Assembly: GCA_020248265.1 (NCBI GenBank)
Contig: JADCHX010000004.1
Span: 167,473 to 231,472, forward strand
Direction of reading: 5' to 3'
DNA: 64,000 nt
Origin: Rhodocyclaceae bacterium
GTDB taxonomy: Bacteria; Pseudomonadota; Gammaproteobacteria; Burkholderiales; CAIKXV01
A program made the translations under genes and the position numbers. Below are positions 1-64,000 of this stretch, piece after piece. How positions within the stretch are numbered: the stretch's first letter is position 1; each line of letters opens with the position of its first letter. Under the pieces are notes generated by a model, which did no database searches, was not told the DNA's origin, and saw nothing but the letters and a program-made list of their open reading frames with translations.

Positions 1-812
1 ACGTGCTCGTTGAGCAGCTTGACGATCGGTGCCGGTGTCGACGCCGGGGCCAGCAAGCCGACCCAGGTCTGGAAATCGAAGCGCGGCATGCCGGCTTCGG
101 CCGTCGTGGCTACCTCGGGCAGCATCGCGAGCCGCTTGCCGCTGGTTACCGCCAGCGCGCGCAGGCGGCCCGACTGGATATGGCCGACGGCCGCGAGCGG
201 CGTCTGGAAGGTCACTTCGGTCTCGCCGCCGATCGTCGAGGCCATGGCCGGACCACCGCCCTTGTACGGGACATGCACCAGGTTCGCGCCACTGATGTAC
301 TTGAACAGTTCCGCGCCCAGGTGGGTCAGCGTGCCCGCACCGGAGGACGAGTAGTTGATCGCGCCCGGCTTCGCCTTCGCCAGGCGGACCAGACCCTGCA
401 GGTCGCGCACCGGCAGCGATGGATGCGCGACCACGACCACCGGGCCGTTCACTACCAGGGAGATCGGCGCGAAGTCCTTCTCGGGCGTGAACCCGAGTTT
501 CGGGAACAGGGCCGGGTTGGCTACCAGCGGCGCGGTATTCGCGAGCAAGGTGTAGCCGTCGCCGGGCGCGCGCGCGACCACCTCCATGCCGATGTTGGTC
601 GATGCGCCCGCGCGGTTGTCGACCACCACTTGCTGGCCGAGCGACTCGGACAGCTTCGGCGCCAGCAGGCGTGCGGTGGCGTCCACGCTGCCGCCGGGCG
701 GTACCGGCACGATCACGCGCACCGGGCGCTGCGGGAAGTCGCGCGGCTGGGCATGGGCTGCGGCAGCCATAGCGGCGAGCGCAAGCGGTACGAACGTGCG
801 CAGGGTATTCAT
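1..812 (-). CDS. Bug/TctC-family solute-binding protein (3' end cut by window)
   Basis: Periplasmic binding protein of the tripartite tricarboxylate transporter family, expected to capture a small organic acid. The first 270 residues are visible and roughly 55 C-terminal residues lie outside the window. A signal peptide (MNTLRTFVPLALAAM...AHAQ) is followed by the family motifs PPGGSVDATARL, DNRAGAST, GDGYTLL and HVPYKGGG. The start ATG at 812 has a strong upstream GGAGGAG. No transporter membrane subunit lies beside it. Family assignment is firm; the ligand is unknown. Confidence 0.93.
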   Translation of the reverse strand, partial: MNTLRTFVPLALAAMAAAAHAQPRDFPQRPVRVIVPVPPGGSVDATARLLAPKLSESLGQQVVVDNRAGASTNIGMEVVARAPGDGYTLLANTAPLVANPALFPKLGFTPEKDFAPISLVVNGPVVVVAHPSLPVRDLQGLVRLAKAKPGAINYSSSGAGTLTHLGAELFKYISGANLVHVPYKGGGPAMASTIGGETEVTFQTPLAAVGHIQSGRLRALAVTSGKRLAMLPEVATTAEAGMPRFDFQTWVGLLAPASTPAPIVKLLNEH

Positions 813-1167
813 CCGAAGCTCCTCCATCGATAAACGACGCGCCGGCCGGTCCTGCCGAGTGGAACCTGATTCCGGCGAATGGCGGGCTCATGGCCACGCG
901 TGGAAACTACCGCATTACGCGAGCCCCGTGTCGCTGCTGGCCAGGCTTGATCGACATGTCCGCGTGCAGCGAGAAGCCGCCGGCCTGTGCGTTCTGTCAG
1001 GTCCTGAAGTCGATCCGCGAGAACGAGCCGCGCGCCATCCCGATCGGTCATGACGTCGATCGCTACAAGGGGGTGGCGATCAGTTGCCGCAGGGCGCGGC
1101 GGCCTGTGTGCCGGGGAGCATGGGCACGATCTTCGTGGTCTGTGTGCTGGCGCTGCCTCAATCTGCC
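813..1167. other. gene-free interval, nothing recognised
   Basis: About 355 bp between the Bug gene start and the end of the DUF808 gene. It must carry the promoter of the Bug gene. Open frames here look like high-GC shadows: none has a convincing ribosome site or family resemblance. I see no hairpin with a T-run and no RNA gene. Confidence 0.5.
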
Positions 1168-2130
1168 TCAAACTGCCTTGACCCGCTGTATCGCGGGCTG
1201 CACCACCCGATGCACGAGCGCCTGGGTGAGTCCACCGATGGCCAACCCGACCACGCCGGACAAGGTGGCAGCCACCAGCCAGCCGAGCAGGTCGCCACCG
1301 ATCGGAGACAGCGCGCCGATCGCCACGCCCAGTTGCTTGATGCCGTACTCAGGCGCCTTCAGGCCGTACTCGGACAGCGCGTGCAGAATGATGCCGCCGC
1401 CTACCCACAACATCGCGAGCATGCCCACGACGCTCAAGGTCGTCAACACGCCGGGCATGGCGCGCACCAGCAGGCGACCCGGTGTCGCCCACGGTTCGCG
1501 GCCGCGGGCCAGTGCCAGCCCGAAGTCGTCTGCCTTGACGATCAGCATCACCGCGCCATAGACGGCGAACGTGGCGCCCAGGCCGACCAGGCACAGCACC
1601 GCGGCCTTGGTGCCGAGCGAGGTGTCGCCAACGGTCGCCAGCGTGATCGCCATGATCTCGGCAGACAGAATGAAGTCGGTTCGGATGGCGTCGGACACCC
1701 GCGCCTGTTCCAGTGCGTGCGGGTCGGTCGGCTCGATGGGTGCTGCAGCCTGCGTCGGCTGCCCGGCGCGCGGCGGCCGTACCAGTTCGGCTACCTTGCC
1801 GAATCCTTCCATGCACAGGAACATGCCACCGGCGATCAGCAGCGGCGTGATCGACCATGGTGCAAACGTCGACAGCAGCAGGGCGCCAGGCAGCAGGTAC
1901 AGCGTCTTGTTCTTGACGGAGCCCCAGGCGATCCTGCGGATGATCGGTAACTCGCGATCGGCACCCAGCCCGACCACGTAGCGCGGCGTGACTGCAGCAT
2001 CGTCGATCACGATGCCGGCGGCCTTGCCGCCCGCCTTGGCGGCCTGCGCGGCCACGTCGTCCACTGCGGCGGCGGCCACCTTGACCAGCGCCGTCACATC
2101 GTCGAGCAGAGCAAGCAGGCCGGAAGCCAT
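1168..2130 (-). CDS. DUF808 (YedI-like) inner-membrane protein
   Basis: 320-residue integral membrane protein of the DUF808 family, whose E. coli member is YedI; biochemical role unknown. The opening MASGLLALLDDVTALVKVAA and the internal segments GIVIDDAAVTPRYVVG and GSVKNKTLYLLPGALLLS are characteristic, as is the full length near 300-320 residues. Several long hydrophobic segments follow (about residues 90-115, 155-185, 215-250 and 265-300). A GGGGAA stretch precedes the ATG. It appears to be a single-gene unit. Confidence 0.9.
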   Translation of the reverse strand: MASGLLALLDDVTALVKVAAAAVDDVAAQAAKAGGKAAGIVIDDAAVTPRYVVGLGADRELPIIRRIAWGSVKNKTLYLLPGALLLSTFAPWSITPLLIAGGMFLCMEGFGKVAELVRPPRAGQPTQAAAPIEPTDPHALEQARVSDAIRTDFILSAEIMAITLATVGDTSLGTKAAVLCLVGLGATFAVYGAVMLIVKADDFGLALARGREPWATPGRLLVRAMPGVLTTLSVVGMLAMLWVGGGIILHALSEYGLKAPEYGIKQLGVAIGALSPIGGDLLGWLVAATLSGVVGLAIGGLTQALVHRVVQPAIQRVKAV

Positions 2131-2297
2131 GACAGTTCCCCAGTTGGTTGATGCAACCTGCCGTTGTCTTCTGGACGCGATCGCCCCTGTTCAGACCCGA
2201 CTGCCGGCGAGAGGTTCCCGGGAGGTGGGGACAGGCCACTGGCCAGCCCGAGCGTCCGGGCAATCCGTGTTTCCCCTTGCGTGGTGCCGGCGCTCTG

Positions 2298-2792
2298 TCA
2301 CACCTCGACCACCCGATGCAGCAGCGCATACGACACGCGCCACTCCCCTCCAGGACAGGCGACGCTGGCGGTCTTGGGATTCATGCGTACGATCGTGCCG
2401 ATATGCTGGATCAGGTCGCGCCCTTCGAAGCCGACGGTGTCACCGGGCTGGAAATCTGCGCGTGTGAGCGTTGGCCGCGCAGCCGTTGCCGGTACGGCAG
2501 GCAGACCGTCGCTCACCAGGGCTGCGTACTCCACCCATACATGGCCGCCAGCCTCGCGGTGGATGAGCACCCGATCGGACTTGAACTGCGCGATACGGCC
2601 GCGATGCATTCGCTGATCGCGCGTGCTCCAGTACTCGATCGGCAAGCCGGTGTTCAGGCGCTGCCGGATGGCGAGTACGCGCTGCGGGGAGGCGAGCAGG
2701 TGCGCGACTGCAGTGCGAAGCTGCAGCAATTCGAGGTCGGAGACGTTCTCCAACGCAGCCATGAGCGTGCGCAGGTCCAGGGTCATGGGCAT
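2298..2792 (-). CDS. hypothetical protein with two SH3/KOW-like repeats
   Basis: 164-residue cytoplasmic protein with no signal peptide or membrane segment; I do not recognise the family. Residues 1-45 look helical. Two similar stretches follow, at about residues 65-92 and 131-159. Each begins G-x-I and ends W-x-V-x-Y-A-x-L (WVEYAAL and WRVSYALL), suggesting a duplicated small beta-barrel of the SH3/Tudor/KOW kind. The second is introduced by FQPGDTVGFEG. Start is uncertain: ATGs at 2792 and 2786 both lack a clear ribosome site, and an in-frame ATG lies slightly upstream. Confidence 0.6.
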   Translation of the reverse strand: MPMTLDLRTLMAALENVSDLELLQLRTAVAHLLASPQRVLAIRQRLNTGLPIEYWSTRDQRMHRGRIAQFKSDRVLIHREAGGHVWVEYAALVSDGLPAVPATAARPTLTRADFQPGDTVGFEGRDLIQHIGTIVRMNPKTASVACPGGEWRVSYALLHRVVEV

Positions 2793-2857
2793 GGCGGGTG
2801 GAAGACTCGGGGTTCTGGGCGTGACCGTCGTGCCCTCCATTCTGCCGCACCCCAGCC

Positions 2858-2881
2858 ACCCCGGGGTCAACCCCGGGGTCA
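2858..2881. repeat. two tandem copies of palindromic 12-mer ACCCCGGGGTCA
   Basis: ACCCCGGGGTCA occurs at 2858-2869 and again at 2870-2881. Each copy contains the perfect palindrome ACCCCGGGGT. It is followed on the plus strand by AGATCTTGTTTTTT. The block could fold as a terminator-like hairpin. It also sits exactly where the antitoxin remnant breaks off, so it may mark the junction of a small mobile or REP-type repeat. Confidence 0.6.
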
Positions 2882-2956
2882 GATCTTGTTTTTTGCGCCG
2901 GCGTGCATGCGCTGGCCGAACGTCGCCTCGGGCAACTCGATCTGAATCGTCGTCAT
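2879..2956 (-). pseudogene. antitoxin N-terminus, truncated
   Basis: 25-codon frame beginning MTTIQIELPEAT, the usual opening of a ribbon-type antitoxin family that normally runs 70-90 residues. The start has a well placed AGGAGA about nine bases upstream, so it was probably a real gene. After FGQRMHAGAKNKI it stops inside the palindromic repeat block. No toxin gene is adjacent. I infer the decayed 5' end of a toxin-antitoxin locus; a genuine micro-protein is less likely. Confidence 0.45.
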
Positions 2957-3287
2957 GGCCTTGCGTCTCCTGTGTGCCGTGAGCGCTGGGGCGAGCCCCA
3001 CGCGTTCGGACAGTTCTTCCGGGACTGGGTGCACACGCTCGGGGATTGACGCTGCCGCAATTGTGCGGTCGCCTGCATGGGGCCAGGATAACCATCGCGT
3101 CGAGGTTTCTCGCGTGAATTCGCTCCCGTCTCGTGCCGCTCCCCCCCGAACCGCCGACCCTGCGCTCTCGGGTGTCGTCGCACTGCTGGCGGCGAGCCTG
3201 CCGACCGACTGAGCCGCCCCATCGAGGCAGGCCGCTCGGCGCCAGACGCGATCGCCTCCGCAATGAGTTGAGTTACGATCGTGGGCC
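2957..3287. other. gene-free interval, nothing recognised
   Basis: About 330 bp upstream of both the minus-strand antitoxin remnant and the plus-strand DUF1653 gene. Long antisense frames here resemble no protein. It presumably holds the DUF1653 promoter, but no clear -35/-10 pair stands out. Confidence 0.45.
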
Positions 3288-3560
3288 ATGCCAGTCGACG
3301 CGCTGCCGCCCCTGCCCCCCACGCCCACCGGCCACTACCGCCACTACAAGGGCAACGAGTACGAGCTCGTCGGCGTCGTTCGCCACAGCGAGACGCTCGA
3401 GGCGCTGGTGCTCTACCGGCCGCTCTACAACGACAGCGGGCTGTGGGTGCGTCCGCACGCCATGTTCTTCGGCGAAGTCGAGGTCGACGGCCTGCGCCAG
3501 CCCCGCTTCGCCTTCCTCGGCGATCAGCTGCCCGGCAGGATGCCCGGCGCCAGCGTGTAG
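3288..3560 (+). CDS. DUF1653 domain protein
   Basis: 90-residue cytoplasmic protein that is essentially one DUF1653 domain: GHYRHYKGNEYELVGVVRHS, then LVLYRPLYND, LWVRPHAMF and PRFAF. The family fold is small and beta-rich, and its function has not been established as far as I know. The ribosome site is weak. Its last 37 bases overlap the 3' end of the convergent deacetylase gene, so transcription from the two sides can interfere. Confidence 0.88.
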   Translation: MPVDALPPLPPTPTGHYRHYKGNEYELVGVVRHSETLEALVLYRPLYNDSGLWVRPHAMFFGEVEVDGLRQPRFAFLGDQLPGRMPGASV

Positions 3561-4432
3561 CAGTAGTCCGACACATCGCCCGGCTTGCAGAACCAGACGC
3601 GATCCTTCAGCGGATGGTTGACGCAGTGCGCGAGCGCGTTGCGCAGCACACGCAGCCGGAACGGCTGGCCGAACACGTAGGGATGGATCGACAGGTTGCA
3701 CACCAGCGGCGCGTGCTCGCTCTGATCGACCATCTCGTCGAACTGGTCGACCAGCATGTCGCAGAACTCGTGTGCGCTGTGCTGGCGATGCACGACCGCC
3801 GGCGAGTCGTTGAGTTCGACCGGATAAGGTACCGACAGGATCGGCCCGGACCGGGTGCGCAGCCAGAAAGGCTGGTCGTCGCACGGCCAGTCCATCAGGT
3901 AGCGGTAGCCGGCCTCCTTCAGCAGGTCGGGCGTGGTGGCGTTCTCGTAGGCCCCGGCGCCCATCCAGCCGGTGGCCGGCACGCCGGCGGCGGCAAACGT
4001 GTCGGCGACCTCCTTGATCACCCGCGCCTCGTCCTCTTCCCAGAGGAAGTCCTTCAGGTTCTCGGCATTGGTGCGGCCGTGGCCGACGATCTCGTCGCCG
4101 CGCTTGCGGATCGCATCGATGATCTGCGGGTAGTAGTCGCAGAGCAGGCTGTTGGCGTTGTGCGCGGCTGGCAGCTTGAACTGGTCGAACATGTCGAAGA
4201 AGCGCCAGATGCCGATCCGGTTGCCGTAGTCGCGCCAGGAGTAGTTGCGCTGGGTCTGCGGCTCGCCATGCTTCGCGTTGTCGTGGCCGCGGCCCTTGCC
4301 GAACGCGAACACCTCGACGTTGGTGGTGATGCAGAAGGCCAGGCGCTTGCCGCCGGGCCAGTTGTAGTCCGTGCGCTCGTTCAGCGGCACATAGTCGTAG
4401 CGGGTGTGCGTCGGCACCAGTCCTTTTTTCAT
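3524..4432 (-). CDS. polysaccharide deacetylase (CE4/NodB-like) family protein
   Basis: 302-residue enzyme of the polysaccharide deacetylase/allantoinase-like superfamily, which hydrolyses C-N bonds with a metal on a (beta/alpha) barrel. Visible elements are TNVEVF near residue 38, GHGRTNAE with candidate metal His118, the DEARVIKEVADTF helix, and LSIHPYVFGQPFR near the C-terminus supplying the second conserved His. There is no signal peptide, which favours a cytoplasmic catabolic role (PuuE-like) over cell-wall work. I chose the ATG at 4432 because AGGAAA lies six bases upstream; an in-frame ATG at 4453 would add seven residues. Substrate unknown. Confidence 0.85.
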   Translation of the reverse strand: MKKGLVPTHTRYDYVPLNERTDYNWPGGKRLAFCITTNVEVFAFGKGRGHDNAKHGEPQTQRNYSWRDYGNRIGIWRFFDMFDQFKLPAAHNANSLLCDYYPQIIDAIRKRGDEIVGHGRTNAENLKDFLWEEDEARVIKEVADTFAAAGVPATGWMGAGAYENATTPDLLKEAGYRYLMDWPCDDQPFWLRTRSGPILSVPYPVELNDSPAVVHRQHSAHEFCDMLVDQFDEMVDQSEHAPLVCNLSIHPYVFGQPFRLRVLRNALAHCVNHPLKDRVWFCKPGDVSDYCYTLAPGILPGS

Positions 4433-4623
4433 CGGCTTTCCTGTTGCGATCATGCGGGCCGCGCCGGAATCGGCCGTGTCACCCGGGTGGAACAGAATAT
4501 CATTGCGGACCCAGCTTCAGCCCCCGATACACCCGCCCCCAGCGCGGCGGTTAGACTCGCACTCCACGAATCAACGGCTGCCCGGCGGGCAGTGCCGGAC
4601 CAGGCAATGGGCAGGATTCCAGC

Positions 4624-5838
4624 GTGACCACCGACTGTGCGGCGATGCCGCGTACGCCGCCCTCGCTCGCCTACCTGGTGTTCACGCTCACCTTCAGCCA
4701 TGCGATGTCGGTGTCCTCGATGATGGTGCTGCCGGCGATCGCCCCGGTGGTCGCCGCCGAGTACGGCATCGATCCGTCCCTGGTCGGCTACCACATCAGC
4801 GTGGTCAGCATCGGGCTGATCGCCTCGCTGGTACTGTTCTCCGGCCTGAGCCGGCGGCTGGGCAGCGCACGTGCCGCGCAGATCGGCCAGTGCCTGGTGG
4901 CGGCCGGCATGCTGTGCGCGATCCTGCCCTCGGCCGCGTTCCTGCTGCCAGGGTCTCTGGTGATCGGCATCGGCTTCGGCCTGCTGGCACCACCTGCTTC
5001 CGCGCTGATGATGCGCTTCTCGCCGCCGGCCCGGCGCAACCTGGTCTTCTCGATCCAGCAGACCAGCGTGCCGCTCGGTGGCGTGATCGCCGCGCTGGTG
5101 GCGCCGCTGGTCGCCGTGAGCGTGGGCTGGCGCTGGGCGTTCATGTACGCGATCGTGACGCTCGTCATGGCGATGGTGCTGCTGCAGATCGGCCGCCCGT
5201 CATGGGACGACGACCGCGACCCGTCCCAGCGTGCGCTCGCGCGCAACCCGTTCGACGGCTTTCGCTCGAACTGGCGCGACCGCAAGCTGCGGCTCCTGTC
5301 GTTCGCCGGCATGTCGTTCTGCTGGGCGCAGTTCTGCGTTGCCACTTTCGCGGTGGTCGCCTGCGTCGCGATGCTTGGCATGAGCATCGTGAAGGCGGGG
5401 CTGGTGCTGGTCGCGGTGCAGGTGGCGAGCACCGTGGGCCGTATGGCCGCTGGCTGGATTGCGGACCGCATCGGCAGCGCCGGGCGCGTACTGACCTGGA
5501 TGTCGTGGACGATGCTCGCGCTCAGCATCGGTTTCTTCTGGCTCTCGCCCGCGTGGCCGCTCTGGTTCGTGTACGCGATGTTCGCCGCGCTCGGCCTTGC
5601 CTCCGGTGCCTGGGCCGGCATCCTGATGGCCGAAGTAGGGCAGCAGGCACCACCCGGCCGGGTCGCCGCAGTGGTCGGCGGCACGCTGCTCTACGTGAAC
5701 ATCGGCAAGTTCACCGGGCCGGCGGTGTTCTCCGCGACCTATGCGCTGACGCACAGCTACAACATCGCCTTCGCGCTACTGGCTGTCCCGGCGCTGATCG
5801 CGATCGGTTGCCTGCGCGCGCAGCAGCGGTCAGGCTGA
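4624..5838 (+). CDS. MFS transporter
   Basis: 404-residue major facilitator superfamily permease with about twelve hydrophobic segments. After the second segment comes the loop SRRLGSARAAQ, and the equivalent loop in the second half is DRIGSAGR, the expected pseudo-twofold pattern. A ribosome-site-like AGGA precedes the GTG at 4624; an ATG seven codons in is the alternative. It is divergent from the deacetylase gene across about 190 bp, so the two may share a control region. Substrate not predictable. Confidence 0.88.
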   Translation: MTTDCAAMPRTPPSLAYLVFTLTFSHAMSVSSMMVLPAIAPVVAAEYGIDPSLVGYHISVVSIGLIASLVLFSGLSRRLGSARAAQIGQCLVAAGMLCAILPSAAFLLPGSLVIGIGFGLLAPPASALMMRFSPPARRNLVFSIQQTSVPLGGVIAALVAPLVAVSVGWRWAFMYAIVTLVMAMVLLQIGRPSWDDDRDPSQRALARNPFDGFRSNWRDRKLRLLSFAGMSFCWAQFCVATFAVVACVAMLGMSIVKAGLVLVAVQVASTVGRMAAGWIADRIGSAGRVLTWMSWTMLALSIGFFWLSPAWPLWFVYAMFAALGLASGAWAGILMAEVGQQAPPGRVAAVVGGTLLYVNIGKFTGPAVFSATYALTHSYNIAFALLAVPALIAIGCLRAQQRSG

Positions 5839-5878
5839 TCGCTGCGGCCATCCGCGTGCCGCGGTTACCGCACCTCGG

Positions 5879-6883
5879 TCACTGCACCTCGATCTTGCGT
5901 GTCGCCACGATGCGCCGCCATTTGTCGATCTCGCCGCGTACATGGCTGTCGGCCTCGGCCGGCGTGGTGAGCTTGAGCGAGCCGCCGAGTTCGGCGAACA
6001 GCTTGCCGATGTCCGGCTGCTTGAGCACCGCATGCAGTTCACGGTTCAGGCGCTCGACGATCGGCCGCGGCGTCGCACGCGGCGCGGCGATGCCGGCGAA
6101 CGACGTGACTTCATAGCCGGGCAGCGTCTCGGCCATCGTCGGCGTATCGGGCAACTGTGGCGAACGTTCCAGCGAGGTGACCGCCAGCGCCCGCACGCGG
6201 TTGGCCTGGATCTGCGAGAAGGCACCGGTCAGCGTGCCGAAGATCACGTCCAGGCGCCCGGCCATCAGCTCGGTCATCGGTTCGGCACTGCCCTTGTAGG
6301 GCACATGCAGCATGTCGGTGCTGGCCATCGAGTTGAAAAGCTCGGTGGCGAGGTGGAACACCGAGCCGATGCCGACCGAGCCGTAATTCAGCTTGCCGGG
6401 ATTGCGCCGCGCGAGGTCGATCAGCCCGGCGGCATTGCGCACCGGCGAGTCGTTGCGCACGACCACCACGAACGGATAGGTGATCACGACCGTCACCCAG
6501 GCGAAGTCCTTCACCGGGTCGTAGGGCAGCTTCGACGCGGTGGCCGCGACCGAGGTGAACGCGCCGCTGGCGAACAGCAGCGTGTGTCCGTCGGGCAGCG
6601 ACTTCGCCACCGCAGCGGTGCCGATCATGCCGCCGGCACCGGGCCGGTTGTCGACCAGCACGTTCTGGCCGAGGCGCTCCGCCAGCCGTGGTGCGATCGT
6701 GCGGCCGACCATGTCCGTGTTGCCGCCCGGCGCGAACGGCGACACCATGCGCACCGGGCGAGAGGGATAGGCGACGGGTGCGTCGGCTGCCGTAGCGTGG
6801 CCGACGAAGGCGGGCATGGCCGTCACTGCGGTGCCTGCGACGAGTGCCAGGCCGACACGGCTGAAGGTGAGCGAACGGGACAC
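5879..6883 (-). CDS. Bug/TctC-family solute-binding protein
   Basis: Periplasmic binding protein, 334 residues from the GTG at 6883. The signal sequence (SRSLTFSRVGLALVAG...ATAADAP) leads to RPVRMVSPFAPGGNTD, DNRPGAGGMIG, LPDGHTLL and HVPYKGSAEP. The frame stays open into the upstream nitroreductase gene, but the GTG sits ten bases past that gene's stop and is immediately followed by the signal peptide. It is co-directional with the nitroreductase and probably co-transcribed. No adjacent permease. Confidence 0.92.
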   Translation of the reverse strand: MSRSLTFSRVGLALVAGTAVTAMPAFVGHATAADAPVAYPSRPVRMVSPFAPGGNTDMVGRTIAPRLAERLGQNVLVDNRPGAGGMIGTAAVAKSLPDGHTLLFASGAFTSVAATASKLPYDPVKDFAWVTVVITYPFVVVVRNDSPVRNAAGLIDLARRNPGKLNYGSVGIGSVFHLATELFNSMASTDMLHVPYKGSAEPMTELMAGRLDVIFGTLTGAFSQIQANRVRALAVTSLERSPQLPDTPTMAETLPGYEVTSFAGIAAPRATPRPIVERLNRELHAVLKQPDIGKLFAELGGSLKLTTPAEADSHVRGEIDKWRRIVATRKIEVQ

Positions 6884-6893
6884 GAGTGCTTGC

Positions 6894-7448
6894 TCAGCCG
6901 AACCGGTTCCAGACAACGATCTCTTCGGCCGGCTTGCGCGTGCGCGGCTTGCGATCCTTGGCTGCAACTTCTTCCGGCAGGTCTTCGATGCGGCCGCGAT
7001 AGCCGGCCACCACCAGCGCGACCGGACGCATCGGTGCCGGGATCGCGAACGCCCTGGTGACCTTGTCGAAATCCCAGCCGATCATCGCGTGCGTGGTGAG
7101 CCCGAGTGCGCAGCCCTGGATCAGCAGGTTCTCCAGCGCGAGGCCGCAGTCGAGCAGGAACGACTGCTGGCCGTTGCGGTCGGGCTGCTCGTCCGGGTTG
7201 CCCACCACCACCATCTTCAGCGCGGCGGCGGCAGCCCAGGCGCGGTTACCTTCGCTCAGCGCATCGTCATAGGCCGCGATCGACGCGGCATCCTGCGCGA
7301 TCAGCAGCCGCCACGGTTGCTTGTTGTTCGACGACGGTGCCCAGCGGAACGCTTCGATCAGCGACGCGACGACCTCCGGCTCCAGCGTCCGGTTCGTGAA
7401 GTGCCGCTCGCTGCGGCGGTCGACGAGGGCTTGCAGGATCGTTGGCAT
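6894..7448 (-). CDS. nitroreductase family protein (FMN oxidoreductase)
   Basis: 184-residue FMN-dependent NAD(P)H oxidoreductase of the nitroreductase fold. The N-terminal RRSERHFTNR is the phosphate-binding signature; APSSNNKQPWR is the flavin-contacting loop. LLIQGCALGLTTHAMIGWD and the C-terminal ALVVAGYRG complete the domain. Such enzymes reduce nitroaromatics, quinones or enones. It lies directly upstream of a Bug binding-protein gene, suggesting reduction of an imported aromatic or unsaturated acid, which is inference only. Confidence 0.92.
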   Translation of the reverse strand: MPTILQALVDRRSERHFTNRTLEPEVVASLIEAFRWAPSSNNKQPWRLLIAQDAASIAAYDDALSEGNRAWAAAAALKMVVVGNPDEQPDRNGQQSFLLDCGLALENLLIQGCALGLTTHAMIGWDFDKVTRAFAIPAPMRPVALVVAGYRGRIEDLPEEVAAKDRKPRTRKPAEEIVVWNRFG

Positions 7449-7585
7449 CGAGGGACGCGCTCCGGTCGCGGTCGGGAAGAGGCGAAAGCGTACCGCGTTT
7501 CGGGTCTATCATTGCGCACCGGCGCGAGGACGGACCGGACCCGGACGCCTGACCGGGCGGCGCGTGCCGAGCAGGAGGACAGACG

Positions 7586-8584
7586 ATGGACTACAGTCGC
7601 AGCGAGGCCAAGAGAGCGGCGCGCGAACATTTCCGCGGCGTATGGGCGGCGATCACCACGCCGTTCACGGCGGACAACCGGATCGACGAGCCGGGCCTGC
7701 GCCACAACATGCGCTGGCTGATCGAGCACCTGAAGATCGACGGCGTGTTCTGCACCGGCACGATGGGCGAGTTCTGGGCGCTCACCAAGGAAGAGCGGAT
7801 GCGCGTGGTCGAGATCGTCTGCGAAGAGGCGCGCGGACGCTGCCTGACCATCCCGCACACCGGCCACCACAGTGCCGACGAGACGGTCGAACTGACCAAC
7901 CAGGCCGAGCGCGCCGGGGCCGACTTCGCGATCGTGATGAACCCGTACTACCCGCCGGCGAGCGAAGAGGCGCTGTACCAGTGGTATGCGCACGTGAGCG
8001 CGCGCACGAACATCGGCATCTGGATGTTCGACACGCCGTTCTCCGAGGTCGCCCTGTCGCCCGAGGTGACTGCGCGCATCGCCAGCCTCGAGAACCTCTG
8101 CGGGCTGAAGTGCTCGCGGCCGCTCGACCACTATGCGAAGGTGCAGGCACTGGTCGGCGATTCCATCGTGCTGAGCCACCCGTCCGAGACCGAGCTGCTG
8201 CACCTGATCACGCACAACGGCATGAAGGTCCACATGTCGTCAGCAGCCCCGTTCCTGATACAGGTGCCGGGCTACACGCCGATGCGCGACTACACCGAGC
8301 TCGCGCTGGCCGGCGACCTCGCGGGCGCAAAGAAGATTCGCGACGGTATCGAGCCGCTGCGCGCAGTCCACGAGCGCTGGATCCGCGAGCCGTGGCTCAA
8401 GCACCACCTCATGCCGATCGCGCAGATCAAGGCGTGGTGCGACATGATCGGCATGGTGGGTGGCGCGGTACGACCGCCGCTGCTGCCGCTGCCGGCGGCC
8501 GATTTCGATGCGATGCGCGCGGACCTGGAGCGCGTGGGCTTCATGGCACGGCTGGGAACGCAGGCGAAGCGCGCTACCGCCTGA
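7586..8584 (+). CDS. DapA/NAL-family class I aldolase (dihydrodipicolinate-synthase-like)
   Basis: 332-residue Schiff-base aldolase or dehydratase of the DHDPS/N-acetylneuraminate lyase superfamily. Visible are the GTMGE phosphate/keto-acid loop (residues 58-62), the tyrosine motif NPYYPP (Y121/Y122) and the Schiff-base lysine in LCGLKCS (K175). It probably handles a catabolic 2-oxo acid rather than making lysine, because it is paired with a Bug transporter gene 82 bp downstream. AGGAGG precedes the ATG. The C-terminal 60 residues (from the WIREPWLKHH region) are longer than in classical DapA. Confidence 0.9.
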   Translation: MDYSRSEAKRAAREHFRGVWAAITTPFTADNRIDEPGLRHNMRWLIEHLKIDGVFCTGTMGEFWALTKEERMRVVEIVCEEARGRCLTIPHTGHHSADETVELTNQAERAGADFAIVMNPYYPPASEEALYQWYAHVSARTNIGIWMFDTPFSEVALSPEVTARIASLENLCGLKCSRPLDHYAKVQALVGDSIVLSHPSETELLHLITHNGMKVHMSSAAPFLIQVPGYTPMRDYTELALAGDLAGAKKIRDGIEPLRAVHERWIREPWLKHHLMPIAQIKAWCDMIGMVGGAVRPPLLPLPAADFDAMRADLERVGFMARLGTQAKRATA

Positions 8585-8665
8585 AGCGGCATCACCGTTC
8601 TTTCGCCCGAGGCTGCCTGCAGAGCGGCTCGGTGGCGGGCGCGGATCAAGCAACGAGGAGCAGGG

Positions 8666-9673
8666 ATGCAATACCCGTACAGCGGGACCCGCCGGCTGCG
8701 GCTGGCGGCGGCAGCAGCACTCGCCGCAGGGGCGGTGCTGCCTTCGGCTGAAGCGTTGGCGCAGGGCGCATCACCCGCCTGGCCCTTGAAGCCTCTGCGC
8801 TTCATCGTGCCGTGGACGCCGGGCAGCGGCACCGACCTGTGGTCGCGCGCGTTCGCCGCCCGCCTGCAGGAAGTGCTCGGCCAGCCGGTGGTGATCGACA
8901 ACCGCGGTGGCGCCGGCACCGTGATCGGCACCGAGATCGCGGCCAAGGCCCCGGCGGACGGCTACACGATCTATGTCGGCGGCTCGGTGTCGCTGGCGAT
9001 CAGCCCGGCGATCTATCCGAAGGTCGCCTACGACCCGGTGCGCGACTTCGCACCGGTGAGCCTGGTCTCGCGCTTCTACAACGCGATCGCGGTGCATCCT
9101 TCGCTGCCGGCGAAGTCGGTGAAGGAACTGATCGCCCTGTCGCGGCGCCAGCCCGGCGCGCTGATGATGGCCTCGGCCGGCAGTGGCTCGACCAGCCACC
9201 TGGTGGGCGAGCTGTTCATGGCCACCACCGGCGTGAAGTGGACGCATGTGCCGTACAAGGGTGGCGGCCAGTCGGTCGCGGGCGTGCTCGGCGGCGAATC
9301 GCACTTCACGATCTCGCCGGTGGTGGCGACCGCATCGCTCGCGCGCTCGGGCAAGCTTCGCGTGCTGGCGGTGACCAGCGCGCAGCGACTGCCCGGCTTG
9401 CCGGACGTGCCGACCGTCGCCGAGTCGGGCGTGCCCGGCTTCGAGTACGGCGGCTGGAACGGCATCCTGGTGCCGGCGGGCACGCCGGCCGAACTGGTGG
9501 CGCGCCTGAACACGGCGACGGTCAAGGCGGCAAACACGCCGGAGTTCAAGGAGGTGCTCGAGCAGGACGGTTCGCAGCTGGTGGCCGGCACGCCGGAGCA
9601 GTTCGCCGCATTCATCCGCAGCGAGTACGAGCGGCATGTGAAGCTGATCAAGGCGGCGGGGATACGGCCGTAG
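8666..9673 (+). CDS. Bug/TctC-family solute-binding protein
   Basis: 335-residue periplasmic binding protein. An N-terminal signal region ending ALAQGAS precedes LRFIVPWTPGSGTDLWSRA, DNRGGAGTVIG, ADGYTIYVG and HVPYKGGGQS. The glycine loop reads PGSGTD rather than the commoner PGGGTD. GAGGAG stands upstream of the ATG. It follows the DapA-like aldolase in the same direction, so the ligand is probably the aldolase substrate or a precursor. Confidence 0.93.
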   Translation: MQYPYSGTRRLRLAAAAALAAGAVLPSAEALAQGASPAWPLKPLRFIVPWTPGSGTDLWSRAFAARLQEVLGQPVVIDNRGGAGTVIGTEIAAKAPADGYTIYVGGSVSLAISPAIYPKVAYDPVRDFAPVSLVSRFYNAIAVHPSLPAKSVKELIALSRRQPGALMMASAGSGSTSHLVGELFMATTGVKWTHVPYKGGGQSVAGVLGGESHFTISPVVATASLARSGKLRVLAVTSAQRLPGLPDVPTVAESGVPGFEYGGWNGILVPAGTPAELVARLNTATVKAANTPEFKEVLEQDGSQLVAGTPEQFAAFIRSEYERHVKLIKAAGIRP

Positions 9674-9709
9674 CGGCGCGCTGAGCCAGCGCTGGTGCCA
9701 GCCCGCGCC

Positions 9710-10954
9710 TCACCCGAACAGCGAGCGCCCCTCCATTCCGTCGCAAGGCTGGCCGAGGAAACGCAGCAGCGTGGGCGCAATGTCCGGCAGGCTGGTGGAA
9801 TGCTCGATCACTGCAGGGGCGACCTGCGGATGCATCAGGGCAAGGAACGGCCGCGTTTCATCCGGGCCGATGCCGCCGTGGTGGCCGCATCCGATCTCGG
9901 GTGCCTTCTCGCCATCGGCGACCAGCCAGCGATTACCCGGTATCCCGCGTGCATTGGGTGCCGTATCGACCGCGGCAGCCAGCGCATCGTCGCCGCCCAG
10001 CCCCAGTGCGCGCAGGTCGTCGACATCGAGGATGCGTCCGGCCCATGGCTCGTGCGCCATCTCTTCGATGCGTTCCAGCAGGATCGCCCGGGCATCCGGC
10101 GTGGAGTAGATCAGCCCGGCGGTGCCTTGTGATGCGACCGCGATGCGTCCCTGTTCGAGTTCGTTCGCCAGCCCCTTCGACGCCAGCCAGCGTCCGACAT
10201 GGATCGAGTCGCCGATCGCCTCGTGTCCGTGGTCGGAGCACAGCCCCACCAGGATGTCGGCGCGCTCGCGCGCCCGCTCGACCGCGCCCAGCGTCTTCTC
10301 CACCAGCGAGTCGACGACGCGCAATGCCTCGAGATGCTCGGGACCACCCACAGCCTGGTGGTGCAGGGTCAGGTCCGGGTTCGCCAGCCACAGGATGCCT
10401 ACCGCGATGTCGTTGTCCGGCACGACCTGCGTGCAGAAGCGTTCGGTCATCACGCGATCGCCGTCGAGATCGTGGCTGATGGCCAGATGATCCGCACCCT
10501 GCAGCGCGACACCGCCGGGTCCGTACGATCCCGATCGATGCAGCACCCAGCCGCTGTGCTCTGGATCGAGGAAGTACGCTGCGCCGGCAGAGACGTTCGA
10601 ATACGCGACCTGGCGCAGGCCAGCGGCGGCCAGGCGGTCGGCCATCGTGCGCCGGCGCAGTGCGTGTCCGGTGACCGCGCGCAGGTGCGCGACGAAGCCG
10701 GGGAGCCCGACGTCGCTGACCACCAGCCGGCCGTGTTCCATCAACGCGACCTGGTTTCCGTACAGGCCATGCGACCCGGGGAAGCATCCGGTCGCGATGC
10801 TGGCGGCCGACACGCGGGTCACCGAAGGGAAGACCGCACGGTGGTCGGCTGGGCGAAGCCCCATGCGCAGGCAGCCATCGATGAAGGGCGTGTGTCCTTT
10901 GCCGAGCCAGTCGCGGCCGAGCCCGTCGCAGACGACCAGGATGACGCGTCTCAC
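9710..10954 (-). CDS. alkaline-phosphatase-superfamily phosphodiesterase/phosphatase
   Basis: 414-residue member of the type I phosphodiesterase/nucleotide pyrophosphatase branch. Candidate metal and catalytic residues, in order: D10 in VVCDGLG, nucleophile T46 in FPSVTRVSA, the PDLTLHHQ segment (D194, H198), SDHGHE (D241, H242) and CGHHGG (H358). These match the six-ligand two-zinc scheme. No signal peptide is seen. The start is GTG. It lies 39 bp downstream of a Bug protein gene on the same strand. Phosphonoacetate hydrolase belongs to the same superfamily and the window ends with a phosphonate locus, but I see no specific support for that. Confidence 0.85.
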   Translation of the reverse strand: MRRVILVVCDGLGRDWLGKGHTPFIDGCLRMGLRPADHRAVFPSVTRVSAASIATGCFPGSHGLYGNQVALMEHGRLVVSDVGLPGFVAHLRAVTGHALRRRTMADRLAAAGLRQVAYSNVSAGAAYFLDPEHSGWVLHRSGSYGPGGVALQGADHLAISHDLDGDRVMTERFCTQVVPDNDIAVGILWLANPDLTLHHQAVGGPEHLEALRVVDSLVEKTLGAVERARERADILVGLCSDHGHEAIGDSIHVGRWLASKGLANELEQGRIAVASQGTAGLIYSTPDARAILLERIEEMAHEPWAGRILDVDDLRALGLGGDDALAAAVDTAPNARGIPGNRWLVADGEKAPEIGCGHHGGIGPDETRPFLALMHPQVAPAVIEHSTSLPDIAPTLLRFLGQPCDGMEGRSLFG

Positions 10955-10993
10955 GCTGCACCGCCGTTCATGAAGGGTACGTTCAGAGGTCGA

Positions 10994-11995
10994 TCAATCC
11001 AGTTGCAGGCCCGATCGCGAGACGATGAGGTCGCTGCGCTCGATCTGGCTGCGGATGAAACTGCGCAGTTGCTCGGGCGTGGAACCCACCGGCTCGGCTC
11101 CCTGCTTGAGCAGCGTCGACTGTACCTCGGGGAAGGCCAGGGCGGACACGAACGCCTTGTTGAAGCGGGTCACCATCGCAGCCGGTGCACCACGCGGGAG
11201 GGCGCTCGCCACCCAGGTGCTGAAGTCGAAGCCGGGGAAGCCCAGCTCGGCGACGGTCTGCGTGTCTGGCAACGCCGTCGCACGGCGACTGGAGGTCACT
11301 GCCAGCGCCTGCAGGCGCCCCGATGCGACCAGGGGCACCGCCGGCGGCACGCTGCTGATGGCGACATGCACATGGCCACCGATCGCGTCCTGTACCAGCG
11401 GACCCGAACCCTTGTAGGGCACATGCACCAGCGACACCTTGGCCATCGCGGAGAGCAGTTCCCCCGCGAGATGCTGCGGACTGCCGGCACCGATCGAGCC
11501 GTAGGTGATGGTGCCCGGGTTGCTGCGTGCGGTGGCGAGCACCTTCGCCAGCGTCGGGCGTGTAGCAGGGTGGGACACCAGCACCAGCGGGAAGACCGCG
11601 ATCAGGCTCACGGGCTCGAGATCCGTCCGAGGGTCGTAGGACATCTTGCGATACAGGCTGGTGTTGATCGCCATCTCGCTGGCCGCGCCGAACAGGACGG
11701 TCTGCCCGTCGGGCGTGCTGCGGGCGACATGGGCCGCGCCGACCATTCCGGTGGCGCCAGGCCGGTTCTCGATGATCACCGGCTGCTGCAAGGCTTCGCT
11801 CAGCCGGGCTGCGATCGCGCGTGCCGTGATGTCGGTACCGCCACCGGTCGGATACGGGATCACCAGCCGGATCGGGCGATCGTTCGCCTGCGCCAGGAGG
11901 GTGGACGGCACAAGCGCCAGTGCTGCAGCGAGGATCCCCATCGCGCCTGCGCACAGTGTGGCTCGCGCCTGTGGCGCAGCGCTGGATCGCGACAT
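10994..11995 (-). CDS. Bug/TctC-family solute-binding protein
   Basis: 333-residue periplasmic binding protein. The ATG at 11995 has GAAGGA about eight bases upstream and begins a signal peptide ending TLLAQAND. Family motifs: IRLVIPYPTGGGTDITA, ENRPGATGMVG, PDGQTVL and HVPYKGSGP. The frame extends further upstream, but nothing there resembles the family. First gene of a two-gene unit with the phosphodiesterase; divergent from the caspase operon. Confidence 0.92.
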   Translation of the reverse strand: MSRSSAAPQARATLCAGAMGILAAALALVPSTLLAQANDRPIRLVIPYPTGGGTDITARAIAARLSEALQQPVIIENRPGATGMVGAAHVARSTPDGQTVLFGAASEMAINTSLYRKMSYDPRTDLEPVSLIAVFPLVLVSHPATRPTLAKVLATARSNPGTITYGSIGAGSPQHLAGELLSAMAKVSLVHVPYKGSGPLVQDAIGGHVHVAISSVPPAVPLVASGRLQALAVTSSRRATALPDTQTVAELGFPGFDFSTWVASALPRGAPAAMVTRFNKAFVSALAFPEVQSTLLKQGAEPVGSTPEQLRSFIRSQIERSDLIVSRSGLQLD

Positions 11996-12144
11996 GGTCT
12001 GTCCTTCGTTGGATAGCGAGCGAGAGAGTCTGCGGCGCGCGGGTGACACACCGATGACAGCGAGGGGCTCCATACGAGCTGGCAACCCCGTGCATCGTCT
12101 GCGGTCCGTCCTTCACCGCGCAAGCGGGTATCCGCAGCCGGGCC

Positions 12145-12171
12145 TAAAGTTTCCGTCCGGGCGACCGTTGA
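12145..12171 (+). promoter_or_regulatory. sigma-28 (FliA)-like promoter before the caspase operon
   Basis: TAAAGTTT at 12145-12152, eleven bases, then ACCGTTGA at 12164-12171. The flagellar sigma-28 consensus is TAAAGTTT, an 11-base gap, then GCCGATAA (GCCGTTAA in some betaproteobacteria). The -35 is perfect and the -10 matches five or six of eight. It ends 46 bases before the first gene of the operon. It is a sequence match only; nothing flagellar is visible in the window. Confidence 0.45.
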
Positions 12172-12217
12172 ATCTGCATCGCTCTCCAAGCCTGCGCCCG
12201 TTCCGCGCTGCTCACCC

Positions 12218-12688
12218 ATGCCTACCTTGCCTATCGACGCCCTGCGCCGCGGATTGGCCGCTGCCGCCTTTCTCCTCCTCTCGACGGCTGGCGTCGCCAT
12301 TCCCGTGGCCGCATCTGCTGCCGACACGTTGATCACCGAAGACGAAGCACGACTGCCGGATGCGCCGTCTGCCGCTCCTACCCGTGGCATCTCCCGCGGG
12401 CCGGGGGTCCGGCTGTCCACGCCGGAGGAGGTCACCGCGCGCGGGTTCCCGCTGCAGTTCGCGCTCGACCCGCGCGGGGGTGCACGCATCGATCCCGACA
12501 GCCTGAAGGTGACCTATCTGAAGCAGCCTGCAGTCGACCTGACTCCGCGCATGAAGCCCGGCTTCAACGGCAACCAGATCTCGCTGGCGCGCGTGGTGGT
12601 GCCGGCAGGCGTGCACCCGATCCGGGTGAGCGTGCGAGACACCGAAGGCCGTGAAGGCGCACTGACCTTCATGCTGCGTGCGCGGTGA
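12218..12688 (+). CDS. exported Ig-like hypothetical protein (caspase operon gene 1)
   Basis: 156-residue secreted protein. A signal peptide of about 35 residues ends AASAADT. Residues 40-70 are Pro/Arg/Ser rich. Residues 75-156 alternate short beta-like stretches (FPLQFALDP, LKVTYLKQPAVDL, ISLARVVVPAGVHPIRVSV, ALTFMLR) as in an immunoglobulin-type sandwich. I recognise no named family. Its last four bases (GTGA) contain the start of the zinc-ribbon gene, so translation is coupled. Probably a periplasmic partner of the downstream proteins. Confidence 0.75.
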   Translation: MPTLPIDALRRGLAAAAFLLLSTAGVAIPVAASAADTLITEDEARLPDAPSAAPTRGISRGPGVRLSTPEEVTARGFPLQFALDPRGGARIDPDSLKVTYLKQPAVDLTPRMKPGFNGNQISLARVVVPAGVHPIRVSVRDTEGREGALTFMLRAR

Positions 12689-13449
12689 CTGGCACGCAAC
12701 TCGGCTGCCCCTACTGTGCCGGGGACCTTGCCACAGGCGCGATGGCCTGTCGGCATTGCGGCCGGATGGTCGGGCACCTGTTGCCGCTGCTGGTGCGCCA
12801 GTCTGAACTGTCGGCGGAGGTCACCGTACTTCGGGAAGAAGTCGCGAGACTGAGGGACGCTGCATCGGCGCCGGCAACGCGGGTGGCCGCGGCCGTTCCG
12901 CTGGACACGCCGCAGGAGCCGCGCCGGACCGTAGCCACCCAGCCGGCCAGGCTGGCTGCAGCCGTCGTCACGGTCGTCGCGGCGTCTGCCCTGCTGCACT
13001 GGCTGCTGCTGTTCGTGTACGACGCACCGCCGATGTTTCTGCGCATCGTCACGCTGCTGGTACCCCTCGCGCTGGGCCTGCGCGTGAGCGGGTCGGGCGG
13101 CGCAAGCCTCGCCGCCCATGCGCTGGCCTCGGCCTGCTGCGGCGTCGCATCGGTGGCGGCGATGCTCGCCGTCACCCACCTGATCGACGGCGTGCCGCTG
13201 CTGCCGCAGGACCTGCGCGAGATGCGCGAAGCGCTCGAGTACTGCGCATCGATCGCACTCGCCTTCCTCACCGGCTACCTGGTGATGAACGGCCTGCGCC
13301 GGGCACGACAGCGCCCGGTGCCTGCGGCCTCGCACGGCGCACTCGTCGGCTATGCACAACGCTTCCAGCAACTGGCCGGGCTGCTCTCGCCGATCTGCGC
13401 CGGTGGCCTTGCCCTTTACTCCGGCCTCAAGAGCCTCGGTGGTGGATGA
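12685..13449 (+). CDS. zinc-ribbon, coiled-coil, multi-pass membrane protein (caspase operon gene 2)
   Basis: 254 residues from a GTG overlapping the previous stop. The N-terminus carries a zinc ribbon, CPYC (C8, C11) and CRHC (C22, C25), ten residues apart. A leucine-patterned helix at about 33-60 (SELSAEVTVLREEVARL) looks coiled-coil. Four hydrophobic segments follow (about 95-115, 118-132, 140-160 and 190-208). With no signal peptide, the ribbon should face the cytoplasm, making this the operon's candidate membrane adaptor. Family not recognised. Confidence 0.75.
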   Translation: MTGTQLGCPYCAGDLATGAMACRHCGRMVGHLLPLLVRQSELSAEVTVLREEVARLRDAASAPATRVAAAVPLDTPQEPRRTVATQPARLAAAVVTVVAASALLHWLLLFVYDAPPMFLRIVTLLVPLALGLRVSGSGGASLAAHALASACCGVASVAAMLAVTHLIDGVPLLPQDLREMREALEYCASIALAFLTGYLVMNGLRRARQRPVPAASHGALVGYAQRFQQLAGLLSPICAGGLALYSGLKSLGGG

Positions 13450-13453
13450 ACCC

Positions 13454-15343
13454 ATGAATGCAGCGTACCTGCCGCAGGCCACGTGCCGGCATCGTCTCCT
13501 TTCGCGCGAATGGCTCGCGCTGCTGTTGCTTGCCTGCCTGTTCGCGTTCGCCGCGCGCCCGGCGCTGTCCCAGCCGGCGGTCGGCAGCACCGTGCGCGGT
13601 GCGCTGGCGCTCGGCTGGGGGGCGAGCGTGCCGTTGCCCGAGGGCGACTGGCGGGTCACGGCAACGCCGGTGATCAACCAGCCGAACATGAAGTACGAAG
13701 TGATCGTGCTGCGCCACCTGCGCGATGACGCACCGATCCCGCTGCTGGTGGTCCGGCACATCCGCGACAACCGCACCAGCGGCTGGCCGCCGCTGCCCTG
13801 CGATGCCAGCCCCGCGCGCGAGGGCAGCACGGAGTTCATGCGCACTGCGCACGGGTCCGGTTCGAACGACGTGGTGAACCGCTGCTCGCGCGCATGGCCG
13901 CTCGGTGACTTCGCGCAGTGGCGCGCACGCGCAGTGCCGTCCGATCCCTGGTGGCATGAACTGGGTCCTGCGGCACTCGCCATCGAGCCTTCGGCGAACC
14001 TCACCGGCGTGCTGCTGGTGCAGCTGTCGCTGCAGGAACACCTGAAGCGGCGCCTGTACGTCGAAGCGTTCGTACGGCCGCCGCAGGGTCGTACACCCGC
14101 CCAGTTCCGCGAGGCCGTGGTCTCCGGTCGGGGTGGCGTCGAGGCCGAGATGTTCTCGACCTGGACCGCGGTCTACATGACCTCGATGCAGCTGTCCTTC
14201 CTGAACCTCACGCCGCGGCCGGTGATCGCGCTCGGCTGGGCTACCGGGCCCGCCACCGCAACGGCTGCCGCGCCGGTGCGGCCAGCCGCCGCCCAGGCAG
14301 CGGTCGGCGGTGCGGCACCCACCACGGGCAGCACGCCGGCTGCCGCTAAACCGCCGCCCGGCGGAACGGTTGCAGCGGCTCCGGCGTCGACGCCATCGAC
14401 GCTGCCTGCCGCGCCCGCGACGGCAGCGACCGCCACGGCAACGACCGCAGCGACCACCGCCACGGCGGTGGCCCCGTCGGCGGCGATCGAACAGCAGAAC
14501 CGCGAGCTGCAGGCGCAGCTCGACCAGATGCGCAAGGCGCTCGCCCAGCTGCAGGCCACGGTGGAGCAGGGTGCTGCCGCCCAGAAGGCCCCGCCACCGC
14601 AGGCCGAGGCTGCCCGGCCGTTCGTGCCGCGGCCACCCGCGCCCAACCGCAAGGCGCTGGTGATCGGCAACGACCGCTATACCCACGTGGCCCCGCTGGC
14701 CAACGCGGCGGCCGATGCCGAGTCCATGGCACGCACGCTGCAGGCCGTCGGCTTCACCGTCACCCGGCACCTCAATCTCGAAGAGAAGCAGTTCAAGCAG
14801 GCCCTGCGCGATTTCCGGATGACGGTTCAGGGCGGCGACGAGGTGATCTTCTTCTTCGCCGGCCACGGTGTGCAGCTCGGTGCCGCCAACTACCTGCTGC
14901 CGACCGACATCCGGGCCGACCATGAAGAGCAGGTGAAGGACGAGGCGATCCCGCTGCAGCGCATCCTCGACGACCTCAACGAGCGCAAGGCGAAGTTCGC
15001 GCTGGCGGTGGTCGATGCCTGCCGCGACAACCCGTTCCAGTCGAAGGGCCGCAGCATCGGCGGACGCGGCCTGGCGCCGACCTCGGCGGCCACCGGGCAG
15101 ATGGTGATGTACTCCGCCGGCGCGGGGCAGCAGGCACTCGACCGCCTCGGGCCGAACGACCGGGAACGCAACGGGCTGTTCACTCGCGTGCTGTTGCGCG
15201 AGATGCTCCTGCCTGGCCAGTCGGTGGATCGTGTGCTGCGCAACGTCCGCAACGAGGTGGTGAAGCTCGCGCGCGGCGTCGGCCATGAACAGACGCCGGC
15301 CCTGTACGACCAGGCCATCGGCGAATTCTTCTTCGCGCCATGA
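13454..15343 (+). CDS. exported caspase-like (peptidase C14) protein with N-terminal extension
   Basis: 629-residue predicted exported cysteine protease. Residues 1-38 form a signal sequence. Residues 40-250 are an unrecognised domain. Residues 255-350 are an Ala/Pro/Thr linker. Residues 355-385 look coiled-coil (RELQAQLDQMRKALAQLQA). The caspase fold starts near 395 (RKALVIGNDRYTHV). The catalytic dyad is visible: His471 in FFFAGHGVQLG and Cys523 in VVDACRDNPF. The ATG at 13454 begins the signal peptide; open frame further upstream overlaps the previous gene. It ends ATGA, coupled to the second caspase gene. Confidence 0.88.
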   Translation: MNAAYLPQATCRHRLLSREWLALLLLACLFAFAARPALSQPAVGSTVRGALALGWGASVPLPEGDWRVTATPVINQPNMKYEVIVLRHLRDDAPIPLLVVRHIRDNRTSGWPPLPCDASPAREGSTEFMRTAHGSGSNDVVNRCSRAWPLGDFAQWRARAVPSDPWWHELGPAALAIEPSANLTGVLLVQLSLQEHLKRRLYVEAFVRPPQGRTPAQFREAVVSGRGGVEAEMFSTWTAVYMTSMQLSFLNLTPRPVIALGWATGPATATAAAPVRPAAAQAAVGGAAPTTGSTPAAAKPPPGGTVAAAPASTPSTLPAAPATAATATATTAATTATAVAPSAAIEQQNRELQAQLDQMRKALAQLQATVEQGAAAQKAPPPQAEAARPFVPRPPAPNRKALVIGNDRYTHVAPLANAAADAESMARTLQAVGFTVTRHLNLEEKQFKQALRDFRMTVQGGDEVIFFFAGHGVQLGAANYLLPTDIRADHEEQVKDEAIPLQRILDDLNERKAKFALAVVDACRDNPFQSKGRSIGGRGLAPTSAATGQMVMYSAGAGQQALDRLGPNDRERNGLFTRVLLREMLLPGQSVDRVLRNVRNEVVKLARGVGHEQTPALYDQAIGEFFFAP

Positions 15344-17052
15344 ACCGCACCGATCGCGTGTTCCCGAACCTCGTCCCGGCCATGACCGGAAACGCCCTGC
15401 GCGCACGTGGCGCGTTCGCGGCCCTGATGGCTGCGGTCGTGCTGCTGTTGCTCGTGCCTGCGACGACAGCGCTGGCCCAGCCATCCGGTGCGCGTACCGC
15501 ACTCATCATCGGCATCAGCCGCTATGCGGATCCGTCGGTGACGCCGCTGCGCGGTGTCGAGCACGACATGGCGAGCGCTCGTGCGATCGCACGCGCGATG
15601 GGCGTACCCGACACCGGCATGCGGGTGGTGCGCAACGCCGAAGCAACCAAGGCCAGCCTGCTCGCCATCCTGCGCGAGTTCGGCGACCGGGTCGGCGACG
15701 GCTCGCGCGCACTGGTCTACTTCTCGGGCCACGGCACCCGCTACTTCGATCCGCAAGCCGGCGGCTGCATCGAGGGCCTGCTCACCTACGACGGCCAGGT
15801 GATCACCAACACCGAACTGGCGCAGGCCACGCAGTCGGCCGGGCAACGCGCGGACAAGCTGGTGGTGATGCTCGATGCCTGCCACTCCGAAGGCGTGCTG
15901 CCCGGGCAGGCTGCCGCGTCGCGCGGACTCGGCCCGGCACTGGTGCCCAAGTTCAGTTCGCCGCCCGGTGGCGCTTCGGTTGCTGCCTGTTCGATGGTGT
16001 CGAACTACCGCACGCGCGCACTGTTCACCGAGTCGACCCGGCTCGGTGCGCTGCGCGAGAACGTGGTGATGATCGCCTCCGCGCGCCCGGACGAAGTGAG
16101 CTTCGACGACCCGAACAACGGCGGCGTGGCCACGCAGGGTATCCGCGACTGCATGCTCGGCAAGGCACGCGACCTGGATTCCTCGGGCGCGGTGAGCCTG
16201 GAGGAGATCCGGCGCTGCGCACAGTCGTTCGTGAACGAGCGACTGCGTCCCTACCCGAACCTCTCGCCGCACACCATCACCCTGGCCGGCAACCGCAACC
16301 TGGTACCGGTCCCAGTGGTGCGTCCTCCGGCGGCGCCCGTCCAGGCCCCGATCGCCCAGGCGCCTGCCCAGACTGCACCGACGCCGCCCCCGGCGCCCCC
16401 GGCACCGCCGCCGGCCACCCCGCCTGCCCCGGCGGTGCCTGCGCCACCCGTCGTACCCGCCCCGCCCCCGGTACAGGTGCCAGCCCAGGTGCCAGCGCAG
16501 GTACCCGTAGCCGTGGCGCCGAGCCCGGAGCCGGAGCCGCCTCCTCCGCCACCTCCGCTGGCCTCGCTCGCGACCCTGCAGGATATCGCCGCGCAGGCCG
16601 ACCCGAGGCGCACGCCCCAGGTCAGTGGACAGTCGCGCGCGCTGCGCATCGGACGCGACTTCCTCGACCTCACGATCACGCCGCCACGCGATGGCTTCCT
16701 GTACGTGGTGCTGCTGGGCAGCGATGCCAGCAGCTTCTACCTGCTGTTCCCGAATGCACTGGACAGGGACAACCGTGTGCGCGCCGGCCAGCCGGTGCGG
16801 CTGCCGCGCGAGGACTGGCGCATCCGCGCCGCCGGGCCAGCCGGCACCAACCAGTTGCTGGTGGTGGTCTCGGATGCACCTCGCACGCTGGAACGCCTCA
16901 GCCGCTCGAAGCCGGATGCGAAGTCTCCCTTCACCTTCGCGCTGAACACGCTGGGTGGACGCGGCGCACTGTTCGATTTCCTGACCTCGGCACCGGCCGG
17001 CGGCACCGAAGCCTTCGGTGCGCAACTGTTCACCGTGGAGGAGGTCCGATGA
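15340..17052 (+). CDS. exported caspase-like protein with proline-rich linker and DUF4384-like C-terminus
   Basis: 570 residues, domains in the reverse order of its neighbour. A signal region (1-48) leads straight into a caspase fold: TALIIGISRYAD, His131 in YFSGHGTRYF, Cys181 in MLDACHSEG. Residues 310-430 are strongly Pro/Ala rich, a wall- or envelope-spanning type of linker. About 440-560 resemble DUF4384 (LRIGRDFLDLTITPPRDGFLY, YLLFPNALDRDN). A stretch DLDSSGAVSLEEI near residue 285 looks like an EF-hand-type calcium loop. Stop and the next start share ATGA. Confidence 0.88.
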   Translation: MNRTDRVFPNLVPAMTGNALRARGAFAALMAAVVLLLLVPATTALAQPSGARTALIIGISRYADPSVTPLRGVEHDMASARAIARAMGVPDTGMRVVRNAEATKASLLAILREFGDRVGDGSRALVYFSGHGTRYFDPQAGGCIEGLLTYDGQVITNTELAQATQSAGQRADKLVVMLDACHSEGVLPGQAAASRGLGPALVPKFSSPPGGASVAACSMVSNYRTRALFTESTRLGALRENVVMIASARPDEVSFDDPNNGGVATQGIRDCMLGKARDLDSSGAVSLEEIRRCAQSFVNERLRPYPNLSPHTITLAGNRNLVPVPVVRPPAAPVQAPIAQAPAQTAPTPPPAPPAPPPATPPAPAVPAPPVVPAPPPVQVPAQVPAQVPVAVAPSPEPEPPPPPPPLASLATLQDIAAQADPRRTPQVSGQSRALRIGRDFLDLTITPPRDGFLYVVLLGSDASSFYLLFPNALDRDNRVRAGQPVRLPREDWRIRAAGPAGTNQLLVVVSDAPRTLERLSRSKPDAKSPFTFALNTLGGRGALFDFLTSAPAGGTEAFGAQLFTVEEVR

Positions 17053-17573
17053 AATCCAGTCTCGCCCCGGCCTGGCTGCTGCTCGCCTGGCTGGCACTGC
17101 CCGCTGCTGCACAGCCTGCTGCCGCACCGCCGGCCACTGCACAACCCACCGGCAACGCGACCGCGAACGACCTGGTCGATCGCCTGGCGCCGCCGCCGGC
17201 CGCTACCCGCGGCCTGCGCAACCTGGTGCCCGAGCCGCGCAGCGTCGACCTGGTGGTGCTGTTCGACTTTGACTCGGCGCGCATCCAGCCGGCCAGCCTG
17301 CCGCTGCTCGACAGCCTTGCCACCGCGATGCGCAGCGATCGCCTGGCGACGCTGCGCTTCCTGGTGGAGGGCCATACCGACGCCAAGGGCAACGCCGCCT
17401 ACAACCAGAAGCTCAGCCAGCGCCGGGCCGAATCGGTAATCGGGCACCTGGCGTCCGTGGGCATCGAGCGCACGCGGCTGAGCGCCGAAGGACGCGGCGC
17501 CGCCGACCTGCTGCGCAAGGACCAGCCCTATTCGCTGGAGAACCGGCGCGTGCGCATCACCGCGATGCCCTGA
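17049..17573 (+). CDS. OmpA-family peptidoglycan-binding protein (caspase operon gene 5)
   Basis: 174-residue envelope protein: signal peptide to about residue 22, Ala/Pro-rich spacer, then an OmpA C-terminal domain at 65-174. Seen are VVLFDFDSARIQP, VEGHTDAKG with Asp111, and the NQKLSQRRAESV helix with Arg125/126, the residues that clamp diaminopimelate of peptidoglycan. There is no lipobox and no beta-barrel, so it is probably periplasmic and wall-attached. As last gene of the coupled operon it would anchor the caspase proteins to the wall (inference). Its end lies 10 bp from the convergent GntR gene. Confidence 0.9.
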   Translation: MKSSLAPAWLLLAWLALPAAAQPAAAPPATAQPTGNATANDLVDRLAPPPAATRGLRNLVPEPRSVDLVVLFDFDSARIQPASLPLLDSLATAMRSDRLATLRFLVEGHTDAKGNAAYNQKLSQRRAESVIGHLASVGIERTRLSAEGRGAADLLRKDQPYSLENRRVRITAMP

Positions 17574-17583
17574 CCCCTGACCC

Positions 17584-18351
17584 CTAGCGCTTCCGTCCCG
17601 CCGCGCGTGCCTCGCGCTTCAACTCGAACCGGTACCGGTAGCGCTCCTCCGGATGCACGCTGACCGTGGTCTGGAACACCTCGCCATCGCGGCCGGTGTA
17701 GGTACGCATCACGACCATCGCTGGTGAATCCGCCGGGGCCTTGAGCGCGGCGGCCATCCGCTTCGGAATGCGCATCACGAAGATCTCGATGTCCGCCTGC
17801 TCGATCACCTCGTCAAAGAGGTCGACGATCTGCTCGCACACCGGTATCAGCGTGTGCCGGCGGTGCTTAGTCACGCCGGCGTACTTCGGCAGCACGTAGG
17901 TGTCGGTCCAGCACAGCGGCACGGCGGACTTTCCGGCGTAACGCAGCGTGGTGATCTGGAACCACTCTTTGCCGGTGGGGCAGTGCAGTTGCTGCGCCAG
18001 TCCGGCATCGGCCTTCAGGTAGCGGGTAGCGGTCACCTTGCGATGGGTGTCGCGCGGATAGTCGAGCAGTTCGTTCACGGAAGTGACCGCATGCGAGAGC
18101 ACCACCGGCACGTGGGTGGCCACCACCACCGAGCCGGTACGCGGGCGGCGCACGATCAGTCCCTCGGCCGAGAGGGTCGCCAGCGCCTGGCGCAGCGTCG
18201 GACGGCTGGTGTCGAACAGCGTGGCGAGTTCCGCCTCGATCGGCAGCCGTGCCCCCAGCCCGTAGATGCCGGACTGGATGTCTGCGCGCAACCGGTCGGC
18301 GATCTGGGTGTGGCGGGGCAGGGTTTTCTCGGACGGCATCGTTGCAATCAT
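17584..18351 (-). CDS. GntR-family regulator, HutC/UTRA subfamily
   Basis: 255-residue transcription factor. The winged-helix domain occupies about 12-80 (HTQIADRLRADIQSGIY, LARLPIEAELATLF-type pattern, TSRPTLRQALATLSAEGLI). The UTRA ligand domain occupies about 95-240 (KEWFQITTLRY, DTYVLPKYAG, VVMRTYTGRDGEVFQTTVS). Such proteins sense a small organic effector. It is divergent from a Bug/enolase/monooxygenase cluster that it probably controls. Start is ATG 18351 or ATG 18339; the former abuts the TTGACAATT element, which would allow autoregulation. Confidence 0.92.
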   Translation of the reverse strand: MIATMPSEKTLPRHTQIADRLRADIQSGIYGLGARLPIEAELATLFDTSRPTLRQALATLSAEGLIVRRPRTGSVVVATHVPVVLSHAVTSVNELLDYPRDTHRKVTATRYLKADAGLAQQLHCPTGKEWFQITTLRYAGKSAVPLCWTDTYVLPKYAGVTKHRRHTLIPVCEQIVDLFDEVIEQADIEIFVMRIPKRMAAALKAPADSPAMVVMRTYTGRDGEVFQTTVSVHPEERYRYRFELKREARAAGRKR

Positions 18352-18352
18352 C

Positions 18353-18381
18353 TTGACAATTCAGGGGGGCGTCGATACGGT
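18353..18381 (+). promoter_or_regulatory. sigma-70-type promoter with TTGACAATT element
   Basis: TTGACA at 18353-18358 and TACGGT at 18376-18381, 17 bases apart, ahead of the Bug gene at 18442. The same TTGACAATT string begins a second promoter at 20616. Because the element overlaps the start of the GntR gene, it is a good candidate operator. Confidence 0.5.
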
Positions 18382-18411
18382 CACGCACAGATGCCGGACG
18401 ACCGGTCGACG

Positions 18412-18425
18412 CCAAGAATACTTGG
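18412..18425. promoter_or_regulatory. inverted repeat CCAAG-AATA-CTTGG
   Basis: A perfect 5-bp inverted repeat with a 4-base AT centre, in the leader between the promoter and the Bug start codon. It could be an operator half-pair for the divergent GntR protein, or chance. Confidence 0.3.
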
Positions 18426-18441
18426 ACACGGAGGGGGCAGC

Positions 18442-19419
18442 ATGGCTGGTCTTTCTTTTCGCAGCGTCGCGGCTGCGGTGCTGTTGGCCGTCCCGGCCAT
18501 GGTCGCCGCGCAGCCGGCGTCGACCTACCCGGATCGCCCGGTGCGCGTGGTGAACCCGTCCTCGCCCGGTGGCGGCGCGGACGTGATCTCGCGCATCGTG
18601 ATGCAGGAAGTGTCGAAGTCGCTCGGGCAGACCTTCATCATCGACAACCGTCCGGGCGCGGCAAACATCATCGCCACCGAGATCGCCGCGAAGGCGCCGC
18701 CCGATGGCTACACGCTGCTGATCGCGGCTACCGGCACCTTCGTTACCAACCCGCTGCTCTACGCGAAGCTGCCGTATTCGATCAACGACTTCGAGACGAT
18801 CAGCATTGTTGCCGACGCGCCCTTCATCCTGTCGGTGCATCCGAGCGTGCCTGCGCGCACGGTGAAGGAACTGATCGGCTACGCGAAGGCGCAGGACGGC
18901 AAGCTCACCTTCGCCTCGTTCGGGCGCGGCAGCTCGTCGCACCTGGCAGGCGAGCTGTTCCAGTCGGTGACCGGAACGAAGCTGGTCCATGTGCCGTACA
19001 AGGGCGCGGCGCCTGGCATGGCTGACCTCGTCGCCGGGCAGATCACGATGGCCTTCGACAGCGGCCTGTCGTCGATCCCGCATGTGAACGCGAAGCGCAT
19101 CCGTCCGCTCGGCGTGGCCGCACCGCAGCGCCTGCCCAGCATCCCCGACGTGCCGACGCTGGCCGAGCAGGGCCTTGGTGCGTTCGACGCCGGCACCTGG
19201 TACGGCGTGATGGCACCGGCGCGCACGCCGAAGCCGATCATCGACCGGTTGCATGGCGCGATCGTCAGGGCGCTCGCCCTGCCCGACGTCACGAAGAAGA
19301 TCAACGACCTCGGCACCGCGGTGATCGGAAACACCCCCGCGGAGTTCAGCGCGCAGATCGCGCGCGAGAGCGAGCGCTGGGCCGCGGTGGTGAAGCAGGC
19401 CGGGCTGAAGCCGGAGTGA
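18442..19419 (+). CDS. Bug/TctC-family solute-binding protein
   Basis: 325-residue periplasmic binding protein with GGAGGGGGCAG before its ATG. The signal peptide ends VAAQPAST. Motifs: VRVVNPSSPGGGADVIS, DNRPGAANIIA, PDGYTLLIA and HVPYKGAAPG. First gene of a unit continuing into an enolase-superfamily enzyme 49 bp downstream, and divergent from the GntR gene. The ligand is probably the acid processed by those enzymes. Confidence 0.93.
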   Translation: MAGLSFRSVAAAVLLAVPAMVAAQPASTYPDRPVRVVNPSSPGGGADVISRIVMQEVSKSLGQTFIIDNRPGAANIIATEIAAKAPPDGYTLLIAATGTFVTNPLLYAKLPYSINDFETISIVADAPFILSVHPSVPARTVKELIGYAKAQDGKLTFASFGRGSSSHLAGELFQSVTGTKLVHVPYKGAAPGMADLVAGQITMAFDSGLSSIPHVNAKRIRPLGVAAPQRLPSIPDVPTLAEQGLGAFDAGTWYGVMAPARTPKPIIDRLHGAIVRALALPDVTKKINDLGTAVIGNTPAEFSAQIARESERWAAVVKQAGLKPE

Positions 19420-19468
19420 ACGCGACCCCGGACGCCGTTTCGCGTTGCACCAGGTCCGGCTGCTGCGC

Positions 19469-20587
19469 ATGACGTCGCCCGTCATCGTCCGCGCCGAAGC
19501 GATCCCGGTCTCGCTGCCGCTCGCGCGTCCGCAGCTGATGGGTGGCAGCCAGCGCTTCACGCATTCGGAGTCGCTGGTGGTGCGGCTCGAAACCGACAGC
19601 GGGCTGGTCGGCTGGGGTGAGGCGTCCGCCGCGCCGACGATGACCGGTGAGACGCTGCCTGGCATGAAGCTGGTTGCCGACCGCGTGCTTCTGCCGGTGC
19701 TCGAGCGTGCGCCGCTGATCGAGCGCGCGACGATCGAGCGGCGCCTCGATCGCGCGATCCCGGGCAACAGCGCAGCCAAGTGTGCGCTGAATGTCGCGCT
19801 GTACGACCTGCTCGGCCGCCACTACAAGGTGCCGGTGCATGCGCTGCTCGGTGGCCTCGCGCGCACCTGGGTCCCGGTGATGCATCTGCTGGCCAACGCC
19901 ACCATCGACGAAGACCTCGACGAGGCAGTGCGCAAGCAGGCCGAAGGCATCCGCCTGTTCAAGGTGAAGGCGGGCGTGAAGCCGGTCGTCGATGAGATCG
20001 CGATGCTGGCCGAACTGCGTGCACGGCTCGGCCCGGCGGCGATGCTCTGCGCCGATGCCAACACCGGCATGGGGCTGCAGGACGCCTGCGACTATGCACG
20101 CGCGGCGGCTAGTGCTGGCCTGCTGTTCTTCGAGCAGCCGCTGCCCGACCACGATCTCGAAGGCATGATCAAGGTCGCGCAGGCCGGCGGCGCGCCCACC
20201 TGCGCCGATGAATCCGTGCACGACATCGACCACATCATCGCCTGGCAGCGTGCCGGCGCGATCTCGGGCGTGAACCTGAAGACGATCAAGCTCGGCGGCA
20301 TCGCCGGGCTGATGCGTGCGGCGATCGTGTCCGGGCAACTCGGGCTGAAGATCAACCTAGCCTGCAAGGCGGGCGAGTCGAGCATCGGCACCGCCGCACT
20401 GGTGCACCTCGGCTACACCGTGCCCAACCTCGACTGGGGCATCACGCCGAGCAGCCAGTACCTCGCCAAAGACATCGTGCGCGCGCCGCTGCGCCCGGTC
20501 GACGGCAGCATCCCGGTGCCGATGGGCGATGGCTTGGGCGTGGACGTAGACGAGACGGCGGTCGAGCATTTCCGAATCGCCGTCTAG
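19469..20587 (+). CDS. mandelate racemase/muconate lactonizing enzyme-like protein (enolase superfamily)
   Basis: 372 residues. Enolase-superfamily enzymes abstract the alpha proton of a carboxylate held by Mg2+. Visible are the KxK acid-base motif FKVKAG (K165, K167), metal ligands in CADANTG (D196), FFEQP (E222) and CADES (D247), and a second base in LKTIKLGG (K271 or K274). The KxK plus Lys pattern places it in the muconate-lactonizing/dipeptide-epimerase subgroup. The ATG at 19469 was chosen; a TTG eight codons earlier is possible. Confidence 0.9.
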   Translation: MTSPVIVRAEAIPVSLPLARPQLMGGSQRFTHSESLVVRLETDSGLVGWGEASAAPTMTGETLPGMKLVADRVLLPVLERAPLIERATIERRLDRAIPGNSAAKCALNVALYDLLGRHYKVPVHALLGGLARTWVPVMHLLANATIDEDLDEAVRKQAEGIRLFKVKAGVKPVVDEIAMLAELRARLGPAAMLCADANTGMGLQDACDYARAAASAGLLFFEQPLPDHDLEGMIKVAQAGGAPTCADESVHDIDHIIAWQRAGAISGVNLKTIKLGGIAGLMRAAIVSGQLGLKINLACKAGESSIGTAALVHLGYTVPNLDWGITPSSQYLAKDIVRAPLRPVDGSIPVPMGDGLGVDVDETAVEHFRIAV

Positions 20588-20615
20588 AACACTGCGCGAC
20601 GCTGCGGCATTTGTA

Positions 20616-20644
20616 TTGACAATTGAGCGGCCCGGTCCTAACGT
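20616..20644 (+). promoter_or_regulatory. sigma-70-type promoter with TTGACAATT element
   Basis: TTGACA at 20616-20621, 17 bases, TAACGT at 20639-20644, upstream of the monooxygenase ATG at 20686. It shares TTGACAATT with the promoter at 18353. The preceding bases extend it to TTGT-ATTG-ACAA, a short inverted repeat of the type bound by GntR dimers. Confidence 0.5.
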
Positions 20645-20685
20645 CGGTGCATCGGCCCTCACGGCCCCCGCAACAAGGATCCGCG

Positions 20686-21957
20686 ATGAATGCGCGAGCC
20701 CCGCTGGCCCTGGCGGTTGAACCGACTGCCGCTGCTGCAACTTTCCCCCCGCTTCCTGCCGGCACCGGCAAGGATTTCTCCGGTGTCTCCTATGCCGAGG
20801 CCGTGCAGCGTGCGGCCGACCTGATCCCGCTGCTGCGTGCCGAAGCGCCGGCGACCGAAGCCGCGACCCGGCTCACGGACAAGGTACTCGCTGCCCTGCA
20901 CGAGAGCGGCCTGCTGCGCTCGCAGCAGCCGAAGGCCTGGGGTGGAATGGAGCTCGACTTCCCGGCGTTCTACGAGATCCCGGAGAAGCTCGGCCAGGGC
21001 TGCGCCTCGACCGCCTGGGTGTTCGCCAACCTGTCTTCGCACCATCGTCAACTCGTGCAGTGGGATCCGAAGGCGCATGAAGAGATCTGGGGCAAGGACC
21101 CGGACGCGCTGATCGCCTCCGGCATCGCCTATGTGCAGGGGCAGGGCACGCTGGTCGACGGTGGCCTGCTGCTGTCCGGCCAGTGGAGCTTCTCGTCCGG
21201 CGTCGACGTGTCCTCGTGGAACATGCTCGCCTGTGTGGTCAAGGATGCCGACGGCAAGCCGATCGACTGGTGCATGAACCTGGTGCCGCGCGAAGACTAC
21301 GAGATCATCGACGACTGGCAGGTGCTGGGCATGCGCGGCACCGGTAGCCGTACCGTGCGTTGCAAGGACGTGTTCGTGCCGCAGCATCGTGTGCTGTCGA
21401 TGCAGGTATCGAAGCCCGGTCACAGCTTCCCCGGCTTCAAGAAGCACGCCAACCCGATGTTCCGCGTCCCCAACTCGGCGCTCGGCGGCAATGCGATCGC
21501 GGGCGCGATGATCGGCAATGCCCGTGCGATGCTCGACGAGACGACGTCCTCGGTGAAGCAGCGTGCGACCAGCTACACCGGCGCCTCGATGCGTGACTTC
21601 CCTACCGTGCAACTGCGGGTGGGCATGGCCGGCGCGAAGATCGACGCGGCGCACGCCTGGCTGAAGGGCGACTGCCACGAAGGCTGGGCGCACTACAAGG
21701 CCGGCGGCAGCTTCGACCTCGAGACCAAGCTGCGCTATCGGCGCAACACCGCAATGGCGATGAAAATCGCCAACGAGGCGGTCGACATCCTCCAGGAGAT
21801 GGCCGGCGCCAGTGCGATCTACGACAAGAGCCCGCTGCAGCGGATGTTCCGCGATGCGCATGCATCGTCCGGGCATGTGGTGTTCAGCACCGACATGCAG
21901 TTCACGCCCTGGGGGCTGGTGGCGCTGGGCGGAGCGTTCAAGAGTCCGACGATGTAG
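20686..21957 (+). CDS. acyl-CoA-dehydrogenase-fold flavin-dependent monooxygenase
   Basis: 423-residue cytoplasmic protein of the group D flavoprotein monooxygenases (HsaA / p-hydroxyphenylacetate hydroxylase oxygenase component type), which use reduced flavin from a partner reductase. Visible: N-terminal helical domain, PKAWGGMELDFPAFYEI, the LSGQWSFSSGVD and VLGMRGTGSRTV strands of the middle domain, and a C-terminal four-helix region ending MFRDAHASSGHVVFS. No reductase is adjacent, though a nitroreductase-type flavoprotein lies 13 kb away. AAGGATC precedes the ATG. Substrate likely aromatic, by family. Confidence 0.82.
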   Translation: MNARAPLALAVEPTAAAATFPPLPAGTGKDFSGVSYAEAVQRAADLIPLLRAEAPATEAATRLTDKVLAALHESGLLRSQQPKAWGGMELDFPAFYEIPEKLGQGCASTAWVFANLSSHHRQLVQWDPKAHEEIWGKDPDALIASGIAYVQGQGTLVDGGLLLSGQWSFSSGVDVSSWNMLACVVKDADGKPIDWCMNLVPREDYEIIDDWQVLGMRGTGSRTVRCKDVFVPQHRVLSMQVSKPGHSFPGFKKHANPMFRVPNSALGGNAIAGAMIGNARAMLDETTSSVKQRATSYTGASMRDFPTVQLRVGMAGAKIDAAHAWLKGDCHEGWAHYKAGGSFDLETKLRYRRNTAMAMKIANEAVDILQEMAGASAIYDKSPLQRMFRDAHASSGHVVFSTDMQFTPWGLVALGGAFKSPTM

Positions 21958-22041
21958 GCCTGTTGCAGGAGGCCCGGGCCGATGCCGCCGCCGGTCGCCT
22001 GCGCCGCCAGATCGGCAGGCGTGCGCTATGCTCGGTGCGCC

Positions 22042-23046
22042 ATGTCATCGATCCATGCCAAGCACCCCACCCGAGGGCATGCCTGCGCGGCATTTCGTAC
22101 GTTGCTGCTTGCCGCAGGGCTGGCCCTGCTCACGGTTGGCTGCGCCACGCCGTTCACTGCAGCCGACGTGCCGCTGGCGCAGCCGCCGATCGTCAGCGAC
22201 CGCGCGCCCGAGCGGCCGCTCAAGGAAAGCTACTCGCTCCACAACAACACGGCGAAGGTAGGGCTGGCCGCCCTGCAACCGCTGGTGCCTGCCTATGCTG
22301 GCTCAGGCCGGCTGCTGGCAAGCTGGAACCCGCATCCCAAGGGCGTGGCGGGGCGTCCTACCTTCGTGGTCGTTCATGGTGGCCACGGACTGGTGCCCGG
22401 AAATTTCGCCACCGCGCTGTGGTTGCGCGATGCGCTGGGTGCGAACGTGCTGCTGCTCGACAGCTACTGGAGCCGCGGCCGCGAAGAGAACTGGGCCACC
22501 TGGACGGCGTTCGGCGCGAACATGCGGGCCCTCGACGCCGTCGCGGCCGCCCGTTGGCTGCGCGACAACCGGGCGTTGGATCCGGCCCGGATCTTCCTCT
22601 ACGGTGACAGCCAGGGCGGCTGGACCGTACTGCGGACGTTCACCGACGAGCCCTTCCTGCGCAGCCAGGTGTCCGGCCTCTACCGCGCCGGCATCGCGCT
22701 CTACCCGAACTGCATCGCCGACGGCAGTCTGCATCGACCCGCGCTAAGTCCGTACATCGCGCCGGTCATCGTGTTCACCGGCGGCCGCGACACCGCGACG
22801 CCGATCGAGCCATGCGATCGCGCGGCGCTCACGCGCGCAGCGCAGTGGCACCACTATCCCGACCAGACGCATGGCTGGGATACGGCCAATCGCGGCGCGC
22901 ACACCCCGGCAGTCGACGGCGAGTGCGGCAAGGCGATGAACGTGTACAACCGGTTTGCCGTGTGCCGCAGCGATGCCACGACGAACGACATGCGCCGCCG
23001 GATCGCGGCCTTCATCGACAGCCTGAAGCCGGTCGACGCGCGCTGA
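22042..23046 (+). CDS. lipoprotein alpha/beta hydrolase (dienelactone-hydrolase-like)
   Basis: 334-residue predicted lipoprotein. The hydrophobic stretch LLLAAGLALLTVGC ends in a lipobox with Cys34 as the modified residue. The hydrolase fold follows: VVVHGGHGLVPG (oxyanion region), nucleophile Ser190 in YGDSQGG, Asp250 in TGGRDTATP and His277 in QTHGWD, a complete triad. Most relatives are cytosolic, so outer-membrane or periplasmic placement is notable. The ATG at 22042 was chosen because the signal peptide starts soon after; 20 further codons are open upstream. Confidence 0.87.
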   Translation: MSSIHAKHPTRGHACAAFRTLLLAAGLALLTVGCATPFTAADVPLAQPPIVSDRAPERPLKESYSLHNNTAKVGLAALQPLVPAYAGSGRLLASWNPHPKGVAGRPTFVVVHGGHGLVPGNFATALWLRDALGANVLLLDSYWSRGREENWATWTAFGANMRALDAVAAARWLRDNRALDPARIFLYGDSQGGWTVLRTFTDEPFLRSQVSGLYRAGIALYPNCIADGSLHRPALSPYIAPVIVFTGGRDTATPIEPCDRAALTRAAQWHHYPDQTHGWDTANRGAHTPAVDGECGKAMNVYNRFAVCRSDATTNDMRRRIAAFIDSLKPVDAR

Positions 23047-23526
23047 CCCGGTCAGCGGGCTCGTCAGGCTGAAGTACGGTCACGCACTCGAAGACCGCGC
23101 CTTGCGGATCGAAACCTCGGTTCCTGCCATCTCGAGTTCTCTTGAAATGCGTACTGCCTGGTTGCGACCGTTTCGGAACAACGAAGCGCGACGTTCGGTC
23201 AGGATGGCCTCCAGGCATCAAAGGGCATATGGCAAGGTATCTGCCAAGTTCGCGCTGGTGGCAAATCTCTCGTTCTTGTTTCGTCGAACTCGGCTGTAGT
23301 GGATCCTGCCTGGACAGGTGGTGGACTGCAGCGCCGAATACATGGGCCAGGCTCCAGAAGCCCGCGCGCCCACCCCTTGCATGCTGCGACGCACCCTTGC
23401 TAAAGTCATTCAAACAGCCATCCCGCAACCCGCCCGCACGGGATGAGCCGCAGCTTCAAAGCCGCAGCTTCAAAGCCGCAGCTTCAAAGCCGCATACACA
23501 TAAAGTGGGCAACGGGAGGAGGCACC
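23047..23526. other. gene-free interval with tandem repeat at its 3' end
   Basis: About 480 bp, slightly less GC-rich than its neighbours. I recognise no protein, RNA or insertion-sequence sequence in it. The last part carries three 14-bp repeats. It should contain the promoter for the ThDP-enzyme operon. Confidence 0.45.
23447..23488. repeat. three tandem copies of GCCGCAGCTTCAAA
   Basis: Exact 14-bp units at 23447-23460, 23461-23474 and 23475-23488, plus a partial GCCGCA. They end 38 bp before the ATG of the ThDP enzyme, within the leader, where copy-number change could alter promoter or leader spacing. Confidence 0.9.
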
Positions 23527-25221
23527 ATGACCACGACGACCGGTCCCCGGTATGTCGCAGACATGCTTCGCGCGTACGAAGTCTCGCATCTGTTCTTCGT
23601 GCCCCAGATGCTGCTCGAGACGCTGACCGCGCTCGAAGGCCAGTCGATCCGCCGCATCATGACCCACGGCGAGAAGGCCGCCGCCTACATGGCCGACGGC
23701 TATGCGCGCGCGTCGCGCCGGCCGGGCGTGTGCATGGCGCAGCACGTGGGTGCATCGAACCTCGCGGCCGGGTTGCGCGACGCCTACCTCGCCTGCTCGC
23801 CGGTGGTCGCGATCACCGGCGGCCCGGCGCCGCACCAGCGCTACCGCCATGCGTACCAGGAGCTGGAAGACTTCACCCAGTTCGACCACACCACCAAGTT
23901 CAACGCGCATGTCGACCACATCAAGCGCCTGCCCGACATGATGCGCCAGGCGTTCCGCGAGGCGACCAGCGGCGCGCCCGGTCCGGTGCACCTGCAGATC
24001 GGCGGCCACCATGCCGAGTGCATCATGGTCGAGGCCGACCTCGATCTGCTGGTCGAGCCGCAGTACAAGACGGTGCCGCCGTTCCGGCCCGCCGCCGACC
24101 CGGCGCATGTCGTCGACGCGCTGCGCCTGCTCGCCGCTGCGCAGCGCCCGATCATCGTCGCCGGTGGCGGCGTGCACTGGTCGGCGGCGCAGGCCGAGGT
24201 GGTGCAACTCGCCGAGCTTCTGCAGATCCCGGTCGCGACCTCGCTCAATGCGCGCGGCACGATCCTCGACGACCATCCGCTGTCGGTGGGCGTATGCGGC
24301 ACCTACTCGCGCAGCTGCGCGAACCAGTCGGTGGGCGAGGCGGACCTCGTGTTCTTCATCGGCAGCCATACCGGCAGCCAGGTCACCGCGCGCTGGCAGG
24401 TACCGAAGCCGGGCACGCCGGTGATCCACCTCGATATCGACCCGCGCGAGCTCGGCCGCAACTATCCGGTGCAGGTCGGCCTGCTCGGCGATGCGAAGGT
24501 GGTGCTGCAGCAGATGATCGAAGCGGCCACCGGCACGAAGCCGACGCCGCGCAAGGCCTGGCTCGACCACATCCAGTCGCTGGTCGCCGGCTGGCGCGCC
24601 GACACCGACGGCCACCGCAACTCGGACGTGGTGCCGATGCGCCCCGAGCGCGTCTGCCGCGAGATCGGCGAGATGCTGCCGGCCAACGCGGTGATGGTCT
24701 GCGACACCGGCCACTCCGGCATCTGGACCGGCACGATGATCGACTTCCTGCGTCCGGGCCAGCGGCTGATCCGCTGCGCCGGCTCGCTCGGCTGGGCGCT
24801 GCCCGGCGCGATGGGCGTGAAGTGCGCGCTGCCGGATACGCCGGTGGTCTGCTTCGCCGGCGACGGCGGGGCGTACTACCACCTGGCCGAGCTCGAGACC
24901 GCGGCGCGCTACGGCATCAACATGGTGCTGGTGGTGAACAACAACAGCGCGCTCAACCAGGAGATCCCCCATTTCGACAAGTCGTATGGCGGCGACCCGG
25001 ACGAGCGTGGACGCGCGCTTTGGGGCTTCAACCCGGTGAGCTTCGCCCAGGTGGCCGAGTCGCTCGGCTGCGTGGGCATCCGCGTCGAACGGCCGGAGGA
25101 CATGCCCAAGGCGATGGAGCGCGCACTGAAGGCGAACCGGCCGGTGGTGATCGACGTGGTCACCGAGCATCGCGCGTTCTCGCCGAAGACCTGGACGGGC
25201 GGCGCCGCCAGCGCCCACTGA
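23527..25221 (+). CDS. thiamine-diphosphate-dependent enzyme (acetolactate-synthase/benzoylformate-decarboxylase-like)
   Basis: 564-residue ThDP enzyme in three domains. In the N-terminal Pyr domain, the catalytic glutamate is E49 in THGEKAAAYMADGYA. The middle domain carries PIIVAGGGVHWS. The C-terminal PP domain has the ThDP motif from GDGG (445-448) to VVNNNSALNQ. Family members decarboxylate or ligate 2-oxo acids. GGGAGGAGG lies before the ATG. It leads an operon with two SMP-30 proteins and a Bug protein, suggesting breakdown of a sugar acid or keto acid. Confidence 0.9.
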   Translation: MTTTTGPRYVADMLRAYEVSHLFFVPQMLLETLTALEGQSIRRIMTHGEKAAAYMADGYARASRRPGVCMAQHVGASNLAAGLRDAYLACSPVVAITGGPAPHQRYRHAYQELEDFTQFDHTTKFNAHVDHIKRLPDMMRQAFREATSGAPGPVHLQIGGHHAECIMVEADLDLLVEPQYKTVPPFRPAADPAHVVDALRLLAAAQRPIIVAGGGVHWSAAQAEVVQLAELLQIPVATSLNARGTILDDHPLSVGVCGTYSRSCANQSVGEADLVFFIGSHTGSQVTARWQVPKPGTPVIHLDIDPRELGRNYPVQVGLLGDAKVVLQQMIEAATGTKPTPRKAWLDHIQSLVAGWRADTDGHRNSDVVPMRPERVCREIGEMLPANAVMVCDTGHSGIWTGTMIDFLRPGQRLIRCAGSLGWALPGAMGVKCALPDTPVVCFAGDGGAYYHLAELETAARYGINMVLVVNNNSALNQEIPHFDKSYGGDPDERGRALWGFNPVSFAQVAESLGCVGIRVERPEDMPKAMERALKANRPVVIDVVTEHRAFSPKTWTGGAASAH

Positions 25222-25249
25222 AAAACAGAACGACTGTAGGGGACTTCCC

Positions 25250-26170
25250 ATGCATGGTTCACTCGAACACCTGAAGGTCGAGGTCGACCTGTGCGCACCC
25301 GGCTGGGAGCGCATCATCGATCCGAGCCCGCCGGTCGCCGTCCTCGCGAAGGACATCATCTTCGGCGAAGGCCCGACCTGGGACGCGAAGAACGGCTGCC
25401 TCTGGTTCACCGACATCATCGGCGACACCATCTGGAAGTGGACACCCGGCAAGGGGCAGGAGCTGATGCTGCGCCCGTCGGTGAAGGCGAACGGCACCTG
25501 CCTCGACCTCGAGAACCGGCTGGTGGTCGCCGGCTGGGGCGGGCGCACAGTGTTCCGCCGCGAGCACGACGGCCGCTGGACGACGCTCGCCGACAAGTGG
25601 AAGGGCATGAAGCTCAACAGCCCGAACGACATCGTCGTGAAGTCCGACGGCTCGGTCTGGTTCACCGACCCGCCCGGCGGACTGGTGAACGTCGGCATGA
25701 CCGGCCCCGACATGCAACGCTACCTCGACACCCAGCCGGTGTTCCGCATCTCGCCCAGCGGCGAGCTGTCGGTGGTGTGCGAGGACAACACGTATCCGAA
25801 CGGCCTGTGCTTCTCGCCGGACGAATCGATCCTGTACGTGAACTGCAGCCGCGAGCGGGTGATCCGCGCCTACGACGTGAAGAAGGACGGCAGCGTCGGA
25901 CCGGCGCGCATCTTCTTCCGCTACGACGGGCCGGAGCGCGGCGTGCCGGATGGCCTCAAGTGCGACGTCGACGGCAACGTGTGGTGCACCGCGCCCGGCG
26001 GCATCTGGGTGCACGACCCGTCCGGCAAGACGATCGTGCGCATCAAGACGCCGGGCCACCACCCGACCAACATCGCGTTCGGCGACGCCGACTGGAAGAC
26101 GCTCTACATCACGATGATCGGATCGGTGGTGAGCACGCGCATCAACATCGCCGGCGTGCCGTCGCGATGA
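25250..26170 (+). CDS. SMP-30/gluconolactonase family protein (intact metal site)
   Basis: 306-residue six-bladed beta-propeller lactonase. The four expected metal ligands are present: E40 (FGEGPTW), N126 (NSPNDIVV), N184 (YPNGLCF) and D234 (VPDGLKCD). It probably hydrolyses a sugar-acid or aldonolactone intermediate. It starts 28 bp after the ThDP enzyme stop and is followed by a diverged paralogue. Confidence 0.9.
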   Translation: MHGSLEHLKVEVDLCAPGWERIIDPSPPVAVLAKDIIFGEGPTWDAKNGCLWFTDIIGDTIWKWTPGKGQELMLRPSVKANGTCLDLENRLVVAGWGGRTVFRREHDGRWTTLADKWKGMKLNSPNDIVVKSDGSVWFTDPPGGLVNVGMTGPDMQRYLDTQPVFRISPSGELSVVCEDNTYPNGLCFSPDESILYVNCSRERVIRAYDVKKDGSVGPARIFFRYDGPERGVPDGLKCDVDGNVWCTAPGGIWVHDPSGKTIVRIKTPGHHPTNIAFGDADWKTLYITMIGSVVSTRINIAGVPSR

Positions 26171-26196
26171 ACGGCCACCCCTGACCGGAGACTCGA

Positions 26197-27084
26197 ATGG
26201 CCTGGAACTTCGAACTGATTGCCGGCCCGTTCAAGGGCCGAACCGGTGGCCTTGCCTGGGATGGCAAGGGCATGCTGTTCAGCGCGGTGGCCGAGGAGCG
26301 CGTGCTGCGCTACGACCCCGCCACGAAGAAGGCAGACACCTTCCGCCGCTGGACCGGCCGGGTGAACGGCCTGGCGGTCGCACCCGACGGCTCGGTGTAC
26401 GCCGCGCAGGAAGGCGGCCGCCGTGTCGTGCACTACCGCACCGACGGCAGCACCGCACCCACCGAGGAACTGCTCGACGGCGCGCACCACAACCAGCCGC
26501 TCGACGTGCAGCTCGACAGCCGCGGACGCATCTGGTTCGCCGATGCGTACAACGCGCAGCCGCCATACGGCCCGCCCGCATATCCGATGCTGGACCACGC
26601 TTCGGTGCTGCGCCTGGATCCGACCGGCCCCGGTACGTACCGCATCGAACGCATCACCCACGACACCTGCGGACCGCGTGCGGTGCTGCTGTCGAAGGAC
26701 GAGCGCACGCTGTATGTCGCCGATGGCGACGTGGAGCGTGGCGACGTGTGCCAGCTGTTTGCGTACGAGGTGAGCGCGTATGGCAGCGTCGGTCATGCAC
26801 ACACCCTGCTTACCTTCACCGCGATCGACCGCGGTATCGAAGGCATGTGCCTGGACAGCGACGGCAACATCGTCGCCTGCATGGGCTGGAGCAAGGCGGG
26901 GGCAGGGCCTGCGATCGTGGTGATCTCGCCCGGGGGGACGATCCTCGAGACGCATGCGGCACCGGCGGACATGCCGATGCGCTGCGCGTTCGGTGACGAC
27001 GGGTTGAAGAGCCTGTACGTGACAGCGGGGGATGGCGGGTTGTATCGCGCGACGGATACGGGGCGGCGCGGGCTCAAGCGTTAA
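26197..27084 (+). CDS. SMP-30-like beta-propeller protein with altered metal site
   Basis: 295-residue paralogue of the preceding lactonase. The propeller blades are clear (GRVNGLAVAPDGSVY, SRGRIWFADAYNA, ERTLYVADGD, CLDSDGNIVA). By eye all four metal ligands differ: the Glu aligns with T16 (GRTGGLAW), the first Asn with L102 (QPLDV), the second with R161 (GPRAVLL) and the Asp with E215 (IEGMCLD). It may be a non-catalytic or differently acting propeller. Same operon, 26 bp after the intact copy. Confidence 0.85.
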   Translation: MAWNFELIAGPFKGRTGGLAWDGKGMLFSAVAEERVLRYDPATKKADTFRRWTGRVNGLAVAPDGSVYAAQEGGRRVVHYRTDGSTAPTEELLDGAHHNQPLDVQLDSRGRIWFADAYNAQPPYGPPAYPMLDHASVLRLDPTGPGTYRIERITHDTCGPRAVLLSKDERTLYVADGDVERGDVCQLFAYEVSAYGSVGHAHTLLTFTAIDRGIEGMCLDSDGNIVACMGWSKAGAGPAIVVISPGGTILETHAAPADMPMRCAFGDDGLKSLYVTAGDGGLYRATDTGRRGLKR

Positions 27085-27086
27085 GG

Positions 27087-27131
27087 GCAGCAAGGGACGC
27101 CGCAGCAAGGGAATCGGCAGCAAGGGAATCG
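27087..27131. repeat. three tandem 15-bp repeats (GCAGCAAGGGAATCG)
   Basis: Units at 27087-27101 (GCAGCAAGGGACGCC), 27102-27116 and 27117-27131 (both GCAGCAAGGGAATCG), with a further degenerate copy after. They lie in the 125-bp gap between the second SMP-30 gene and the Bug gene. Confidence 0.85.
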
Positions 27132-27209
27132 GCAACAGAAGGCAACGAAGACGGTCGGCGCATCACCGGACAACCCCCGCCACGAGGCGGGGTCACGCGG
27201 GAGATCGCA

Positions 27210-28214
27210 ATGGACTTGAAGCGTTCGAAGAGGGCCCTGACCGTGCTGGCCGCGGGCACCGCAGCCGCCCTGCTCGCGGGCAACGTGCGCGCGCAGGGAC
27301 CCGCGCAGGGGACCGCGCAATACCCGATGAAGCCGATCCGGCTGATCATCCTCAGCACGCCGGCCTCCGGCCCGGACATCGTCGGCCGGCTGATCGGCGG
27401 ACACCTCACCGAAGCCTGGGGCCAGCAGGTGGTGATCGATCCGCGCCCCGGCGCGAGCGGCATCATCGGAGCCGAGATCGCCGCGCGCAGCGCCCCGGAT
27501 GGCTACACGCTGACGATCGCCACCACCCAGGCCGCGATCGTGTCGGTGATGTTCGACAAGCTGAAGTTCGACCTGGTGAAGGACTTCGCGCCGATCACCC
27601 TGATGGCCTCGACGCCGTTCCTGCTGGTGGTGAACCCCGGGCTGCCGGTGAAGACGCTCCCGGACTTCATCGCACTGGCGAAGGCGAAGGCCGGCGACCT
27701 CCTCTACGGGTCCGGCGGTTCCGGTTCGCCGCCGCATCTGTCCGCCGAGTTGTTCAGGCACATGGCCGGCATCCGGTTGCAGCACGTGCCGTACAAGGGC
27801 GTGACGCCGGCGCTCACCGACACCATCGCCGGGCAGGTGCACATGACGATCTCCGTCGTGCCAGCCGTGCTGGCGCACATGCGTTCGGGCCGTGTGCGGG
27901 CGCTGGGCATCACCAGCGCCAGGCGTTCGGAGGTCGTGCCCGAGGTGCCGGCGATCGCGGAGACGATTCCCGGCTACGAGTACATCGGCTGGTACACGCT
28001 GCTGGCGCCGGCGAAGACGCCGAGCGCGATCATCAACCGTCTGAACGGTGAAGTCGTGTCGGCCCTGAAGACCTCGGCGGTGCGGGAGAAGCTGGCGGAC
28101 CTGGGCGCGGAGCCGATCGGAAGTTCGGTGCGCGAGGTCACCGAGTTCATCCCGGCACAGATCGCGCGGCTGCGGGAACTGGTGCAGTTGTCCGGCGCCA
28201 AGGTGGATCGGTAG
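27210..28214 (+). CDS. Bug/TctC-family solute-binding protein
   Basis: 334-residue periplasmic binding protein. The signal peptide (KRSKRALTVLAAGTAAALLAG) ends near NVRAQG. Motifs: IRLIILSTPASGPDIVG in place of the usual PGGGxD loop, DPRPGASGIIG, PDGYTLTIA and HVPYKGVTPA. The variant TPASGPD loop sits at the ligand carboxylate site, so the ligand may be unusual. GGGAGA lies before the ATG. Last gene of the ThDP/SMP-30 operon. Confidence 0.92.
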   Translation: MDLKRSKRALTVLAAGTAAALLAGNVRAQGPAQGTAQYPMKPIRLIILSTPASGPDIVGRLIGGHLTEAWGQQVVIDPRPGASGIIGAEIAARSAPDGYTLTIATTQAAIVSVMFDKLKFDLVKDFAPITLMASTPFLLVVNPGLPVKTLPDFIALAKAKAGDLLYGSGGSGSPPHLSAELFRHMAGIRLQHVPYKGVTPALTDTIAGQVHMTISVVPAVLAHMRSGRVRALGITSARRSEVVPEVPAIAETIPGYEYIGWYTLLAPAKTPSAIINRLNGEVVSALKTSAVREKLADLGAEPIGSSVREVTEFIPAQIARLRELVQLSGAKVDR

Positions 28215-28311
28215 GCCGCTCGAGCAGTTGGGGGCGCCGTGATGGCGGCGCGGAGACGTGCTGGGTCGCTCGCGCTTCATGCCCTCTTGGGGAACGCCGC
28301 CACGTCAGGGT

Positions 28312-28386
28312 TCAATCGAACGGATGGACATCGCGCTTGGGGGTTTGAACCTGCGTGTGGCCAAGGAGTTTGTCGATCAACGGTAG
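28312..28386 (-). pseudogene. tyrosine recombinase (integrase) C-terminal fragment
   Basis: The minus-strand frame ends LPLIDKLLGHTQVQT, very close to the integrase C-terminal box (typically IGKLLGHTQVQTTxRYAH). The catalytic His of the GHT step is present, but the final RYxH region reads KRDVHPFD and no upstream catalytic domain exists. It is a relic, joined directly to IS66-like remnants. Confidence 0.6.
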
Positions 28387-28916
28387 CGCATGCCGCTCGA
28401 AACGACCTCCCGAAAGCCATGTGGCACACTCGGACGCAGCGCTGACTGGTAAGGGGACGTCCACGATCGTCGCCCCGTGCCGAAGCTCGATCGTGATGCT
28501 CTTCCGAACAATGCTCGCCGCAACGCAGCAGCGTCGACAGCCAGTCGGCACGCTCGGCCGCAGCGCCGATCGGCCAGGAGACATTCACCACTGTCTGTCG
28601 ATCCATGGCGCACCTCGATCGTGATGCTTTCGCGGACTGCGCTCGCCGGCACGACGGTGATCGGCATGAACTGCTCCGCCGTCACGGCCGTGTGTCAGGA
28701 CTTGACCGATGGTGTGGGCCGCACCGACATCCCGGAACGTCCCCGTGCATCGACCCAGCGGTGAACCAAGGTCGCGTTCAACCGGTTGGCCAGCGGGACT
28801 GACGCGATAGATACGCCTTGCTTGCGGCTCGCCGCCAATACCGCCGCCTTGAACTGGGGGCTATGCTTCCTCCGACGCCGACGCCGACGCCGACGCCGAC
28901 GACCGCCGTCGCGCAC
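28387..28916 (-). pseudogene. IS66-family tnpA remnant, frameshifted and partly duplicated
   Basis: The minus-strand piece at 28916-28695 reads RRKHSPQFKAAVLAASRKQG then NRLNATLVHRWV, the helix-turn-helix start of IS66 TnpA. Then come a stop and the TnpA C-terminal region (AVRESITIEVRHGST, shifting frame to VVNVSWPIGAAAE). A second tandem copy follows (KSITIELRHGATIVDV, PVSAASECATWL). The two copies are about 125 bp apart. There is no intact transposase and no recognisable terminal repeats. It flanks the defence-type gene pair. Confidence 0.7.
28874..28897. repeat. (GACGCC)4 hexanucleotide repeat
   Basis: Four exact GACGCC units, plus partial flanking units, within the 5' end of the tnpA remnant. 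On the coding strand they give a run of about eleven arginines ahead of the helix-turn-helix. The repeat has probably expanded by slippage in a dead gene. Confidence 0.85.
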
Positions 28917-29109
28917 CAGCCACGTCCACGCGCGCGTCTAGGTCGCGCAATGTCGCAGGGAACACTACGAGGAACGACCGACGGAGCCCCTGGGCGGTTT
29001 GCCCCCTCCGCCCTCGTCGCGAAGGAGCGAGCCGCCAAGGCCCCTATACTGACTGATGGACTCTAGATCAAAGTGCTACTGATCGGGGCCTATGCGCTCC
29101 AGAAGACTT

Positions 29110-30015
29110 TCAGCATTGCACTAGCCGACCGATAAACTTGACAAGGCATGGAGGGACGGGCGTGCTGGACGCAAACCTACTCATCGGTAATTGAGCAGGA
29201 TCTCCAGGAAGTTGAGAATCGCTCTCCTCGAAAAGAAGCGGGTGCTGACTTTTGAGGTCCATCTCGAGAGCCTTCAACCAAACGCGAAGCATGCTCAACA
29301 AATACTTACCTCTGCACTTGAGCAGCGAGGGTAACTCATCGAATTCTGACCGGAGCTTTTGGTAGCTCTCAGGCGTGGGTTTTCCCTCAAGCACCACTAT
29401 GTCTGAAACAGTCTCATAAGCCCGAAAAACAGAGTCAGCGTTAATCGTGACAATCTCGGACGCTCTGGATGGTTTCGCCAGAACACTTATCTGAAGCCTC
29501 CTTGCGACAAAGAGCTCGAGATTGACAGGCTCGCAATGTGCAACAAACCCCGAAACGATCTCCTTAAACGTTTCGCGAAGGCGCCTGCGCTCAGCAATGC
29601 GTCCCGAACGCCTGAATTCATTACGCAAGATACTGTCGACTACCTCTTCTGTACAAAGGAGGTTTTCTATTGAATACGCCCCCAGTTCATAGACATGCGG
29701 ATGCGGTAGTGTTGCGATGTCAAAATCTCGATCCACGAAAAAGAAAATTTTGTCCAGTAATGGGTCGCTGCTATCCATCAAAATCTGATGATAGGCCAAC
29801 AGCTGTTCTTTCCCTGCACCATGCATCGGTTCAAATCTCGTACATGCGCCAATTCGCTTTATCCACTCGTCGTACACGGGGATGTCTTCCGGCCCTTCAT
29901 ACACAAAGATGAGTATGTCGGGGTCTTCGCCACGAATTTTCAGAACTTTTAGCTTTAGAACCGATGCGCCTTTGCGGCTAGCCCGTAGCTTCTCAACTAG
30001 CGAAGCCATCGACAT
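29110..30015 (-). CDS. DUF4435 (Toprim-like) protein, AriB-like effector of a PARIS-type pair
   Basis: 301-residue protein with the DUF4435 plan: ILIFVYEGPEDIPVYD supplies the Toprim glutamate (E40), FFFVDRDFD the DxD acids (D95, D97), and AYSIENLL follows. In PARIS (phage anti-restriction-induced system) the DUF4435 protein AriB is the toxic effector released by the ATPase AriA. This gene follows the ATPase gene and overlaps it by 23 bp, the expected order. Codon use is AT-richer than the rest of the window, indicating acquisition. A gap of about 190 bp with no gene separates it from the IS66 relic. Confidence 0.78.
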   Translation of the reverse strand: MSMASLVEKLRASRKGASVLKLKVLKIRGEDPDILIFVYEGPEDIPVYDEWIKRIGACTRFEPMHGAGKEQLLAYHQILMDSSDPLLDKIFFFVDRDFDIATLPHPHVYELGAYSIENLLCTEEVVDSILRNEFRRSGRIAERRRLRETFKEIVSGFVAHCEPVNLELFVARRLQISVLAKPSRASEIVTINADSVFRAYETVSDIVVLEGKPTPESYQKLRSEFDELPSLLKCRGKYLLSMLRVWLKALEMDLKSQHPLLFEESDSQLPGDPAQLPMSRFASSTPVPPCLVKFIGRLVQC

Positions 30016-31420
30016 TCTCCCCGGTTCTCTCCATCCTTAGTCCTACGGTGAACTGATCCAACTCGTTTTCGAAGATGAAGGGTGAGTGAGTGATTGCAAG
30101 CATCTGAGTGACTGATCCGCTCGCCATTACGTCGGGTAGGACTTTGCGTTGCCAATCAATAGATAGCGACAATTCCGGTTCGTCGATCAGAACGACCTTA
30201 GAGCCCTTGTAGAGATAAAGCTTCGCCATCAACGAGACGATTTGCTTTTCTCCGGAAGACAGAGCATCCAGTGGAACAATGCAGTTGGCCCAGGAGTTCT
30301 CCACAACAACCTTAAGTGTTCTTGGGTCAAAAGCTAACCGCTTCTCGTCACTGGACATCGTCAGATAGCTGTTGCAAACCGTGACAAACTGTTCGATTCT
30401 TTGTTCTGTAGTTTTCGTTTGATCAATGACCGAGTTCAGACGACTCAGGAAGTACCTCAAAAACTCGAAGTCTTTCGAGTGGATTTCTCCAGAATCGTAG
30501 AGCGTTTCGATGTTTTCGAAAATTTGTCCGAGATTGTTTTCTACCCGTCCGAGGCGTCCCAAAAAAAGCGAAAGTGATCCGATGTCTGGAAGTGCATCAA
30601 TTCCTAAGGGAAGTTGGAAAGATTGGCCCTTAAGCATGTCGTTTAGAATACGCGCGCTCAATCCGCGATACCCGAAATTGGAGGTGCGCTCAATTTCCTC
30701 GGACAGCTCACCGAGACGAGCTTCGATGTCGCTAAGCCCAAACGCAATGCCCTCATACGAATAGTCGTTTTTTTCGCGGGTCGGTGCATACCAATTGGTT
30801 CTGATCGCCTCCCGCTTTCGACTCGATCGCAAGAGCGGTCGTTCGATCCTTCGATAGGTCGGCAGAAAAACCACATCAGCTCTTCCAATTAGGCCGCGAA
30901 GATCCGAAGCAATTTCTTTTGCTCGCTCGCTAAGTGACGAATTCAAGAGTGCATGTGCCTCATCGAGCGCTCGCTTTATCTCTTGGTAGTCGCCCGGTAT
31001 GGTCAAGTAGAGTTGACTTATAACCGGTGTCTGTAGCAACCGGTCAAAGTTCGCCGGAATGTACTCATTCTGCAAAAAGTCTAGAAGTGCCTCCTCTGGG
31101 AGTTCCGCACTTTTGGCTAGAGCCTTGACCGATTCAAGCCCAGCGCCAGCCGCCGAACCAAAGTCCTCGCGAGTCATCCGAATTGCGTCTTCACGAGCAA
31201 GAAACTTGCATTCAAGCGCAGAGAACGGTAGCGCGGCTAAGCGGTGGAATCGCCTTGTAAGAAAGGCATTGAGCGCGCTCAATACTGTCGTCTTGCCCGT
31301 GCCGTTCTCCGCGACGATTACTGTGGCTGCTCCAGCAAACTGGACAGTAATGTCTTTGTATCCGTGCACGCCACGCAATGTGAAGTATTGCAAAAGCGGC
31401 GGAGTTTCTTGGTTTGGCAT
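29993..31420 (-). CDS. AAA (ABC/SMC-like) ATPase, AriA-like sensor of a PARIS-type pair
   Basis: 475-residue ATPase. Walker A is ENGTGKTT (38-45), the ABC-type signature is LSSGEKQ (387-393), Walker B is VVLIDEPE (409-416) and a switch His lies in ITHSPF (H445). About 300 helical residues separate the two halves, as in AAA_15/AAA_21 proteins. With the overlapping DUF4435 gene it matches the two-gene PARIS layout, where the ATPase senses phage anti-restriction proteins and holds AriB. OLD-type systems are excluded because the Toprim part is a separate gene. AT-rich codon use marks it as foreign. Confidence 0.8.
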   Translation of the reverse strand: MPNQETPPLLQYFTLRGVHGYKDITVQFAGAATVIVAENGTGKTTVLSALNAFLTRRFHRLAALPFSALECKFLAREDAIRMTREDFGSAAGAGLESVKALAKSAELPEEALLDFLQNEYIPANFDRLLQTPVISQLYLTIPGDYQEIKRALDEAHALLNSSLSERAKEIASDLRGLIGRADVVFLPTYRRIERPLLRSSRKREAIRTNWYAPTREKNDYSYEGIAFGLSDIEARLGELSEEIERTSNFGYRGLSARILNDMLKGQSFQLPLGIDALPDIGSLSLFLGRLGRVENNLGQIFENIETLYDSGEIHSKDFEFLRYFLSRLNSVIDQTKTTEQRIEQFVTVCNSYLTMSSDEKRLAFDPRTLKVVVENSWANCIVPLDALSSGEKQIVSLMAKLYLYKGSKVVLIDEPELSLSIDWQRKVLPDVMASGSVTQMLAITHSPFIFENELDQFTVGLRMERTGENVDGFAS

Positions 31421-31525
31421 AGTGCTGTTCCGGTTGGTCCAAATGGCGGACTTGGACTAGCTAAGGCGGAAAGAAGGCTGAACAGACAATGACCGTCAAG
31501 CAGTTCGGCGCGACTGTCACTGCGC

Positions 31526-32695
31526 TCATATTATTCCAGTCTCGGGATAGGGGCAGGTATCGGTCACTCGCCAATAGCCTAGTCGCTCTAAACAAATGCT
31601 TTCAAAGCGCCCGCGAACCATCAGTTCCGCCAACCCCCTCCCCACCGCCGGCGCATGCATCAACCCATGCCCCGAAAACCCACAAGCCACCAGAAAGTTC
31701 TCCGGCCCGCCCTCGCAGTGCCCCAGGATCATGTTCCCATCCAGCTCGCACTCGTCATAGAGCCCGGCCCACTCCCGCACCAGCTTCAGTTCCTCGAATT
31801 CCTTGACGCGCGCCGCACACGCCGGCCACACCACGTCCTGGAACCACGACGGCTCCACCTCGAAGTTGAACCCGCGCGGTTCGTCCGACTTCACCAGCCC
31901 CACCGCATAGCCCTTGCCCTCCGGGCGGATGATCAGGCGGTCCGGGTCCTTGATCAGCGGCATGTCGGCGGGCAGTTCGTGCGCGAGTTCGACGTAGTGC
32001 TCGAAGCGGCGCATCGGGTTCACCGGCAGGTCGACGCCGACCAGCTTGGCGATCGACGCCGACCAGCAGCCGGCCGCGTTCACCACATGGTCGCCGCGCA
32101 CGCGCGCGCCCGACGCAAGTTCGATCTCGACGATCCGCCGGTTGCGCACGTACAGGTCGACCGCGCGATCTCGCAGGAAGGTCACGCCCATCGCCTGCGC
32201 CTTGCGGCGGAAGCCCTGCAGCACGCTGTTCGGGTCGAGCCAGCCGTCCTGCGGTGACAGCACGCCTAGCGCGAGGTCGTCGTTGCGCATCCACGGATAG
32301 CGCGCGGCGATCGCGGCGCGATCGAGCAGTTCGATCTGCACGCCCTCGGCTTCCTGCACGCGGGCGTTTTGCTCCAGCACCTGCGCATGCTGCGGCCCGC
32401 CGATGAACAGGTAGCCGCGCTCCTTCCACTGCACGTCGGGTGCGTAGCCATCCACCGCGACATGCTCGGCGAAGTTCTTGTAGTACTCGATGCTGAACTG
32501 CGACATCCGGATGTTTTCCGGCAGCGCGAACAGCCGGCGGCAGCCGCCGGTGGCCATCGGCGTCGCGGCCTTGGCGTAGGTCGGATCCGGCTCGAGCACG
32601 CAGACGCGCTCGACGCCGGCCTTGCGCAGGAAGACCGCGGTGGCGCAGCCGATCGCGCCACCGCCGATGATCACGACGTCATGTTGGGTGCTCAT
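31526..32695 (-). CDS. FAD-dependent oxidoreductase (DAO/sarcosine-oxidase-like)
   Basis: 389-residue cytoplasmic amine or amino-acid oxidoreductase. The Rossmann dinucleotide motif is VVIIGGGAIGCATAVFLRKAG (residues 7 onward), ending at acid E35 in VLEPDP. The substrate domain shows FEHYVELAHELP, and the C-terminal flavin loop is VACGFSGHGLMHAPAVG. The tail RLGYWR...PETGII is normal for the family, so the gene is complete despite abutting the AT-rich island. It is the last gene of the operon that starts at 36131; the foreign pair follows 106 bp downstream on the same strand. Confidence 0.9.
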   Translation of the reverse strand: MSTQHDVVIIGGGAIGCATAVFLRKAGVERVCVLEPDPTYAKAATPMATGGCRRLFALPENIRMSQFSIEYYKNFAEHVAVDGYAPDVQWKERGYLFIGGPQHAQVLEQNARVQEAEGVQIELLDRAAIAARYPWMRNDDLALGVLSPQDGWLDPNSVLQGFRRKAQAMGVTFLRDRAVDLYVRNRRIVEIELASGARVRGDHVVNAAGCWSASIAKLVGVDLPVNPMRRFEHYVELAHELPADMPLIKDPDRLIIRPEGKGYAVGLVKSDEPRGFNFEVEPSWFQDVVWPACAARVKEFEELKLVREWAGLYDECELDGNMILGHCEGGPENFLVACGFSGHGLMHAPAVGRGLAELMVRGRFESICLERLGYWRVTDTCPYPETGII

Positions 32696-32711
32696 CGCTC
32701 GACGTCCGCGC

Positions 32712-33707
32712 TCACTGCACCGGCGGAATCTTCGCCTGCTTGACCACGCGCTCCCACTGCTTCACCTCGGCGGCCAGGTAGGCGCCGAAGTGTTCCGGCG
32801 TGCTCGCCACCGGCTCGGCGCCGGAGGCGGAGAAGCGCTCGCGCACGTCCGGTGCGGCCACCACCTTCGCGATCTCGGCGTGCATGCGCGAGACGATCTC
32901 CCTCGGCGTGCCGGCCGGGGCGAGCAGCCCGACCCAGGTGACCGCCTCGAAGCCGGGCAGCGTGTCGGCGATCGGCGGCACGTCGGGGATCAGCGTCGAG
33001 CGCTTCGCGGTGCCGATGCCCACCGCGCGCAGGCGGGCGGGGATGTAGCGGGTCGCGGTGTTGACCGTGTCGAACATGAACGAGATCTGTCCGCTCAGCA
33101 CGTCCACCAGCGCCGGCGCGCTGCCCTTGTAGGGGATGTGCAGCAGGCTCGCGCCGATGCGCCCGGCCAGGAGTTCTCCGGCGAGGTGGTTGGAACTGCC
33201 GTTGCCGGCCGAGCCGTAGGTGAGCTTGCCCGGGTTGGCCTTCGCAGCAGCGATGAAGTCGGCCAGCGTCTTGATCGGGCTCGCGGCCGGCACCACCAGC
33301 AGGTAGGGCACGTCGGCGATCTTGGTCACCGCCGCGAAGTCCTTCACCGGATCGAAGTCGAGCTTGGTGTAGAGCGCGGGTGTGGTGACATGGCTGCCGG
33401 CCGGCGTGACGAAGGTGTAGCCGTCCGCCCCGGCCCTCGCGCCGATCGCGGTGCCCAGCGTGCCGCCGGCGCCGCCCCGGTTGTCGATGATGATCGGCTG
33501 GCCGAGCGCCTCGGACAGCCGCGGTGTCACCGCGCGCGTGACCACGTCCGCCACGCCGCCGGCCGCGAACGGCACGATGAAGCGGATCGGCTTGGCCGGC
33601 CAGGCCTGGGCGAAGGCGGGCAGGGCGCAGGTGGCGCCGAGGGTGGCTATGGCCAGGGCCACTGATCGGGACAGCGGTGTGCGTGAGGTGCGTGAGCTAT
33701 GTGACAT
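32712..33707 (-). CDS. Bug/TctC-family solute-binding protein
   Basis: 331-residue periplasmic binding protein. The signal peptide ends LPAFAQAW. Motifs: IRFIVPFAAGGVADVVT, DNRGGAGGTLG, ADGYTFVTP and HIPYKGSAPA. It sits inside an operon of two FAD oxidoreductases and an Ldh-type enzyme, with 16 bp to the downstream gene, so its ligand is probably an amino acid, imino acid or hydroxy acid. Confidence 0.93.
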   Translation of the reverse strand: MSHSSRTSRTPLSRSVALAIATLGATCALPAFAQAWPAKPIRFIVPFAAGGVADVVTRAVTPRLSEALGQPIIIDNRGGAGGTLGTAIGARAGADGYTFVTPAGSHVTTPALYTKLDFDPVKDFAAVTKIADVPYLLVVPAASPIKTLADFIAAAKANPGKLTYGSAGNGSSNHLAGELLAGRIGASLLHIPYKGSAPALVDVLSGQISFMFDTVNTATRYIPARLRAVGIGTAKRSTLIPDVPPIADTLPGFEAVTWVGLLAPAGTPREIVSRMHAEIAKVVAAPDVRERFSASGAEPVASTPEHFGAYLAAEVKQWERVVKQAKIPPVQ

Positions 33708-33734
33708 GGTCCGGGTTCTCCTGGAAACAACAGT

Positions 33735-34754
33735 TCAAGGGTTGGCGCATCGTTCGAGGATCTCGAGCGCATGCGTGTCGAGTTCGATGCCGCGTTCGGC
33801 CGCCTGCCGGCGTCGGGCATAGCGCCGCGCACCGGGCAGCTTCGGCGTGCCGGAGTCGTGCACCGCAGCCACCAGCGGCTCGACCCGCGCGGCCACGTCG
33901 GCGCCGGCGCAGCGCGGATCGATCAGCAGCAGAAACTGCCCGCACTTGGACGGCTTGTTGCCCGGCACCGGTGCCTCGAAGCCTAACGGGCTGCCGCTCA
34001 GGGCCGCCGCCAGGATCTCCACCATGAACGCGATCGATGCGCCCTTCACGCCGCCGAAGGCGACCAGTGCGCCGCCGTCGAGCACGCGTGAGGCATCGGT
34101 GGTCGGCTGGCCGTCGGCATCGACGCCGACGCCTTCCGGCAACGGGCGTCGTTCGCGCGCCGCACGCAGCACGTCGCCCTGCGACATCACGCTCGCCGCC
34201 TGGTCCCAGACGATCGGCAGGCCGTTGGCGCGCGGGCAGGCGAAGGCCGAGGCGTTGGTCCCGAAAACCGCTTTCGCGCCGCCCCAGCCGGTGACGCGGG
34301 CGCGCGAGGTGACGCAGCTCATCGCGATGAAGCCGTGTGCGGCGAAGGGCTCGATGTCGGGCCACAGCGCGGCGAAGTGGTGGGCATCGCGTATCAGCAG
34401 TACTGCAGTGCCAGTGTGCGACGCGCGCTGCATCAGGTCGTCGCGCCACTGCGCGAGCGCGAGATGCGTGAATCCCTGGCGCGCATCGATCACCAGCATC
34501 GAGTCGCGCGAGCTCGCCACCTCGGGCAGTACCGTGCCATCCGCATAGCCGGTGCGTACCGCCTCGATGTAGCCGGGCAGGCGCAGCAGGCCGTGGCTCG
34601 GCGTGCCGTCGCGCTCGCAGGCGACGATGGTGGCGGCGATCGGCGCGGCGACCTGCGGGGAGAAGCCGTTGCGGACGAGCGTGTCCTCGACGCGGGCGAG
34701 CAGTGTGGCCTCAGGGATGAACTGCGTGATGAACTGCGGGATGCGCTGCGCCAT
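33735..34754 (-). CDS. Ldh-family NAD(P)-dependent oxidoreductase (malate/L-lactate dehydrogenase superfamily)
   Basis: 339-residue enzyme of the YbiC/DpkA family. Members reduce 2-oxo acids or cyclic imines (delta-1-piperideine-2-carboxylate, delta-1-pyrroline-2-carboxylate). Seen: ACERDGTPSHGLLRLPGY with the catalytic His, the coenzyme segment AVLLIRDAHHFAAL, FGTNASAFACP, and GGVKGASIAFMVEILAAALSG. Paired with two FAD amine oxidoreductases it suggests oxidation of an amino acid and then reduction of the imine or keto acid, for example in D-amino-acid or hydroxyproline-like catabolism. Its start directly abuts the upstream stop. Confidence 0.9.
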   Translation of the reverse strand: MAQRIPQFITQFIPEATLLARVEDTLVRNGFSPQVAAPIAATIVACERDGTPSHGLLRLPGYIEAVRTGYADGTVLPEVASSRDSMLVIDARQGFTHLALAQWRDDLMQRASHTGTAVLLIRDAHHFAALWPDIEPFAAHGFIAMSCVTSRARVTGWGGAKAVFGTNASAFACPRANGLPIVWDQAASVMSQGDVLRAARERRPLPEGVGVDADGQPTTDASRVLDGGALVAFGGVKGASIAFMVEILAAALSGSPLGFEAPVPGNKPSKCGQFLLLIDPRCAGADVAARVEPLVAAVHDSGTPKLPGARRYARRRQAAERGIELDTHALEILERCANP

Positions 34755-36131
34755 CTACAGCGTGCCCTTGGCCAGCCCGGCCAGCTCCGCCATCAGCGCC
34801 GTGTCCTGCCGGCGTGCGGGCGCGAGCGCCGTCGCGAACGATGGCACCAGGTCGCCGGCGATCCACGCCGCGCACAACGATCCGGTCGCGCAGGCGCCCA
34901 TCGAACCGAAGCCCGACAGTGCCCCGGCGACGAACGCGCCCGGCGTGGCCATCGGCCCGATCAGCGGCCAGTTCTCCGTCGTCTGCGTGTAGTAGCCACC
35001 GTAGTGCCGTACTCCCCGCGGCAGCTTGCCGATGTAGGCCGCGAGCTTCGGCTGCAGCCGGCTCACCGCGCGGATCACCGAGTCGGGGAACTGCGGGTCT
35101 ATCGGCGCGGTTCCATGTGAGTCGGCATGCGGGCTGCTCGGCGTCTCGTTGTAGGCCCAGCCGACCTTGATCCAGTTGCCATCGACCGGCCCGTCCGGAC
35201 GGCAGTGGATGCCACCCTTCATCGGCTCGGTGAGCCGGCGCGTCGCCGGATCGGAGGCGAGCAGCGCACGGTCCTCGTCGCTCCAGGCGAGCGACTGGCC
35301 GTCGAGGTCGATCGCGAACGGCTGGTGCCGCGCGACCGCGTGCAGCGTGTCGGGGAAGGCGATCTTCTGCTGGAACACGCACTCGACCTGCAGGTCTTCA
35401 CCGAGCATCGACGCGATGTCCTGCAGGTACGGGCCAGCGGCGTTGACGACGCGCTCAGTGATGAGCGTCGTCGGTGTCGGGGATTCCGGCGTGGCGATCT
35501 CCAGCCGGAACGGCGTGCCAGCGGTGATCGACTTCACCTCGCCGCGCAACAGCGTGCCGCCCGCTTCGCGGATGGCCTCCAGCATCAGGCTGCCCATCTG
35601 TTGCGCGTCGATCGAGCCGGCGCGGCGGATGTGGATGACGGTGGCGATGTCGTCCGCGAACGCGGGGAAGGTGCGGCGGATGAGCGCGCGGTCGAGCAGC
35701 ACGTCTACGCCGGACGGCGATCCCTGCCAGGGCGTGCGACGGGGCTGGATGTAGTCGCCCTCGCTCCCGCTCGCGCGCAGGCGGATCTGGCCGGGGGCTT
35801 CGGCATAGCCAAGGTGCAGCGCATCGATCAGGTCCTGCGGGTTCTCGCGCCGGGTGACCAGCGCATAGCCGCCGCGCGTCATGTTCAACCGCCCGCCGGA
35901 GGCCTCGTCGAGCTGTTCCATCAGGTCGATCGAGTGGTCGGTAAACGCCGTCATCACCCGATGCGGCCACCAGTTGCGGTAGTTCTCGCCCGACTGGGCG
36001 GAGGTGAGGCTCATCGGGGGCCGCGGGTCGATGAGCGCGATACGACGTACGCCGTGGTCGCGGACCAGATAGTAGGCGACGGCGATGCCGATGGATCCGG
36101 TGCCGATGATGGCGACGTCGACGGGGTGCAT
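34755..36131 (-). CDS. FAD-dependent oxidoreductase (DAO family)
   Basis: 458-residue flavoprotein, first gene of the minus-strand operon. Dinucleotide motif VAIIGTGSIGIAVAYYLVRD at residues 5-24, then IDPRPPMSLTSAQSGENYRNWW, where the flavin-contact serine region is recognisable. The C-terminal loop is FVAGALSGFGSMGACATG. It is longer than the other FAD enzyme of the operon (458 against 389) and only loosely similar, so the two probably act on different intermediates. Confidence 0.88.
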   Translation of the reverse strand: MHPVDVAIIGTGSIGIAVAYYLVRDHGVRRIALIDPRPPMSLTSAQSGENYRNWWPHRVMTAFTDHSIDLMEQLDEASGGRLNMTRGGYALVTRRENPQDLIDALHLGYAEAPGQIRLRASGSEGDYIQPRRTPWQGSPSGVDVLLDRALIRRTFPAFADDIATVIHIRRAGSIDAQQMGSLMLEAIREAGGTLLRGEVKSITAGTPFRLEIATPESPTPTTLITERVVNAAGPYLQDIASMLGEDLQVECVFQQKIAFPDTLHAVARHQPFAIDLDGQSLAWSDEDRALLASDPATRRLTEPMKGGIHCRPDGPVDGNWIKVGWAYNETPSSPHADSHGTAPIDPQFPDSVIRAVSRLQPKLAAYIGKLPRGVRHYGGYYTQTTENWPLIGPMATPGAFVAGALSGFGSMGACATGSLCAAWIAGDLVPSFATALAPARRQDTALMAELAGLAKGTL

Positions 36132-36262
36132 GGAAGATTCCAGGAGCGTATCCGCTCAAGTGTAGCGGGGAGGTCGGGAGCTGGACAGGTGCACTTCGGG
36201 GTCTGCACGCCGCCGGCCCCGCCCACGGCCGCGCCGCCTTCGCGTCGACGGCAACCTGTGTC

Positions 36263-36278
36263 GTTACCTTCGGGTAAC
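36263..36278. promoter_or_regulatory. GTTACC-TTCG-GGTAAC hairpin
   Basis: A perfect 6-bp inverted repeat around TTCG, which in RNA forms an unusually stable tetraloop hairpin. It lies about 77 bp upstream of the outer-membrane protein ATG. No T-run follows, so an operator or a leader RNA hairpin is likelier than a terminator. Confidence 0.35.
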
Positions 36279-36354
36279 CCTGCCCCGACCACAATCCGGC
36301 AACGGTGCCGGGTTGCCCGGACACCGTCACCTCGAACCCCTGGAAAGGATAATC

Positions 36355-37020
36355 ATGTCCGTACACGCCAGATCCGGCGCAGCCCTGATCATCGCAATGG
36401 CCTCGACGTTCTCGGCTTTCGACGCATCCGCAAAGGATGTCGCTGGCCGCTACGTCAGTCTCTACGCCGGGCCGAGCAGCCTGTCTTCGACCACCCTGAC
36501 CGAGTCGCGAACCTCTGGTGGCACCGCGAGCGGCGACACGAGCTTCGACACCGGCGTCGGGTTCGGCGGCGCATTCGGCTATCGCTACGGCAATGGCTGG
36601 GCCGCTGAAGTTGCCTGGGACTTCCGTCGCCACGGCGTGAAGAAGATCGGTACATCGTCCGTCGATGGTGACTTCGCATCCAACACGTTCTTCGTGAACG
36701 GGTACTACCGGTTCGCGAAATGGGGCGACATCCGCCCGTTCGTAGGGGCAGGACTGGGGTGGACGCAGGAAATCGACATCGACATCAAACGCAACGGACG
36801 TGAACTGAGCTATTCCCGCTCAGGTGCAGCGGCTGTTCAGGTAATGTTCGGAGGAGAATGGGATCTTTCCCCGAAGTGGAGCCTGGTGGGCGATGTCAGA
36901 TTGATGCGGGTCAGTACGGGCACCTTCGATGCGGAGGATGCTGCTGCAGGCGGCAGGATCTCCGGCGATATCAAGTACCGGCCCGTTTCGATCAACCTCG
37001 GCGTGACCTACCGGTTCTGA
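36355..37020 (+). CDS. outer-membrane beta-barrel protein (OmpW/Omp25-like size)
   Basis: 221-residue protein. The signal peptide ends near FDASAKD. It has alternating amphipathic strands (YVSLYAGPSSL, GGAFGYRYGNGWAAEVAWDF, FVNGYYRF, RPFVGAGLGW, WSLVGDVRLMRV) and a terminal aromatic strand VSINLGVTYRF ending in Phe, the outer-membrane insertion signature. About eight strands are likely. AAAGGA precedes the ATG. It lies just upstream of the two-component genes and may be part of their regulon. Role unknown. Confidence 0.85.
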   Translation: MSVHARSGAALIIAMASTFSAFDASAKDVAGRYVSLYAGPSSLSSTTLTESRTSGGTASGDTSFDTGVGFGGAFGYRYGNGWAAEVAWDFRRHGVKKIGTSSVDGDFASNTFFVNGYYRFAKWGDIRPFVGAGLGWTQEIDIDIKRNGRELSYSRSGAAAVQVMFGGEWDLSPKWSLVGDVRLMRVSTGTFDAEDAAAGGRISGDIKYRPVSINLGVTYRF

Positions 37021-37052
37021 TCCCGGGGCGCCACTGAAAGACGGCCTCGGCC

Positions 37053-37736
37053 ATGCCCAGAATCCTCTTAGTCGAAGACCACCCGCGCATGGCCCAGGTC
37101 ATCTGCAGCATGCTGGAACGAAACGGGATAGCCTGTGATGCAGTGATCAGCCTGGGTCAGGCTGCAGCAGCGATGGCGGACGCTCGCTACGACGCAATGA
37201 TCCTCGACCGTGGCCTGCCCGATGGTGACGGTTTGCAAGTGCTTGTCCGGCTGCGCGCCATGCGGGAATCCATCCCCTGCATGGTGCTTACCGCTCGGGA
37301 TGCCCTGGGCGACCGTGTCGACGGACTGGATGCCGGCGCAGACGACTATCTGACCAAACCGTTCGAGATGGATGAGTTGCTCGCCCGAACGCGGGCGCTG
37401 CTTCGCCGCAGCCAGCCCTGGATGCCGACGGAGGTGACCTTCGGAGACATACGACTGGTGCCGCAGCTCAGTTCGTTGTGCGTCGCACATTCCTGCATGA
37501 CCCTGTCTCCGACCGAGTTGCAGATCATGCTTGCGCTGGCCCGACACGAGGGGAGTGTCGTGAGGCGAAGCATGCTGGAGACTGCTGCCTGGGGCCTGTC
37601 ATCTGCCGTGACACCGAAGGCCCTGGATGTTGCCATTCACCGCCTTCGTGGAAAACTGGCGACATTGCGTTCCACCGTGTCGATCGCCAACTCGAAGGGA
37701 ATAGGTTATGCGCTGGTCGTTCCCGAGGACGCCTAG
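37053..37736 (+). CDS. OmpR-family response regulator
   Basis: 227-residue two-component regulator. Receiver domain 1-115: acidic ED at 8-9, phosphoacceptor D52 in MILDRGLP, T80 and K102 (LTKPFE). The winged-helix DNA-binding domain is about 130-222 (LSPTELQIMLALARHEG, DVAIHRLRGKL, GIGYAL). The kinase gene begins inside its 3' end (29-bp overlap). The pair sits between an outer-membrane protein and the convergent pilus operon, so either may be its target. Confidence 0.95.
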   Translation: MPRILLVEDHPRMAQVICSMLERNGIACDAVISLGQAAAAMADARYDAMILDRGLPDGDGLQVLVRLRAMRESIPCMVLTARDALGDRVDGLDAGADDYLTKPFEMDELLARTRALLRRSQPWMPTEVTFGDIRLVPQLSSLCVAHSCMTLSPTELQIMLALARHEGSVVRRSMLETAAWGLSSAVTPKALDVAIHRLRGKLATLRSTVSIANSKGIGYALVVPEDA

Positions 37737-39072
37737 CCTCGCGCTGCGGCTGTCGATCGCGTTCGCCCTGTCCATCTTCATTGTTGCCGGCGCTTACCTG
37801 GCGGTTCAGATGGTGCTGGCCCAGCGTTTCGCAAGCTTCATTACCGAGCAGAGCCTCAAGGGCCAGACCAACGACATCGCCGAAGCCATCGATGCGGGTT
37901 CGTCCGATGGCAGCGTGGTCGTCCGGCTCGGCGGCATCGATAACTTCGGGTTCGATGCGTTCTTCGCGAACCTGAAGTACCGCGTGCTGACCGAGGATGG
38001 GCGGGTCGTCGCCTCGTCGGAGAGCCGGTTCGACAGCCTGATGCCCACGATTCCGGTCGAACGACAGGATGGCTTCTACCTGCCGACCCTGATCGATGGT
38101 GTTCGCTTCCATGTCGCAGCCGTACGCCATAGCGTCGATGGCCGCGCCTTCCTGGTTCAGGTCGGGCGCAGCGACCGGTTTGCCGAACTCGCCCAGGAAG
38201 CGATCGTGCCTGCCGTCAACCAGGCGGTAGGAGTCATCGTCGCGATATCCATCGTGGTGCTGTCGATCCTCAGTTTCCTGGGGATACGCAGCGTGTTGCG
38301 GCCGATCAGGATCGCCAGCGAGACGGCGAAAACGGTCGGGCAGGCCAATCTTTCTGCACGTTTGCCTGTAGAGGATGTGCCCTCCGAGATCCGTCCGCTG
38401 ATCGCGGCGTTCAATGACGCGCTGGCTCGCCTCGAGGTGGCTTTTTCCAGCCAGCAACGGTTCTTCGCCAATGCCGCACACGAGCTGAAGACGCCCCTCG
38501 CGCTCTTGCGCGGGCAACTCGAAGACGCAGCGGGAACGATCCCGGCCCCGGCCCTGCGCGATGTGGATTCCATCGCACGCACCGTCAACCAATTGCTGCA
38601 CATCGCCGAGGTGTCGGGTGGAAGATCGCTCGACAAGCGGCCGACTGCAGTCGATGAGGTCGCCCGGCAGGTCGTCGGGTTTCTGTCCTGGCGGGCCGAG
38701 CGCGCGGGAGTCAGTCTGCACATCGTCTGCGAGCCGGCGGGGGTCGATATCCTGTCAGACCAGGGAGAGTTGTTCGTCCTGCTCAAGAACCTGGTCGAGA
38801 ACGCCGTGGATTTCTCGCCCGAGGGCGGTACCGTGTGTATCTGGGTGGGTTCCGATCGAATCGCCGTCGAGGACCAGGGCCACGGGGTGCCGGAGGACCA
38901 GCGCGAAAAGGTGTTCGAACGATTCTGGCGAGGTTCGCAGGGCGATCGGCCAGGTTCGGGACTGGGTCTGGCGATCTGCCTCGAGGTGGCAACTGCGCAC
39001 CAGTGGCAGATCAGGTGCACGGAAGCCGCGTCCGGCGGGGCTCGTTTCGAAGTGATATTCGCGGCGCCGTGA
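37708..39072 (+). CDS. sensor histidine kinase with periplasmic domain and HAMP
   Basis: 454-residue inner-membrane kinase. First membrane helix about 14-36, periplasmic sensor domain about 37-170, second helix about 172-193, HAMP about 194-246, then the phosphoacceptor H258 in NAAHELKTPLA. The ATPase domain shows the N box NLVENAVDFS, the G1 box VEDQGHGVPED and the G2 box GSGLGLAI. Partner is the overlapping response regulator. The sensor domain gives no clue to its ligand. Confidence 0.95.
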   Translation: MRWSFPRTPSLALRLSIAFALSIFIVAGAYLAVQMVLAQRFASFITEQSLKGQTNDIAEAIDAGSSDGSVVVRLGGIDNFGFDAFFANLKYRVLTEDGRVVASSESRFDSLMPTIPVERQDGFYLPTLIDGVRFHVAAVRHSVDGRAFLVQVGRSDRFAELAQEAIVPAVNQAVGVIVAISIVVLSILSFLGIRSVLRPIRIASETAKTVGQANLSARLPVEDVPSEIRPLIAAFNDALARLEVAFSSQQRFFANAAHELKTPLALLRGQLEDAAGTIPAPALRDVDSIARTVNQLLHIAEVSGGRSLDKRPTAVDEVARQVVGFLSWRAERAGVSLHIVCEPAGVDILSDQGELFVLLKNLVENAVDFSPEGGTVCIWVGSDRIAVEDQGHGVPEDQREKVFERFWRGSQGDRPGSGLGLAICLEVATAHQWQIRCTEAASGGARFEVIFAAP

Positions 39073-39085
39073 TCGTCGCAGGTAT

Positions 39086-39101
39086 GCGGCGCCGGCGCCG
39101 C
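39086..39101. other. 16-bp perfect palindrome between convergent genes
   Basis: GCGGCGCCGGCGCCGC lies in the 46-bp gap between the kinase stop and the stop of the convergent SCPU-like gene. It could form a hairpin on either strand. The T-run of an intrinsic terminator is missing, so a terminator role is uncertain. Confidence 0.35.
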
Positions 39102-39118
39102 GCCGTGCATCGGGGCTG

Positions 39119-39418
39119 CTAGAAGTCGAAGGTGCGCACGATGATGCGCGGTGCGGTGGTATCCGCTGCCTGTTCAGTGATGCTTGCGCGCACGATGCCC
39201 GCAGGTTCGGGTGCCCGCTCCAGCAGTCGCTGGTTCTCGCGCACTACGGCCTCGCAGCCGGGCATGCTCGTCACGCCAATCCCGACGGTGCAGACGCGGA
39301 CCACGGTTGCGCGGACCTCCAGGGTCGCACGCGCCTGGCGCGTCTGTGCCATGACCGGCCCGGACGCGAGATCCGTCGCCAGCGCGATCGAGCACAGCGA
39401 TAGAACCCTGGTCCGCAT
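39119..39418 (-). CDS. short SCPU-like exported protein
   Basis: 99-residue secreted protein. After a signal peptide (ending VMAQT) it reads RATLEVRATVVRVCTVGIG, matching the first strand and Cys of spore-coat-U pilins (compare SVSATVVGACVIS in the gene at 43088). It ends APRIIVRTFDF, like the pilins' last strand. The central half of the domain is missing or replaced by a short Glu/Arg-rich stretch. It is the last gene of the pilus operon, 72 bp after the previous one. It may be a reduced tip or assembly factor, or a shrunken pilin gene. Confidence 0.6.
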   Translation of the reverse strand: MRTRVLSLCSIALATDLASGPVMAQTRQARATLEVRATVVRVCTVGIGVTSMPGCEAVVRENQRLLERAPEPAGIVRASITEQAADTTAPRIIVRTFDF

Positions 39419-39490
39419 GACCCAAGGTAACGGCAGGATGGTGCAGGACTTGACCCCGGCGGCACCCCGGGGGCATTGCCGGCCCGATCG

Positions 39491-39970
39491 CTAGAAGTCC
39501 AGGGTGACGGTCAACCAGTCGGTGTACCCGCCGGGGCGCGCGTCACGCGGTCCGTCCAGGCGCCCGAATACCGGTAACTGAAGGCTGGCCTGTTGCTTGG
39601 CACCCACGTTGAGCGTCACGGCCGGATCACCGCTCGCACGCCACAACCGGGTCCTGCTCGCGTCCCGGAACAGGTTGTATTCGAGAGACGAGCCGCCGGG
39701 CCCCGCCATGCGCCGCCGGCTGTCGGTGCCGCCCGAGCCGGCCGAAACGGCAGTGCGCATCATCACCACCACATCGGCGATGCCGGTGTTCCTGCAGATC
39801 ACTTCGATGTTGCCCAGGCTGCGATCGACTGGCATCTCTGCAAGGATATCGACGCTGCCGAAGCTCATCGCCGGCACCTGCAGGTCGCAGGACACCTGCG
39901 CCTGCGCGGTGGGCAGGGTCAGAATCGCTGCCGCGGTGAGCAGACCGGTCAGGGCCCGGCGGGTCGACAT
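39491..39970 (-). CDS. spore coat U (SCPU) domain pilin-like protein
   Basis: 159-residue exported subunit of the Csu-type chaperone-usher family. The signal peptide ends PTAQAQ. The domain begins VSCDLQVPAMSFGSVD, with IEVICRN giving the second Cys for the expected disulfide, then LEYNLFRDASR, and ends WLTVTLDF, the beta strand taken up by the chaperone. The start overlaps the usher stop by 22 bp, so expression is coupled. Its position after the usher, as csuE is placed, suggests a tip subunit. Confidence 0.85.
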   Translation of the reverse strand: MSTRRALTGLLTAAAILTLPTAQAQVSCDLQVPAMSFGSVDILAEMPVDRSLGNIEVICRNTGIADVVVMMRTAVSAGSGGTDSRRRMAGPGGSSLEYNLFRDASRTRLWRASGDPAVTLNVGAKQQASLQLPVFGRLDGPRDARPGGYTDWLTVTLDF

Positions 39971-42255
39971 GATAGCGGTCCTATCTCGTGATAGCCGCCC
40001 AACGGCAGGGACGGGGACAGCTCGAATTCTACGCTGCAGGCGGCGCCATCGCGCTCGACCTGTAGTCGCAGGATGCCGGGGCTGGCGCGCACGAAGATTT
40101 CGCCGCGGGGACCCACGCGCGATGTCTCCACGCCGCTGGCGCCACGCACGGTGGTGCCAGGCGGTGGCACGGTGCCGTCCGGATCGATCACGCGTACAAG
40201 CGCGCTGGACACGCGCTTCACGCCCAGGATGGCGATGACCGCGCTGCGCGGGGCAACCACGAAGCGGGTGCGCTCATCGAGCACGGTCACGTCCGCAGGC
40301 AGTGCATCGACATCGACATCGACCCGGTGGGGCACGAGAGCGCTCACCCTCGGCAGCACCAGGCGGCCCGTGCTGTCGGTGCGGCCTGCAGGCTGGCTGT
40401 TGAAGCTCACCGGCACATCGGCCACGTCGGGCACCCGCACCAGGGCGAAGCTGTCGTTGATGGAACGCGCGGCGAACACGGCACCGCCGACAGTGCCCAG
40501 GCTGCCACGGGCCCCGAAACGGGACGCGCCAGGCTGGCCCTGCGTGGCCGAGTGCTCTGCCGAGAGCAGAACGGCGCGCGACTGGGCGAAAACGGATGCC
40601 TCGCCGCGGGTGCCCGCGCTGCCCTCGTTGCCGGACACTCGATAGCCGAAGCCTTCCGACAGCGGCAGCGGTCGCTGCAGGCTGATGCTGTTCTGGCGCA
40701 GCGAGCCGCCTTCCGAGGAGACGGACGCAAACTGGTTCTTGTCCAGGGGCAGGCTCAGGGTCAGGCGCAGCGAGTCGCTGGTGCGCTCCGCGAAGCTCGT
40801 GCGCGCGGCAGTCAACAGCACCGCGGTGCCCCTGGGCAGGTTCCAGATCAGGCTGAGGTTGGCGCTGCGCTGCGCCTGGCCATTGGCGGCGCGCTGGTCG
40901 ATCCACCCCGAATTGATGCTGACGCCGGCGCGCAGCTGCTGGCCTGCCGTCACTGTCACCTGGCGCTGTGTCGCCAGGGCAGGGTCGAGCACGCCGGCGA
41001 GCCGGAAGCCGTCGTCGGACTGATCCCAGCGCAGCGTGGCGGAGCGCCGCGGCGAGACATATCGGTAGCCTGCACCGCCCAGCCAGTGGATCCGGCCTGC
41101 GTTCTCGTTGACGGCGCCGGAGATCTCGGCCTCGCCTGCGGGCAGGGCGAAGGTGGCTGCAGCGCCCGCCACGCGGGTCACGCCCGCTTCCAGCTCGGCG
41201 CGGGCCTCCAGGGTAAGGGTGTCCGACATGCCCTGCCGCCAGAGCGCGCTCAGGTAGCTGTTGCCGTATTCGGGGTCTCCGGTCACGAGCGCCTTGCGCA
41301 GCGTGCCGGCTGACATCGCGTACTGCGAGAGGCCCTGGCGCAGCAGCCTGCCCGTGCTGTAGAAGGCGGCGTCCACCCGCTGTTCCCGGCCCAGCGCGTC
41401 GCGAATCACCAGCCGCGCCTGACCGGCGCCGGTGACCACGGGCAGTTCGTTGAGCGTGAACGGTCCTGCCGGCACGCCGAGCGAGCGACGCAGCTGGTCA
41501 TTGATGAAGACGTCCACCGTGGATGGCGTGACCGCCTCGCCGCTGAACCGCGGCATGGGCTGGGTCACGAAGCCGGGGCGTAATCCGTAGTTGGAATACA
41601 GCGAGACCCCGCCGAAGCGCAGCGGCAGGCCGAAGGCGCCTGGCTGAGCGGTCACGTCGCCCGCCTCCAGCGTGGTGGCGTTGTTGATCCAGTCGTAACG
41701 ATAGGTGGTGGCCAGCCGCTCCGTGCCCCTGCGCTGCGCAACATCGCCGCCCAGGTTACGGTTCACGAAGGAATGGGTCAGCGATCCGTAGCGGGAAGTT
41801 CCGACGATATCGAACAGTCCCGCGCCCGAAACCGTCCCGTTGCCCGAGTTGACCGAGAAATCGTAGTTCACGAACGCGGCGGGGCTGCCGGGCGTGATGT
41901 CGATGGGCTCCAGTTGCAGCGATTGCGCGCTGCCGGGGAACACGCTGGCTGGTGCCATGATGTCGGCCCTTCCTTCACGCACATCGAAGCGCTGCAGCGT
42001 AAGGCCGAGGGTCTTCAGCCGATGGAAGGGCTCGCCACCGTCCACGAACGCGGCCGGGGCGGCGGGCGGTCGCAGGCCGAGGCTGCGCAGGGCCGAGCCC
42101 GAGAGGTAAAGCTCGCCCTCGCGCTCCGATGCCAGCACCACGACGGGCGCCTGCCCGTTGAGACGCACTTCGATCGCTGCCGGACTGGCCTGCGCACCCG
42201 CGGCCGAGAAGGCTGCCGCCCACAGCGCCAGTGCAAGGCGCCACCGCCTGCGCAT
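39949..42255 (-). CDS. fimbrial usher outer-membrane protein (PapC/FimD/CsuD-like)
   Basis: 768-residue usher that exports and polymerises pilus subunits. Signal peptide 1-24, N-terminal chaperone-binding domain about 25-130 (PVVVLASEREGELYLSG...), then a beta-barrel with the plug domain at about 215-290 (TPSTVDVFINDQLRRSLGV, FTLNELPVVTGAGQARLVI). Two C-terminal domains end ILRLQVERDGAACSVEF. It is somewhat shorter than enterobacterial ushers, as usual for the Csu clade. ATG 42255 shares its A with the preceding chaperone stop (TGATG). Confidence 0.92.
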   Translation of the reverse strand: MRRRWRLALALWAAAFSAAGAQASPAAIEVRLNGQAPVVVLASEREGELYLSGSALRSLGLRPPAAPAAFVDGGEPFHRLKTLGLTLQRFDVREGRADIMAPASVFPGSAQSLQLEPIDITPGSPAAFVNYDFSVNSGNGTVSGAGLFDIVGTSRYGSLTHSFVNRNLGGDVAQRRGTERLATTYRYDWINNATTLEAGDVTAQPGAFGLPLRFGGVSLYSNYGLRPGFVTQPMPRFSGEAVTPSTVDVFINDQLRRSLGVPAGPFTLNELPVVTGAGQARLVIRDALGREQRVDAAFYSTGRLLRQGLSQYAMSAGTLRKALVTGDPEYGNSYLSALWRQGMSDTLTLEARAELEAGVTRVAGAAATFALPAGEAEISGAVNENAGRIHWLGGAGYRYVSPRRSATLRWDQSDDGFRLAGVLDPALATQRQVTVTAGQQLRAGVSINSGWIDQRAANGQAQRSANLSLIWNLPRGTAVLLTAARTSFAERTSDSLRLTLSLPLDKNQFASVSSEGGSLRQNSISLQRPLPLSEGFGYRVSGNEGSAGTRGEASVFAQSRAVLLSAEHSATQGQPGASRFGARGSLGTVGGAVFAARSINDSFALVRVPDVADVPVSFNSQPAGRTDSTGRLVLPRVSALVPHRVDVDVDALPADVTVLDERTRFVVAPRSAVIAILGVKRVSSALVRVIDPDGTVPPPGTTVRGASGVETSRVGPRGEIFVRASPGILRLQVERDGAACSVEFELSPSLPLGGYHEIGPLSCRPAGP

Positions 42256-43001
42256 CAGCGCGGCGGTTGCAGTTCCACCGTCTCGGTGCTGCCACCCGGC
42301 AGGGCTACGACGATGGACCGACCCAGCTCCGGCGCGCGCCAGCGACGCGTCTGACCAGGCAGCACATAGCCGCTGCCGCCTTCCAGGTCGCGCGCACCCT
42401 CCAGGCGTATGCCTGCCAGAAGTGCCGTGGCGTCTCCACGGTTCTCTACCTCCAGGAACGGACCGTCCGGCGAATCGACCCTGCGCCACTGCAGTGAGGG
42501 GACGGCGCGGGGCGGAGTCACGAACACCGGCAGAGTGACACGCAGCACGGTGGCGAGCCCTGTGACAGGCAGCCGGGCAGGAGATTCCTGTAGCGCGATC
42601 CGGTAGGTGAGCTGGCGCTGCGGGTCGGCCGGACGCACGAACAGGATGCGCACCACCTGGCGCTCTCCCGGCCGCAGGTCGAACAACGGTGGGCTGGCCA
42701 CGAAGTCTGCGGTGGGTTCGAGCTGATCGCCCGATGCGTTCGCCCTCCAGGCAAACCGCTCCACCGTGAGCTGGATCTCGGTGCTGCCGTTGTTGATGAC
42801 CTCGATCGACCCGCCCGTCTGACCCGCGCGCAGATCCACCCGCACCGGGGAGACGGAAAAGGAGCCTGCCGCCAGTGCCACGCTGCCGCTGCCGATGCCG
42901 ATGCCGAGCAGCGCCGCGAACAGCACCAGCGCCCGGCGCACTGACGCGGATCGTGCTGACAGGAATCGTACTGACGCAGAGCGTATCGACGCAGAGCGCA
43001 T
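42255..43001 (-). CDS. periplasmic pilus chaperone (PapD/CsuC-like)
   Basis: 248-residue Ig-fold chaperone that donates a strand to SCPU subunits. Mature part: FSVSPVRVDLRAGQTGGSIEVINNG (first strands), RPGERQVVRILFVRP (the G1 region) and QLTYRIALQESP. A second domain ends VELQPPR. The signal peptide has an extended Arg/Ser n-region built from four 15-bp repeats (MRSAS-IRSAS-VRFLS-ARSAS). ATG 43001 has GAGG upstream; a GTG at 43013 is possible. The pilin, chaperone and usher order matches Csu systems. Confidence 0.88.
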   Translation of the reverse strand: MRSASIRSASVRFLSARSASVRRALVLFAALLGIGIGSGSVALAAGSFSVSPVRVDLRAGQTGGSIEVINNGSTEIQLTVERFAWRANASGDQLEPTADFVASPPLFDLRPGERQVVRILFVRPADPQRQLTYRIALQESPARLPVTGLATVLRVTLPVFVTPPRAVPSLQWRRVDSPDGPFLEVENRGDATALLAGIRLEGARDLEGGSGYVLPGQTRRWRAPELGRSIVVALPGGSTETVELQPPR

Positions 43002-43002
43002 G
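42943..43002. repeat. four tandem 15-bp repeats inside the chaperone signal sequence
   Basis: Units at 42943-42957, 42958-42972, 42973-42987 and 42988-43002, all beginning GAC. The last two are GACGCAGAGCGTATC and GACGCAGAGCGCATG; the first two are diverged. The unit length is a multiple of three, so gain or loss of copies keeps frame and changes only the basic n-region of the signal peptide. Confidence 0.85.
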
Positions 43003-43087
43003 TGCAGCCTCACAAGAAAACGGGCGAGTTCATCGCTCGCCCGTGGACACTGCGCTGCCTTGCCAGCCTTGCCGGAACAGCGAACCC

Positions 43088-43549
43088 TCAGAAATCGACA
43101 ACGATGGTGACGGTCTGCGAATAGCTGCCCGCAGCGACCGTCTGGCCCGAGGCGATACTGCCGAAGATATCGATGCTCTGCGTGAAGCCGGTGCCTGTGC
43201 GCTGCGCACCGGTTGCATCAAACGGAAGCTGCGTGGTGCGGCTGACATTGGTGAACAGGCCGTATTCGAGCACGGCACCGGCCGGACCGACCATTCGCCG
43301 CGGGGTCGTCGGGGAGAACACGCGGTAGGTCTGGCCGTTGCTGCAGGTCACGGAAAGCGTGGCCGATGCAGTGACCTCTGCCGAGCCGTTGTACGTGGGA
43401 AAAGTCAGCGGGGCGGTGCTGATCACGCAGGCACCCACTACGGTTGCGCTGACCGACATCGTTGCCGATACCTGTGCAGCCTGGACTGCGGGGGCCACCA
43501 GCCCCAGCGCTGCGGCAAAGGCCAGAAGACGGAGATTGTATTTCGCCAT
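43088..43549 (-). CDS. spore coat U (SCPU) domain major pilin-like protein (CsuA/B-like)
   Basis: 153-residue exported pilin. Signal peptide ends APAVQAAQ. Domain features: VSATVVGACVIS with the first Cys, LSVTCSNG with the second, RRMVGPAGAVLEYGLFTN, FDIFG-like SIDIFGSI, and a last strand YSQTVTIVVDF. AGGAGG eight bases before the ATG at 43549 is the strongest ribosome site of the operon, fitting an abundant major subunit. First gene of the operon; 280 gene-free bp upstream carry its promoter. Confidence 0.9.
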   Translation of the reverse strand: MAKYNLRLLAFAAALGLVAPAVQAAQVSATMSVSATVVGACVISTAPLTFPTYNGSAEVTASATLSVTCSNGQTYRVFSPTTPRRMVGPAGAVLEYGLFTNVSRTTQLPFDATGAQRTGTGFTQSIDIFGSIASGQTVAAGSYSQTVTIVVDF

Positions 43550-43829
43550 GGAATGGACCCTCCTGATCATTTGGAAACCGGAAAGACCGGGTCGAGGACG
43601 CGAGTGGGAAGGCTTTCGGGGATGGCAACGCCTTGCCGCAAGCACACCGACTTCCGACGCATTATGGTTCAACATACGCACGCTCCTCAAGAAACGCAAT
43701 GCAGCGCCGATAACACAGTATTTTTTCGCGGTTGTACGCGGCACGTTGCAGGCCTTGCTGCTCGGCCCGACCGCGGCGGAACGTCGAGGTGGCGTCGACC
43801 GATCAGCTGCGGTAGGCGCTGCGCTCCGC

Positions 43830-45065
43830 TCAGACTACCCCGGCCCCCTGCAACCGCTCGAACTCCCCCTCCGCCATCCCCAGCCGCTCGATGTAGATCT
43901 CTCGGTTGTGCACCCCCATCGGTAACCCGGCGTACTCGATCCTGCCCGGCGTCTCCGACAACCGCGGCTGCACCGTCGGCATCCGCAGCTTGCCCAGCTC
44001 CGGGTCATCGATCTCGGTCAGTGCCCCGCGCGCGATCATGTGCGGATCTTCCGCCAGGTCCTTGAAGTCCGCGATCGGTGCGGCGGCCACTTCTGCCGCC
44101 AGCAGTGCCTTCATGCACTCGGCCTGCGTACGCTCGCCGACCCACGCCGACACCACCGTATCGACTGCGTCCACGTTCGTGAGTCGTGCCTGGTTCGTCG
44201 CGAACCGCTCGTCCTTCAGCAGCGCCGACTGCCCCATCACCGCGAACAGCCGCTCGGTGATCGCCTGTGTCGATCCTGCGATCGCCACCCACCGGTCGTC
44301 CTTCGTGCGGTAGGTGTTGCGCGGTGCCGATCCGGTCGTACGGTTGCCGTAGCGCTTGCCCGGCAGCCCGAGCTGGTCCCATGACACCGCGTGCCCGGTC
44401 AGTACCGTGTACAGCGTCTCGACCAGGCTGGTGTCGATCGACTGGCCGCGTCCGGTGCCTTTCGCGTCGCGCTGGTACAGCGCCAGCAGCACGCCGATCG
44501 TCGAGTACAGCGCGGCGACGGTGTCCGCGAGCGGGAAGGGTGGCAGGGTGGGCGGGCCGTCGGGCTGGCCGGTGATCTGGGCGAAGCCGCTCATCGCCTC
44601 GGCCAGCGTGCCGAAGCCGGGGCGGTCGCTGTACGGCCCGGTCTGGCCGAAACCAGACACGCGCACCATCACCAGCCCGGGGCTCAGTGCGCGCAGGCGT
44701 TCCTCGCCGAGGTTCCATTGCTCGAAGGTGCCGGCGCGAAAGCTCTCGATCACCACGTCGGCCTTCAGCGCCTCGACCAGCCGGCAGAACAGCTCCTGGC
44801 CCTCCGGCTTGCTCAGCGACAGGGTGATCGTCTTCTTGTTGCGCGACAGCTGCTTCCAGACCAGCGGCACGCCGCCCTTGTTGCGTCCGAAGTAGCGGCC
44901 CTGGTCTCCGCCGCGCGGGTTCTCGACCTTGATCACCTCGGCGCCGAAGTCGCCGAGGATCATCGCGATCGTCGGGCCAGCCACGACCTGTCCGCAGTCG
45001 AAGACCGTGATGCCGGAGAGCGGCAGAGCCGACGATGTGTCCTTGCGGAAATCGTTCTCAGCCAA
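43830..45065 (-). CDS. class III CoA-transferase (CaiB/BaiF family)
   Basis: 411-residue enzyme that moves CoA between carboxylates. Seen: LSGITVFDCGQVVAGPTIAMILGDFGAEVIKVE (CoA-binding start), SRNKKTITLSL, GFGQTGPYSDRPGFG and the catalytic aspartate D181 in FPLADTVAAL. The start appears to be the TTG at 45065, which overlaps the stop of the CitE-like gene, so the two are translated together. It probably activates an imported dicarboxylic acid as its CoA ester for cleavage by the CitE-like lyase. Confidence 0.92.
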   Translation of the reverse strand: MAENDFRKDTSSALPLSGITVFDCGQVVAGPTIAMILGDFGAEVIKVENPRGGDQGRYFGRNKGGVPLVWKQLSRNKKTITLSLSKPEGQELFCRLVEALKADVVIESFRAGTFEQWNLGEERLRALSPGLVMVRVSGFGQTGPYSDRPGFGTLAEAMSGFAQITGQPDGPPTLPPFPLADTVAALYSTIGVLLALYQRDAKGTGRGQSIDTSLVETLYTVLTGHAVSWDQLGLPGKRYGNRTTGSAPRNTYRTKDDRWVAIAGSTQAITERLFAVMGQSALLKDERFATNQARLTNVDAVDTVVSAWVGERTQAECMKALLAAEVAAAPIADFKDLAEDPHMIARGALTEIDDPELGKLRMPTVQPRLSETPGRIEYAGLPMGVHNREIYIERLGMAEGEFERLQGAGVV

Positions 45066-45957
45066 CGTCCTGTCCCCCGCGTTTCGCGCTGTCGCCCCAC
45101 GCCAGCACCCGTCGTGCCGTCTCGGCCATTGCATAGTCGATCATCGTGCCGCCGTCGATCGTGGTGGCGGCGGAGCCGCGTGCGACCGCTTCGTCGAACG
45201 CGACGATCACCCGCCGGTAGTAGTCGAGTTCCTTCTCGGTCGGGGTAAACACCTCGTTCACCAGCGCGACCTGGTTCGGATGGATGCACGACTTTCCGCG
45301 GTAGCCTAGGCGCCGCACCGCCTCGCAGCAGGTACGCAGACCCTCGGGGTCGCGGATCTTCGCGTAGGTGCCGTCGAGCACATGCTTCACGCCTGCCGCC
45401 TTTGCGGCGAGCAGTACATGTGAGCGCACGTAAAGCACCTCGTGGCCCTCGGGCGACCAGGTGTAGCCGAGATCCGCCTGCAGGTCGCCGTCCTGCGCGG
45501 TGCCGCAGCTCACGGCATTCACCCGCGGCGAGGCCGAACAGATGTCGAACGCGAACCAGCAGCCGCGCGCGGTCTCCAGGCTCGGCGTGATGCGTACCGT
45601 TCCTTCGGGGATGCCGTGCTTCTTCTCGAGCGCGGTGATCATCCGGTCGACTTCGCGCACCGTGTGCGCACTGTCGGTCATCGCCAGCCGCACCACCGAA
45701 AGACCAGGGCGTACGATCGCGTCGAGGTCTGCCTCCAGCAGGCCAGTGCCGATCGCGTTCACCCTCACGTAGAGCACGTTCGATGCGCCCTGGCTCGCGA
45801 TGAAGTCCTGCGCGATGCCGCGTGCACGGTCCTTCTCGGCGACCGGCACCGAGTCCTCCAGGTCGATGATCAGGGCGTCGGCACCGCTTTTCGGTGCCTT
45901 GGCCAGCATGTCGGGCCTGTTGCCCGGTACGAACAGCAGGCTGCGTGGGCCGCTCAT
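45058..45957 (-). CDS. HpcH/HpaI aldolase/citrate lyase (CitE-like) family protein
   Basis: 299-residue TIM-barrel lyase of the CitE/malyl-CoA lyase group. Motifs: RSLLFVPGNRPDMLAKA, ALIIDLEDSVPVAEKDRAR (Mg-binding Glu/Asp region), YVRVNAIGTG (Arg for the carboxylate), ITPSLETARG, and the C-terminal KSCIHPNQVALVNEVFTPT. It probably cleaves a 3-hydroxyacyl-CoA made with the coupled CoA-transferase. It starts 25 bp after a Bug gene, giving an operon of transporter component, lyase and transferase. Confidence 0.92.
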   Translation of the reverse strand: MSGPRSLLFVPGNRPDMLAKAPKSGADALIIDLEDSVPVAEKDRARGIAQDFIASQGASNVLYVRVNAIGTGLLEADLDAIVRPGLSVVRLAMTDSAHTVREVDRMITALEKKHGIPEGTVRITPSLETARGCWFAFDICSASPRVNAVSCGTAQDGDLQADLGYTWSPEGHEVLYVRSHVLLAAKAAGVKHVLDGTYAKIRDPEGLRTCCEAVRRLGYRGKSCIHPNQVALVNEVFTPTEKELDYYRRVIVAFDEAVARGSAATTIDGGTMIDYAMAETARRVLAWGDSAKRGGQDVG

Positions 45958-45982
45958 CGTTCGACTGCCCTGCGTCGGCCGC

Positions 45983-46969
45983 TCACTCTGCGGTGAGCCC
46001 GGTGGCCTGCACGACCTTGCGCCATTTCTGCACCTCCGACTTCACGAACTCCAGGAAGGGACCGGGTGGATCGCCGATCACCGAATAGCCGACATCGGTC
46101 AGCCGCCGCGCGATGTCCTCGCGCCTGAGCGCGGCCGTGGTCGCTGCATGCAGCGCGTTGATCACCTCGACCGGCGTGCCCGAGGGCACCATCGACCCGT
46201 GCCAGAAGCCGGATTCTGCGCCGGGGAAGCCCGCCTCGGCGATCGTCGGTACCTCGGGCATCACCGGGATACGCCGGTCGCTCATCGCTGCGATCGCGCG
46301 CAGGCGGCCGGTCTTCACATGCGGCAGCGACGAGGCGAGCGGCGCAAAGTACACCGACGTCTCGCCGCTCACCATCGCGTTGATCGCCTCGCCGCCGCCG
46401 CGGTAGGGCACATGCAGCAGGTTGGTGCCGGTGACGTAGCGGAACAGTTCGCCGCCGATGAAGGTCGGCGACCCGGCGCCAGCGGACGCATAGTTGATGG
46501 CCCCCGGCCGCGCCCTGGCCAGCGCGACCAGCTGCTTCGCGTTCTTCACCGGCAGCGACGGATGCACCACGAGCAACGCCGGCGACGAGCCGAGGTTGGT
46601 GACCGCAGCGAAATCGCGCAGCAGGTCGTAGCCGAGCTTCTTGTAGAGGCTCATGTTCACGCCGTGGCTGAAGTTGGCCTGCAGCACGGTGTAGCCGTCC
46701 TTCGGCGCCTTGGCCACGAACTCGGCGGCGATGTTGCCGGCGGCGCCTGCGCGGTTCTCGACCACCACGGTCTGCCCCGTCACCTGTGCCAGGCCGTTGG
46801 TGACGATGCGCCCGACGGTATCTGCGCCGGAGCCGGCCGAGGTCGGGACGATCCAGCGAATGGGCTTGACCGGGTACGGGTCGGCGGCATCAACCGTACC
46901 AGCCATCATCAGGGGCAGCGGGAGCAGGGCCGCGCTGCAGCCGTATCGAATCCAGTCGTGGATCGCCAT
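45983..46969 (-). CDS. Bug/TctC-family solute-binding protein
   Basis: 328-residue periplasmic binding protein. The ATG at 46969 has GGAGGAGG upstream; the open frame reaches further back but is not family-like. The signal peptide ends GTVDAADP. Motifs: IRWIVPTSAGSGADTVG, ENRAGAAGNIA, KDGYTVLQA and HVPYRGGGEA. First gene of the operon with the CitE-like lyase and CoA-transferase. Confidence 0.93.
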   Translation of the reverse strand: MAIHDWIRYGCSAALLPLPLMMAGTVDAADPYPVKPIRWIVPTSAGSGADTVGRIVTNGLAQVTGQTVVVENRAGAAGNIAAEFVAKAPKDGYTVLQANFSHGVNMSLYKKLGYDLLRDFAAVTNLGSSPALLVVHPSLPVKNAKQLVALARARPGAINYASAGAGSPTFIGGELFRYVTGTNLLHVPYRGGGEAINAMVSGETSVYFAPLASSLPHVKTGRLRAIAAMSDRRIPVMPEVPTIAEAGFPGAESGFWHGSMVPSGTPVEVINALHAATTAALRREDIARRLTDVGYSVIGDPPGPFLEFVKSEVQKWRKVVQATGLTAE

Positions 46970-47115
46970 CGAACCGCTCCTCCTCCAGGTGTATCCGGGT
47001 GGTGCCCGGGCGCGTCGGCCTGCCGAGGCGCCGAGTCGCTCTGAACGGCCGAGGGTAGTGCGAGTGCGGGCGGGAGGGAAGGGGCATAATGCGGCGGGCA
47101 CGCAGAGGAGGATGC

Positions 47116-47148
47116 ATGGCCAGATCACGCGAGAAGCCGTCCCGATGA
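47116..47148 (+). CDS. 10-codon leader ORF coupled to the lyase gene
   Basis: ATG at 47116 with GAGGAGG ideally spaced encodes MARSREKPSR and stops at TGA 47146-47148. That stop overlaps the lyase ATG at 47145 (ATGA). The lyase ATG itself has only a weak ribosome site, so its translation may depend on this leader. The alternative is that the ribosome site served an older start and the reading frame was later shifted. Confidence 0.4.
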   Translation: MARSREKPSR

Positions 47149-48572
47149 GCGGCGACCTGAATCAATCGTTCCGCGGTGGCGGCCGCTCTGTCGAGTTCCT
47201 CGACGAGATCAACGCTGCCTCGCTGGTCGCACTGGTCGAGGCGGGCGTGCTGCCTGCCGACGCCGGCGGGCGCATCGCACGCGCCATCGCCGAGCTGCGC
47301 GCACGCGATGCCAAGGCAGCGCCGAGGACGACCGCCGACTACCTCGACTACGAACCCCGGCTGGTCGAGATCGGCGGCGCGGAGGCCTCGCGATTGCACA
47401 CCGGACGCAGCCGGCAGGACCTCGCGTCGACGCTGGCGCGGATGAACCTGCGCGACGGCCTGCTGCGCGAGATCGACGCATTGTGCGCGGCGCGCGAAGC
47501 GGTGCTCACCGTCGCGAAAGGCCACGCGCGTACGATCATCCCGACCTTCACGCACGGCGTTCAGGCGCAACCCACCACGTATGCCCACTACCTGCTCGCG
47601 GTGAGTGCCATGCTTGCCCGCAACACCGAGCGGCTGTGCGAGGCATGGGCCCGGGTCAATGTCAGCCCGCTGGGCACGGCCGCACTGGCGACCTCCAGCT
47701 TTCCGATCGATCGCGATCGGCTCGCGGAACTCCTGGGCTTCGACGCGCTGGTCGTCAACGCCTATGACGCCAACCAGCTCGCCAGCGTCGACTGTGCGAT
47801 GGAAGTGGCCTGCGCGCTGCAGATCCTCGCCGTGCAGGCCGGCCAGTTCGCGCAGGACGTCCATGCACCGTATGCGAGTCCGCGCCCCTGGCTGCAGCTG
47901 CGCACCGGCGCGCTCACTGGCGTGAGCAGCATCATGCCGCAGAAGCGCAACCCGGCTGCGATCGAGCAGCTGCGCGCGCAGGCCAGCCTGCTGCTGGTCG
48001 AGCTGCAGTCGGTGGCGATGCTCTCGCACAACGTGCGCACCGGGATGTTCGACTACCGCATGTACGATCCGGTGCCGAGCGTGCGGCCCGTCGCGGTGAT
48101 CGACCTGATCGCCAGGGTGGTCGAGGGCCTCGTGGTGGATCCCGAGCGTGCGCTGGCCGAGGTGCGCGAGGACTACTCGACGACCACCGAGATCGCCGAC
48201 ACGCTGGCCCGGCTCGAAGTGCCGTTCCGCACCGGCCATCACTACGCATCGCTGCTCACCGACCACGGCCGCAGCCGGGGCCTGCAGCTGCACGAGATCG
48301 CTTTCGCGGACGCGCAGCGGATCTACCTGGAGCAGACCGGCACGCCGCTGCCGCTCGACGAGGCGAAGTTCCGGGAAGCGATCAGCCCCGAGTACATGGT
48401 GTTCGGGCGGCTCGGGCGCGGTGGCCCGCAGCCGACCGAGGTGCAGTCCATGCAGGACGAGCAGGCGGACGCGGTTGCGGCCACGCGGCGCTGGCTCGAT
48501 ACGGTGCGGTCCCGGCTTGCGCGGGCGAGCCGGTTGCGGGGAGCCGCGTTTGCCAGCATCGCTGCTGGCTGA
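47145..48572 (+). CDS. argininosuccinate lyase/fumarase-superfamily lyase
   Basis: 475-residue lyase of the aspartase/fumarase/argininosuccinate lyase superfamily, which releases a fumarate-like alkene. Signature loop SSIMPQKRNP at 261-270. RLHTGRSRQD (84-92) corresponds to the ArgH HTGRSRND motif with Asn changed to Gln. FTHGVQAQPTTYAHY holds the conserved substrate region. The Asn-to-Gln change and pairing with a Bug protein argue for a catabolic aminocarboxylate lyase rather than arginine biosynthesis. An in-frame ATG at 47112 is an alternative start, but its ribosome site is too close. Confidence 0.85.
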   Translation: MSGDLNQSFRGGGRSVEFLDEINAASLVALVEAGVLPADAGGRIARAIAELRARDAKAAPRTTADYLDYEPRLVEIGGAEASRLHTGRSRQDLASTLARMNLRDGLLREIDALCAAREAVLTVAKGHARTIIPTFTHGVQAQPTTYAHYLLAVSAMLARNTERLCEAWARVNVSPLGTAALATSSFPIDRDRLAELLGFDALVVNAYDANQLASVDCAMEVACALQILAVQAGQFAQDVHAPYASPRPWLQLRTGALTGVSSIMPQKRNPAAIEQLRAQASLLLVELQSVAMLSHNVRTGMFDYRMYDPVPSVRPVAVIDLIARVVEGLVVDPERALAEVREDYSTTTEIADTLARLEVPFRTGHHYASLLTDHGRSRGLQLHEIAFADAQRIYLEQTGTPLPLDEAKFREAISPEYMVFGRLGRGGPQPTEVQSMQDEQADAVAATRRWLDTVRSRLARASRLRGAAFASIAAG

Positions 48573-48592
48573 ATATCAGGAGATCAGCACCG

Positions 48593-49600
48593 ATGAAGAG
48601 GTCAGTCCCGATGCGTGAAGACTCGCCGATCGTGCGGTTTCGCGTGGCACGCGTGCTCGCGGCAGTCTTCCTTGCAACCGCGGCCGGCGGCGCGTTCTCG
48701 CAATCATGGCCGGCCAAGCCGGTGCGGTTGATCCTGCCCTATGGTCCGGGCGGCGGCAGCGATGTCGTTGCGCGTCCGCTCGGGCATCACCTGTCGCAGC
48801 GGCTCGGCCAGCAGTTCCTGGTCGACAACCGCGGCGGGGCCAACGGCAACATCGCGATGGAGATGGTCGCGCGAGCACCGGCCGACGGCTACACGCTGGG
48901 GCTGGCGCTGACCGCCCAGCTTGCGATCAATCCTTTCCTCTACACGAAGATCCCGTACGACCCGGTGAAGGACTTCACACCGGTCACGCTTCTGGGCTCC
49001 GCGCCGTACTTCCTCTCGGTCAGCAAGGGCACGCCGGCGAACACGGTCGAGGAGTTCCTGAGGCTCGCCCGCGCGAAGCCCGGTGCGATGACCTACGGCT
49101 CGACGGGCAACGGCAGTGGCCTGCACCTGTCGATGGAACTGCTCAAGACGATGACTGGCATCGACATCGTGCACGCACCGTACAAGAGCGCCGGTGCCGC
49201 GATGACCGACATGCTGGGCGAGCAGTTGCAGGCGATGTTCGTGAGCTATGGCGCCGGCGTCGGGCACTTCAAGGCGGGTCGCGTGCGTCCGCTGGGTGCC
49301 ACCACCGTGCAGCGCTCGAAGGCACTGCCGGAGGTGCCGACCATCGCAGAGGCCGGCGTGAAGGGCTACGAGTCGAGCGTCTGGTATGCGCTGCTTGCGC
49401 CGCGCGGCACGCCGCCGGAGATCGTGCGGCGGCTGCACACCGAGATCGTCTCCCTGCTCAAGGGCGAGCTCGGTGCGCAGTTCGAAGCCGATGGCATCAC
49501 GCCCTCTGGCGCGGGGCCGGAACAGCTCGCCGCGTTCGTGCGCAGCGAGAGCCAGAAATGGGGCAAGGTGGTGAAGCAGTCGGGGGCGAAGCTGGATTAG
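48593..49600 (+). CDS. Bug/TctC-family solute-binding protein
   Basis: 335-residue periplasmic binding protein, 20 bp after the lyase gene. The signal region ends GAFSQSW. Motifs: VRLILPYGPGGGSDVVA, DNRGGANGNIA, ADGYTLGLA and HAPYKSAGAA. The usual HVPYKG reads HAPYKS here, a small change next to the ligand loop. The ligand is likely the lyase substrate. Confidence 0.92.
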   Translation: MKRSVPMREDSPIVRFRVARVLAAVFLATAAGGAFSQSWPAKPVRLILPYGPGGGSDVVARPLGHHLSQRLGQQFLVDNRGGANGNIAMEMVARAPADGYTLGLALTAQLAINPFLYTKIPYDPVKDFTPVTLLGSAPYFLSVSKGTPANTVEEFLRLARAKPGAMTYGSTGNGSGLHLSMELLKTMTGIDIVHAPYKSAGAAMTDMLGEQLQAMFVSYGAGVGHFKAGRVRPLGATTVQRSKALPEVPTIAEAGVKGYESSVWYALLAPRGTPPEIVRRLHTEIVSLLKGELGAQFEADGITPSGAGPEQLAAFVRSESQKWGKVVKQSGAKLD

Positions 49601-49625
49601 CGCGTCCCTCCGGTCGCGTCGGTCG

Positions 49626-49703
49626 ATGAAGTCGGTCGGCATCGCGGAGCTGCACCGGCGCGCGGTGATCGAGATCAATGGCGAGTTCGAACTGGCGCCC
49701 TGA
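49626..49703 (+). pseudogene. Phd/YefM-like antitoxin N-terminal remnant
   Basis: 25-codon frame starting MKSVGIAEL, the usual opening of Phd/YefM-type antitoxins (normally 75-90 residues), then RRAVIEINGEFELAP and stop. There is no ribosome site and no toxin beside it. It could be a chance match. It has the same length as the remnant at 2879-2956. Confidence 0.3.
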
Positions 49704-49751
49704 GTCGTCGCGCCGCTCGCGCGGTGGCCCTGCGCAGGAAGCTGCGGGCGA

Positions 49752-52124
49752 TCAGCGCGACCGCGTGCGGCAGGCGTCCACCAGTGCCCAGAGGCGCGAA
49801 GGCGGCAGCGGCAGGTCGGTCACCGAGACGCCGAGCGGGGCGAGCGCGGCCGACACGGCGTTGGCGATCACGCCGCCGACGGGGATGATGCCGCCTTCGC
49901 CGGCACCCTTCGCGCCGAGCGGGTTGTGCGGCGACGGATGGTTCTCCAGTGCGACGATGCGGATCGTCGGGAAGCAGGCTGCGGTCGGCAGCAGGTAGTC
50001 GGCGAGCGACCCGGTCTGCAGCTGCCCTTCGGCGTCGTACACCAGCCGCTCGAGAAACACACCGCCGAGTCCCTGCACGATCGCGCCGATGGCCTGGCCC
50101 TCCAGCGTGCGCGGGTTGATGATCCGCCCGACATCCTCGACCGCGACATAGTCGAGCACCTCGACGCTGCCGGTGCGCGGATCGACCGCGACATGTGCGG
50201 CATGGGCGCCGTAGCTGTAGGTGCGGTTCGTGCTGGAGAAAGTGCCGTGTGCGACCAGCCCGCCCAGCGGTGCGTGGTGGCTTGCAACCGCTGCCAGCGC
50301 AAGCGAGCGGCCATCGGCCGCGACGATGCGGTCACCGCCGCTGATCGTGAGTTCGGTTGCCGCGCAGCCCAGCAGTGCCGCGGCGGCCGATGCGATCATG
50401 TCCTTGAGCTGCCGTGCGGCCATCACGATCGCCGAGCCGCCCATCGCAGTGCTGCGCGAGCTGTAGCTGCCGAAGCCTTCGCGCACGCCGGTGGTCGAGC
50501 CATGGAATACGCCGCGGATCGCGGTCAGCGGCCGATCGAGTGCGTCGGCGGCGATCTGGGCGAACACGGTCTCGAGCCCCTGCCCGACCAGCGAGGCGCC
50601 GGTGAAGACCGCGACCCGTCCATCGGCCTCGAGCACGAGGCGTGCCCCTTCGCGCGGCCCCGCGGCGCCGCCCTCGATATAGCAGCCCACGCCGATGCCG
50701 TGCCGGCGGCCGTCGATCTCGCGGCCGTTCAGTTCCGACTTGCGCGTCCAGTCGAACACCTGCAGGCAACGGTCGAGTGTCTGTGCATAGTCGCCGCTGT
50801 CGGTGGCGGTATCCGCCCTCCAGGGCAGCAGCGTGGGCAGCGCCCAGGGCATCTCGTCGCTGCGCAGCAGGTTGCGCCGGCGGAACGCGACACGGTCCAG
50901 GCCGAGTTCGCCGGCCACGATATCGAACAGCCGCTCGCGGAAGAAGTCGGTCTCGAAGCGCCCCGGGCCGCGGTAGGGACCGGACGGTGTCTTGTTCGTC
51001 ACGCGCACGTCGACCGACAGTGCGACCACGGGCACCCGGTAGGGCCCGGTCGCCACCTGCGCGAGGTTGCGCGACTGTGCGAGGCCGGTGGTGCGCAGGT
51101 AGGCGCCGACATCGGTGGCGGCGCGGCCGCGCAGCGCGAGCAGCCTGCCGTCGAGCGTGCAGGCCACTTCGAGTTCGCAGTCCGCCTCGCGTGCATGGTT
51201 CGCGGCGATCAGGTTCTCGCGCCGGTCCTCGATCCACTTGACCGGCCGGCCGCAGCGCAGCGCTGCGAACGGCACCAGGAAGTCTTCGGGATAGAACTCG
51301 CCGCGCTGGCCGAAGGCGCCGCCGGTATCGCCCTCGATCAGGTCGATGCCGTCTTCCGGTAGCCCGAGCAGCCCGGCCAGGATGCGCCGGTTGGCGAACG
51401 GCATCTTCGCTGCGCCCGAGACCACCAGCCTGCCGCTGCCGGCATCGCGTCGGGCGAGCAGGCCGCGCGTCTCGATCGGTGCCGCGAAATGGCGATGCAC
51501 GCTGAAGCGCTCTCGACGCACGTACGGTGCTGACTGGAACAGTGCGTCTGCTCCCGGCGCATCTCCGCGCACGGCGTCGAGGCGTACGACCCTGTTGCTG
51601 CCAGCCGTCTCGGCCAGCAGCACCCGGTCATCGGTGTCCAGCCCGCCATCGACCACTGCCGGCAGCGTTTCGATCTCGACCACGATCGCGTCGAGTGCAT
51701 CCTCGGCCAGCGCCTGCGTGTCGGCCACCACCACGGCCAGCGGCTCGCCCACGTAGCGCACCCTTCGCTCGGCGATCACCGGCTGCAGGAAGGGCTCCGC
51801 CTCGGGCAGCGGGTCGAGCAGCATCGGGATGCGCGGCATCGTGCCGCGGCCCGGCCCGGCGATGCCGTCGATCACGTCCGCGGCGGCGAATGCATCGTGC
51901 ACGCCCGGCATCGCGCGCGCAGCCGTCACGTCGACGCGCAGCAGCCGTCCGTGCGCGACCGCGCTGCGCAGCACCACGGCGTGCAGCATGCCGGGCAGGT
52001 GCAGGTCGTCGGCGAAGGCGCCCGCGCCACGCAGCAGCCTTGCATCCTCGACACGATCGATGCCCTGGCCGATCAGCCGTGCCTGCGTGACGGTGGAGCC
52101 ACTGAAGGGTGCCGGGTCGTTCAA
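49752..52124 (-). CDS. xanthine dehydrogenase-family molybdopterin-binding subunit
   Basis: 790-residue large subunit of a molybdenum hydroxylase (xanthine oxidase/CO dehydrogenase family). Seen: IGQGIDRVEDARLLRGAGAFADD, VRYVGEPLAVVVADT, the cofactor loops GGAFGQRGEF and SGPYRGPGRFE, GQGLETVFAQIAAD, and the catalytic Glu in GAKGAGEGG near the C-terminus. AGGAGG lies nine bases before a TTG at 52124, which I take as start. The usual FAD and 2Fe-2S subunits are absent on both sides, so electron-transfer partners must be encoded elsewhere. Confidence 0.9.
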   Translation of the reverse strand: MNDPAPFSGSTVTQARLIGQGIDRVEDARLLRGAGAFADDLHLPGMLHAVVLRSAVAHGRLLRVDVTAARAMPGVHDAFAAADVIDGIAGPGRGTMPRIPMLLDPLPEAEPFLQPVIAERRVRYVGEPLAVVVADTQALAEDALDAIVVEIETLPAVVDGGLDTDDRVLLAETAGSNRVVRLDAVRGDAPGADALFQSAPYVRRERFSVHRHFAAPIETRGLLARRDAGSGRLVVSGAAKMPFANRRILAGLLGLPEDGIDLIEGDTGGAFGQRGEFYPEDFLVPFAALRCGRPVKWIEDRRENLIAANHAREADCELEVACTLDGRLLALRGRAATDVGAYLRTTGLAQSRNLAQVATGPYRVPVVALSVDVRVTNKTPSGPYRGPGRFETDFFRERLFDIVAGELGLDRVAFRRRNLLRSDEMPWALPTLLPWRADTATDSGDYAQTLDRCLQVFDWTRKSELNGREIDGRRHGIGVGCYIEGGAAGPREGARLVLEADGRVAVFTGASLVGQGLETVFAQIAADALDRPLTAIRGVFHGSTTGVREGFGSYSSRSTAMGGSAIVMAARQLKDMIASAAAALLGCAATELTISGGDRIVAADGRSLALAAVASHHAPLGGLVAHGTFSSTNRTYSYGAHAAHVAVDPRTGSVEVLDYVAVEDVGRIINPRTLEGQAIGAIVQGLGGVFLERLVYDAEGQLQTGSLADYLLPTAACFPTIRIVALENHPSPHNPLGAKGAGEGGIIPVGGVIANAVSAALAPLGVSVTDLPLPPSRLWALVDACRTRSR

Positions 52125-52230
52125 CTGCGGTTGCCTCCTGAGTGTTGCCGAGTATGCCAGTGGCGGCGGTTGCAGCCGGGGCTCGCCATTGACAAGGGAT
52201 GGAGGCTCGGTCAGCCTCGCAGCGGTGCCT

Positions 52231-52256
52231 GCGAGGGGAATGCGCGAGGGGAATGC
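52231..52256. repeat. duplicated ribosome site, GCGAGGGGAATGC x2
   Basis: The 13-bp unit occurs at 52231-52243 and 52244-52256, immediately ahead of the hydrolase ATG at 52258. Each copy carries a GAGGGGA ribosome site, and the first also carries an in-frame ATG (52240). Confidence 0.7.
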
Positions 52257-52257
52257 G

Positions 52258-53541
52258 ATGGCAGTGACGAAGAAGAATACGGGCAAGCGCGGTGAGGCAT
52301 CGGCGCGGGTCAAGCTGCACGAGCCGCAGGTGCAGCGGATGGAAGACCAGCGCTGGCTGGTCGATGCGACGATTCGCTCTGTCGGCGTCGAATGGGACCA
52401 GCCGCGGCTGAACAGCTATGGCACCGCCTGCGGCCCGCTGGCCTCGGGCGACCTGGCAGCGGTGCGTGCGCGGGTGCAGAAGTACAGCGACATCAACCCG
52501 GCCTTCGAGGGCGTCGCCCGCCGGCGCGAGGCGGTGGCGAAGAATGCCGAAGCCGCCGGCCATGCGGCGACCGCGCGCGACAACTACTTCATCGCCTCGG
52601 TGTTCTGGGCCGCATCTCAATGGACGCTGCTCTCCAACGATGCGCACAACCTCGCGAACAACGTGCGCAAGCGGGCGTGTTTCGACGCGTATGCAAAGAA
52701 CGCCGACCATCGGGTCGAGGCAGCCTGGGTGCCGCTGCCGGGCGGGGGGCGGCTGCCGGGTTGGTTCCACCTGCCGTACGGTTACCGTGGCGGCCAGGTA
52801 CCTGCGATCGTGTCCATCCCCGGCATGGACGGCTTCAAGGAAGCCAACGTTGCGCTGGCCGGCGACCGCTGGCTGTCGCGCGGCATCGCGGTGCTGGTGC
52901 TGGAAGGGCCCGGTCAGTACGAGGCGGTGCTCGGCGGTGTGCCGTTCAGCATGGACGCGTGGAAGGCGACCAGCAAGGCGGCCTACGAATGGCTGAAGGC
53001 GCGCAGCGAGGTCGATGCCGCGCGCATCGGCATCATCGGCAACAGTTTCGGATCGTTCTTCGCGACGCTTGCCGCCGCCTGGGAGCCGCGCTACTGCGCC
53101 GCCGCGATCACCTCGATCTGCCTGGAGCCCGCCGGCGAGACCATCTTCCAGAAGGCCTCGCCGACCTTCAAGCATCGGTTCATGTACATGTCGGGCTTCA
53201 CCGACGAGGCGCGCTTCGACCGCATGCGCAAGTCGATGACGCTCGAACCGCATGCGAAGCGCATCCGCATGCCCTTCCTGTGCGTGGCTGGCGAGCGCGA
53301 CGAGCTGTGCCCGGTCGAATGGGCATACCGCACGGTCGATGCGATGCGCGGCCCGACGCAGCTGATGGTGTACCAGGAGTCCCGGCACTCGGTCGGCAAC
53401 GTGCCCTCGACGGTACTTGGCCCCAACCCGCCGTCGATGAGCGCCGACTGGATGCTCGATCGCCTCAACGGCGTCCCCTTCGAAAGTGCCCGCCTGTTCG
53501 TCGAGGCGAACGGCAACGTCGTCACGAGGAACCAGCCATGA
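52258..53541 (+). CDS. FrsA/DUF1100-like alpha/beta hydrolase
   Basis: 427-residue hydrolase. Residues 30-150 are a helical N-terminal lid (NPAFEGVARRREAVAKNAEAAG). The alpha/beta core follows: VPAIVSIPGMDGFKEA (oxyanion loop), nucleophile S263 in IIGNSFGSFFA, acid in VAGERDELCP and His in QESRHSVGNV. This two-domain plan is shared with 2,6-dihydropseudooxynicotine hydrolase, a C-C bond hydrolase, and with FrsA. It is coupled by ATGA overlap to a Bug gene, implying hydrolysis of an imported keto acid or ester. Confidence 0.85.
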   Translation: MAVTKKNTGKRGEASARVKLHEPQVQRMEDQRWLVDATIRSVGVEWDQPRLNSYGTACGPLASGDLAAVRARVQKYSDINPAFEGVARRREAVAKNAEAAGHAATARDNYFIASVFWAASQWTLLSNDAHNLANNVRKRACFDAYAKNADHRVEAAWVPLPGGGRLPGWFHLPYGYRGGQVPAIVSIPGMDGFKEANVALAGDRWLSRGIAVLVLEGPGQYEAVLGGVPFSMDAWKATSKAAYEWLKARSEVDAARIGIIGNSFGSFFATLAAAWEPRYCAAAITSICLEPAGETIFQKASPTFKHRFMYMSGFTDEARFDRMRKSMTLEPHAKRIRMPFLCVAGERDELCPVEWAYRTVDAMRGPTQLMVYQESRHSVGNVPSTVLGPNPPSMSADWMLDRLNGVPFESARLFVEANGNVVTRNQP

Positions 53542-54545
53542 TCGCCACCGATCACGCAACCCACCGCGCCGTGCGCCTCGCCCGCGGCCTGCTCGCTGGC
53601 GCCCTCATCGCCGCAGCCGGCGCGGCCGCCGCGCAGGCGGCGTTCCCGGTCAAGCCGGTGCGCGTCATCGTCACCTTCTCAGCCGGCGGTGCGGCCGACT
53701 TCACCGCGCGCGTGGTCGCCGAACGGCTGACCGACCTGTGGAAGCAGCAGGTGCTGGTCGAGAATCGCGTCAGCGCCGGTGGCAATGTCGGTGTCGAAGC
53801 CGTGGTGCGTGCGCCGGCGGACGGCTACACGCTATTGCTCGCCTCGTCCGCGCAGCCGATCAACGTCGCGCTCTATCCGAAGCTGCCGTTCGACCTGTTC
53901 AAGGACCTCGCACCGATCGCGCTGGTCACGGTGTCGCCGATGGCACTGGCCGTGAATCCGCGGGCGAAAGAGACCGACCTGCGTGCGTTCACCGCGAACA
54001 TGCGCGCGAATCCGGGCAAGCTGTCCTACGCTACTTGCGGCATCGCCACTTCGCACCACTTCGCGTTCGAACTGTACAAGTTCCAGGCGAAGCTCAACGC
54101 GCTGCACATTCCGTATCGCGGCTGCGCGGCGGCGGTGGCCGACGCAGTGGGTGGACAGGTCGACACGGTGATGTCTTCGCTCAACACGCTCCTGCCGCAC
54201 CAGGCGGGGGGCCGGCTGAGGGTACTGGCGATCACCGCGCGCAACCGCTCTGCCTCTGCGCCCGACGTGCCGACCTTCCGCGAATCGGGCGTGCCCGAGT
54301 TGAAGGACTACGCGAGCAGCGTGTACTACGGGTTCATGGCGCCGGCGGCAACCCCGCCCGACATCGTGGCGAAGATCGAGGCCGACCTGCGCAAGGTGAT
54401 GGCCTTGCCCGAAGTCGCGCAGAAGGTGGCCGGCGGCGGGCTCGAAGTGGCTTTCGCGAGCGGCGCCGAGATGATGGCCACGATGCGTACCGACGCAGAG
54501 CAGTTGCGCAGGATCGTCGAGTTCGCGGGCATCAAGCCCGAGTGA
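53538..54545 (+). CDS. Bug/TctC-family solute-binding protein
   Basis: 335-residue periplasmic binding protein whose ATG overlaps the hydrolase stop (ATGA). The signal peptide ends AAAAQAAF. Motifs: VRVIVTFSAGGAADFTA (SAGGAAD in place of PGGGAD), ENRVSAGGNVG, ADGYTLLLA and HIPYRGCAAA. Two changed ligand loops hint at a ligand different from those of its paralogues in the window. Confidence 0.92.
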   Translation: MIATDHATHRAVRLARGLLAGALIAAAGAAAAQAAFPVKPVRVIVTFSAGGAADFTARVVAERLTDLWKQQVLVENRVSAGGNVGVEAVVRAPADGYTLLLASSAQPINVALYPKLPFDLFKDLAPIALVTVSPMALAVNPRAKETDLRAFTANMRANPGKLSYATCGIATSHHFAFELYKFQAKLNALHIPYRGCAAAVADAVGGQVDTVMSSLNTLLPHQAGGRLRVLAITARNRSASAPDVPTFRESGVPELKDYASSVYYGFMAPAATPPDIVAKIEADLRKVMALPEVAQKVAGGGLEVAFASGAEMMATMRTDAEQLRRIVEFAGIKPE

Positions 54546-54560
54546 TCGTACCGCCCGGGT

Positions 54561-55898
54561 TCAGTCGAACCCGGGCGGTGGCGTGAAACCGCGATGCCCT
54601 GCTTCGAGCAGGCGCGCGAGCGCGATGCAGCGCAGGTCGGCATGTTCCGGCCCGATCACCTGCAGGCCTATCGGCAGGTTTCCGGCCCTGGCACGGCCAG
54701 CCGGTATCGTCGTCGCCGGCAGGTTGGCCGCCGACGCGAGGCCGATCCAGAAGTAGGTGTCCGACATCGGCCGCTGCACGCCATCGACGTCGAGCCGATG
54801 CAGCGGCTTGGGCAGGTCGCGGATATGCGGGAAGGCCGGTGTCGGCGAGACCGGCGCGATCAGCGCATGGTGCTGGCCGAAGAAGGTCTCCCATGCGTCG
54901 CGCAGCCGCTGGCGTTCGGCGTTGCGTTCCAGCCATTCCCGATGCGACTGGGTCAGGCCACGCAGCATCAGCGCCTCGTAGCCACGATCGGCCGGGTCGA
55001 GCGCGGCCGCGGCGGGTGCGAGCGCGGCGATCGACGTACGGTCGCGGCGGAACGACGTCGAGCCGCGCGCGAGCGCGAGGAACAGTTCGTAGTAGTCGCG
55101 CGAGGGGATCGGCAGCGCGGGGTCGATCGTGACCGAAGCGCCGAGCGTTTTCAGGTGTGCGGCGACTTCCAGCGCGGTGCGCCGTGTATCGGCGTCGACC
55201 GGGAATTCGGCATCGCCGGTGATCACGGCGATCCGGCACCGGGCCGGGGGCGGCAGGTCGGCCGGGGGCAGCTCGAGGCGCCAGGCGCGCGAGGCGATGC
55301 CTTCCGCACCGGCAAGCAGCCGCAGCGCGAGATCGAGATCCTCGGCCGTGCGCGCGAGCGGACCGACCACGTTCACGTCGTCCGGGGGCAGGCCGGTCTC
55401 CAGTGCATGGCCGCGCACCGGCACTACGCCCCAGGTCGGCTTGTGTCCGTACACGCCGCAGAAATGCGCCGGTATCCGGATCGAGCCGCTGTTGTCGCTG
55501 CCCACCTCCAGCGCGCTGAAGCCGGCCGCGAGCGCGGTGGCCGAGCCGCCGGACGAACCGCCGGGTGCGCGCGTGGCATCCCATGGATTGACGGTGGCGC
55601 CATAGGCGGCGTTGAACGTCTGCCAGTCGGCGAGGTCGAGCGGCACGTTGGTCTTGCCGAGCACGATCGCACCCGCCGTGACCAGTCGCTCCACCACGGC
55701 GGCATCGGACGCAGCGCGGTGCCCCAGCCGTGACGGGCGCCCGAACGTGGACGGCGTGCCGGTCCAGTCGAAGCATTCCTTGATCGTCACCGGCACGCCA
55801 TGCAGCGGCCCGGTCGTCGCACCTGCGCGCAACGCGGCGTCGGCTGCATCCGCCTGCGCAAGCGCCTCGGCGCCACGCAGCAGCACGACCGCATTCAA
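54561..55898 (-). CDS. amidase-signature family enzyme, start codon unclear
   Basis: 445 residues counted from a TTG at 55898. The Ser-cisSer-Lys triad is visible: VTIKECFD (Lys), APGGSSGGSATALAAG (cis-Ser) and VGSDNSGSIRIPA (nucleophile Ser). The family N-terminus, however, continues upstream in the same frame: a stretch like AAELAQRIRRGELSS, then CLDRIARFNPAL, is encoded to about 56027 with no ATG, GTG or TTG before the stop at 56088-56090. The true start is therefore a rare codon (CTG or ATT) or has been lost. It is convergent with the hydrolase/Bug pair. Confidence 0.85.
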   Translation of the reverse strand: MNAVVLLRGAEALAQADAADAALRAGATTGPLHGVPVTIKECFDWTGTPSTFGRPSRLGHRAASDAAVVERLVTAGAIVLGKTNVPLDLADWQTFNAAYGATVNPWDATRAPGGSSGGSATALAAGFSALEVGSDNSGSIRIPAHFCGVYGHKPTWGVVPVRGHALETGLPPDDVNVVGPLARTAEDLDLALRLLAGAEGIASRAWRLELPPADLPPPARCRIAVITGDAEFPVDADTRRTALEVAAHLKTLGASVTIDPALPIPSRDYYELFLALARGSTSFRRDRTSIAALAPAAAALDPADRGYEALMLRGLTQSHREWLERNAERQRLRDAWETFFGQHHALIAPVSPTPAFPHIRDLPKPLHRLDVDGVQRPMSDTYFWIGLASAANLPATTIPAGRARAGNLPIGLQVIGPEHADLRCIALARLLEAGHRGFTPPPGFD

Positions 55899-56232
55899 CG
55901 CCGGGTTGAAACGCGCGATGCGGTCCAGGCAGTGCGCGACCAGCGTACGCGAGGACAGCTCGCCGCGGCGGATGCGTTGGGCGAGTTCGGCGGCGCCGAG
56001 GTGGTGAAGGGCGGTGTCGGGGTTCAGGAGAGATGTCCGTTGATCGTGTGCCGGAACGGGCAGGGGCAGGCAGGGAATCCCCGCCTTTTACCCGCTTTCG
56101 CGCTGCGCTGCGACGTCAGGACGGCGCCAACATCCCCCACGAGCTGCGCGAGCATCCCACGGGCGCATTGAAAGGAGCACCATTTGATGATACGTTTGAT
56201 GCCTGAAGACCCCGCCGCAAAGGAGAGCATGC

Positions 56233-56433
56233 ATGCGTACGACGATCAACATAGACGACGACCTGCTGGAGCGAGCGTCCCATCTGATGGGTCCGATCGA
56301 TCGCACGGCCCTGGTACGGGAGGCGTTCAAGGCGCTGATCGAGCGCGAGAGCGGCCGCCGCCTTGCAAGGCTGGGTGGCAGCCAGCCGGGGCTGGAAGCC
56401 CCGCGCCGGCGCCGGATTGCAGCGCCGAATTGA
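56233..56433 (+). CDS. vapB: VapB-family antitoxin
   Basis: 66-residue ribbon-helix-helix type antitoxin. The opening MRTTINIDDDLLERAS and LVREAFKALIERE are typical of VapB proteins partnered with PIN toxins; the basic C-terminus (RRRRIAAP) would fill the toxin groove. AAGGAGA lies upstream. TTTGATG is repeated eleven bases apart about 35-50 bp before the ATG and could be part of the autoregulatory operator. Its last codon overlaps the toxin start. Confidence 0.88.
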   Translation: MRTTINIDDDLLERASHLMGPIDRTALVREAFKALIERESGRRLARLGGSQPGLEAPRRRRIAAPN

Positions 56434-56798
56434 TCCTCGCGGACACGTCCGTCTGGGTGAATCATTTCAGGCGCGGCGATGCCCTGCTTGCGGAACGGCT
56501 GGAACGCGGCGAGATCCTGATGCACCCGCTCGTTCTGGGAGAGCTGGCGCTTGGCCAGCTCGAGGACCGGGCTTCAGTGCTTTCGCTGCTGGCAGACATG
56601 CCGATGGCGGTGGTCGCGGAGCCTGCCGAAGTCGTGCTGTTCATCGAGCGGCACCGCATGTCCTGCACCGGGCTCGGCTATGTCGACGTCGCCCTGCTGG
56701 TGTCGGTCGTGCTCAGCGAGCATGCGACGCTGTGGACGCGCGACAGGACCCTGCAGGCGGCCTGCGAGCGCCTCGGGTGCTCGACACCGCAGGCCTGA
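56430..56798 (+). CDS. vapC: VapC-family PIN-domain ribonuclease toxin
   Basis: 122-residue PIN nuclease. All four acidic residues of the active site are present: D5 (LADTSVW), E38 (LVLGELALG), D86 (LGYVDVALL) and D105 (WTRDRTLQ). VapC toxins cut tRNA or rRNA when VapB is lost. The start is TTG at 56430, sharing TTGA with the VapB stop, so the toxin should be translated at a lower rate than the antitoxin. Complete and probably functional. Confidence 0.9.
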   Translation: MILADTSVWVNHFRRGDALLAERLERGEILMHPLVLGELALGQLEDRASVLSLLADMPMAVVAEPAEVVLFIERHRMSCTGLGYVDVALLVSVVLSEHATLWTRDRTLQAACERLGCSTPQA

Positions 56799-56882
56799 CC
56801 GCCAGGCCTTGCCCGCATCCCGGCGCGCGAGAGGTGAGCCAGGTGCAGCGACGCGCGGGATGGGCCGCCTGCCCGGCCAGCG

Positions 56883-57662
56883 TCAGCCGCGTCCGATGAA
56901 CGGCATGGTGGTAGGCAGGATCGTCACCGAAAGCACGTTGACATCGTTCGGCATGCTGGCGATCTCGCGCACGGTCGCCGCGATATGCGTCAGGTCGAGC
57001 CGTGTCTCCGGGCGCATCGTCCCGTCGGCCTGCAACGCTCCGCCTTCGACATGCGCGGTCATCGCCGTGGCTGCGTTGCCGATGTCGATCTGGCCTACCG
57101 CGATGCCATGCGCGCGGCCATCCAGGGCGGCGGCGCGCGTGATGCCCAGCACCGCATGCTTGGTCGCGGTATAGGCCACCGACTCGGGCCTGGGCGCGTA
57201 CGCAGCCAGTGAGCCGTTGTTGATGATCCGACCGCCCTGCGGCCGCTGCGACTTCATCAGCCGGAACGCCCGCTGCAGGACGTAGAACATGCCATCGACA
57301 TTGGTCCTCACCGCGTCGCGCCATTCTTCCTCGGACACCTCGTCCACCGGGCGGTGCGGCGGGAACACGCCGGCATTGTTGAACAGCAGATCGAGTCGGC
57401 CGTAGCGCGACCGGATCATCGAGAACAGGGCGTCGACCGAGGCGGAGTCGCCGACATCCACCGCAGCCGCCAGGGCGCGCGCCCGTTGCGCTTCGCTGGT
57501 CGTGCAGCCCTCCACCGCAGCCGTCGTGCGCGCGGCATCGCGCGCCGCGAACACCACCTGCCAGCCGTCATCGAGCAGCGCGGCGGCACACGCGACGCCG
57601 ATGCCGCGCGACGCACCGGTGACCAGTGCCACGCGGCCGCTGCCGCCGGCGGTCGCGGTCAC
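56883..57662 (-). CDS. short-chain dehydrogenase/reductase in the phosphonate locus
   Basis: 259-residue classical SDR. Cofactor loop TGASRGIG (15-22), NNAG (95-98), catalytic S151, Y164 and K168 with the standard 13-residue Ser-Tyr spacing. The GTG at 57662 shares GTGA with the stop of the aldehyde dehydrogenase gene, so it is the third gene of a coupled HD-oxygenase/aldehyde-dehydrogenase/SDR unit. It may oxidise or reduce a phosphonate-derived alcohol or aldehyde; substrate not shown by sequence. Confidence 0.88.
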   Translation of the reverse strand: MTATAGGSGRVALVTGASRGIGVACAAALLDDGWQVVFAARDAARTTAAVEGCTTSEAQRARALAAAVDVGDSASVDALFSMIRSRYGRLDLLFNNAGVFPPHRPVDEVSEEEWRDAVRTNVDGMFYVLQRAFRLMKSQRPQGGRIINNGSLAAYAPRPESVAYTATKHAVLGITRAAALDGRAHGIAVGQIDIGNAATAMTAHVEGGALQADGTMRPETRLDLTHIAATVREIASMPNDVNVLSVTILPTTMPFIGRG

Positions 57663-59113
57663 CATGGCAGGGAGTAGGTCTTGACCGTGGTGAAGCTGCG
57701 GCAGCATTCCTGCACGCCTTCCTTGACGCCGGTGCCCGAGTCCTTGATGCCGCCGAAGGGCGTCACCTCCAGTCGGTATCCGGGAACCTCCCACACGTTC
57801 ACCGACCCGACCTGCAGCTCGCGCACGAACCGCATGATGTCGTCGAGCCGGTTGGTGCAGACGCCGGAGGACAGGCCGAACGCCGTCGAATTGACCTTGG
57901 CGATCGCGTCGTCGACGCTCGTGAAGGTCATGATCGGTGACACCGGACCGAAGGTCTCTTCGCGCACCAGTTCCATGTCGCCGCTGACCCGGTCGAGAAG
58001 GGTCGCCGAGTAGGACGCGCCGTCGCGCTGGTTTCCGTGCAGCAGGCGGGCACCGCGGGTCACTGCGTCGGCGACGCGGCGCTCGAACAGCATCGCCGCG
58101 CGCTCGTCGATCACGGTACCCATGTCGACCGTGGGGTCGAGCGGATCGCCATGGCGCCATGCCCGGGTGATGTCGATCATCGCCTCGGTGAACGGCTCGG
58201 CGATGCGTTCGTGGACGAAGATACGCTTGACCGCCGTGCAGCGCTGCCCCGAGTTGCGATACGACCCGCTCGCCGCCAGGGCCGCGGCACGGTCGATGTC
58301 TGCGTCGTCCATGACCACCAGCGGGTCATTGCCCCCGAGTTCCAGCACCTGGCGCCGATAGCCTGCGCGGGCGGCGATCCTGCGCCCCACGGCGACCCCG
58401 CCCGTGAAAGTGATGAGTTCGGCGCATGGGTTGTCGATCATTTCGTCGCCGATCTCGGCCGGATCACCCGTGACCACGCTGAGCATCGGCGGCGGCAGGC
58501 CCGCCTCGTAGAGGAGGTCGGCCAGCAGGAGGGCGGACAGCGGCGTCTTCTCGCTGGGCTTGAGCACCATCCGGTTGTTGGTGGCCACCGCCGGCGCGAC
58601 CTTGTGGATCACCTGGTTGAGCGGATGGTTGAACGGCGTGATCGCTGAAATGACGCCGAGCAGCGGCTCGCGCATCGTGTGTACCCGGCGCGAACGCCCG
58701 TGCGCGGTCACGTCGCACGAGAAAGACTGTCCGTCGTCGAGCAGGGCATGCTGCGCCGCGAACAGCAGCACGTCGCTGGCCCTGCCTACTTCGTAGAGCG
58801 AATCGCTGATGCACAGCCCCGACTCGAGCGTGATCGTGCGCGCGATTGCGTCGCGCCGTGAGGAGACCAGCGCGGCTGTCCGCGACAGGATCATGTTGCG
58901 TTCGTGCCTGCTGAGCGTCGGTACGTAGCGATGTGCCACGGCGAAGGCATCGCGGACCTGGTCCACGGTGGCACGCGGCACGGTGGCGATCACCTCTCCC
59001 GACCAGGGATAGCGCACCTCGATCACCCGCGCCGAGTGCACGCGTTCGCCCGCGATCCGCATCGCTTCGACCGACGGGGGGCTGCCAACCGTCTCGGCGC
59101 GCGACCCCGTCAT
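57659..59113 (-). CDS. aldehyde dehydrogenase, PhnY-like (phosphonoacetaldehyde dehydrogenase type)
   Basis: 484-residue NAD(P)-dependent aldehyde dehydrogenase. N163 (TPFNHPLN), E258 (LELGGND) and nucleophile C292 (NSGQRCTAVKR) are in place. The N-terminal pattern (MRIAGERV, VIEVRYPWSGEVIATVPRA) and the neighbouring PhnZ-like and phnCDE genes fit phosphonoacetaldehyde dehydrogenase. No phosphonoacetate hydrolase (PhnA) or transaminase (PhnW) gene is in the window. ATGA overlaps the HD gene stop. Family certain, phosphonate substrate likely but inferred. Confidence 0.85.
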   Translation of the reverse strand: MTGSRAETVGSPPSVEAMRIAGERVHSARVIEVRYPWSGEVIATVPRATVDQVRDAFAVAHRYVPTLSRHERNMILSRTAALVSSRRDAIARTITLESGLCISDSLYEVGRASDVLLFAAQHALLDDGQSFSCDVTAHGRSRRVHTMREPLLGVISAITPFNHPLNQVIHKVAPAVATNNRMVLKPSEKTPLSALLLADLLYEAGLPPPMLSVVTGDPAEIGDEMIDNPCAELITFTGGVAVGRRIAARAGYRRQVLELGGNDPLVVMDDADIDRAAALAASGSYRNSGQRCTAVKRIFVHERIAEPFTEAMIDITRAWRHGDPLDPTVDMGTVIDERAAMLFERRVADAVTRGARLLHGNQRDGASYSATLLDRVSGDMELVREETFGPVSPIMTFTSVDDAIAKVNSTAFGLSSGVCTNRLDDIMRFVRELQVGSVNVWEVPGYRLEVTPFGGIKDSGTGVKEGVQECCRSFTTVKTYSLPW

Positions 59114-59670
59114 GCCGGCAGCAGGCAACGCTGGATCACCGTCATGAAGTGCGCCAGCGGTGCGGTTTCGTGGGCGGCCTTCTTGCCCAGGTCGTCCCAG
59201 CGGCGCAGGGCGATGGCATCCTGCGCATGCGGGATGCGCTCGAACGCCGCAGCTTGCCCGGCGTCCATGGGCCCACCCTGGAGTTGCAGCGTCCGGGTGG
59301 ATACCCTCGAGAGGCCTTCCAGATACCCCGGCTCGCGCGCGCACAGGTAGCGCTTGGCCTGCACGTGCAACGCGATGGGTTGCACGACGTCGTCGCCGAA
59401 CCAGCGGGCCAGCCAGTCGGCGCCCAGGCTTTCGTGGCGATCGTCTTCGCCGGTATCCAGGGCCGTGGCGGCGTCTCCGTGCAGCATGTGTCCGATGTCG
59501 TGCAGCATTGCCGCTGCTACCATGGCATCCGTCGACCCGGACTGTTGCGCGAGCGAGGCGCACTGCAATGCGTGCTGGATCTGGTTTACCTGCTCGCCGT
59601 AGACGAGCGCACCGTGCGCTGTGTAGAGACGCTCGATGATTGCGAGCACGGGTGAGGAGTCTGCGTTCAT
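59110..59670 (-). CDS. HD-domain oxygenase of phosphonate degradation (PhnZ-like)
   Basis: 186-residue mixed-valent di-iron HD protein. Candidate iron ligands are H33 (QHALQ), H57 and D58 (LHDIGH), H79 (DDRHESLG) and H102 (ALHVQAKRYLC). VYGEQV (Y24, E26) matches the substrate-gating Tyr/Glu segment of PhnZ, which cleaves the C-P bond of 1-hydroxy-2-aminoethylphosphonate with O2. It leads the three-gene minus-strand unit. The 2-oxoglutarate hydroxylase PhnY* that normally makes the PhnZ substrate is not in the window. Confidence 0.85.
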   Translation of the reverse strand: MNADSSPVLAIIERLYTAHGALVYGEQVNQIQHALQCASLAQQSGSTDAMVAAAMLHDIGHMLHGDAATALDTGEDDRHESLGADWLARWFGDDVVQPIALHVQAKRYLCAREPGYLEGLSRVSTRTLQLQGGPMDAGQAAAFERIPHAQDAIALRRWDDLGKKAAHETAPLAHFMTVIQRCLLPA

Positions 59671-59735
59671 GGGCGCTGCGGCTTCCAGTCTGGTGGACGA
59701 CGCCGCAGAGCGTATCGGGGGTGCCGTGCCCGGAC

Positions 59736-59753
59736 ATGACAGCCGGATGAACT
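59736..59753 (-). promoter_or_regulatory. Pho-box-like site before the HD oxygenase gene
   Basis: Read on the minus strand: AGTTCAT, four bases, CTGTCAT. The second half-site equals the PhoB consensus CTGTCAT and the first matches four of seven. It lies 66 bp upstream of the HD gene, between the two divergent phosphonate units. Weaker than the array before phnC. Confidence 0.4.
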
Positions 59754-59774
59754 TTTGGTGAAAGCTCCTGCACG

Positions 59775-61010
59775 ATGCTTGACCCGCCGCGTCGGGCCAC
59801 CGACGCTACCGGCATGAAAGACAAGTCAGGCGATGCGCGACTGGTCGCGATCCTGGGCACCGCGCAGACGCTCGCCTGGGCCTCCTCCTACTATCTGCCC
59901 GCGATGCTGGCCGGGCCGATGGCGGCCGACCTTGGCATCAGTCCGATCATCGTGTTTGCTGCATTCTCGTTCGCGCTGCTGGTATCAGCGCTCATCGGTC
60001 CGCTCGCCGGCCGGATGATCGACAGCGCGGGCGGGCGGCCGGTGCTGGCGGCTGCCAGCCTGGCGTTCGCCGGCGGCCTCGTGATGCTGGCGCTGGCCCA
60101 GGACGCGGTCTGGCTGTTCCTCGGCTGGGCGGTGATCGGGCTGGCGATGGGCTCCGGCCTTTACGAGGCCGCATTCTCGACCCTGGTCCGCCTGCGGGGC
60201 AGCGATGCGCGGGCGACGATCACCGGCATCACGCTGATCGCCGGTTTCGCCAGCACCGTCGGCTGGCCACTGTCGGCCGTGATGGAGACGCACCTAGGCT
60301 GGCGCGGCGCCTGCGTCGGATGGGCGCTGTTGCACCTCGTCGTGGGCCTGCCGCTCAACCTGTCGCTGCCCCGCGCCACCCGCGCCACCGATGCCGCCCG
60401 CCGTGCCGACCGCGATGCGCCGGCACAGCCCGAGGCAGGTGCCGAGCCGGTGCCCGTACCGGGCGCGACGCTGGCTGCGATCCTGCTGGCCTTCGTGTTC
60501 GCCGTGACCTGGTTCATCAGCACTGCGATGGCCGCCCACCTGCCCCGGCTGCTGCAGGAGGCAGGCGCCTCGCTGGCGATGGCCGTGGCCCTGGGCGCGA
60601 TCGTCGGTCCGGCCCAGGTTGCCGCGCGGTTGCTCGAGTTCGGCTTCCTGCGCCATGTGCATCCGCTCCTCTCGGCGCGCCTGGCCGCGCTCGGCCATCC
60701 CCTCGGTGTCGTGCTGCTTGCGGCCGGGGGCACCGCGTTTGCCCCGGTGTTCGTGCTGCTTCACGGCGCTGGCAACGGCATCCTCACCATCGCCAAGGGA
60801 ACGCTGCCGCTGGTGCTGTTCGGCCCCCAGGGCTATGGGCTGCGCCAGGGCTGGCTGACGCTGCCGGCACGTCTGTCGCAGGCGATAGCCCCGCTCGCGT
60901 TCGGTGCGGCCATCGACCGCTGGGGGGCTGGCGCACTCTGGCTGTCCGCCCTCCTGGGTGCGGCGGCCCTGGGGGCCCTGCTGCTGATGCCGAAGGTGGG
61001 TCCGCGCTGA
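59775..61010 (+). CDS. MFS transporter in the phosphonate locus
   Basis: 411-residue major facilitator protein with about twelve membrane segments and the loop GRMIDSAGGRPVL between helices 2 and 3. A hydrophilic central loop (residues about 200-230) is Ala/Asp/Arg rich. Divergent from the HD oxygenase gene across 104 bp. It may export a product or import a phosphonate or its carbon remnant; direction and substrate cannot be read from sequence. An in-frame ATG at codon 14 (MKDKSGD) is an alternative start. Confidence 0.87.
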   Translation: MLDPPRRATDATGMKDKSGDARLVAILGTAQTLAWASSYYLPAMLAGPMAADLGISPIIVFAAFSFALLVSALIGPLAGRMIDSAGGRPVLAAASLAFAGGLVMLALAQDAVWLFLGWAVIGLAMGSGLYEAAFSTLVRLRGSDARATITGITLIAGFASTVGWPLSAVMETHLGWRGACVGWALLHLVVGLPLNLSLPRATRATDAARRADRDAPAQPEAGAEPVPVPGATLAAILLAFVFAVTWFISTAMAAHLPRLLQEAGASLAMAVALGAIVGPAQVAARLLEFGFLRHVHPLLSARLAALGHPLGVVLLAAGGTAFAPVFVLLHGAGNGILTIAKGTLPLVLFGPQGYGLRQGWLTLPARLSQAIAPLAFGAAIDRWGAGALWLSALLGAAALGALLLMPKVGPR

Positions 61011-61034
61011 GCACACCGATCGCCCTGGGGTTTC

Positions 61035-61063
61035 CTGACACATAACTGTCCCAGTCCTGTCAC
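61035..61063 (+). promoter_or_regulatory. triple Pho-box half-site array upstream of phnC
   Basis: Three 7-mers spaced by exactly four bases: CTGACAC (61035-61041), CTGTCCC (61046-61052) and CTGTCAC (61057-61063). The PhoB consensus is CTGTCAT repeated with an 11-bp period. A possible -10 (TACCTT, 61074-61079) begins ten bases after the last half-site, the geometry of PhoB-activated promoters. The phnC ATG follows at 61106. Confidence 0.65.
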
Positions 61064-61105
61064 GAGCGGTTGCTACCTTGCGTCGGTTATCGACGGAGAC
61101 AGGCG

Positions 61106-61924
61106 ATGCTCGAGATCCAGCAGATTGGCAAGGCGTTCGGAAAGGTTCACGCGCTGAAGTCCGTGAGCCTCGACATTCCGCAGGGCCAGATGGTCGGGAT
61201 CATCGGCCGGTCCGGCGCGGGCAAGTCGACGCTGCTGCGCATGATCAATCGCCTCGCCGAACCCACCTCGGGCACGATCACCTGGAAGGGTGAGGCGGTC
61301 AGTGCGCTCAGGGGCAGGGCCCTGCTGCAGTGGCGTGCGCGCTGCGCGATGATCTTCCAGCAGTTCAATCTGGTGCCGCGCCTGGACGTGATCACCAACG
61401 TGCTGATGGGTTGCGTGTCCCGGCATGGCACCCTGCCTTCGCTGGTCAAGCGCTTCACCGAGGCGGAGCGCGCGATGGCCGTGCTGGCGCTGGAGCGGCT
61501 CGACTGCGCGCACCTGGCGCTGCAGCGCGCCGAAACCCTGTCCGGTGGCCAGCAGCAGCGCGTGGCGATCGCGCGCGCGATGATGCAGGACCCGGACATC
61601 CTGCTGGCCGACGAGCCGATCGCCTCGCTCGATCCGCGCAGCGCCATCCAGGTGATGCAGGCCCTGCGCTCGATCAACCGCGACGATGGCATCACGGTGA
61701 TCTGCAACCTGCACACCCTCGACACGGCTCGCCAGTACTGCGACCGGATCGTCGGCATCGCCAGCGGTGAAGTGCTGTTCGACGGCAGCCCGGCCGAACT
61801 CACCACCGAAACGGTGCGCCGCATCTATGGCGTCGAGGGCGACGCGGCCGGGTTCGACGAATCGGCGACCTCCACCGCGGCCGGATTCGAGCTGCCAGCG
61901 GTGGCCCAGGCTGCTGCCGCCTGA
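61106..61924 (+). CDS. phnC: phosphonate ABC transporter ATP-binding protein
   Basis: 272-residue ATPase of the phosphonate/phosphite importer. Walker A is GRSGAGKST (34-42), followed by the Q loop [14 protein letters not shown], the signature LSGGQQQR, Walker [14 protein letters not shown] and the switch His in [23 protein letters not shown] after the Q loop is characteristic of PhnC. GGAGAC precedes the ATG; twelve further codons upstream are open but lack a ribosome site. First gene of phnC-phnD-phnD-phnE. Confidence 0.95.
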
Positions 61925-61964
61925 TCCGCCCCCCATACCGCAACACTCACAGGGAGAAGTTCCA

Positions 61965-62882
61965 ATGTTCGCAAGCAATCGCCTCCTGGCCGCAGGCCTG
62001 CTCGGCATCGGCGTGGCGCTGTCGTCCGCTGCCAGCCACGCGCAGGAGTGGAAGAAGAAGTTTCCGGTGGTCGGGTTCAGTTCGGTGAGTTCCGAGAACC
62101 AGGCAGCGACCCAGGCCCGATACAAGCAACTGGCCGATGTGTTCCGGGAGAAGCTGGGCGTCGAACTGCGCATCTTCACCGCCACCGACTACGCTGGTAC
62201 CGTGCAGGCGCTGACGTCGGGGCAGATCCAGATGGCGCAGGTCGGTGCGAGCGCCTACGCCGCGGCCTGGATCGATTCCAACGGCCAGGTCGAGCCGTTG
62301 GTGACCAACCAGGAAGTCGACGGGTCGCTCGGCTACCACTCGATCCTGATCGTCAAGGCGGACAGCCCGTTCAAGCGCATCGAGGATCTCAAGGGAAGGT
62401 CGCTCGCCTGGGCCGATCCGAACTCCACGTCCGGCTTCCTGATTCCGCTCGTTTCGCTGCGCGCCGTCGGTATCGAGCCGGACAAGTTCTTCGGCAAGAC
62501 GCTGTTCTCGGGTGGCCACGAGCAGAGCGTGCTCGGCGTCATCAACGGGCAGTTCGATTCCGGTTTCACCTGGTCGTCGAAGGGTCACAACGCTGGGCAG
62601 ATCCGCGCGATGGTCGACCGCGGCGTGCTCAAGATGGATCAGTTCCGGGTCATCTGGGAGTCGCCGCTGATCCCGAACCCGCTGGTGATCGTGCGCAAGG
62701 ATCTCCCGGCCGACATGCGCCGCGACCTGCTCGCGTTCTGGACCGACCTGGCCAAGACGCATCCGCAGATCGCGGAACTGGCTGCGCGTGGCAAGACCGC
62801 CGGTTTCGTCCCGGCCACGCACGAGATGTACAAGCCGGTGCTCGATGCCGCTCTCGAAGTGCGCAAGAACCGGAAGCGGTGA
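61965..62882 (+). CDS. phnD: phosphonate ABC transporter substrate-binding protein, copy 1
   Basis: 305-residue periplasmic protein. Signal peptide ends SAASHAQE. PhnD features: FREKLGVELRIFTATDYAGTVQALTSGQIQMA, then the ligand-facing Tyr/Ser segments GASAYAAAW and NSTSGFLIPL, and GGHEQSVLGVINGQFDSG. AGGGAGAAG precedes the ATG. A second, similar binding protein follows directly, so the importer may accept two ligand types. Confidence 0.94.
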   Translation: MFASNRLLAAGLLGIGVALSSAASHAQEWKKKFPVVGFSSVSSENQAATQARYKQLADVFREKLGVELRIFTATDYAGTVQALTSGQIQMAQVGASAYAAAWIDSNGQVEPLVTNQEVDGSLGYHSILIVKADSPFKRIEDLKGRSLAWADPNSTSGFLIPLVSLRAVGIEPDKFFGKTLFSGGHEQSVLGVINGQFDSGFTWSSKGHNAGQIRAMVDRGVLKMDQFRVIWESPLIPNPLVIVRKDLPADMRRDLLAFWTDLAKTHPQIAELAARGKTAGFVPATHEMYKPVLDAALEVRKNRKR

Positions 62883-62883
62883 C

Positions 62884-63789
62884 GTGAGGCTCGCCTGGAT
62901 CGCAGCGCCGCTGCTCGCCCTGCTTGCCGCGTCGGCCTCGGCGCAGGACTGGCGGGCGAGGTATCCGGTGGTCTCCATGAGTGCGGTCAGCTCCGAGAGC
63001 CAGGGTGCCACCGAAGCGCGGTTCAAGGACTTCGCCAGGGTCTTCAAGGATCGTTTCGGGGTCGAGCTGCGCATCCATATCGCGTCGAGCTACTCGGGAA
63101 CAATCCAGGCACTGACTTCCGGGCAGATCCAGTTCGCCAACCTCGGCCCTGCCGCATACGCAGCCGCATGGATCGACTCCGACGGCGGCGTGGAGCCGCT
63201 GGCGGCGGCGAAAGAGGTCGATGGCGATATCGGTTACCACTCGCACCTGATCGTACGGTCGGACTCGCCCTTCCAGAAGATCGAGGACCTGAAGGGGCGC
63301 AGCCTCGCCTGGGCGGATCCGAACTCGGCCTCGGGCTACCTGATTCCGCTGGTCTCGCTGCGCGCGGCCGGCATCGACGCGACGAAGCATTTCGGGCGTA
63401 CCGTGTTCTCCGGCGGTCATGAGCAGAGCGCGCTGGGCGTGGTCGGCGGCCAGTTCGACAGCGCATTCGTGTTCGGTGCGCGCGATCCGCTCGCGCGCGG
63501 CGTGTTGCACATGATGGCCCAGCGCGGGGTACTCGATACCAGCCGGCTGCGCGTGGTCTGGCGTTCGCCCTTGATCCCCGGCTCGCCGGTCACCGTCCGC
63601 AAGGACCTGCCGGCGGACATGAAGCGCGACATCCAGAAGCTGTTCGTCGATCTGTACTCGATCGACCCCCGGATGGCCGAGATCGTCGCGCGCGGCAAGA
63701 CCCAGGGCTATGTCCCGGTGACCCATGACATGTACCAGCCCCTGCTCGATGCCGTGCAGGAGCAGCGTCGCATGCGGCGGAAGGGATGA
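62884..63789 (+). CDS. phnD: phosphonate ABC transporter substrate-binding protein, copy 2
   Basis: 301-residue paralogue of the preceding gene, starting at a GTG one base after its stop. Signal peptide ends ASASAQDW. The fold markers are parallel (SSYSGTIQALTSGQIQFANLG, GPAAYAAAW, NSASGYLIPL, GGHEQSALGVVGGQ). Differences cluster in the hinge and ligand loops (TDY against SSY, GASAY against GPAAY). The stop shares ATGA with phnE. Confidence 0.93.
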   Translation: MRLAWIAAPLLALLAASASAQDWRARYPVVSMSAVSSESQGATEARFKDFARVFKDRFGVELRIHIASSYSGTIQALTSGQIQFANLGPAAYAAAWIDSDGGVEPLAAAKEVDGDIGYHSHLIVRSDSPFQKIEDLKGRSLAWADPNSASGYLIPLVSLRAAGIDATKHFGRTVFSGGHEQSALGVVGGQFDSAFVFGARDPLARGVLHMMAQRGVLDTSRLRVVWRSPLIPGSPVTVRKDLPADMKRDIQKLFVDLYSIDPRMAEIVARGKTQGYVPVTHDMYQPLLDAVQEQRRMRRKG

Positions 63790-64000
63790 CCATGTCCAGT
63801 ACGGCCAGCGGCCTGGAAGCGGTCCGCGCGTTCGAGACGAACTGGCGAGCGTTGCAGGTGCGCAAGCGCTGGCTCACGCTCGGCTACGGACTGCTGTTCG
63901 CCGCCGTGTTCGCCGCGTCGGCCTGGGTCGGCGAGTTCAACCTGGTGAAGCTGTTCCAGGGGCTGCCGCGTATTCACGAGTATGTTGCCAAGACCCTTCC
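63786..64000 (+). CDS. phnE: phosphonate ABC transporter permease (cut by window end)
   Basis: First 71 codons of the inner-membrane permease. A hydrophilic start (MTMSSTASGLEAVRAFETNW) is followed by the first membrane helix (LGYGLLFAAVFAASAWV) and FNLVKLFQGLPRIHEYV, the PhnE pattern before the permease domain. The ATG at 63786 overlaps the phnD stop; a second ATG two codons later is possible. Confidence 0.9.
   Translation, partial: MTMSSTASGLEAVRAFETNWRALQVRKRWLTLGYGLLFAAVFAASAWVGEFNLVKLFQGLPRIHEYVAKTL

Follow-up and report, generated by a model that had tools for sequence, protein, structure and literature searches.

Two caspase-type proteases encoded one after the other, together with a protein that binds the cell wall, raise the question of what such enzymes would do in a bacterium, in which the relatives of caspases are mostly discussed as cytosolic enzymes of stress, death, or CRISPR. 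The genes lie at positions 12218-17573 of the window (i.e., the whole stretch of 64,000 nucleotides that was analysed), and all features described below are on its forward (+) strand. With even chances of being right, the block is read here as an accessory, envelope-located caspase module, tethered to the wall and gated by calcium, that would act as a conditional proteolytic switch.

Organization and inheritance of the block

The five genes (g1 to g5) follow each other in the order P1-P2-P3-P4-P5 and encode a small protein (P1), a membrane protein with a putative zinc ribbon (P2), two caspases (P3 and P4), and an OmpA-type protein (P5); export is predicted for all of them except P2. The junction between g1 and g2 is a GTGA overlap (12685-12688), g2 and g3 are separated by a gap of 4 bases (13450-13453), and ATGA overlaps join g3 to g4 (15340-15343) and g4 to g5 (17049-17052); the reading frames, the three 4-base overlaps, and the 4-bp gap claimed by the sequence-only reading were reproduced at all four junctions. 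Its view of the five proteins as one unit is likewise borne out, the genes being coupled and the block being kept in other genomes. Purifying selection acts on each of the five genes (dN/dS 0.10-0.34 against the orthologues), which, together with the retention of the block in other genomes, argues that it is more than a product of chance. A scan of the block for sigma-70 promoters and terminators gave no signal above chance, and its base composition carries no foreign signature. Genes of metabolism (Bug binding proteins, a GntR regulator, and an acyl-CoA dehydrogenase) directly flank the block, and a PARIS-like AriA/AriB pair is situated about 12 kb away.

The search for this gene order in other genomes, proposed by the sequence-only reading, revealed that the order is conserved beyond the source strain: it is kept in all four orthologous copies from other genomes of the genus (G001, G003, G010, and G007, the last on two contigs). 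In the window, G007, and G010, the block is situated between BugB/BugA and GntR, whereas the same site lacks it in G009 and G004; in G003, the block is found about 5.5 kb away from the empty original site, and in G001 it lies elsewhere in the chromosome. These three chromosomal positions and the empty sites in other genomes lead to the conclusion that the block is inherited as an accessory unit. Its distribution is patchy, some of the absences possibly being due to incomplete draft genomes.

Two further families of the order also possess parts of the block. G421 contains all five protein families in a different arrangement, with P1-P2-P4-P5-P1' divergent from P3 and with a histidine kinase and a response regulator after P3, and G427 contains four of them (P4-P5-P1'-P3) with no adjoining P2. 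Since the order differs in the former and P2 does not adjoin the block in the latter, the five genes do not form an obligate set. Just downstream of the G427 block lie genes that, on inspection by eye, resemble those of T3SS export (sctR/S/T).

The five proteins

P3 (13454..15343) consists of an N-terminal domain (P3N, 13571..14239), an Ala/Pro-rich linker, a coiled coil, and a C-terminal Peptidase_C14 domain (14648..15310; Pfam, residues 399-619, E 6e-32), which scores 111.5 bits against PF00656 (cut-off 21.4). P4 (15340..17052) possesses an N-terminal Peptidase_C14 domain (15493..16281; Pfam, residues 52-314, E 2e-18; 67.6 bits against the same cut-off of 21.4), a proline-rich linker, and a C-terminal DUF4384 (16645..16878; Pfam, residues 436-513, E 3e-14), such that the opposite domain order noticed earlier is indeed seen. 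The His/Cys dyads are as claimed, and His471 (codon 14864-14866) and Cys523 (codon 15020-15022) of P3 as well as His131 (15730-15732) and Cys181 (15880-15882) of P4 are invariant in the aligned homologues. Equally invariant is an acidic residue two positions ahead of the catalytic Cys (D521 in P3, D179 in P4), which is a criterion for metacaspases, orthocaspases, and paracaspases with basic P1 specificity, a group marked further by activation through calcium or dimerization; both enzymes would probably cleave after Arg or Lys. Compared with CHAT (PF12770), P3 reaches 21.6 bits, below the cut-off of 24, and P4 gives no match. Neither caspase belongs to the EACC1-associated family NF047832 (54.4 bits for P3 and 43.6 bits for P4; NCBIfam cut-off 140 bits). 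That one caspase activates the other in a cascade, as had been suggested, finds no support in any of the results.

P3N, which has no known relatives, is kept in three of the order's families and contains two conserved Cys that may form a disulfide; its structure model, built from three sequences, was too poor for use (pLDDT 49). The EF-hand-like loop proposed for P4 is confirmed by a full match to PROSITE PS00018 (DLDSSGAVSLEEI, 16171..16209, inside the C14 match), which is kept in 11 of 12 P4 homologues against a background of 6 in 129 proteins. DUF4384 also occurs in two T6SS-type kinases, in which it is located past a transmembrane segment and therefore fits a periplasmic domain.

P5 (17049..17573) carries the N-terminal motif DLVDRLAPPPAATRGL, no lipobox, and an OmpA peptidoglycan-binding domain (17259..17528; Pfam, residues 71-160, E 4e-17), the clamp recognized by the sequence-only reading, which exceeds the cut-off of PF00691 clearly (63 vs 27.2 bits). 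It is not a member of the Pal/YiaD/YfiB OmpA lipoproteins, with a best score of 77.5 bits against an NCBIfam equivalog cut-off of 175 and with the lipobox missing. Of 9 plasmid loci with a P5-type OmpA, 7 have a caspase or CHAT gene no farther than about 8-10 kb from it, and T6SS genes are present in 5.

P1 (12218..12688) possesses a signal peptide followed by a beta-rich domain of around 120 residues, possibly of Ig type, and exhibits the motifs LITEDEARLP (N-terminal), RGPG, and YLKQPAVDLT. The Ig-like label given to it earlier is weak: no match to such a fold exists at the sequence level, and what speaks for it is a beta-rich model of low confidence (three sequences, pLDDT 63) with weak matches to Ig-type beta-sandwiches, e.g., CrdA/CopC and PKD domains (best Foldseek E 6e-3). 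A profile of P1 from five sequences of one genus detected nothing in 185 genomes of the class and worked once plasmid homologues had been added. P1 is found close to exported caspase-fold proteases in all eight other genomes that bear it and on 2 plasmids (rough chance estimate 1e-11, counting one genome per family), and, often together with P2, it also adjoins exported proteases of a different caspase-fold family, CHAT. Because they adjoin CHAT as well as C14 proteases, P1 and P2 appear to serve exported enzymes of the caspase fold in general as partners. None of the P1-CHAT loci that were seen contains an OmpA gene, and an EF-hand match occurs in only one of the P1-linked CHAT proteins, which rules out calcium gating as a common property of them.

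P2 (12685..13449) combines a putative N-terminal CPxC/CxxC zinc ribbon with a short coiled coil and several transmembrane segments, the latter part containing the conserved loop VPLLPQ..RE.RE..EY. The zinc-ribbon label is weak, scoring below the Pfam cut-off here (PF13248, 14.3 vs 27 bits), but a Variovorax homologue passes with 28.4 bits, and the four cysteines (C8, C11, C22, and C25; 12706..12759) are invariant in 7 homologues. The charge distribution suggests that the ribbon faces the cytoplasm; a role as sensor, also proposed earlier, is backed by no result.

Possible roles of the block

The N-termini of both caspases contain one hydrophobic segment that ends at a signal-peptidase-like site, with no lipobox, such that the signal peptides claimed for them are borne out by these sequence features. 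Lipoprotein anchoring of P3, considered on account of LLAC in its signal segment, was ruled out, as this Cys is absent in the orthologues of G001 and G003. An envelope location of the module is well supported, and none of the findings named beforehand as refuting the sequence-only reading (gene order confined to the strain, caspases that are not exported, loss of the catalytic Cys/His in conserved relatives) is observed.

Starting from what is established at the sequence level (gene content, coupling, conservation of dyads and EF-hand loop, inheritance as a unit, and recurrent partners), the module may work as follows. P1, P3, P4, and P5 would be exported to the periplasm and P2 would reside in the inner membrane, its ribbon probably on the cytoplasmic side. 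P5 would bind peptidoglycan and, together with P1 and P2, keep both caspases at the envelope; that the five proteins interact is suggested by the gene order. P4 would probably be under calcium control by way of the EF-hand loop and attached to P5 by DUF4384, and P3 would be targeted by P3N. When triggered, most probably by damage to the envelope or an encounter with a foreign agent, the two enzymes might cut envelope proteins or incoming proteins. Such a role would be that of a conditional switch and not of housekeeping.

Defence against phages or competitors, in which the caspases of an accessory cassette kill or wall off the cell once an attacker breaches the envelope, appears doubtful. The patchy presence, the three chromosomal positions, and the empty sites within one genus would fit it, as would the nearby AriA/AriB pair and the service of caspase-type effectors in other defence systems; however, the block matches only the generic caspase model of PADLOC and, weakly, OmpA/MotB, with no known caspase-effector anti-phage system recognized, it is without nuclease, cyclase, NTPase sensor, or CRISPR gene, its neighbours are metabolic, and its proteins are predicted to be exported. 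Unlikely is also a part in a secretion or contact apparatus, with P5 and DUF4384 in T6SS-type regulation and the caspases processing exported or surface proteins. A giant secreted protein of G024 (TPS domain, C-terminal C14) adjoins T6SS FHA, PP2C, a P5-type OmpA, and a DUF4384 kinase, similar clusters exist in Paracoccus, Ruegeria, Mesorhizobium, and Rhodobacter, and the apparent T3SS genes next to the G427 block point in the same direction, whereas the five genomes of the genus have no secretion gene next to the block. Periplasmic quality control or nutrient proteolysis by a pair of wall-bound digestive proteases is quite improbable: predicted export, intact dyads, and a wall-binding partner agree with it, but caspase-type enzymes are usually site-specific rather than digestive, and the EF-hand, the coiled coil, P3N, and the partners P1 and P2 are conserved together with the proteases. 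That the caspases are cytoplasmic, their hydrophobic segments being membrane anchors or the result of a wrongly chosen start, is hardly credible, since, although export is called from the N-terminal sequence and a lone N-terminal helix may serve as an anchor (as PMC3501461 cautions for such proteins), the segment followed by an Ala-x-Ala or Ser-Gln-Pro type site recurs in orthologues of P1, P3, P4, and P5, P5 must be outside for binding peptidoglycan, P3N has its two conserved Cys, and P1-linked CHAT proteins have similar N-termini.

The movement of the block as a unit and the recurrence of its parts in other families point to a little-studied envelope caspase machine. More tentatively, P1 and P2 may constitute a general adaptor pair for exported C14 and CHAT proteases and, with P5, represent a class of caspase machines, so far not described, that would be gated by calcium and tethered to peptidoglycan, act in the Gram-negative envelope instead of the cytosol, and spread between genomes as a cassette. 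With two caspases predicted in the envelope, an anchor to the wall, a calcium loop that is conserved, and partner genes common to a second caspase-fold family, the conserved cassette supplies defined subunits and residues for probing a caspase-type system outside the cytosol.

Comparison with known systems

No account of such a cassette turned up in the open literature that was searched for DUF4384, periplasmic metacaspases, and CHAT. With the metacaspases and orthocaspases (PF00656) described by Asplund-Samuelsson et al. 2012 (PMC3501461), the block has in common that the His/Cys of the C14 domains are intact, that some of the proteins probably bear signal peptides, and that OmpA occurs in the operons (14 of 217 caspase operons); the statement that bacterial caspases are mostly cytosolic is thus too strong. 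The survey reports more than one metacaspase in 20 operons, such operons being found there only in alpha- and deltaproteobacteria, Bacteroidetes, and cyanobacteria, and the parts of it consulted contain no description of P1, P2, or the link to CHAT proteases. Exported bacterial caspases and OmpA-caspase operons had thus been noted before, whereas the link to the partner proteins is new.

Concerning solved structures, the best sequence match of P3 is the MALT1 paracaspase (E 2e-8), with which it shares D-x-C-R around the catalytic Cys; P3 differs by lacking the death and Ig domains of MALT1, by its predicted export, and by its partners. The only such match of P4 is the Geobacter caspase GSU0716 (PDB 3bij, E 3e-4), without the architecture of EF-hand and DUF4384. 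The exported CHAT-TPR proteases (PF12770) are likewise of caspase fold and share the partner genes P1 and often P2, but belong to another protease family and possess TPR in place of P3N or DUF4384. The T6SS-type clusters with FHA, PP2C, and DUF4384 kinase also bring together a P5-like OmpA, DUF4384, and C14 (in a secreted protein), whereas their kinase, phosphatase, and secretion genes are absent from the block, and P1, P2, and P3N were not seen in them.

Operon layout, catalytic residues and topology

The five reading frames of the block (window 12218-17573) and their junctions, of which three are stop/start overlaps of 4 bases and one is a gap of the same length, are as the sequence-only reading had described them, and the last protein, P5, is predicted by its domain match to be an OmpA-type peptidoglycan binder, as had likewise been proposed. 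The Peptidase_C14 (C14) domain is C-terminal in the caspase P3 and N-terminal in the caspase P4, which ends with DUF4384. Both C14 domains of this genome fall in this operon; its single gene of CHAT, a caspase-fold protease family distinct from C14, lies outside it. Across the five genes, dN/dS against same-genus orthologues ranges from 0.10 to 0.34.

The His/Cys dyads said to be kept in P3 (His471/Cys523) and P4 (His131/Cys181) show no variation across the aligned P3 and P4 sets, and the Asp two residues before the catalytic Cys is invariant in both; in metacaspases and MALT1, an Asp at this position is part of the basic-residue pocket. The EF-hand-like loop noticed earlier in P4 proved to be an exact PS00018 match, present in 11 of 12 P4-like proteins versus 6 of 129 proteins of a background set that itself includes some P4 genes. 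The N-terminal domain of P3 has no Pfam match and is conserved, with two Cys, in three families, and homologues of the membrane protein P2 keep four Cys and a VPLxP..RE.RE..Y loop.

Concerning export, a hydropathy scan found a single N-terminal hydrophobic segment in the small protein P1, in P3 and in P4, while that of P5 (LLLAWLALPAAA) is shorter and under the threshold of the scan. By appearance, signal-peptidase-like sites follow these segments in all four proteins, and no lipobox was found in any of them. In P2, an N-terminal four-Cys ribbon is followed by an Arg-rich stretch and membrane segments, such that the ribbon is probably cytoplasmic by the positive-inside rule.

Distribution within and beyond the genus

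The five-gene order is not confined to the window strain, but is kept in G001, G003 and G010 of the same genus and, over two contigs, in G007; in G002, a P4-P5 pair lies at the end of a contig. The block of the window, like those of G007 and G010, has a Bug-type binding-protein gene on one side and a GntR-type regulator on the other. In G009 and G004 these two flanks abut directly, with the block absent between them; they also abut in G003, where the block is located about 5.5 kb from them, and in G001 the block has unrelated flanks. Neither P3 nor P4 had a match in G004, G005, G006, G008 and G009, which are mostly incomplete drafts, although the empty sites of G009 and G004 are contiguous. 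These occupied, empty and shifted sites show a block whose genes are acquired, lost or relocated together.

A first P1 profile found nothing outside the genus; a tblastn search of plasmids recovered P1 from Variovorax and Bradyrhizobium, in both cases beside a divergent CHAT-TPR protein whose N-terminus resembles a signal peptide, and in the Variovorax plasmid directly followed by a P2 homologue. When a broader profile was run on 300 genomes of the order, seven more genera proved to carry P1. All five protein families occur in G421, which belongs to another family: P1-P2-P4-P5-P1' share one strand (P1' being a second P1-type gene) and P3 is divergent, with a histidine kinase that contains a 7TMR-DISMED2 domain and a response regulator coming next. 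G427 (L094 1-8961), of a third family, carries a P4-P5-P1'-P3 operon with kinase and regulator genes after it; genes downstream resemble, by eye, sctR/sctS/sctT of the type III export apparatus. In G398, P4, P1' and the start of P5 are found where a contig ends. In G372, G463, G375, G325 (with P1 locus split over contigs and the join assumed) and G408, a CHAT gene adjoins P1 or lies within about 2.3 kb, mostly with P2. One locus carries two P1 paralogues of different subtype (L087 6876-7322 and about 10323-10740), of which one starts with LITEEEA like the window copy and the other lacks it.

Each of the eight P1 loci found outside the genus has a C14 or CHAT gene within 5 kb, the chance of which is roughly 1e-16, or roughly 1e-11 with one genome per family; both figures use the C14 and CHAT gene numbers per genome and assume independence between genomes, an assumption that shared ancestry weakens. 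The association of P1 with two distinct families of protease holds irrespective of that assumption.

P4, P5 and DUF4384 neighbourhoods and the role of the block

P4-like genes have P5-like OmpA genes as neighbours in G439, G450 and G406, and neighbouring CHAT genes in G439, G450 and G096. Among nine plasmid loci with P5-like genes, a non-random pick from the top of the match list, a caspase or CHAT gene lies within about 8-10 kb in seven, and T6SS genes are present in five. In G024, the P5-like OmpA gene shares a cluster (L061 851-12002) with genes for a T6SS FHA protein, a PP2C phosphatase and a DUF4384 kinase, and with one for a protein of 2139 residues. This large protein combines a TPS secretion domain with YDG and FG-GAP repeats and has at its C-terminus a C14/caspase domain, which is apparently carried by two-partner secretion. 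In the kinases of this cluster and of G025, a transmembrane segment precedes DUF4384, which fits a periplasmic location of that domain.

Two further regions were observed. In G450 (L119 2949-18783), C14-DUF4384 and CHAT genes share a region with two additional C14 genes and with genes for a tubulin-like protein (PF13809), a separate DUF4384 protein, an OmpA protein and short proteins rich in Cys. In G038 (L033 7039-11296), two tandem C14 genes have 53-58% identity to the P3 caspase domain, the first being fused to an FGE-sulfatase domain; the P3 N-terminal domain has no match in them.

The likeliest reading of the block is an envelope-located caspase module, in which the caspases would be tethered to the wall and calcium would control P4. 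A cascade between the two caspases is a hypothesis of the sequence-only reading. The DUF4384 of P4 may dock to P5, as is suggested by the recurrence of both together; P5-like proteins have in common a short N-terminal motif, D-hh-x-x-L-x-P...TR (window, G421, G427, G439 and G024; looser elsewhere). The block may have a role in defence, in secretion or in housekeeping.

Elsewhere in the window (29113-31420, minus strand), a PARIS-like anti-phage pair consists of an AAA_15/AAA_21 ATPase and a DUF4435 protein, which match the PADLOC AriA and AriB models; the codon pattern of this stretch is weaker than that of its neighbours.

Comparison with described metacaspases

For P1, P2 and the five-gene cassette, no description was found in the open-access literature, to which the search extended. 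DUF4384 is mentioned in a pseudo-orthocaspase clade (PMC6426788). A survey of 1463 genomes (PMC3501461) reports 46 single-domain metacaspases with N-terminal helices, possibly signal peptides, as well as OmpA in 14 of 217 operons; in it, operons with more than one metacaspase are confined to alpha- and deltaproteobacteria, Bacteroidetes and cyanobacteria.
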